Of a stretch of DNA of 26,681 nucleotides, positions 1 through 26,681 are shown piece by piece. Origin of the DNA: a virus; the IMG/VR virus record IMGVR_UViG_3300005515_000666, positions 1-26,681 of that record; one strand, given 5' to 3'. The notes beneath the pieces were generated by a model. That model saw nothing but the letters and a program-made list of their open reading frames with translations, was not told the origin of the DNA and searched no databases. Position numbers and translations under genes: made by a program. How positions within the stretch are numbered: position 1 is the stretch's first letter; every line of letters begins with the position of its first letter.

Positions 1-381
1 ATGCAGTTCCAGATCAAGTTCCTCCGTCGGGCCGGCGTCCGCCTTTCGCACGTCGAGATCGAGGCTTTGCCATGGGTCGTCGCCCAAGTCGTGACCTGGC
101 ACGGCCCCGGAGGCTCACGGCTTCGCTTGCACGACATGAGCCACACCCTGCTGGTCAATCCTTCGCCACACCGTGAGCTGTTCAAGTACTCGATCGCAGA
201 GATCGCCCAAGAGCACATCACGCTTTTCGGCATTGAGCAGCGCACCAATGAAGAAGGTGCGACCGCCGCTGTCGCACAGGAGTGGAGGCTGACGAGGGTG
301 AACATTGGGACAGGCGGATGGCGAGCGGCGAACGAACGCGGCATCACCAACGAGTTGGCTAGCCTCGACGCGCTTCCTTGA
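1..381 (+). CDS. hypothetical protein, convergent with the phage genes
   Basis: A 126-codon plus-strand reading frame starts with ATG at the first base of the window and ends in TGA. I recognise no family, motif, signal peptide or membrane segment. About 30 of its codons end in A or T, clearly more than in the phage core genes, so it is either a late-acquired accessory gene or flanking host DNA. It runs head-on toward the leftward phage operon. Because the window begins at the ATG, the true start could lie further upstream and no ribosome binding site can be inspected. It could also be a chance frame; no comparable frame covers it on the other strand. Confidence 0.4.
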   Translation: MQFQIKFLRRAGVRLSHVEIEALPWVVAQVVTWHGPGGSRLRLHDMSHTLLVNPSPHRELFKYSIAEIAQEHITLFGIEQRTNEEGATAAVAQEWRLTRVNIGTGGWRAANERGITNELASLDALP

Positions 382-495
382 CTGGCCCCTAGTGGCGCCT
401 ACATCAGCCCCGAAGTTCGACCGCGCAGGGGAGCGCGGCCACAGGTTACGCAGAAGTCACGCGAGGCTGTCACCTGACACAGCCATCCGTGCCCG
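382..495. other. convergent intergenic gap with two inverted repeats
   Basis: This 114-base gap separates the rightward edge ORF from the leftward phage genes. It holds two short perfect stems: CCGCGC/GCGCGG at 421-438 with a 6-base loop, and GGCTGT/ACAGCC at 465-484 with an 8-base loop. Neither is followed by a T-run on either strand, so they are not classical intrinsic terminators, but a position between convergent genes fits a role in ending transcription. This is also the most likely place for a phage/host or core/moron boundary. No att core or tRNA end is visible. Confidence 0.3.
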
Positions 496-741
496 TTAGA
501 CAAGAATCTTGTTGTCATCGTCTAGCGTGATGACGATCTTTTCATCGACCAGTTGATAGAGCGGGTACGAATGCGGCTTCGCGAACTCCCAGTTGCCTTC
601 GTTCAATCGACCATCCGGATACCGGAAAAAGAGCGACGCCAGGTCCTTGATCTCGGCCTCCTTCTCCTTGCGCACCTCGGCTGAGTCATCGGCCGACCAT
701 TCATTCACCACATCGGTAACATCTCTCAGGACTACGTGCAT
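496..741 (-). CDS. 81-aa hypothetical protein, last leftward gene
   Basis: The start at 741 is chosen because GGGAGG lies 4-5 bases before this ATG; an in-frame ATG at 753 has no such site. The protein is acidic and soluble, beginning MHVVLRDVTDVVNEW, with a Glu/Lys-rich helix in the middle and a C-terminus rich in Asp and Val/Ile. No family is recognised and no membrane segment is present. It follows the 3TM holin-like gene after a 67-base gap and ends in TAA. About 24 of 81 codons end in A or T, unlike the structural genes, so it may be an accessory (moron-type) gene. Confidence 0.6.
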   Translation of the reverse strand: MHVVLRDVTDVVNEWSADDSAEVRKEKEAEIKDLASLFFRYPDGRLNEGNWEFAKPHSYPLYQLVDEKIVITLDDDNKILV

Positions 742-808
742 AGGACCTCCCATGAAAATTGGGATGGATCGTATCCGAATGTCTCCGTGGCGCCTGCTTC
801 GTCCGCAG

Positions 809-1342
809 TCAGTGAGCGGCGGCCACGGCCTCGGCTTGAGCGAGAAGGTCCGTCTTCCGCGCGCTGTCCCGAGTGGTGCCCAGCCAGAACGCCACGGCCG
901 CCGCGGCGAAGCCGGAGAGCTGGCCGACCATGTAGACCAGGATGTCCCGGTTCGCGATCGGAACCTCGCGCATGAACAGCGCGGCCATGGCGCCCACGAA
1001 CGCGGTCACGAGGAACCAGGTCAGCAGCGCCGGCACGATGGAGTGCGCCAGCGTCTGCATCTTCCGCGCGTCGGCCCGGTCGCCGGCGGCGATGGCCTCC
1101 AGCGTCTCGACGTTCTTGTACCCCAGCGCCTGCATCTGGCTCGCGAACTGCTGGTCAGCCTGCTTCAGCGCGAGAAGCTGCTCGGGAGTGGCTCCGCTGA
1201 TCGCCGCCTTCACCGCGTCGGTGGTCTTCTCGCTCACGCCGAGCGCGCCGGCCACGGCCTCCACGGCCAAGCCGCCCAGCGGGCCGCCGAGGGCCGTGCC
1301 GATCCACGGTGCCACGGTCTTCACGATCGCTTGCCAGTCCAT
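809..1342 (-). CDS. 3TM holin-like protein
   Basis: 177 aa. The N-terminus MDWQAIVKTVAPWIGTALGG is a Gly/Ala-rich hydrophobic stretch. It is followed by a helical soluble part (about residues 35-100) and two strong membrane segments, around IVPALLTWFLVTAFVGAMAALF and ILVYMVGQLSGFAAAAVAFWL. The end FWLGTTRDSARKTDLLA is typical of the holin-of-3TMs family (GTA_holin_3TM type), which is known from phages and gene transfer agents and is thought to act in the inner membrane during lysis. The larger frame running to 1699 is a shadow of the endolysin; the start at 1342 lies 2 bases after the endolysin stop. With the 79-aa holin at 1887-2126, the lysis block has two holin candidates. Confidence 0.8.
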   Translation of the reverse strand: MDWQAIVKTVAPWIGTALGGPLGGLAVEAVAGALGVSEKTTDAVKAAISGATPEQLLALKQADQQFASQMQALGYKNVETLEAIAAGDRADARKMQTLAHSIVPALLTWFLVTAFVGAMAALFMREVPIANRDILVYMVGQLSGFAAAAVAFWLGTTRDSARKTDLLAQAEAVAAAH

Positions 1343-1344
1343 GC

Positions 1345-1890
1345 TCACGCCACCCGATTGAGTTGCCAGCCGAACTCGAAGTCTTCCTGCGAAGGGTTCG
1401 CCTCGGCGAGTTCGATGTAGCGCACGCCCTGCTGGGAGTTGAGCATGCGCAGCAGCACCACCAGCGCATCGTTGCCGCGTCGAGCGATGAGGCCATCGAG
1501 GGCGAACAGGGTCATCTTGCCCAGCACGCCGTCGGCGGCGATGTCCGGGTAGTCCCGGCCGCGGCGATTGAGCACGTTGAGCGCACGCTGCAGGAACTTC
1601 GACGCGACGGCCGGGTTCATGTTCACGCCCGTATCCAGGAGTTCCTCGGCCAGCGCCGGCGAGCGTTTGGCCACCTGATCGAATCCTGGTGACGTCCAAT
1701 ACCGCTCGACGTAGATGGCTCGGGCCGTGTCGCGGGGCAGCTCGCTCATGGCGCCCCTGTAGCCGTAGGCGCGCGCCACCTGCTCGGTGATGCCCCAGCG
1801 GGTCGGGCCGCCCTTGTCACTCGGGTGGTCGGAGTAGCCGCCTTCGCGGCCGATCAGCGAATCGATGATGCGATCGATGTCCATGCTCAT
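1345..1890 (-). CDS. endolysin, glycoside hydrolase family 108 (N-acetylmuramidase type)
   Basis: 181 aa. The N-terminus contains REGGYSDHPSDKGGPTRWGIT, the signature of GH108 phage lysozymes, with the presumed catalytic Glu16 in the EGGY motif. The family cleaves the glycan backbone of peptidoglycan. The C-terminal half (DIAADGVLGKMTLFAL onward) matches the peptidoglycan-binding domain usually paired with GH108. There is no signal peptide or signal-anchor, so release should depend on a holin. The start at 1890 overlaps the holin stop (ATGA at 1887-1890); a second Met at 1884 is possible. Length is normal for the family. Confidence 0.92.
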   Translation of the reverse strand: MSMDIDRIIDSLIGREGGYSDHPSDKGGPTRWGITEQVARAYGYRGAMSELPRDTARAIYVERYWTSPGFDQVAKRSPALAEELLDTGVNMNPAVASKFLQRALNVLNRRGRDYPDIAADGVLGKMTLFALDGLIARRGNDALVVLLRMLNSQQGVRYIELAEANPSQEDFEFGWQLNRVA

Positions 1891-2126
1891 GCCTCGTCGA
1901 GGTCTGCGGGTTTCGTGATGCCGTGCCGCGCGGCCCAGCGCTTGAGCTTCAGGCCCCACTCGGTTTCCTCGCGCCACCACTTGCGCAGGAGGTAGGCGAT
2001 CTGCAGGAGCACCAGCACGCCGGCCAGCACCGTCGTCCAGTTCACCGATGCCACCCACGCCAGCAGGCTGGCCGGGGTAGTCTTCGTCGCCAGCTCGAGG
2101 CCGATGTCTTTCAGTTCTTGTTTCAT
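1887..2126 (-). CDS. small one-TM holin (T7 gp17.5 position)
   Basis: 79 aa: an amphipathic N-terminus, one membrane segment around residues 31-48 (TTVLAGVLVLLQIAYLL), then a strongly charged tail beginning RKWWREE. Size, topology and place directly after the tail fibre fit the class II holins of T7-like phages, which form the inner-membrane lesion that frees the endolysin. The start at 2126 overlaps the tail fibre stop (ATGA), and its own stop overlaps the endolysin start in the same way. The family call rests on topology and context, since small holins share little sequence. Confidence 0.75.
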   Translation of the reverse strand: MKQELKDIGLELATKTTPASLLAWVASVNWTTVLAGVLVLLQIAYLLRKWWREETEWGLKLKRWAARHGITKPADLDEA

Positions 2127-4276
2127 GGGGTAGGGGTAGCCAGGCGGGCCAGCGCGCGCGCGTCGTACGCGGCCTTCAGCGCCTGGAGTTCGTCGTAGCG
2201 CACGCTCCAGGCATGACCGGCGTCGCGCACCTTCTCGTTTCGGGCGGGGATGTCGACGACCTGGATGGGGGTGCCGTCCTCGTGGAGGAAGCCGGTGTCC
2301 CGGTAGATCGCCGGGTGCTTGATCCACTGCTCGTCCCACTCGTCGTAGCACAGCAGGCCGAACTCGAAAGCGTCGGTGCCGGCGGCGGCGAACACCTCAT
2401 GCACCTGCTGGGCGATCACGCCGAAGTGCCAGCGGGCGGCGTCCTCGCCCTTCTCCGCGACGGAGTCCTTGAGCTTGAATCGCACCCACTCGATCTGCGG
2501 GTACACGTCGAGCACCGCGTCGGGGATGCGGCCGATCAGCGTCTTCGCGTCCCGGTCGGACGTCGTGATCGTGCCGGTGGCGGCGGCCACGAAGGTCCAC
2601 CGGTTGGGAACCGTGCCGCAGCTGTATGCGTTGTCCGCAGACGGCTTGAACGTCCCACGATGCAACGTGTCGCCGCCGCTGGTCAGGGTGAGAGCGTTGA
2701 CCGAGAGGCGGTGGTCGTACTTGGTCCATTGGCCCACGGACGGGAAGTCGTCGATGGCAGCCCAGTGGTTGACCCCGAGGGCGCTCTGGTAACGCGTCGC
2801 CGCGTTGGCGCCCTGCAACTGCAGGTCGACCTTCACCTCGACGGCCTGGGTCTTGACGTTCAGCAGGTTCTTGCCCGAGTAGGTGTACCCGCTCTGCACC
2901 GGCGCGTTGAAGACGGCGACGTAGTCCTGCGAGAAGCCGACGGTCGGGTTGTCGGTGTACGACACCGGCGTGCCCGTCGGGTTGAACACCACGCCACCGT
3001 CCGGCCCCCAGCGCTGCCGTGCGCGGAACCCGTTGTCGAACGAGCCACGGCCGAGCCACTCGCGGCCGGCATGCCACATGTACGGCTGTGCCATGGTGAC
3101 CGCACCGGCGGTGATGGCGCCGACCCAGGCACACGTGGTGCCGCCCGACACCGTGACCTTGCGCTGATCCCCGTTCGAGAACACGAAGGTGTAGACGCCG
3201 TTCGTGATCGGCGCCGTCAGCGTCCCGGAGGTGGCCCCGCCCACCGACGCGGAGAAGGTCACGCTGACCGCGGTCGGGGAGTTGTAGCCCCAGTGCTCGA
3301 AGCTGGAGACGACAGGCGAATTCGTCGGGCCGTACCACGACACGACGCTGTTGTTGCGGTTCCCGTCGCTGGACAGGTTCTGCATGGTGAAGGCGGCACC
3401 CTCGCCCAGCGGCGTCGCGCGGCCGCGCAGCAGGAACTGCACGTCGGTGCCCTCGCCGTGCAACACGCCCCACCCCTGGTCGAGGTAGCGCTGGTCGTCG
3501 ATGATGAGGTTCGTCGGAAGGCCGAGCGAGGAAAGGTCGATCACGGTGCTGACCGACTGGTTGATCCGGAGACGGCGCACACCCCCGGCCGAGACGGCGG
3601 CAGCCGCGGCCTTCTGGATGGCCAGGATGTCGGCGGTGTTGGACACGCCGTTGGCGCCGAAGTCCTCGGCAGTTCCGCCCAGCTCGCGGAGCTTCTCCTG
3701 CAGCGTCCGGGTCAGCGCGCCGACGCCGAACGCGATGTAGCCGATCAGCGATGCCCCGATGGACGACGCAAGCGCCAGGCCGAGTGCGATCGCGGAGTTC
3801 GCGGCTCCCGTCACCAACGTCACGGCACCGGTCAGGCTGTCGAACCCGAGGAACTTTCCCTTGCGTTGGTCCGCAGGGGGAAGCTCGGCGGCCTGCTCGG
3901 GATAGGGCAGACGGATGGCCCCGGACAGCCGAGAGAAGAACCCCTGCAGCGCCTGCCACAGCCGGTTGAAGTCGAGGTCGACCGTCTTCTCTCTGAGCGC
4001 TCCGTTGTACTGGTAGTCGATGCCGCGCTCAAGCGCGATCTCCCGCGACAGCAGCACATTGCTGCCGGCGGCCGGCGGCGTGTTGAACGTGACGTCGCCA
4101 CCCCCCTGGTTGCCCACACCCGTCAGCACGAACTCCGACGTCGGCACCACCACGCCGTCGACGGTCACAACGAGGTCGCCCGCGCTCAGAAGCTGGTACT
4201 CGTACGGGAAGACGGAGGTCGACCCATCGACGTTCGGGTACTCGTTGTACGGGGTCTGTGGGACGACTGACGACAT
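2123..4276 (-). CDS. tail fibre with T7-type N-terminus and S74 chaperone C-terminus
   Basis: 717 aa. The first about 120 residues (from YPNVDGSTSVFPY, with VVTVDGV and IDYQYNGAL) match the T7 gp17 N-terminal tail-attachment domain. A helical linker follows, then a long Gly/Thr/Ser-rich beta region (about 230-570) that should carry receptor binding. The C-terminus is an intramolecular chaperone of the peptidase S74 type: TTSDRDAKT with the expected cut between Ser573 and Asp574 and Lys578 nearby, then RWHFGVIAQQVHEVF. Family members trimerise the fibre and then cut themselves off. The start at 4276 has GGAG seven bases upstream; this site lies in a potential hairpin. The upstream part of the frame, over the terminase, is not coding. 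Confidence 0.9.
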   Translation of the reverse strand: MSSVVPQTPYNEYPNVDGSTSVFPYEYQLLSAGDLVVTVDGVVVPTSEFVLTGVGNQGGGDVTFNTPPAAGSNVLLSREIALERGIDYQYNGALREKTVDLDFNRLWQALQGFFSRLSGAIRLPYPEQAAELPPADQRKGKFLGFDSLTGAVTLVTGAANSAIALGLALASSIGASLIGYIAFGVGALTRTLQEKLRELGGTAEDFGANGVSNTADILAIQKAAAAAVSAGGVRRLRINQSVSTVIDLSSLGLPTNLIIDDQRYLDQGWGVLHGEGTDVQFLLRGRATPLGEGAAFTMQNLSSDGNRNNSVVSWYGPTNSPVVSSFEHWGYNSPTAVSVTFSASVGGATSGTLTAPITNGVYTFVFSNGDQRKVTVSGGTTCAWVGAITAGAVTMAQPYMWHAGREWLGRGSFDNGFRARQRWGPDGGVVFNPTGTPVSYTDNPTVGFSQDYVAVFNAPVQSGYTYSGKNLLNVKTQAVEVKVDLQLQGANAATRYQSALGVNHWAAIDDFPSVGQWTKYDHRLSVNALTLTSGGDTLHRGTFKPSADNAYSCGTVPNRWTFVAAATGTITTSDRDAKTLIGRIPDAVLDVYPQIEWVRFKLKDSVAEKGEDAARWHFGVIAQQVHEVFAAAGTDAFEFGLLCYDEWDEQWIKHPAIYRDTGFLHEDGTPIQVVDIPARNEKVRDAGHAWSVRYDELQALKAAYDARALARLATPTP

Positions 4277-4279
4277 GGG

Positions 4280-4307
4280 GGGGCTCCGTGGCGAGCCCCG
4301 CGGGCTC
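4280..4307 (-). promoter_or_regulatory. alternative hairpins over the tail fibre ribosome binding site
   Basis: Between the terminase stop (4306-4308) and the tail fibre ATG, three segments can pair in two exclusive ways in the leftward mRNA. Segment 1 is GAGCCC (4307-4302), segment 2 is GGGGCTC (4299-4293) and segment 3 is GAGCCCC (4286-4280). Pairing 1 with 2 gives a 6-bp stem with a 3-base loop. Pairing 2 with 3 gives a 7-bp stem with a 6-base loop that buries most of the GGAG ribosome site (4287-4284). A ribosome ending terminase translation would sit on segments 1 and 2. A translational switch is an inference; the pairings are exact in the sequence. Confidence 0.45.
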
Positions 4308-5928
4308 AGTCTTCGAGCGCTGCCTCGTAGACGCCCGACGTTGGGCGCCAATCGTCCCCGCGGTCGGGGTCTACGTTCTCGCCCAATTGCCCGATCCGGG
4401 CTGGCTGGTCGGTGACCGCACCGGAGCCGGCGTCCAGCAGGTCGTCCGGCTGCTGCTTCACGGCGGGGTTCCAGTCCTTGGCCTGGTCCCAGAGCGGTCC
4501 GTTCAGGACGTCGAGGTGCGCCCACAGCATGTCGGAGTCGATCAGTGGGCTCAACGCCTCCAGGATCCGAACGTTCTTGTTCTCGGTGGCGTTCACCTCG
4601 GCCACGCCACACCGGACGCGGCGCTGCTTCAGCGCGGTCTTGAGCAACCCCGGTGCCAGTTGCCCGATGCCGTTCGTCTCGATCGTCACACGAGGCACCT
4701 TGAACTGAACGATGAGGTCGACCAACTGCACCACCTGGCCGCTGATGATCTTGTCGCCGCGGTCGTTTGTCTTCGCCACAGGCCCGGTCAGCTCCAGCAC
4801 GCGGTGCCAGTAGTGCCGGCCCGCAGCGTCCTGCAGGTCCAGCACTGCCGCCGACACGTCGCTGTTCACCTTGCCTCCGGCCGGATCCCACCGGAGCGAG
4901 CAGCCGACGATCTGGGTGTTGCCCAGCCACATGGTCAGCCGGCGGTTCTGCATGAGGAAGCGCGGCTCGCAGTCGTACGCATTGATCCGCGACGGGTCGA
5001 TTCGGATCTGGTGCACCGGCCGGCTGTGCAACTGGTACTGGCTGTCCCAGTAGTTCGCGGTCTTCGTCTTGCGGCGGCGCTTCTGCAGGTCGTCCCGAGT
5101 GAACCGCTCGGGCCACGCGCAGCCGGCGTAGAAGTCGAGCAGCCCACCTGGCGCCTTCTTGACCTTGACCGTCGCACCCTGACGCACGTAGTCCCGACCC
5201 TCAACCAGCAGACGCGAGCCTTTCCCGATTCCGAGGAACACGTACTCCGGCGCGAACGGCACGGTGTAGCTGGTGGCCCTCGCGTCGTCGATGCGGTGCT
5301 CACGCTCGAACAGCGGGATCGTGAGGCAGTCAGCGCCCAGGGCTTCCTGCTTGTCATACAGGGAGTCGTGGGTGTGCGGCGTGCCAACGAACAGCTGCCG
5401 GCCGCCGGGCACCAGAATGAAGGTCTGCTCGCCCAGGCGGTACTCGAGCTTCTCCCGCGCCTCCGGCGTCTGGATGTTGCGAGGGACCTCGACGTCGTCG
5501 TTCTGGCACTCGTCAGCCCGGGCGCTGGTGACGTTCGACAGGATGCCCTTGGCATACATGCTGCCGTTGCGGGGGTCCTCGTTCCCCACGACCCACCACT
5601 GTTCCACGCCCCCCTCACGAAAGAGGTTGCGCGTGAGCGGGTGAGCACGCAGGACGGCCTGCGTGTCCCGACTGGTCTTGTAAGCGGTGCCGTCGGCCTC
5701 CGACTGGTGGAGGATCCGGTACAGGGGGTCGTCGTAGAACCGCCATGCGTTGTAGACGGCCAGGATGGTCGACTTCGCGAAGCCGCGGAAGCACCGAAGC
5801 ACGGCGAGGTCGCCGCGCTTCGGCATCCAGTCGATCACCACCCAGTGGACGTCAGGGACGGTCCACCGGCGGTGCTCCGCCCACATTGCATAGAAGGCGG
5901 GGAAACTGACCTTGGTCTTAGCGGGCAT
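4306..5928 (-). CDS. terminase large subunit, T7-like (DNA maturase B)
   Basis: 540 aa, the packaging motor ATPase and nuclease that docks on the portal. The ATPase shows a Walker A-like RCFRGFAKST (about residues 45-54, Lys52) and an acidic Walker B-like region ADECQNDDVE (138-147). The RNase H-like nuclease has WDPAGGKVNSD (Asp348 and Asp357), TIETNG (Glu417) and a late acidic group DDLLDA (495-500). The start at 5928 overlaps the small terminase stop by 11 bases. Terminases placed next to the internal virion proteins and just before the tail fibre are an ordinary rearrangement of the T7 order. A candidate regulatory motif is embedded near the 3' end (4372-4388). Confidence 0.93.
   Translation of the reverse strand: MPAKTKVSFPAFYAMWAEHRRWTVPDVHWVVIDWMPKRGDLAVLRCFRGFAKSTILAVYNAWRFYDDPLYRILHQSEADGTAYKTSRDTQAVLRAHPLTRNLFREGGVEQWWVVGNEDPRNGSMYAKGILSNVTSARADECQNDDVEVPRNIQTPEAREKLEYRLGEQTFILVPGGRQLFVGTPHTHDSLYDKQEALGADCLTIPLFEREHRIDDARATSYTVPFAPEYVFLGIGKGSRLLVEGRDYVRQGATVKVKKAPGGLLDFYAGCAWPERFTRDDLQKRRRKTKTANYWDSQYQLHSRPVHQIRIDPSRINAYDCEPRFLMQNRRLTMWLGNTQIVGCSLRWDPAGGKVNSDVSAAVLDLQDAAGRHYWHRVLELTGPVAKTNDRGDKIISGQVVQLVDLIVQFKVPRVTIETNGIGQLAPGLLKTALKQRRVRCGVAEVNATENKNVRILEALSPLIDSDMLWAHLDVLNGPLWDQAKDWNPAVKQQPDDLLDAGSGAVTDQPARIGQLGENVDPDRGDDWRPTSGVYEAALED
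4372..4388 (-). promoter_or_regulatory. repeat motif site C (candidate phage promoter), ahead of tail fibre
   Basis: The minus strand reads AATTGGGCGAGAACGTA and matches 16 of 17 bases of site B, differing by one centre shift (AATT for ATTT) and one base (G for C). It lies in the terminase coding sequence (GQLGENVD), 96 bases before the tail fibre start. Because it is coding, chance or protein constraint could explain it better than for the two intergenic copies. It lacks the second box AACTWGACACT seen at sites A and B. Confidence 0.35.
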
Positions 5929-6274
5929 TGGCGGCCTTGGCCCGCCGCTCGTGGGCGAGGGCCACGACCTTGGCCGTGCGCCGCTCGATCTCCTGCAGCT
6001 GCCGATCCTCTTCCTCGTCGCGCTGGGCCTGGGTGCCGGGGTCGGAGCTCGCCCGCTCTTGCGCCGCTCGGCCGACGTCCAGCACCAGCCGCAGCACGTC
6101 GCCAGTGCCCTTGGCGTTCTTCTTCTGCCACACGCGGTTGCCGCGTTCCTTGTCGTCGAGTTCGGTCGGCAGCTTGCCGTAGCCGTCCCAGTACTGCGGG
6201 TCGGCCTCGACGATCAGCTCGTCGGCGATCGCCTCCGACAGGGCGTTCAGGCGTTCAATCTGGTCCGGTCGCAT
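5918..6274 (-). CDS. putative terminase small subunit
   Basis: 118 aa, mostly charged and helical, starting MRPDQIERLNALSEAIADEL and ending in a long Glu/Arg-rich helix that may be a coiled coil. Small terminases recognise the phage DNA end and load the large subunit. I assign it by size, helical charged character and its position immediately before the large terminase, with which it overlaps by 11 bases; there is no diagnostic motif. The start at 6274 has AGGAGG seven bases upstream and overlaps the previous stop (TGATG). The in-frame extension to 6322 has no ribosome site and reads into the preceding gene. Confidence 0.7.
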   Translation of the reverse strand: MRPDQIERLNALSEAIADELIVEADPQYWDGYGKLPTELDDKERGNRVWQKKNAKGTGDVLRLVLDVGRAAQERASSDPGTQAQRDEEEDRQLQEIERRTAKVVALAHERRAKAANAR

Positions 6275-9200
6275 CACTGTCCTCCTGGAAGTCGATCTGG
6301 CACCGCTTCGCCCGGCTTCCACCAGTAGCCCTGCCCCCAGTCCTTGCGGGCCTTGTTCTGCACGCGCGCGAGGTAGCCGGGCGACAGGTTTTCCTGCAGG
6401 TTGTGCAGCAGCAGGTGATCGATGCCGGCCTTCGCGTACCAGAGGTTCACGTAGGGCAGGTGGCCCTTGGCGAACCGCAGGCCCTCGGCGCCGATGTGGG
6501 TGTCCTTGCCCGCGATAGCCTCGTCGATGTTCCCCTTCGTCAGCTCCCAGAGTTCGGCCGCCGACCCGAAGGTCGGACCGAAGGCGATGCGCCCCAGGGA
6601 GTCCAGCTGCCCACGGTCCTCGGTGGTGTCGCCGAGGATCATGTCGCCCAGGAAGCCAGCGCCACCACCCTGCGCGACGGCCCGGGCCCAGAACTTGGGA
6701 GTGGTCATGTCGACCGGGTCCTTCCCGTCCTTGAGTTGCTTGGCCTGGAACACCAGCGCCCCGAGCGCGGTGGTGGTCACCGCCATCGCCGTGGCGTAGG
6801 CCGCCCGGTTGGCCAGCACCGGAGCGCCGTCGAGGCCGCTGTTTCCGCCCAGCATGCGACGCCAGTGCCGCGAGATCATCGCGATGGGGAACGACTTGAA
6901 CTGCATCGTTAGGCGGGCCAGCTCGCCGGGGATCGTGCCGGTCTGCATCCCACCCCAGGTCTGAATCGCCTTGGTCGCGAGGTCGGGGTTCATTACCGCG
7001 TACTCGCTCTCGTCCGTGATGAAGCCGAGGATCTTCGACACCACCTCGTTTTTGATGCGATCGCCCTCGGCGGCCTGCCGGCCGGCTACCTCCTGGTTCA
7101 GCCGGTCGACCACCGCTGTCCGGCGCTGCTGCCGCTCCTGCGAGCGCTGGATGTAGGTCCGCAGGTCGGCGAGCATCTCGTCCGCCTTGGCAGCCGCTGC
7201 CTTCGCATCCTGCGAGGTGGCGCGGTCGGCCGTGCGGTCGAGTTCGCCGATGCGGTTCTGCAGCTCGACCATGCGGCGGTCGAGGCGTCCCTTGGCCTCG
7301 CCGTACTTGCGGCCGATCTTCTCGGCGGCAGAGATCCCCGCCGCGGCGCTCGCGCGCACCTGGCCAACGCCATCCATGGCGGCACGGAACGCCGCCTGCT
7401 CTTCCGCCGGAATCGTCTTCAGCGCAACCTCGATGTCTCGCTCCAGAGCCGCGCGCTCGATCTGCGCGTCCTGGTCGGTCATCTTGATCAGTTGGCGCTC
7501 GGCGTTCGCCTCCGTGCCCCGGCCGGCCGACGCCTCGGCCTCGCGCATCTTCTGCTCGAGCCGCTGCCGGCGCTCGCCGAACTTCTGCCCGGCCTTCTCT
7601 GCAGCGGTGACCGCCTGTCGGTTCGCCGACCCCAGATCCGCCGCAGCTTCACGCAGCCCGGTGTTGAACGCCTGGACGTCGGCGGCGGTGAACAGCTTGT
7701 TGTAGTCGGCCTCGAGGTCAGCCTGCAGCTTCGCGGCCTCGCGCTGGGCGTCGAGCAGCGCCATGCGCTCCAGCAGCACCCCGGTGGTTTTCTGGCTGTC
7801 CGCCTGCCGCTTGCCGGCGCGCGCCTTCACGGCACGGTTCAGGGCATCGCGGGCCTGGTCGAACTTGTCGAGCCGGCCACGGATCCACGCCTGATCCTGA
7901 TCGTTGCGGGCGGTGAGGTCAGCGGTCTGGGCGTCTACGTCGTCGCGGATCCGCTGCAGGTCAGCCGGCCGGGCCTTTGCGATGTCGGCGGCCATGATCG
8001 CCTCGGGTGTCAGGAACTGCCGGCCCTGAAAGTCGGTCAACTGGGCCGCGGCCACCACGTCCCAGTCCGCCTCGGTGATCCCCTTGCGGCCCAGGTGCGA
8101 CCGGTCCCACTCGCTGAGTTCGCCCCACTTCTTCGTCGACAGCTTGGCCAGCCCCTGCATCATCGTCATGGAGAACCCACGGCGCATGGTGTCCGTCCAC
8201 AGGTTCATCAGCGACAGCTTCATCGTGCCATTCGCCACCCGGCCCGACCAGTTGTTGGCGATGTTCTCGCCGGCCCACCGGTTGATGTCGCCCAGCATGG
8301 TCTCGGCGATCACGCCGTGCTGGGTCAGGAAGTCGCGGGTCTCGCTGTCGGTCTGCTTCGTGACGTTGCGGAAGAGGTCCCAGTAGCTGAGCTTGTTGTA
8401 CCCGGTGGTGACCAGCATGGTGCTCAGGTCGGTGAGGCTGGAGACAACCGCGCCGGCGAGCTTGCCGAAGGTCTGCACGTTCCGGATGTCCTGGCCGATC
8501 TGGGCGAGCCGGGCACTCTCGGGCGAGCCGGTGACGCCGGACACGATGTCCCAGTAGGCCTGGGGCTTGTTGCCGAACACGCGCTTGACCTTGAGGTCTT
8601 TCTCGGCCCGGGCGGCCAGATCGTTCTGAAGGCGGAACTGCGCGTTCGGGTTCGGGCCGTAGCGCTCGACGAGGCCGATGTCGCGGGCGAGTCCTCCGAT
8701 GTGCGACAGCATCGCGTCGTACATGGAGCCCCGACCGTACTCGGACAGGTAAGTCTGGTACGACTCGCCGTCCTTGAAGTGGATCTTTCGGGCTTCGCTG
8801 CCCTTGTTGGCCTTGGCCCCGCTGCCGGTGAACTGGCCAGCCTCGGTCTTGTTCAAGCCGTCGGTGGCGATGGTCTGGTACGCGGCCCGCAGGAAGTCAC
8901 CGAGCTCGCTGTCGTTCATCGCGGCGCCGTCGGCGCGCACGTACTGCTTGCGGTCGAGCAGCGGCATCGTCCGAGCCACCCACGAATCCACGCCGGCGGA
9001 GCGCACCCGGCCGGCATCGTGCGGCTGCGGGAGGTAGCCGTACGCCAGCTTGCCCACGTCACCGCCGGCGGCGTTGAAGCGCTGGCGCATGCCATCCGTG
9101 ACCTTCAGCCACGCCTCGGCGCCGGCGCGGGCGATCTGGTTCCCGGTACCGCCCTTCCCGTTGGCGAAGATCTCCGTGACGAGGTCGCGCGTCATCTGCG

Positions 9201-9660
9201 GGTTGGTGGCGTCGAACAGGAACATCAGGGCCCGGCGGCCGATGCCGGTGCCCTGCATGGTGCCGGCAGCATCCACCAGGTCCATCAGCTGGGAAACGTT
9301 CTGGCGCTTCACGCCCTCGATGTAGAGCTGCGTGTTGTTAATGTCGGCCACCAGCGCGGCGCTCGGACCGCCCTCCGAAACCTTCAGGGCGTCGATGCGC
9401 GAGGCGGTCGACGCGGTGGCTAGCACCTGACGCTGGACGTTGGCGAGCTTGCGGGCGGCCTCGGCAGCGAGGTCCAACTGAGCCGCCTTCGCCGCCTGCA
9501 GCACCCGCTGATCCATCGGCAGGGCGCGCCAGGCATCCGGGTCCTGGCGGGCGATTCGGGTCATCGTCTGCTGGATTCGGTCGTCGATCCCCCTGATCTC
9601 GGCGGAACTGAGAACACGGCCGGCGGCCTGGTTTACCGCCCGGATACACTGAGGTTTCAT
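6274..9660 (-). CDS. large internal virion (ejection) protein, gp16 position
   Basis: 1128 aa. The protein is largely helical. It has a conserved-looking central part (NKGSEARKIHFKDGESY, RGSMYDAMLSHIGGLARDIG), a long Ala/Glu/Arg/Lys-rich stretch predicted to be coiled coil (about 565-870), and a C-terminus with an Ala-rich hydrophobic segment near 953-973. The coiled-coil part contains a degenerate internal repeat: AAEKAGQKFGERRQRLEQKM and AAEKIGRKYGEAKGRLDRRM. Proteins of this kind lie at the gp16 position of T7-like genomes and are ejected with DNA to span the envelope. I see no lytic transglycosylase motif like that at the N-terminus of T7 gp16. The start at 9660 is the first Met past the gap; GAAGAAGG lies about 10 bases upstream. 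Confidence 0.75.
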   Translation of the reverse strand: MKPQCIRAVNQAAGRVLSSAEIRGIDDRIQQTMTRIARQDPDAWRALPMDQRVLQAAKAAQLDLAAEAARKLANVQRQVLATASTASRIDALKVSEGGPSAALVADINNTQLYIEGVKRQNVSQLMDLVDAAGTMQGTGIGRRALMFLFDATNPQMTRDLVTEIFANGKGGTGNQIARAGAEAWLKVTDGMRQRFNAAGGDVGKLAYGYLPQPHDAGRVRSAGVDSWVARTMPLLDRKQYVRADGAAMNDSELGDFLRAAYQTIATDGLNKTEAGQFTGSGAKANKGSEARKIHFKDGESYQTYLSEYGRGSMYDAMLSHIGGLARDIGLVERYGPNPNAQFRLQNDLAARAEKDLKVKRVFGNKPQAYWDIVSGVTGSPESARLAQIGQDIRNVQTFGKLAGAVVSSLTDLSTMLVTTGYNKLSYWDLFRNVTKQTDSETRDFLTQHGVIAETMLGDINRWAGENIANNWSGRVANGTMKLSLMNLWTDTMRRGFSMTMMQGLAKLSTKKWGELSEWDRSHLGRKGITEADWDVVAAAQLTDFQGRQFLTPEAIMAADIAKARPADLQRIRDDVDAQTADLTARNDQDQAWIRGRLDKFDQARDALNRAVKARAGKRQADSQKTTGVLLERMALLDAQREAAKLQADLEADYNKLFTAADVQAFNTGLREAAADLGSANRQAVTAAEKAGQKFGERRQRLEQKMREAEASAGRGTEANAERQLIKMTDQDAQIERAALERDIEVALKTIPAEEQAAFRAAMDGVGQVRASAAAGISAAEKIGRKYGEAKGRLDRRMVELQNRIGELDRTADRATSQDAKAAAAKADEMLADLRTYIQRSQERQQRRTAVVDRLNQEVAGRQAAEGDRIKNEVVSKILGFITDESEYAVMNPDLATKAIQTWGGMQTGTIPGELARLTMQFKSFPIAMISRHWRRMLGGNSGLDGAPVLANRAAYATAMAVTTTALGALVFQAKQLKDGKDPVDMTTPKFWARAVAQGGGAGFLGDMILGDTTEDRGQLDSLGRIAFGPTFGSAAELWELTKGNIDEAIAGKDTHIGAEGLRFAKGHLPYVNLWYAKAGIDHLLLHNLQENLSPGYLARVQNKARKDWGQGYWWKPGEAVPDRLPGGQ

Positions 9661-9663
9661 CGC

Positions 9664-9855
9664 ATGGTTACCTTCTTCAAGACCGTCCTGATCATTGGCT
9701 GCATGTTCCTGATCGTGCCCCTCGCTGTGTGGGGCGGGACCGGGAACATCCGGCACGCGTGGTACGCGCTGAAGCGCTACCTGCTGGTGATGGCCATCCT
9801 GGTGGTGCCCGTCTCGGTGCTCGCCGGGATCTCATTCCTGGTCAGCCTCCTGTAG
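9664..9855 (+). CDS. small two-TM membrane protein encoded against the operon
   Basis: 63 aa on the plus strand, inside the only gap of the ejection-protein cluster. Two hydrophobic segments (about residues 6-24, VLIIGCMFLIVPLAVWGG, and 39-62, YLLVMAILVVPVSVLAGISF) flank a short basic loop, NIRHAWYALKR. Only 4 of 63 codons end in A or T, the codon signature of a real gene here, and GAGG lies 9 bases before the ATG. It overlaps the end of the 497-aa gene by 14 bases in convergent orientation and stops at TAG. An opposing small membrane gene inside a virion block fits an independently expressed accessory gene, for instance superinfection exclusion; that function is a guess. Confidence 0.6.
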   Translation: MVTFFKTVLIIGCMFLIVPLAVWGGTGNIRHAWYALKRYLLVMAILVVPVSVLAGISFLVSLL

Positions 9856-11335
9856 ACAGGAAGCACGCCGCGGCCGCCTCGATGAGCGGGGCCTCCTGCA
9901 GGTCGCGCGTGAGGTCGTTGCGCACCTGCTGCATCAAGTCGCCCAGGCGCACCGGCGCCTCCATGCCGTCGAGGTGCACCATCAGGTCAGGCCGCTCGGC
10001 CTCCAGGATGTTCACCGCCCGGTCCACTTCCGGGGCTTCGCTCACGAGGCGCGGCTGAGTGGTGGCACCAGCCTCCCCGCGCTGTGCAATCACCGTACTG
10101 GCATTCGCCGGCGCCACGGACTCAGCGGCGGCACGCGGCGCCGAACTCGATGCGTCGGCCACTGCCGCGTCCAGGGTCGACACGGGGGCAGCCTCTGCGG
10201 TGCGCATGGCCGGGATGACCTCGTCGAGTACTCGGGTCAGTCGCGCATCCAGATCGTCGGCGATCCGGGCCAGGGTGCCAGCGGGGGCCAGGTCAGAGAC
10301 GGCCACGCGCTCGCCGGCGGCGAGCTGGTCGACGGCGCGGGACAGGGCTGCGTCATGTGCGGCCGCGCCCGCCAAGTCTTCGGGCGGCGTCGGCCGGGTG
10401 TTGTCGATGTTCTCGCGCAGCAGGTTCACGCGGGCGGCATCGACGGCATCAGCATCCGGCCGCGGCGCGCCGGTGTGCGGCTCGTTCACCGGCACCTCGC
10501 CGGGCAGCGCGGCCTCGCCCGCCTTCGCCCCGCGCGCGCCCCGCATGGCCAGGGCTCCGAAGCCCAGAGGCAGCAGGGTGGACAGCGTCAGGCCCACCGG
10601 GTCGAACGGGTCGTACTGGTTCGCGATGTCGGCGTAGTTCGCGTTCTTCAGGATCTCGCGGGTGGCGGCGTTCTGGCCGATGAAGGATGCCGGCCCGCCG
10701 GCCACCGCCAGCCCCACGGTCGACGCCCAGGTCTGACCGGCCACCGGCAGGGCCAGGCCCACCCCGGTGAAGCCCGCCGTGACCGCGCCGACCTTCGTGC
10801 GCGTCTCCCAGTCCACGCCCTTCTCGCGCAGGTCGTCGGCGGTGGACAGCCCTTCCTCTGCACCGACCACCGCGGCGCCCGCGAGCGGTCCGAGAACGGC
10901 GCCGGCACCGACGGCCTTCACACCCACCCGGAACAGGTTCGCCACCGCCTGCTCGGCGCCGTGGGCAGTCACCGGGTCGGGCATGTAGTCGCGGGACACG
11001 TTGCGCAGCGAGCGCCCCACCTCGCTGTTCAGGTCGGGGCCGCCCTGCTCGCGCAGCTTCCGGCGGGCTTCCTCGGTGTCGCGGGCCGCCTTGACCGGGT
11101 CGGGCAGCACCCAGTCCTCGGTGCCGAGCGAGCCGCTCACCTGCGCGGCCGCGCCGAAGACGTCGGCCGCCGAACCCGCCGCCTGCGAGATGCCGGCCGC
11201 CACGCCCTTCGGCGCCGCGGTCAGGAAGCCCCACACGCTGAACGCCGGAGCCTGCTTCACCGGCGGCCGGGGCCGCTGCGCCATGTCGAGCAGCACGGCG
11301 TCGGTCGAGGCCTGGAATGCATCGTCGATCGCCAT
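9842..11335 (-). CDS. putative internal virion protein
   Basis: 497 aa. The N-terminal 60 residues include a Pro-rich stretch, PRPPVKQAPAF. Several Gly/Ala-rich hydrophobic stretches follow (around VGVKAVGAGAVLGPLAGAAVVG, AGFTGVGLALPVAGQTWAST and VGLTLSTLLPLGFGALAM), then a charged, Ala-rich C-terminal half. No enzyme motif is visible. Placement between the gp15-like and gp16-like genes, size and the mixed hydrophobic/helical composition fit an ejected core protein that might insert in the host membrane. It starts at 11335 with a TGATG junction to the preceding gene. The long upstream frame to 13312 is a shadow. Confidence 0.65.
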   Translation of the reverse strand: MAIDDAFQASTDAVLLDMAQRPRPPVKQAPAFSVWGFLTAAPKGVAAGISQAAGSAADVFGAAAQVSGSLGTEDWVLPDPVKAARDTEEARRKLREQGGPDLNSEVGRSLRNVSRDYMPDPVTAHGAEQAVANLFRVGVKAVGAGAVLGPLAGAAVVGAEEGLSTADDLREKGVDWETRTKVGAVTAGFTGVGLALPVAGQTWASTVGLAVAGGPASFIGQNAATREILKNANYADIANQYDPFDPVGLTLSTLLPLGFGALAMRGARGAKAGEAALPGEVPVNEPHTGAPRPDADAVDAARVNLLRENIDNTRPTPPEDLAGAAAHDAALSRAVDQLAAGERVAVSDLAPAGTLARIADDLDARLTRVLDEVIPAMRTAEAAPVSTLDAAVADASSSAPRAAAESVAPANASTVIAQRGEAGATTQPRLVSEAPEVDRAVNILEAERPDLMVHLDGMEAPVRLGDLMQQVRNDLTRDLQEAPLIEAAAACFLSTGG

Positions 11336-13635
11336 CACTTCACCTCGATGATGAGCGGCCGACCAGCGGCGTTCGTGGCGATGCCGGCCCCCGTCTGAAC
11401 CGCGTATCGCCCCTGTCCTGCGGAGATCAGCGAAGCGCTCGGCACCTGCTTCAGGAAGTCGGCGACGGGCATGGCGGTGCCGCTGACGTAGACGAGGCTG
11501 CCGGCCTGCTGCTCGTGAACCTTCTCCGCGTAGGCGGTCGCGGCCTCGGGCGTCTTGAACTTGCCGAGGTGGCGGCCGGTCTTCCGGTAGGCCTCGATCG
11601 CCTGCTGATCGGACATCACCTTGCCGTCGTCGCTCACGGTCGGGATCAGCACCTCGGCGCCGTCGAAGTTCGCGCTGATCGAGCGCACCGTGCTGATGGA
11701 GCCGTCGGCGTTCTTCACCGTGGGCCGCTTCGTGAGGTCGATGTTCCCCGGCTCGATCTGCCCCGCCGCGGCCTTCGGCAGCGCGGGCACACCGCCCACG
11801 ATGCTGGCCGGCGTCAAGGTGTTCAGGCGCTTTGTGAAATCCGCAGGCTCCATGCCGCGCGGCAGCGGGATCTTCTTGCCGGCCTGGGTGGTGAGGCCAC
11901 CCGTCACGAGGCGAACCGCGCGCGGCAGGTCGCTGCTTCCCTCGGATTCCAACCCGTAGGCGGCCAGCACGCCAGCCTCGATCATGGCTTCCCGCACCTC
12001 CTGGTTCGGATAGGCGTCGCCGATTTCCTTCGCGACCTGGGCCCGCGTGCCGCTCACGGCAGCGCCGTCCTTCTTCACCGCCTTGTCCCGGATGGCTTGG
12101 TCGCCGCGGAGTACGAGTTCGGAGGTGTAGCGGCCGGTCGTAGTGCGATCTCCGGCGAGGCCGAACGCCAGGCCGATGGCGTTGTTCTTCGGCGCCATCT
12201 GCTTGCCCAGCGCGGCGGCCTGCTGCGGGCCGATGGCCTCGGCCACCTGGGCGATGGCGCTGCTGCGCTGCTCGACGGGCAGCACGTTGATCATCCGGCC
12301 CACATCCTCGGCTTCCTGCTTCGTGAGCGGGGACACGGCCTGGCCGCCCAACTGGCTCGAGGCGAACGTCACCGCCTCTATGCGGCCGGCGATGGTGGAC
12401 ACCAGCCCGTTCACTGAGCGCGTGTCGATCTGCGGCACGGGCGGGCCGCCGTACTCCTGGGCACCGATCAGCGGGTCCTCGGCGAACGCCTTGCGCTTCG
12501 CGTCGCGGATGCCCTCCAGCTCGTTCACACGCTTCTCGGTGCGGGGGTCCGTGCCCTTCACGTTCAGCGTGGCCCGCGTCTGGTTGATCGCCGCGTCCAT
12601 GGCGGACAGCGGCTGCATGCCGAAGGCCGACCGCTCGGGCGCCTGGCGCAGCAGGTCGGGCAGCGCGGCGGCGAACGGCGTGTTGGCGGTCTGGGCCGTC
12701 AGCTGGGTGACGTACTCCGGGCTCAGCGTCTTCCCGCTCGTGACCAGGCTGTTCGCCGCGTTGAAGGCGGACTCGGCCTTGCGCAGCGCCGCGTCCTGCG
12801 CCGCTCGTGCGCGTGCGGCTTCCGCCTCGGCCCGCTGGATGTTGGCGACCTTGAACCCCTCGATCTGGCCCATGAGGTGGACCTTCTTCTGCGGGTCCAT
12901 CTTGTCGTCGGCGGACAGCTGCGCCTCCACCTGCCCGAGTGCCTTGTTGTCGCGGCGGGCACCGACGATCGCCTCGGAAGTGCGCGCGAACGAAGCGCCC
13001 TCTTCCCAGGCCTGCCGCGTCTTGCCGAGCTGCTCCACGCTGAGCCCGCTGTGCGGGCCGAACTGCTGCACCGCGCCGTCGACCATCGCGCGCGCGGCGG
13101 CCGGGTCCTTCATGTAGAGGCGTTGGGCCGTCTCGAAGGTGCTGTTCAGGCCGTCCCGCACCTCGGACTGGTTGCGGTCGTTCAGGGCCTTCGTGATGTC
13201 GCGGTCGAACCCGGGCGCGAGGCTGTCGAAGTCGTACTGGGCATCGGACGCGAAGTCGGCCGGCACGCCCTCCAGCGCCGTGGTGCGGATGTCGGTCATC
13301 CGCTGCTTCCACAGGTCGACCGCCTCGCCCTTCGGGATGGTGCCGGAGCGAATGCCATCGACGAACTCGTCTCGCGCCGCCTTCGCGCTCTCGCGGCCGC
13401 CGTTCACCAGCCGGGTGGCGTTCGCATGGTCGGCCGCGCGCTGCAGGCGGATCTGGTCCTGGCGGACCTGCTCATCTTCGGCGCGCAGCGTGCGCTGGGC
13501 GTCCATGGCGATGCCCTGCACCGTCTTCGCGAGGCCGGCAGTAGCGGCAGCCACCTCGTCGCGCTTGCGCCGGTCGGGCCACGAGGGCTGGGCGACGACC
13601 TGGCCGAACCCGTCAGCGGATGGAATGCGCGCCAT
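11335..13635 (-). CDS. internal virion protein, gp15 position
   Basis: 766 aa, mostly helical and rich in Ala, Arg, Gln and Glu, with coiled-coil-like stretches such as [20 protein letters not shown]. Residues about 630-711 form a compact module from [20 protein letters not shown] to [10 protein letters not shown], with the sub-motif EVLIPTV and GRHLGKF. I know this module as a recurrent C-terminal piece in many phage internal or tail proteins; its function is not established to my knowledge. The gene follows the gp14-like gene by one base (TGA-C-ATG) and ends in a TGATG junction. Assignment to the T7 gp15 role is by order and size, not motif. Confidence 0.7.
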
Positions 13636-13636
13636 G

Positions 13637-14071
13637 TCAGGCCTTTCCCTTCTTGCCCTTCCAGCCGACCTGGTAGCCGGTGGAGAGCAGGTCGCTCGCG
13701 CCGTTGATCGCCGCGGCGCGGGCGCCGTCGCCGATGCCGTACAGCTGCGACTCGGCGCGGCGGTTGCCGGTGAGCAGCGTCATCTGCTCATCCAGGGCGC
13801 CGGAGCGCTCGATGTCGCCGGTGTTGATCTCGGAGAACTCGTCCAGCGCCGTGCCGCTGGCGGCCGTGGCGGCGCGGGCCGCGGCGACCTGCTTCCGGCG
13901 CGCGCGCGAGATCTGTTCGGCCTGCGCCTTGTAGGCGTCCTTTTCCCGGGCCGCGTCCTGCTTCGCCTCGTCGTCCCGCTCGTTCGCGTTGTCGATGGCG
14001 ACAGCGGTGCTGACGGCCGACGCGGCCAGCGACGCGTAACCCAGCGCCCCGATGCCTGCAAGAAGTCCCAT
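13637..14071 (-). CDS. internal virion protein, gp14-like
   Basis: 144 aa. The N-terminus [20 protein letters not shown] is a Gly/Ala-rich hydrophobic helix. A charged helical part follows ([24 protein letters not shown]) and then the pattern [23 protein letters not shown], which is very common in T7 gp14-type proteins, the small ejection protein thought to form the outer-membrane channel. It starts two bases after the TAG stop of the GNAT gene. The longer frame to 14554 is antisense-frame noise over the GNAT gene. The C-terminus is Lys/Gly-rich (GWKGKKGKA). Confidence 0.8.
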
Positions 14072-14073
14072 GC

Positions 14074-14526
14074 CTATGCTCCCAACATGATGCCGAAGCG
14101 CTTGAGGCCCAGGGCCTCGTACAGCTTGGCGGTTTTCTCGGTCAGCTCGTCGCTGATGTCGGTGCTGATCCCGACCGTGGCGAGCTTCGCGCCCACCTCG
14201 CCCTTCCAGGCGATGAAGCGCTTGATGAGGCCTGCGGCGATGAACGAGCCGCGGTGTTCCGGGTCGACGTACAGGGCAAGCTCGCAGATCACCAGGTCGT
14301 CGCTGCACCAGTAGTCGGTGGCGAAGGCCAGCATCACGCCGACCACCTGCCCGTCGCGCTCGGCCACTCGAAGGAAGCCGAGCGGGCTGTCCAGCACGGC
14401 CAGCAGCGTCCGCTCGAGCTTTGCGCGCGAGAACGTGATCGGCGTGAAGTGGGGAGCCTCGGCGTGCATGCGCTCGCCCATGTCCAGCAGCGCCGGCAAG
14501 TCGGAGAGGTTGGCGGTTCGGTTCAT
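14074..14526 (-). CDS. GNAT-fold acetyltransferase-like protein, gp13 position
   Basis: 150 aa. The GNAT layout is visible: an N-terminal helix pair, GFLRVAERDGQVVGVMLAF (strand-turn-strand), DLVICELALYVDPEHRGSFIAAGLIKRFIAW (the beta4 strand plus the acetyl-CoA loop region, with EHRGSFIA in place of the usual Q/RxxGxG/A) and KLYEALGLKRFGI at the end. A GNAT-like protein between tail tubular protein B and gp14 is a recurring T7-like arrangement; T7 gp13 itself is related to this fold. Substrate is unknown, and the protein may serve virion assembly rather than catalysis. The start at 14526 overlaps the previous stop (ATGA). It ends in TAG. Confidence 0.8.
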   Translation of the reverse strand: MNRTANLSDLPALLDMGERMHAEAPHFTPITFSRAKLERTLLAVLDSPLGFLRVAERDGQVVGVMLAFATDYWCSDDLVICELALYVDPEHRGSFIAAGLIKRFIAWKGEVGAKLATVGISTDISDELTEKTAKLYEALGLKRFGIMLGA

Positions 14527-16742
14527 CCTGCGTTGACCGATATGGTGCGGACAACCGAAAGCACGGTCCACTTCTGCCCCTGGTCCTGGACTAGTTCCAG
14601 GTCCACGCCATCGTCATCGTCCCAGCCAATCTCGGGCATCTCGAGCAGCCCGGTCACGGGATCCGGCGCTTGGTCCAACGTGTGATCCGTGTCGAAGGCC
14701 CGGAACGCCACCTCGGCGCCGTTGATCTTCATGCCGACCGAATCGTGCACCCGAACCTGCACGCGGTTCACGCTCTTGGCCTGGCCGGTGCTGGTTCCGG
14801 TACCGGTGCCCAACTCCGGCGGCGGCAGCACAATGCGCGCGGTGTACGGCAGCCCAGCCACCACGGTGACCGCTGGGTCGTCGAGCGTGATCACGCCGGC
14901 GCCGCTGACAGTCTTCGTTCCCAGGTAGATGGCGTCGCCCATCACCGAGACCTCGCGGCCGGCCAGGGCGTCGAAGCCGGTCGCGTTGGTGGTCGGAATG
15001 CCGAAGGTGCGTTCCACACGGCCGTCGTAGAACCCGAAGAGCGACCCGGTGCCCACCTTCCAGTTCAGCCGCTCGATGCGGCGCGTCGGCGTGCCGTTGA
15101 TCGTCCGCAGCACCACCGCGTCGGTCACGTCCGCATCGGCCGTCGGGATCGTCGACAGCGACTCCACCACCCCATCCGTGCTGCCGCCGGCCCACGCCAG
15201 CGTGTTCTGCTCGCGGTTGTAGGTGAAGGCCAGCAGCTTCCCGCTGTTCGTGCACACCCACACCACCGAGTTCGGCCGGCGCTCGTAACTGATCTCGCGG
15301 ATGCCGTCGGCGATGAGGTGCTCGGAGAAGACCGACACATCCGTGCTGTCGTAACCGTCGACCTGCTGCGGGAACAGCACCCGCACCGCGCGGCCGCCGC
15401 GCTCCACGAACACAATCTCTTTGCCGACCGTCATCGGCCGGATCGGCGCGCAGCCCCACTCGCTCTGCGCGTTGATCTGTATGTTCGTCTGGGTGATGGG
15501 CTTCTCGATGCCGCCCTTGCCTTCCAGCTCGGCGCCGTACCCGAGCATCACCAGCGTGCCGGCGCCGCAGAGGTACGCGAGCGGGTTCACTTCGTCCGTG
15601 GCCGCCGCCGTCTTGTAGACGGCCGAGTCGTCGTCGGTTCCGGGGGTGAAGTCGAAGTAGAGCGCGGTGCGCGAGCCCCACATCGACTGCGGGTAGGTGG
15701 TCGTGTTCCCGAACCACAGCCGCTGCTGGTAGAACGCGCATGTCTTCGGGTAGCCGCGGGTGTCGGACCAGATCGGCCGCAGCACTACCCACGCGTCGGC
15801 GGGTGCCGCCACCACGCTGGTCAGCTCGCGGACGATCACCGCGTCCACCACCGTGGCCGACGTCACGCCGATGATGCGCACCAGGCCGCCGTTGAGCTCC
15901 ACTAGGCTGCCCACGTCGTCGCGCCAGCCGTCCACGCCGAGTGTCACCGTGATGGCCGCGCCGACCGGATCCTTGCCGCTCGCTGTCGCCGTCGTCATCG
16001 GGGAGCCGAGCAGCGTCCACACCGGGCCGAGGTTGATCGAGGGGTAGCCGGTGAGGTCGAAGAACTCGGCCGTCACCGTAGCCGTTGCGCTGACGGCAGA
16101 GCCCACGGCCGTGATCAGCGCCGTGCCGCCGCCCCAGGTGATCTCCCGGTTCACGTCACTGGCGAGGAAGAAGTTCCCGCTGGCGGCGAGCGTGCGGCCG
16201 GCGCCCACGGCGCCGTTGTTGATCGTGATGTTCACCGCGGCCTGGTTGCCCACCTCGGCCACCGGCGCCGGCTTCAACGGCGCAAGGTCCAGCACCCACC
16301 GTGCATCGGCGAACCGGCGCAGGCGGCGCGGGAAGTGCGAGCCGTGGGCGATGATCATCGTGTCTTCGCCCTGGGTGAAGTCCAGCTCGAAGGCTTCCGC
16401 CGCGGTGTACGGCGACGCGATCTCGTACGGCACGTTCGGTGCCGTCTCCACGAGAGTGCCGTTGGCGCGCAGCACCCGAATGTAGTTCTGTCCCACCTCG
16501 AGCTGGTAGGCGTCGGTCCGGGAGTAGACGAACCGGACGAGTCGCGCTTGGCTGACGGCGAACTTCGTCGACGCGATCATCTGCAGCGGCGGCCGGATGG
16601 TGGCGCCGCCCTGCTTCAGCACCACCACGTTTTCGAGCTTCTTGGCGGACGAGTTGTACTTCTCGATGTCGGTGCGGCCGGCCAGCAGCGGGGAGAACTC
16701 GCCGCCGGTGAAGTTGGTGGTCGCGATCTCCAGCTTAGGCAT
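14523..16742 (-). CDS. tail tubular protein B (nozzle), gp12-like
   Basis: 739 aa, close to the size of T7 gp12. The N-terminus TNFTGGEFSPLLAGRTDIEKY followed by KKLENVVVLKQGGATIRPP is the hallmark of this family, which forms the hexameric nozzle below the adaptor ring. The remainder is beta-rich with repeated short Gly/Thr/Val strands. The start at 16742 overlaps tail tubular protein A by 8 bases, and its stop overlaps the GNAT start. The minus-strand frame at 14614-16020 is a shadow with Arg/Gly-rich composition. Confidence 0.92.
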   Translation of the reverse strand: MPKLEIATTNFTGGEFSPLLAGRTDIEKYNSSAKKLENVVVLKQGGATIRPPLQMIASTKFAVSQARLVRFVYSRTDAYQLEVGQNYIRVLRANGTLVETAPNVPYEIASPYTAAEAFELDFTQGEDTMIIAHGSHFPRRLRRFADARWVLDLAPLKPAPVAEVGNQAAVNITINNGAVGAGRTLAASGNFFLASDVNREITWGGGTALITAVGSAVSATATVTAEFFDLTGYPSINLGPVWTLLGSPMTTATASGKDPVGAAITVTLGVDGWRDDVGSLVELNGGLVRIIGVTSATVVDAVIVRELTSVVAAPADAWVVLRPIWSDTRGYPKTCAFYQQRLWFGNTTTYPQSMWGSRTALYFDFTPGTDDDSAVYKTAAATDEVNPLAYLCGAGTLVMLGYGAELEGKGGIEKPITQTNIQINAQSEWGCAPIRPMTVGKEIVFVERGGRAVRVLFPQQVDGYDSTDVSVFSEHLIADGIREISYERRPNSVVWVCTNSGKLLAFTYNREQNTLAWAGGSTDGVVESLSTIPTADADVTDAVVLRTINGTPTRRIERLNWKVGTGSLFGFYDGRVERTFGIPTTNATGFDALAGREVSVMGDAIYLGTKTVSGAGVITLDDPAVTVVAGLPYTARIVLPPPELGTGTGTSTGQAKSVNRVQVRVHDSVGMKINGAEVAFRAFDTDHTLDQAPDPVTGLLEMPEIGWDDDDGVDLELVQDQGQKWTVLSVVRTISVNAG

Positions 16743-17304
16743 AGCCGCCTCCGCGCACGGCCAGGAACGGCGAGTCGCCGTAAACCTCCGGCGGGTTCTC
16801 CTGCCCGTCGATGGCCTTGGCGGTCTTCAGGGCGTCGCGGTACAGGCCGTCCTTCAGCTGCGCGAGCGACGTGCTCTTTGTGATCGGGTAGGCGATGTCG
16901 GCCGCCATGCGCAGCACCATCAGGTCCGTGAGGCTCGCATCCCACATCCCCTCGGTGACTTCGGCCACGTACCGGAGCTGGAGGCTGGTCTGGTTCGCGA
17001 GGATGCGGTTCCCCTCGAAGGCGAAGTCGTCACTGCCGCAGGTGCCAACGTCCAGCAGGCGCAGCCAGTCGCCAGGCTTGGTGAACCAGTTCGACCAGCC
17101 ATAGGCCGGCGCTCCTGCTGCGGCCGAGAGCTTCACGCGCTTCACTGCGCAGTTCCACACGTGCACGCGCAGCAGGCTGCGCTTGGCAATCGGGTACAGG
17201 TTCGCGCAGATCATCGACGCCCGGGTCCCCTCGGACAACGAGGCGATCGGGGCATTGCCCACGAGGATCAGCGCTCGGGAACAGATCTCGACGTCGGTTG
17301 CCAT
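16735..17304 (-). CDS. tail tubular protein A (adaptor), gp11-like
   Basis: 189 aa, normal for the T7 gp11 family. The N-terminus TDVEICSRALILVGNAPIASL with RASMICANLYPIAKRSLLRVHVWNCAV is diagnostic: these proteins form the ring joining the portal to the nozzle. LQLRYVAEV and LRMAADIAYPITKS in the second half also fit. It is the first gene after the intrinsic terminator at 17319-17346. The ribosome site GGAGAGGTGAG directly precedes the ATG at 17304, only about 15 bases after the T-run, so expression probably depends on read-through or a signal not seen here. Confidence 0.92.
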   Translation of the reverse strand: MATDVEICSRALILVGNAPIASLSEGTRASMICANLYPIAKRSLLRVHVWNCAVKRVKLSAAAGAPAYGWSNWFTKPGDWLRLLDVGTCGSDDFAFEGNRILANQTSLQLRYVAEVTEGMWDASLTDLMVLRMAADIAYPITKSTSLAQLKDGLYRDALKTAKAIDGQENPPEVYGDSPFLAVRGGGYA

Positions 17305-17318
17305 CTCACCTCTCCAAG

Positions 17319-17346
17319 AAAAAAGGCGGAGCCAACCGGCCCCGCC
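17319..17346 (-). terminator. intrinsic terminator after the capsid genes
   Basis: In the leftward transcript a 9-bp stem GGCGGGGCC/GGCTCCGCC (one G-U pair) with loop GGTT is followed at once by six T residues. This is the strongest intrinsic terminator in the window. It sits between the capsid/head-accessory genes and tail tubular protein A, the same relative place as T-phi, which in T7 follows gene 10 and tempers downstream expression. Partial read-through is expected because tail genes follow with no clear new promoter. Confidence 0.85.
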
Positions 17347-17369
17347 CTTCGTTCACCGCAGGCCCGGGG

Positions 17370-17825
17370 TCAGGCCGGGATGTACGGGATTTCCGCCCGG
17401 ATCGTCTGGTTCGCCGGGATCGCGGCGCCAGCCACCGTGCCGTAGATCTCGACGTCCTGCGTCAGCACGTAGCGCTGGCCGCCGGTGAGCTTCGTGCCGG
17501 TGTTGACCTGCGCCGTCGCGGCCGCAGCGACGGACGTCGCGGCCATCAGTGCGGTGGCGTCGATGACGGCACCGGTGGCGGCATCACGGATGCCGAGCGC
17601 CAGCGTGCTGGAAGCGGTACCAGCGCCGGTGCTCAGCGTCACCGGGCACAGCAGGCGATCGCCCTTCTTGAGGACGAGACCGAACGCGATCGTGTCGCCG
17701 ATGCCGGCGCCAGCGTGGACGGCCGGCATCTCGCACACCGCAGTGAACGAGCGGGCCTGCGAGTCGAACATCACCTTGCGACCAGCTGCGATCTCCGCGG
17801 CGGCGCGACCATTGACTTCAGCCAT
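17370..17825 (-). CDS. putative head accessory/decoration protein
   Basis: 151 aa directly downstream of the major capsid gene. The sequence is beta-rich with many Ala, Thr, Gly and Val residues (VTLSTGAGTASSTLALGIRDA, GQRYVLTQDVEIYGTVAGAAIPANQTIRAEIPYI). There is no signal peptide, membrane segment or enzyme motif. AGGAG lies about 9 bases before the ATG at 17825. Position between capsid and terminator suggests high expression and a capsid-associated role such as decoration or head fibre. The family is common in podoviruses but I cannot name it with certainty. Confidence 0.7.
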   Translation of the reverse strand: MAEVNGRAAAEIAAGRKVMFDSQARSFTAVCEMPAVHAGAGIGDTIAFGLVLKKGDRLLCPVTLSTGAGTASSTLALGIRDAATGAVIDATALMAATSVAAAATAQVNTGTKLTGGQRYVLTQDVEIYGTVAGAAIPANQTIRAEIPYIPA

Positions 17826-17850
17826 GATTCATTGCTCCTGAATGTGTGGG

Positions 17851-18720
17851 TCAGTTGAAGGCGATCTCGACGACCTTCTTCTCGTCCTGGCGGCCGGCGC
17901 CGTACGAGGCGCCCATCGACACCTGCCAGGCGTCCTTTTTGTCGCCGCGCTGCGAGACCTTGCCTTCCTCGTAGCCCTTGCCGAAGTGGATGCCGGACTT
18001 GGCGTAGGCGACCGTGTAGTACACGTTCGAGCCGTCCTTCGTGATGTTGTTGTACGGGATCCACTTGAAGCCCATCCAGTTGCCCGAGACGTCGCCGTCT
18101 TGGAGCATGCGCACGGCGATGAAGTCGGCGGACGTGAGCGTGGTGTCGCTCAGGATGTCCTCGAGCATCTCGTCGTTGTAGAGGATGTAGAGCTCCTCGC
18201 CCGCGTGCTTGTCGGCCTCGTTCCGGCGGAACAGCTTCCGGGTGGCGATCAGCTTCGCCTTGGTGAAGCCCGTGCCACCCACCGCGATCTTCTGGGCCGC
18301 CGGCAGCGGGATCGTGGTGCCGTCCTTGGTGGTGATCGTGGCGCGCGAGGCCTTGTAGATGATGTCGTCGATCCGGCGGTTCTTCCGGGACATCATGTTC
18401 TTCATGTAGGCGCCACCCGTCACCGGGTTCACCTTCATCTTCGGGATGTCGTTCCGGTCCAGCAGGGTCGCGTGGTAGAAGTCGGCCATCGGAACGAGAC
18501 GCGCGGTCTGCGTTTCGAGCGACAGCTCGGTGTCGCCGTGGCGCACGGTGTTCGCGTTCAGCAGCGAACCGTCGTCGGCGAGGTTGTTGATGGTGAAGGA
18601 CTCGCCTTCGATGGCACCGCGGTCCTCGACGGTGGCGGCGAGGCGCGATTCCTTCTGGCTGGCTTCGATGCGGATCGCGTTGTCCCACGCGGTCACGAAC
18701 CAGTTGGGGATTTGGGACAT
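17851..18720 (-). CDS. major capsid protein
   Basis: 289 aa, with no sign of a cleaved prodomain. The pattern IPNWFVTAWDNAIRIEASQKESRL, then LVPMADFYHATLLDRNDIPKM, then FRRNEADKHAGEELYILYNDEMLEDIL, FIAVRMLQDGDVSGNWMGFKW and GIHFGKG fits the podoviral HK97-fold capsid family in which a phenylalanine/tyrosine-rich beta segment follows a helical N-terminus. It lies directly after the scaffold gene and before a head accessory gene, as expected. GGAG lies 7 bases before the ATG at 18720, with a 183-base leader that holds repeats and a candidate promoter. Confidence 0.9.
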   Translation of the reverse strand: MSQIPNWFVTAWDNAIRIEASQKESRLAATVEDRGAIEGESFTINNLADDGSLLNANTVRHGDTELSLETQTARLVPMADFYHATLLDRNDIPKMKVNPVTGGAYMKNMMSRKNRRIDDIIYKASRATITTKDGTTIPLPAAQKIAVGGTGFTKAKLIATRKLFRRNEADKHAGEELYILYNDEMLEDILSDTTLTSADFIAVRMLQDGDVSGNWMGFKWIPYNNITKDGSNVYYTVAYAKSGIHFGKGYEEGKVSQRGDKKDAWQVSMGASYGAGRQDEKKVVEIAFN

Positions 18721-18903
18721 TTCTGAACTCCGAGGGTGTTGAGGTTCAGCCTTGGGTCAGGTTGTCCTTGCGGGCCTGCGCTACGGGTCGGACGGCCGGC
18801 TTGTCACGCCGTCGACCTCGGGCATTCAGGTTGTCCGCTCGCCACTGCGGGCCTGTGAATGGCTCGCAGTGTCAAGTTGAGGGCGGATACGATCTCGCCC
18901 AAA
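18721..18903 (-). promoter_or_regulatory. capsid gene leader with bipartite direct repeats
   Basis: This is the longest non-coding stretch in the structural block. It carries two copies of a two-part element on the plus strand: TCAGGTTGTCC plus TGCGGGCCTG at 18757-18778 (1 base between parts) and at 18826-18855 (9 bases between parts). Near the start codon, CTGAAC/GTTCAG (18723-18728 and 18744-18749) can pair around a loop that contains the GGAG ribosome site. Regulatory site A lies at the upstream end. The repeats may be protein-binding sites or RNA structure controlling the most highly made protein; function is inferred only from place. Confidence 0.5.
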
Positions 18904-18904
18904 T
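18868..18904 (-). promoter_or_regulatory. repeat motif site A (candidate phage promoter), ahead of capsid
   Basis: The minus strand reads ATTTGGGCGAGATCGTA (18904-18888), starting within the scaffold stop codon, and after 9 bases AACTTGACACT (18878-18868). Site B has the same two boxes, 10 bases apart. The site lies 168 bases before the capsid start. TTGACA in the second box resembles a sigma-70 -35 element, but no -10 sequence follows at about 17 bases. A promoter for a phage-encoded polymerase or an activator site would fit. Confidence 0.5.
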
Positions 18905-19749
18905 CAGCCCGGGTTGGCGCGCTGCAGGGCGGTCATCACGCGCTTGCTCACCGCCGCGTGATCGGGGTGCTTCGCGTCGCGGTACGCATCGCTGGCCATC
19001 AGCCTCTCGACCGAATCGCCACCCGAGCCGCCGTCCGGGTTCTGGGGCGGGCGGTCCTCCTGCATCTGGGCCCCCATCCAGGCAGCGAACTGGAGGAACG
19101 CGGGGTCGCGACCGAAGCGGGAGTGCAGGTCCGCACGCAGGTGTTCCGGAGCTGCGCTGATCGCGGCGCCCGCGTTGTTCAGCTGCTGGTCAAACACGGC
19201 CTGGGACTGCCACACCTTGGACAGTTCCGCCCGCGCCTCGGCAGCCGAGACGTTGGCCGCAGCGTCGAGCATCTGGGGCACCAGGTCGACGTACTCGCCC
19301 ATGATGAACTGGTACTGCTCGGCGGACAGGCCGGCCTTGTGGGCGCGCTCCCGAAAGCCCGCCGACAGTGCGTCGTCGAACTTCAGGTCACCCATCCCCT
19401 CGGGCGGAGTGAAGGTGTAATCGTCGGGCGTGGCCGGCGGCGTGGCGCCCTTCATGCGCTCGAGGTTGCCGTAGGACTCGCCGAGCTTCTGGCTCGAAGC
19501 GGCGAGGTCGAGCTTGCCGTCGGCGCCGTTGACGCGGAACTTCTCCGGTAGCCACGCGTGATCGACGGTGGTGCCATCAGCTGCAGGAGCCGGGGCCGGC
19601 GAAGCACCGAGCGGCGGCAGCAGGGATTCCTCGGCGGGAGCGGGCGCCGGACTCGGCGAAGGGCTCGCGGCGGGGGCCGGCGCGGGAGCGCCACCAGTGG
19701 TGGCCGTGGCGTCCACGGCGTTCATGAGCAGGAAATGGCGGAGACGCAT
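18904..19749 (-). CDS. capsid scaffold protein
   Basis: 281 aa. A low-complexity Pro/Ala/Ser segment (about residues 14-60, PAPAPAASPSPSPAPAPAEE) is followed by WLPEKFRVNGADGKLDLAAS and SYGNLERMKGATPPATPDDY. These are typical of podoviral scaffold proteins related in role to T7 gp9, as are the helical, acidic C-terminal two thirds. Scaffolds direct procapsid assembly and leave before DNA packaging. The start at 19749 (MRLRHF) is preferred because AAGGA lies 8 bases upstream. The alternative ATG at 19755 would overlap the previous stop as ATGA but leaves only 2 bases to the ribosome site. Confidence 0.85.
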   Translation of the reverse strand: MRLRHFLLMNAVDATATTGGAPAPAPAASPSPSPAPAPAEESLLPPLGASPAPAPAADGTTVDHAWLPEKFRVNGADGKLDLAASSQKLGESYGNLERMKGATPPATPDDYTFTPPEGMGDLKFDDALSAGFRERAHKAGLSAEQYQFIMGEYVDLVPQMLDAAANVSAAEARAELSKVWQSQAVFDQQLNNAGAAISAAPEHLRADLHSRFGRDPAFLQFAAWMGAQMQEDRPPQNPDGGSGGDSVERLMASDAYRDAKHPDHAAVSKRVMTALQRANPG

Positions 19750-19751
19750 GA

Positions 19752-20039
19752 TCATGGTCCTTCTTCAGGCTCGGGCGGTTCGTCGGTCGCGCCGTGCGCC
19801 CGGTTGCATCGGCGCACGATGTATTCGATGACCTCGCGCTGATGGGTCTGCGTGAACACCTTCAGCATCGCGTCCTGCGAGAAGTCCTCGCGGGGTGGCT
19901 GACGCACGAAGCGTCGGCGCAGGTCTTCGAGGACCACCGCGCCGCGCTTGTCGACCTCGAAGATCGCGTGGTACAGCGAGTCGATGTGGGCGCGCTGACG
20001 AGCTGCCGCCGCTTCAATCTCTTCGTCGGTCGGTTCCAT
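19752..20039 (-). CDS. 95-aa Bbp19-like virion-cluster protein
   Basis: The protein starts MEPTDEEIEAAAARQRAHID and contains KRGAVVLEDLRRRFVRQPP and THQREVIEYIVRRCNRAHG. This spacing, with an LRxRF motif followed by a residue run ending in a helix that begins HQREVI, resembles the small Bbp19-type proteins found between portal and scaffold in many podoviruses, whose function is unknown. The start at 20039 shares a TGATG junction with the gene upstream. The frame extending to 20288 is a shadow. The family call is from memory of the pattern and is moderate. Confidence 0.7.
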   Translation of the reverse strand: MEPTDEEIEAAAARQRAHIDSLYHAIFEVDKRGAVVLEDLRRRFVRQPPREDFSQDAMLKVFTQTHQREVIEYIVRRCNRAHGATDEPPEPEEGP

Positions 20040-20947
20040 CAGCCGGCGGTCTGCTCGATGGTGGTCACCGTGAAGGTGCCGGCGACCGGGCAGAAGATCA
20101 TGTGGCGCCCGATGCCGAGGTGAATCGGGGCCGGGTTGGTGCTGGCCTGGGTGATCAGCAGCCCCAGCGAGACCGCGAGGCGGATGGTGTAGAGCACGGT
20201 GCCGGTCGAGCACGTGAGGGCCGAGGCTCCCATTCGGACCTGCACCGTGCACTCGCTCGCGGCCAGCACGGTGGTTGAGTTCGTGCACGCGAAGCTCGGG
20301 TAGACGATCGCGGCCTTGGCAGTGTTCACCGCCTGGTACGACGTCGACATCGACAGCGTGCGCGCGGCAGGGTCGCCGAAGTCGAACGCCGCCGCGGTGG
20401 GCAGCGTGGCGAGGGAGCCATCACCCCGGATGTACTGCGCCGTGCTGCCCGTGGGCGCGGGGAACTTCGCGTCGAGCGACGCCTGCAGACCCGTGGTCTG
20501 GCTGATGGCAAGCGCCGGCAGTCGGGCGGTGGCGAGCGTGCCGCTCGTGATGTCGCTGGCCGCGTGCGTGTGCGGAGACGGCGGGAAGGTGCTGGGCACT
20601 CCCGACAGGTCACCCCACGCGCCCGAGAACAGGCTCGGCTTGTTCAGGATCTGGGCGGCGCCGCTGACAGCCGTCCAGTCACTGTTCACCTGCGCGGCCG
20701 CGGTGGCGCTCAGCGTGGCGCCGTCCCAGGACAAACCCGTACCGATCACGCCCGCCTTCGGCAGCGTGGTGATGCCGTCGTACATCAGCACGCCGCTTGT
20801 GTTCGGCGCCGGCGACAGCGGCGACACGCTGCGGATGAACGAGCCGACGCCCGAGGGCTGCACCTGGGTGATGAACAGGTCGTACGGCGCGGCGTGCGCC
20901 AGCGCGGAGGCCAGCAGGCCTACGGCGATCAGGATCAGCTTCTTCAT
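20039..20947 (-). CDS. fibre-like protein with a Sec signal peptide
   Basis: 302 aa. The N-terminus MKKLILIAVGLLASALAHA followed by A is a textbook Sec signal with a type I cleavage site. The mature part carries tail-fibre-type sequence: FPPSPHTHAASDITSGTLAT, TGLQASLDAKFPAPTGSTAQ and YIRGDGSLATLP. The C-terminal third is beta-like with four cysteines (FACTNS, SECTVQ, LTCSTG, IFCPVAG) that could form disulfides after export. The start at 20947 has GAGG about 5 bases upstream; a GTG at 20953 is poorer. It lies between portal and scaffold genes, where exported proteins are not expected. It may be a secreted or cell-surface adhesin-like product rather than a virion part. Confidence 0.75.
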   Translation of the reverse strand: MKKLILIAVGLLASALAHAAPYDLFITQVQPSGVGSFIRSVSPLSPAPNTSGVLMYDGITTLPKAGVIGTGLSWDGATLSATAAAQVNSDWTAVSGAAQILNKPSLFSGAWGDLSGVPSTFPPSPHTHAASDITSGTLATARLPALAISQTTGLQASLDAKFPAPTGSTAQYIRGDGSLATLPTAAAFDFGDPAARTLSMSTSYQAVNTAKAAIVYPSFACTNSTTVLAASECTVQVRMGASALTCSTGTVLYTIRLAVSLGLLITQASTNPAPIHLGIGRHMIFCPVAGTFTVTTIEQTAG

Positions 20948-20954
20948 AGTCACC

Positions 20955-21146
20955 TCACCAGGACGAGACAGCGACGCGCACCCAGGTGTTCGCGGCGACG
21001 CAGAAGTAGGCGTAGTTGGCGTCGAGCGCCATCTGGCCGCGCGTGCCTGGCGCCGTGGCGCTGGCAGGGACGGCTACCCAGATGGGCGCCACGGCGTCGA
21101 GGGCGACGACGTCGCCCGCTCCGGTCATGTTGTGGGTGATGGGCAT
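20955..21146 (-). CDS. 63-aa fibre-type small protein
   Basis: The C-terminal half (TRGQMALDANYAYFCVAANTWVRVAVSSW) matches a short module that recurs at the ends of many phage tail and fibre proteins: a D-x-N-Y-x-Y-x-C-V-A-x-N-T-W core and a terminal S-x-W. Here the module is almost the whole protein. AGGAG lies 5 bases before the ATG at 21146, just after the portal TAG stop. It neighbours the 302-aa fibre-like gene and may act with it. The larger frame from 22325 is a shadow of the portal gene. Confidence 0.7.
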   Translation of the reverse strand: MPITHNMTGAGDVVALDAVAPIWVAVPASATAPGTRGQMALDANYAYFCVAANTWVRVAVSSW

Positions 21147-21154
21147 GGTGGCTC

Positions 21155-22810
21155 CTATGCTGCGGAGGCCATGCGCTGAGCCATGGCGTCCTGTTCCGTG
21201 ACCTGGGCCTGCATCTGCATGGCCTGCTGCTGCTGAGCCTGGGCGGCGTCGGCCTTGGCCTTGCGCACCAGCGCGGTGGCGCGCTTGTCGCGCACCAGCT
21301 TCTGCGGCACGCCCAGCAGCAGGCCGCGCTCGCGCTCGCCCTCCTCCCAGTCGTACACGTCCAGCACCGATGGATCGACCTGCGCAGCCTGGACCAGAGA
21401 CATCTCGTAGCGGTCCATGGCGTCCACGTCGCCGAGCTTCTGCGCACGAGCGAGCGGCGACAGGTACCGGATCGTGAAGTTCCGGTTCGACAGCGATTGC
21501 GGCGGCCGGCCCACCAGCGTGAAGCCGTTGCGAGCGTTGGCCCGCCACATCAGACCGAAGGCGCGCTCGATCAGCGCCTGCAGGAACTCGGACTGGAAGC
21601 GGCCGAACATCGGGCCGAGCATCTGGCGCAGCGCCTGGACGCGCACGCTCCACTCGTAGGCCGTGCGCACCTGGCCCTCGGCCGGCGGCAGCTGGTCGGC
21701 CAGGAGAATCTTCCGGATCGACGCGCGCAGGTCGTCGACGGTGAGCATGCCGGTCTGCACGTTGGCGCCCGTGATGAGCGGCTTCATGCTGTCGACGTCG
21801 TCGGCGACGATGATCCGGCGAGGGCCCAGCTTGATGGTGCGCGGGTTCAGCACGCCGTCGTCCTTGGCGATCATCGGCGGTGCGATGGCCGTCTCGGCGC
21901 CCATCAGCGTCCACTTCTTCGCTTCGTTCAGGGACATCACGTCGGGCAGCGCGTCCGACATCGGGCCGGTGGCGTACGCCGAACCCGGCAGGCGCATCCA
22001 GCGCGGCACCATGCACGGGAACTCGTGGAAGCCAGACTCGCGCAGCAGGTGGCCGCTCGACTCCTCGACGTGGCACGAACTGAACGGCATGTTCTTCGCC
22101 GTGCGGCTGTTCACGTCGTAGAGCTGCCGCGGCTCGATGGCGTGCACGATGCACACCTTCTCGTCGAACTGCTCGTTGTCGTACTTCTTCCGCGTGTCCT
22201 CGCTGCAGTTGTCGTACCCGAAGGTCAGCACGCACTGGCTGACCGAGTAGGAGTACTTGCGGAAGACCGTGTCGACCAGGCCGCCGCTGCGCGAGCTGGC
22301 GACACAGCACTCGCCCACGGGCCACGCCTCAAAGTAGAAGCCGCCCTCGGGCTTCTCGTCGAGGAACAGCACGAACCAGCCGGCCACGAACTCGTCGATC
22401 ATGCCGTCGCAGGCCTCGGCGTCGAAGTTCGATGCGTGGATGTTCTCCCAGATGAACTTCGCAGCGTCCTCCAGCCAGCGCCGTTCCTCCTCGGACTCGT
22501 TGCCCACGTCCAGGCCGAACCACAGCGCGTTCGCCGGGACCATGGCGCCCATGAGGGTGGCCACGCCCGTCTTCACGCTGTCGGGCGCCGTGCTGTCGTA
22601 GATGCGCGCCTTCTGCTGTTGCGCCTCGGTGGCGGTCAGCATGTCCGACTCAAGCCCCGCGCCACGCGTCGGGTAGGTCATGCGGTAGCAGTTCGCCCAC
22701 ACGGGGACGTGCAGCTGCTTGGCCGCCATGAGTTCGGACCAGCGCTTCTTGATCCGCGTGGCGATGGCCGCGCGCGGGGTGGCGCCACGAACGGCGGGGG
22801 CGATGACCAT
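21155..22810 (-). CDS. portal (head-tail connector) protein, T7-like
   Basis: 551 aa, normal for the podoviral head-to-tail connector family (T7 gp8). Recognisable pieces are RIKKRWSELMAAKQLHVPVW and SAYATGPMSDALPDVMSLNE near the middle, QLPPAEGQVRTAYEWSVRVQ, MFGRFQSEFLQALIERAF and LSPLARAQKLGDVDAMDRYE. The C-terminus is Gln/Ala-rich. It forms the dodecameric ring through which DNA is packed and ejected. The start at 22810 shares a TGATG junction with the upstream gene, and the stop is TAG. One segment, GPRRIIVADDVDSMKPL, resembles part of the small zinc-ribbon protein at 24144-24347. Confidence 0.93.
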   Translation of the reverse strand: MVIAPAVRGATPRAAIATRIKKRWSELMAAKQLHVPVWANCYRMTYPTRGAGLESDMLTATEAQQQKARIYDSTAPDSVKTGVATLMGAMVPANALWFGLDVGNESEEERRWLEDAAKFIWENIHASNFDAEACDGMIDEFVAGWFVLFLDEKPEGGFYFEAWPVGECCVASSRSGGLVDTVFRKYSYSVSQCVLTFGYDNCSEDTRKKYDNEQFDEKVCIVHAIEPRQLYDVNSRTAKNMPFSSCHVEESSGHLLRESGFHEFPCMVPRWMRLPGSAYATGPMSDALPDVMSLNEAKKWTLMGAETAIAPPMIAKDDGVLNPRTIKLGPRRIIVADDVDSMKPLITGANVQTGMLTVDDLRASIRKILLADQLPPAEGQVRTAYEWSVRVQALRQMLGPMFGRFQSEFLQALIERAFGLMWRANARNGFTLVGRPPQSLSNRNFTIRYLSPLARAQKLGDVDAMDRYEMSLVQAAQVDPSVLDVYDWEEGERERGLLLGVPQKLVRDKRATALVRKAKADAAQAQQQQAMQMQAQVTEQDAMAQRMASAA

Positions 22811-23133
22811 CAGACCCCCAGCGTCGAGCGGCCCGAGCCGGCTGCTGCCGCCCCGCCGCCGGTGAGCAGGCTGTTCTCGCGCTGCGCCTTGCGCATGAAC
22901 GCGATGCGGGCGTTGGCCTGGGTCTGCGCTTCAGCGGCTGCAGCGGCGCGCTCGGCCTCCGGGTCCACGAACGCCTTCGTCGGCTTCTTGATGCCGGCCA
23001 TCTCCAGGTCCTTCTTGGCCTGGCCGACGTCAGCGGACGCACCGGGGGCGATGATGTCCTTGATCCCACCACGGCCCGGCAGGCGAGCCTTGATGAAGTC
23101 GCCGAGCGAGCCGCCCTTACTCAGGCCGCACAT
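22810..23133 (-). CDS. 107-aa protein upstream of portal
   Basis: The protein starts MCGLSKGGSLGDFIKARLPG, has an Ala/Glu-rich helix (DPEAERAAAAAEAQTQANARI), and ends in a Gly/Ala/Ser tail (NSLLTGGGAAAAGSGRSTLGV). Such small proteins with a basic helix and a Gly/Ser-rich end occur immediately before the portal in T7-like genomes, the place of T7 gp7.3, a virion protein. The match is by place and composition only. GAGGAG is well placed before the ATG at 23133, and the stop overlaps the portal start. Confidence 0.7.
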   Translation of the reverse strand: MCGLSKGGSLGDFIKARLPGRGGIKDIIAPGASADVGQAKKDLEMAGIKKPTKAFVDPEAERAAAAAEAQTQANARIAFMRKAQRENSLLTGGGAAAAGSGRSTLGV

Positions 23134-23143
23134 CGTCCGCTCC

Positions 23144-23608
23144 TCAGTGCTGGAGGTTGCTGCCGCGTGGGTCGCGCTGGCCCGGGAACTCGTGCGGCAC
23201 TACCCATCCCTGTTTGGTCAGGACTTCTTTGGTGATGGTGGCCGGGTCGACCTCGGACTGGTCGGGCAGCTCCTGCTCGTTCGGGCCGGCCGAGGCGCGG
23301 GCGCGGGTGGCCAGGGCCTGGGCGACGCCGCGGGCAATGCCCTCGTCGATCATGCGCTGGATGTCGGGGGCGGTCAGACCGGCCGAGGCGGCGGGCGCGG
23401 GATCGGTCGCCGCGTCGATGACGCTGGATTCGGCGCCGGTGTCGGTGCCCGAGCCGGCGGGATCGTCTTCCAGCAGGCTGCGCTCGAGGGCTTCGGCCTC
23501 GTCCTTCATCTGCTGCAGCTGCTCGGCGGTGGGCTTGACCGGTTCGCGGACCTCGGTGGTGCCCGGGGTGCGGACGGCGAGGACGCGGTTGGCGGTGGGC
23601 TTGGACAT
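23144..23608 (-). CDS. 154-aa acidic hypothetical protein, first gene of the head block
   Basis: A soluble, acidic protein rich in Ala, Pro, Glu and Asp, with a helical stretch TAEQLQQMKDEAEALERSLLEDD, a disordered-looking Ala/Asp/Thr middle, a second helix APDIQRMIDEGIARGVAQAL, and a C-terminus with VLTKQGWVVPHEF. There is no membrane segment or known motif. GGAG lies 8 bases before the ATG at 23608. It opens the structural block just downstream of regulatory site B, so it may be the first gene of a transcription unit. A scaffold- or portal-related helper role is possible but unsupported. Confidence 0.65.
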   Translation of the reverse strand: MSKPTANRVLAVRTPGTTEVREPVKPTAEQLQQMKDEAEALERSLLEDDPAGSGTDTGAESSVIDAATDPAPAASAGLTAPDIQRMIDEGIARGVAQALATRARASAGPNEQELPDQSEVDPATITKEVLTKQGWVVPHEFPGQRDPRGSNLQH

Positions 23609-23643
23609 GGAGAGAACTCCGTTGGTTGGGCTGTAGACGCGCG

Positions 23644-23682
23644 AGTGTCTAGTTGCCCCCTCGGTAGGTTCTCGCCCAAATT
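23644..23682 (-). promoter_or_regulatory. repeat motif site B (candidate phage promoter), ahead of head block
   Basis: In the 78-base gap between the helix-turn-helix gene and the 154-aa gene, the minus strand reads ATTTGGGCGAGAACCTA (23681-23665) and, 10 bases on, AACTAGACACT (23654-23644). Both boxes recur at site A with nearly the same spacing. The first box begins 73 bases before the ATG at 23608. There is no sigma-70-like -10/-35 pair at a standard distance. Location ahead of the head genes supports a promoter or activator role. Confidence 0.5.
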
Positions 23683-23686
23683 GCGG

Positions 23687-23965
23687 TCAGCGGCGCACCG
23701 GCGGCTCCCGCGGCACCTCGTACGACGGCTTGTCCATCGTCTCGCCCCACAGGTCGATTAGCGTGTTGCCGTCGTCGAAGCGGGGCTCAGCGCCCGGGCA
23801 GTCCTTGTAGTGCTTGACCCATCCGTGGGACAGGCCCAGCACCTCGGCGATGGCGCGCTGGGTGTAGCCGTTGCGCTCGAGATCCACGATCACGCGGAAC
23901 CAGTCGACGCGGGCGGGCCGGCGGCGGGGTTTCAGCTTGCGGGGTTGGGCGGTGGTGGCGTTCAT
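23687..23965 (-). CDS. 92-aa helix-turn-helix protein
   Basis: After a basic N-terminus (QPRKLKPRRRPARVDW) comes a clear helix-turn-helix: NGYTQRAIAEVLGLSHGWVKHYKD (about residues 31-54), with the turn at GLS and recognition helix HGWVKHY. The C-terminal third is acidic to neutral and unassigned (FDDGNTLIDLWGETMDKP). It probably binds DNA, as a transcription regulator or in DNA recognition for packaging. It is the last gene before site B. The start at 23965 overlaps the previous stop (ATGA); the frame to 24082 is a shadow extension. Confidence 0.75.
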   Translation of the reverse strand: MNATTAQPRKLKPRRRPARVDWFRVIVDLERNGYTQRAIAEVLGLSHGWVKHYKDCPGAEPRFDDGNTLIDLWGETMDKPSYEVPREPPVRR

Positions 23966-24147
23966 GACTGGGCGTCGCAGGTGCTGGAGGTGATGTCGTC
24001 GGGCTGGAGGCTGAGCGAGAACCACCGGACATCGGGCGTGTCCAGGGCGCTGTGGATCGCGGCCGCTGCGGCCTTGAGCCAACGACGCGCGCGCGCCCGG
24101 CGGAGCTGGCGCGCGGTGATCTGGCTACGGCGGGCGCGAGGCTTCAT
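23962..24147 (-). CDS. 61-aa basic small protein
   Basis: The N-terminal half is very basic (MKPRARRSQITARQLRRARARRWLK), then an Ala-rich helix, then a neutral C-terminus (RWFSLSLQPDDITSSTCDAQS). The basic helix suggests nucleic-acid binding, but no family is recognised. ATGA overlaps at both ends tie it to its neighbours, which is the main support that it is real. Confidence 0.6.
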   Translation of the reverse strand: MKPRARRSQITARQLRRARARRWLKAAAAAIHSALDTPDVRWFSLSLQPDDITSSTCDAQS

Positions 24148-24347
24148 GCCATCGTCCCGCAGTAGCTACACACGGGCTCGTGCGGAGCGCCACAGTTCAC
24201 GCAGTTGCGTGGTGGCGGCAAGGCACGTGGTAGCGGCTTGAGCGCGTCCATCGAATCGCAGACCACGATCTTGCGTGGTCCGACGTCGATGGCGCGGACA
24301 CCGTACAGCTTCGACGGGTCGACCATGAAAGAGGGACCACAGCCCAT
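24144..24347 (-). CDS. 67-aa zinc-ribbon protein with a portal-like segment
   Basis: The C-terminus has Cys49-x2-Cys52-x7-Cys60-x2-Cys63 (NCVNCGAPHEPVCSYCG), a compact zinc-ribbon pattern. The preceding segment VGPRKIVVCDSMDALKPL resembles portal residues LGPRRIIVADDVDSMKPL in both sequence and hydropathy. The start at 24347 (MGCGPSFMVDPSKLYG) shares TGATG with the upstream stop, and its own stop overlaps the next ATG, so translation is coupled. Function is unknown; zinc ribbons often bind nucleic acid or protein. Upstream frame to 24677 belongs to other genes. Confidence 0.7.
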   Translation of the reverse strand: MGCGPSFMVDPSKLYGVRAIDVGPRKIVVCDSMDALKPLPRALPPPRNCVNCGAPHEPVCSYCGTMA

Positions 24348-24550
24348 CACGCAGGCCCCTTGAACCGCCACGCCCAGGCGATGACGGCCTGCATCGGGCG
24401 CAGGAGAAGCGGCGGGTACGGCGCAGTGCCCGCTAGGCGCGGGAACTTGGTCCAGTCGTGGAAGTTGCGTGGGTTCATGGCGTTCTGGACGGTGGGCGGG
24501 CGGCAAAACGCGCGCGCGGGCGCGAGGGAGCGGGGTTGCACGTGGCTCAC
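24347..24550 (-). CDS. 67-aa hypothetical protein (GTG start)
   Basis: I choose GTG at 24550 because it overlaps the preceding TGA (GTGA) and has CGGAG about 7 bases upstream. The later in-frame ATG at 24478 would give 43 aa with no ribosome site. The sequence runs SHVQPRSLAPARAFCRPPTV, then NFHDWTKFPRLAGTAPYPPL, and ends AVIAWAWRFKGPA. Tryptophan- and proline-rich, without a known motif. Coupled at both ends to its neighbours. Confidence 0.55.
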   Translation of the reverse strand: MSHVQPRSLAPARAFCRPPTVQNAMNPRNFHDWTKFPRLAGTAPYPPLLLRPMQAVIAWAWRFKGPA

Positions 24551-24765
24551 CAGCGGTCTCCGTAGATCTCGCGCCCATAGGCATCGAACGCGTCGCGCTC
24601 GTCTTGCTGCTCTTGGCACAAGGCGCTGAAGGCTCGGTCACACTAGGGCTTGGGGCACACGGCAGCTGACACGCCATGCCACCAGTGGAGTCCGTTCTCT
24701 GCCTTGCACGTGACGCAGCGCCAGACGGGTTTGCCGTGCAGCGCGTTGATTTCGTCAGGGTTCAT
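24547..24765 (-). pseudogene. zinc-knuckle small gene interrupted by an in-frame TAG
   Basis: From ATG at 24765 (overlapping the previous stop as ATGA) the frame reads 40 codons, starting MNPDEINALHGKPVWRCVTC, to TAG at 24643-24645. It then continues for 31 well-behaved codons (CDRAFSALCQEQQDERDAFD, AYGREIYGDRW) to TGA at 24547-24549. Reading through gives four cysteines as Cys-x2-Cys-x16-Cys-x4-Cys with the TAG inside the last knuckle (CPKP-stop-CDRAF), so the stop breaks a metal site. The next gene starts exactly at the distal TGA (GTGA), which supports the longer gene. One base change (for example from GAG, CAG or AAG) would create the TAG. It may be a recent mutation, a sequencing error or suppressed read-through. 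Confidence 0.65.
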
Positions 24766-25061
24766 GCCGCCCCACGCGAAGACTCGATAGCCTTGCGGAT
24801 CACGTCGTCCGCTGTGATCGGGGGACCGACCACACCCCGGCGGACCAGGACCGGCGTGAGCGACTTGACCACCTCGAGCAAGCTCTCGGTCGTGCCTACA
24901 GCGACCACTCGGAGGTCGCCGGGTTCATCGGCCAGACATGCCCTCCGGTTTTCGGTCAGCACGTCCGAGAGCTTTTCGATCTTCACCAGGTTGTCGCGCT
25001 GGCTCCAGACCAACGCCATCATGTCGAAGTTGGTTGCCTTGGCCGTGCCGTTCATGATCAT
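24762..25061 (-). CDS. 99-aa hypothetical protein
   Basis: A soluble protein that starts MIMNGTAKATNFDMMALVWS and has an Asp/Glu/Leu-rich helical middle (KIEKLSDVLTENRRACLADE), a strand-like DLRVVAVGTTESLLEVV, and a C-terminal helix TADDVIRKAIESS. The pattern could be a small alpha/beta domain, but no family is recognised. AAGGA lies 8 bases before the ATG at 25061, directly after the helicase stop. A second ATG at 25055 is possible. The frame to 25889 is a shadow of the helicase gene. Confidence 0.65.
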   Translation of the reverse strand: MIMNGTAKATNFDMMALVWSQRDNLVKIEKLSDVLTENRRACLADEPGDLRVVAVGTTESLLEVVKSLTPVLVRRGVVGPPITADDVIRKAIESSRGAA

Positions 25062-25072
25062 GAGGTTCGTCC

Positions 25073-26023
25073 TTACTCGTCCCCATGGGGGAAGTTGAAG
25101 AAGTTGAGGGTTTGAGCGTTTGGGCTCGGGATGTACTGCTGCGACTCCTTGTGGAACCACAACTGGATGCGGTTCTCCCACTCGCCGTTGCGCTGCTTCT
25201 CGCAGATCACGAGGGCATCGGGCTCGGTCTCCGAAACCATCTTCCCGGCGGCGAGGTTGCGCTCCTTGGGCTTGTTGCGCCACACGAGCAGGAGGTTGTC
25301 GACTTGGTCGACGATGGAGCCGGAGCCCTTCACGTCCATCTTGTCGGGGGTCTCGCTCTCCTCTCGCAGCTTCTTGAGGTGATGCACCAGGTGGATGTGC
25401 ATCCCGGTGTCCTTGGCGATGGCGGTCAGCTCGTCGACGAAGCGCTTCTGGCCGTTGTAGTCGTCCTCGTCGGCCACGCACTTCATCAGACTGTCGATGA
25501 AGAACTGCTGGATGCCGAGCTCGTTGGCGCAGTACCTGAGGACGGCCAGGAGCCTGTCGGTCTTCACGGTGCCCTGCTGGTCGTACAGCCACATGTACCG
25601 GCCGGACCAGTCGCGGAACTGCTCGTACAGGTCGCGAGCCCCGGCCATCACGGCCTCGTCCGCCAGCTCCTCCGCCGTCGGCGCAGTCTGGCCGGTCCAC
25701 TGGCGCATCATTCGCTCGAGCGTCCGGTGCGGCTTCATCTCGAAGCTGGCGATGCAGACACGCTGCTCCTGAGCGCACAGGCTCAAGGCGGTCATGCCGG
25801 TCATCATCGACTTGCCCTGCCCGTTCACGCCGGCCCACAGCGTCACTTCGCCCGGCCGGAACTGGAACAGTCGGTGGGTCTTGGCCCACGGCAGCAGCGA
25901 GTGCGGCGAGACCTTCACCACGCCGAGGTCGTCGATCATGTCCTGCACGAACACGTGGGCCGGCCGGACCTTCTGCTTCGGATCGGTCTCGGCCATGTAC
26001 TTCGCGAAGTCCGCCGCGGTCAT
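25073..26023 (-). CDS. DnaB/gp4-type replicative helicase (RecA fold), no primase domain
   Basis: 316 aa. Numbered from the ATG at 26023: Walker A GVNGQGKS (65-72), motif 1a SFEMKPHRTLERMM (93-106), Walker B FFIDSL (174-179), His motif HLVHHLKK (211-218), the DNA-loop region KGSGSIVDQVDNLL (232-245) and KQRNGEW (276-282), which supplies the usual K-x-R-x-G element. These are the hexameric helicase motifs of DnaB and T7 gp4. The DnaB N-terminal domain and a primase domain are absent. A GTG start at 26038 would add five residues; the ATG is preferred as it sits two bases after the upstream stop. It should unwind the phage replication fork. Confidence 0.88.
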   Translation of the reverse strand: MTAADFAKYMAETDPKQKVRPAHVFVQDMIDDLGVVKVSPHSLLPWAKTHRLFQFRPGEVTLWAGVNGQGKSMMTGMTALSLCAQEQRVCIASFEMKPHRTLERMMRQWTGQTAPTAEELADEAVMAGARDLYEQFRDWSGRYMWLYDQQGTVKTDRLLAVLRYCANELGIQQFFIDSLMKCVADEDDYNGQKRFVDELTAIAKDTGMHIHLVHHLKKLREESETPDKMDVKGSGSIVDQVDNLLLVWRNKPKERNLAAGKMVSETEPDALVICEKQRNGEWENRIQLWFHKESQQYIPSPNAQTLNFFNFPHGDE

Positions 26024-26025
26024 GT

Positions 26026-26370
26026 TCACTCGGTCCACGTCAGCACCCCCTTGGAGTCGGTGACTTCGACGACGACGGTCTCACCGTTGGCCAGCCGCCG
26101 ATGCACGCTCGCGATCACCCGCGTTGCCCCCGCGTCGCTGCAGGCCTGGGCGAACGCCTTGGTCCGGCCACCGTTCTCCCCGGACACGCACACGGGCAGG
26201 CCGTGCACGCACCTCAGGTCGACTCCGGAGAGACGGTCTGAGTCCTCGACCAGCACGTGACCGACGTCGAGCAGATCAAGCGGGATGCGGGGCAAGTCGA
26301 GGTCGACGAACACCATCGACACCGCCGTGCCGCGCTTGCGGGCCGTCACCAGTTCCTCGGCGCCGCGCAT
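26026..26370 (-). CDS. 114-aa hypothetical protein of the replication module
   Basis: The protein starts MRGAEELVTARKRGTAVSMV and has the strand-like VFVDLDLPRI, HVLVEDSDRLSGVDLRCVHG and LPVCVSGENGGRTKAFAQAC, and ends in VVVEVTDSKGVLTWTE. It lies between the initiator-like and helicase genes, a position where similar small proteins occur in other phages; its role is unknown. The start at 26370 shares TGATG with the upstream stop. The frame to 26568 is a shadow extension. Confidence 0.65.
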   Translation of the reverse strand: MRGAEELVTARKRGTAVSMVFVDLDLPRIPLDLLDVGHVLVEDSDRLSGVDLRCVHGLPVCVSGENGGRTKAFAQACSDAGATRVIASVHRRLANGETVVVEVTDSKGVLTWTE

Positions 26371-26681
26371 CAGATCGCCCCCTCGAACAGCGACTTCGGC
26401 GGCGTGACCTGCCCGGCCACCCTCGGCGCCTTGTCCTGGGCCTTCGCGAGCCAGTTGCCCAGGAACCGGGCGTAGTTGCTCTTTCGATTCTTCGGGTTCG
26501 CCAGCAGCCACGCCGATGCCCGGGACAGCTCCACGTCGAGGATCAGGGCCGGGTAGGCGTCCCGCCATCGCAGCATCAGCACGTCCGGGACCGTGAAGTC
26601 GCCGGTCTCGGCGTCGAACGCGACAGCGGTCGAGGCAGAAGAAGCTTTAGCTTCTTTCTCTTCTCCTGAAGGAGAAGATGA
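26370..26681 (-). CDS. O/DnaT-like replication protein, C-terminal part (cut by window edge)
   Basis: 103 codons are visible and the frame is open to the window edge, so the N-terminus lies outside. The C-terminal domain (RWRDAYPALILDVELSRASA, then WLLANPKNRKSNYARFLGNW) is the pattern found at the ends of phage replication initiator/helicase-loader proteins and DnaT-like proteins: AYP, helix, WL-x-NP-x2-RKxxxxRFLxNWL. Ahead of it is a Ser/Lys/Glu-rich linker. Lying next to the helicase gene, it fits an initiator or loader. An internal GTG at 26582 would give a short product but is not favoured. Confidence 0.75.
   Translation of the reverse strand, partial: SSSPSGEEKEAKASSASTAVAFDAETGDFTVPDVLMLRWRDAYPALILDVELSRASAWLLANPKNRKSNYARFLGNWLAKAQDKAPRVAGQVTPPKSLFEGAI
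26639..26678. repeat. two tandem perfect hairpins in the initiator-like gene
   Basis: Two perfect 8-bp inverted repeats lie 2 bases apart: AAGAAGCT-TT-AGCTTCTT (26639-26656) and TCTTCTCC-TGAA-GGAGAAGA (26659-26678). The region is A+T-richer than its surroundings and codes for the Ser/Lys/Glu linker of the initiator-like protein. In lambdoid phages the origin lies inside the initiator gene, so this is a candidate origin structure; equally it may be a result of the biased linker codons. Confidence 0.4.

Follow-up and report, generated by a model that had tools for sequence, protein, structure and literature searches.

A small four-cysteine phage gene interrupted by an in-frame TAG codon, probably through a recent nonsense substitution

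The window, meaning the whole stretch of 26,681 bases analysed here, is a fragment of a podovirus-like phage whose genome is incomplete. Among its genes (Table 1) is a small minus-strand frame interrupted by a TAG codon, its translation from position 24765 to 24547 reading MNPDEINALHGKPVWRCVTCKAENGLHWWHGVSAAVCPKP up to the TAG and CDRAFSALCQEQQDERDAFDAYGREIYGDRW from there to the distal stop; the plus-strand translation of 24547-24765 is irrelevant to it. The start of the frame overlaps the stop of the upstream gene in an ATGA (24765-24762), and its distal TGA stop overlaps the GTG of the next frame in a GTGA (24550-24547). G+C content at the three codon positions is similar in both halves (0.60/0.50/0.80 before the TAG; 0.68/0.45/0.77 after it), and the frame beyond the TAG is intact, with normal codon bias. 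With regard to re-initiation just past the TAG, the nearest GTG, contained in the sequence TAGTG, is directly followed by a TGA, and the in-frame start codon after that, a TTG, would yield a product of 24 residues.

Table 1. Features of the phage fragment that are considered in the text
Feature	Position	Strand	Remarks
Interrupted four-cysteine (zinc-knuckle-like) gene, 73 codons	24547..24765	-	Conventional product 40 aa
In-frame TAG, codon 41	24643..24645	-	Glu in five distinct relatives, Thr in one
Upstream small gene (ATG at 25061)	24762..25061	-	phrog_6104 match, E = 2.6e-9; function unknown
Downstream small frame, GTG start	24347..24550	-	No family match; alternative start ATG 24478
DnaB-like replicative helicase	25073..26038	-	Nearest gene with a known function; bait for related phages
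Portal-type connector	21155-22810		phrog_332; ends in TAG
Terminase large subunit	4306-5928		phrog_38
GNAT gene	14074-14571		Ends in TAG

A 67-residue protein is furthermore encoded at 24144-24347 on the minus strand, in which residues 4-39 resemble residues 310-345 of the portal of the same phage (36% identity over 36 residues; e-value: 1e-7, in a single comparison) and are followed by a zinc-ribbon-like CxxC...CxxC tail. This protein, for which no matches were obtained among annotated phages, is possibly a fragment of the portal joined to a zinc ribbon, or the resemblance is due to chance.

Relatives of the interrupted gene were sought by tblastn with the read-through frame, by scanning IMG/VR for the motif WxCxxCxxxxGLHW and by a scan of GTDB genomes, and six distinct relatives were obtained, five from phage contigs and one from a Comamonadaceae MAG. 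The tblastn match in Curvibacter phage PCA1 covers both sides of the TAG (amino acid identity: 55% over 69 residues; e-value: 4e-20), the motif scan yielded L015, L016, L018/L022 (the same protein, counted once) and L020, and the GTDB scan yielded the MAG-encoded L025. Codon 41 specifies Glu (GAG or GAA) in PCA1, L015, L018/L022, L020 and L025 and Thr in L016, and the CCC TAG TGT of the window corresponds to CCC GAG TGT in L018/L022. All six proteins continue past this codon to about 68-73 residues. Since the read-through frame is matched across the TAG in PCA1 and five more distinct relatives, a chance joining of the two halves is ruled out by comparison. Sixteen alignment columns are invariant, including the four cysteines, which are arranged as Cys17-x2-Cys20-x16-Cys37-x4-Cys42. 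In L020 (3043-3288, minus strand) the conserved N-terminal SPEGIN is replaced in frame by SKRRVAW, where the gene overlaps the end of its upstream neighbour; this would reflect either an alternative N-terminus or a frameshift that occurred long ago. A match of L003 to the C-terminal 26 residues lies inside an unrelated frame and was rejected as chance, and no plasmid match to the protein of the interrupted gene was found.

These results bear on an earlier note, made from the DNA letters of the window, which had described a 73-codon frame with TAG at codon 41 and ATGA and GTGA overlaps with its neighbours. All of these are present, on the minus strand. Its view that both sides of the TAG are coding agrees with the similar codon-position G+C and with the matches across the TAG, while the four-cysteine site that it expected read-through to restore corresponds to cysteines that are invariant among the relatives. 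The alignment of homologues at codon 41 that it proposed gives five with Glu and one with Thr. What it had named as evidence to the contrary, namely homologues uniformly terminating at the first stop, was not encountered (0/6).

As a by-product, the comparisons delineate a small, previously unnamed four-cysteine family (HGKPxWxCxxC...GLHW...C....C; members L018, L022, L015, L016, L020, L025 and L004) that occurs in tailed phages unrelated to each other as well as in one MAG of the Comamonadaceae. The protein of the interrupted gene was assigned to no family in PHROGs, Pfam or NCBIfam, and the members tested showed none above the cut-off. When 401 genomes of the Comamonadaceae, to which the MAG belongs, were searched with a profile, no further true member emerged, a weak second match (L089) being rejected as chance, and the four-cysteine family is accordingly rare and found mainly in phages. 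The same profile, which recovers the known members as a control, detected no copy of the gene in eight phages related through the neighbouring helicase, some of whose records are fragments. This absence suggests that the gene is probably dispensable and its loss tolerated.

As modelled for an intact relative (mean pLDDT: 83.7; pTM: 0.59), the structure comprises a short helix, a β-hairpin (residues 26-29 and 32-35) and a long helix spanning residues 40-68. Its layout is suggestive of a treble-clef-like zinc finger, a fold with two cysteine pairs flanking a β-hairpin and the second pair placed where a helix begins, and this may be the most likely fold, with putative zinc binding by the four cysteines. 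Fold searches with the model returned no match at E <= 0.001, hits at E > 0.1 being taken as chance, as were papillomavirus L1 matches in a PDB sequence search (E >= 0.058). Codon 41 lies at the start of the long helix in the model, directly before Cys42, and the conventional 40-residue product consequently lacks both this fourth cysteine and the C-terminal long helix.

We consider it quite probable that the TAG arose recently by an ordinary nonsense substitution, the gene affected being a rare accessory one of phages. The ancestral gene would have been such an accessory gene, encoding a protein of ~70 residues with one four-cysteine metal site. A single-base substitution in this phage lineage would then have converted codon 41, which encodes Glu in most relatives, to TAG, such that translation would stop after 40 residues, before either the fourth cysteine or the C-terminal helix is reached. 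As the zinc site should not form without the fourth cysteine, the gene is most likely inactive, and the remaining frame would have had too little time to decay. We infer the direction of the change, from sense codon to TAG, from an ancestral state deduced from relatives that are about 45-56% identical, as the search for strains of this phage with a sense codon (see below) yielded none. Stops within the reading frames of prokaryotic genes have been reported to persist mostly at the scale of population polymorphism and to be over-represented in the phage/transposon category (Belinky et al., PMC7918605), a description that suits the present case. Identity to the relatives, taken as the ratio of the part after the TAG to the part before it, amounts to 0.48-0.93 in the window and to 0.26-0.97 in intact pairs, and by this measure the 3′ part has not decayed beyond what is normal. 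As divergence after the TAG is no greater than in the intact relatives, the stop either arose recently or is followed by a 3′ part that remains in use. Besides the reliance on such distant relatives, it counts against a recent nonsense substitution that a TAG found in two contigs (see below) is not a fleeting private variant, and that the absence of 3′ decay is equally predicted by functional read-through.

Leaky or programmed read-through by a near-cognate tRNA or a host suppressor would produce some full-length protein alongside the 40-residue form, with the stop acting as a down-regulator. The intact frame past the TAG, with its normal codon bias and undiminished similarity to relatives, is consistent with such a mechanism, as is the occurrence of the TAG in two contigs, and a possible role of stops of this kind in regulating expression has been argued for by Belinky et al. 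(PMC7918605). The 40-residue form furthermore ends in proline, and peptides with proline at the C-terminus are reported to be released more slowly (PMC7246954), which is a weak point in favour of read-through. However, all relatives carry a sense codon at position 41, and the truncated form without Cys42 has no counterpart among them. The RNA downstream of the TAG folds no better than shuffled sequences (z = +0.61), and the window encodes no amber suppressor tRNA, with only a tRNA-Asp called by ARAGORN and no tRNA reaching the Rfam gathering score. Given the sense codons of the relatives and the lack of a read-through-like element at the site, we prefer a recent nonsense substitution to programmed suppression, and we regard read-through, leaky or programmed, as unlikely. 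The more specific proposal of a maintained leaky stop that doses a zinc-finger protein, whereby a phage otherwise using the standard code would make a short and a read-through form from the same gene, appears less likely still. The tRNA-Asp (gtc) call itself (18769-18845, plus strand) lies between the capsid and scaffold genes and antisense to genes, and may be spurious, as it lacks Rfam support at the gathering score.

A true sense codon could also have been misread as TAG during assembly or base calling, and the TAG is just one base removed from the GAG of relatives. However, a second IMG/VR contig, L002 (IMGVR_UViG_3300003794_000047), is identical to positions 26343-21107 of the window over all 5,237 bases (100%), the TAG included, and no further in-frame stop is present elsewhere in the window. 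A search of IMG/VR for strain variants with a sense codon, using a degenerate pattern over codons 37-46, returned only this identical contig. Given the second contig, the TAG is unlikely to be an error confined to a single assembly, though less clearly so if both contigs derive from the same reads, and we judge an artefact of either kind to be very improbable. The earlier note had entertained local suppression, a new mutation and a sequencing error; the second contig argues against the error as a feature of a single assembly, a recent nonsense mutation is now favoured, and programmed suppression is less so.

The earlier note had also observed that the portal and GNAT genes end in TAG, as both do, and that reading on from GNAT gives nonsense, and had on this basis doubted that TAG is recoded globally. 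Codon 41 is the sole in-frame TAG among 30 gene models (~8,400 codons), and reading on past the TAG of the portal and GNAT genes gives 9 residues or an out-of-frame overlap with the next gene. About half of code 15 phages lack an amber suppressor tRNA (PMC11210395). If TAG encoded an amino acid throughout the genome, as it does in code 15 phages, a single in-frame TAG in a gene with uninterrupted relatives would be accounted for, but such reassignment is rejected as almost certainly wrong, in line with that doubt, by the other gene models, by the TAG-terminated portal and GNAT genes and by the lack of a suppressor tRNA in the window.

The case illustrates how a stop in a small phage gene can be judged from its relatives, from a second assembly and from the use of TAG across the genome, which together point to a plain nonsense substitution; if read-through were nevertheless true, it would constitute a natural instance of dosing by a stop codon in a phage whose code is unchanged. 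The closest known counterpart is the hypothetical protein UZZ64559.1 of Curvibacter phage PCA1 (OP588919.1), which shares 55% identity across 69 residues and the same cysteines, and whose gene likewise overlaps its upstream neighbour. It is, however, intact, with Glu at codon 41 and an unknown function, and PCA1 is an unrelated tailed phage with an integrase. TAG-reassigned (code 15) phages, including some Crassvirales (PMC9523058, PMC11210395), similarly contain TAG inside phage genes, whereas here a single gene is affected, TAG also ends genes and no suppressor tRNA was found in the window. The in-frame stops described by Belinky et al. (2021; PMC7918605) resemble the present one as a single TAG in an otherwise intact phage gene that is evolutionarily recent, but they were retained only if present in two or more species, while the TAG described here occurs in one phage lineage.
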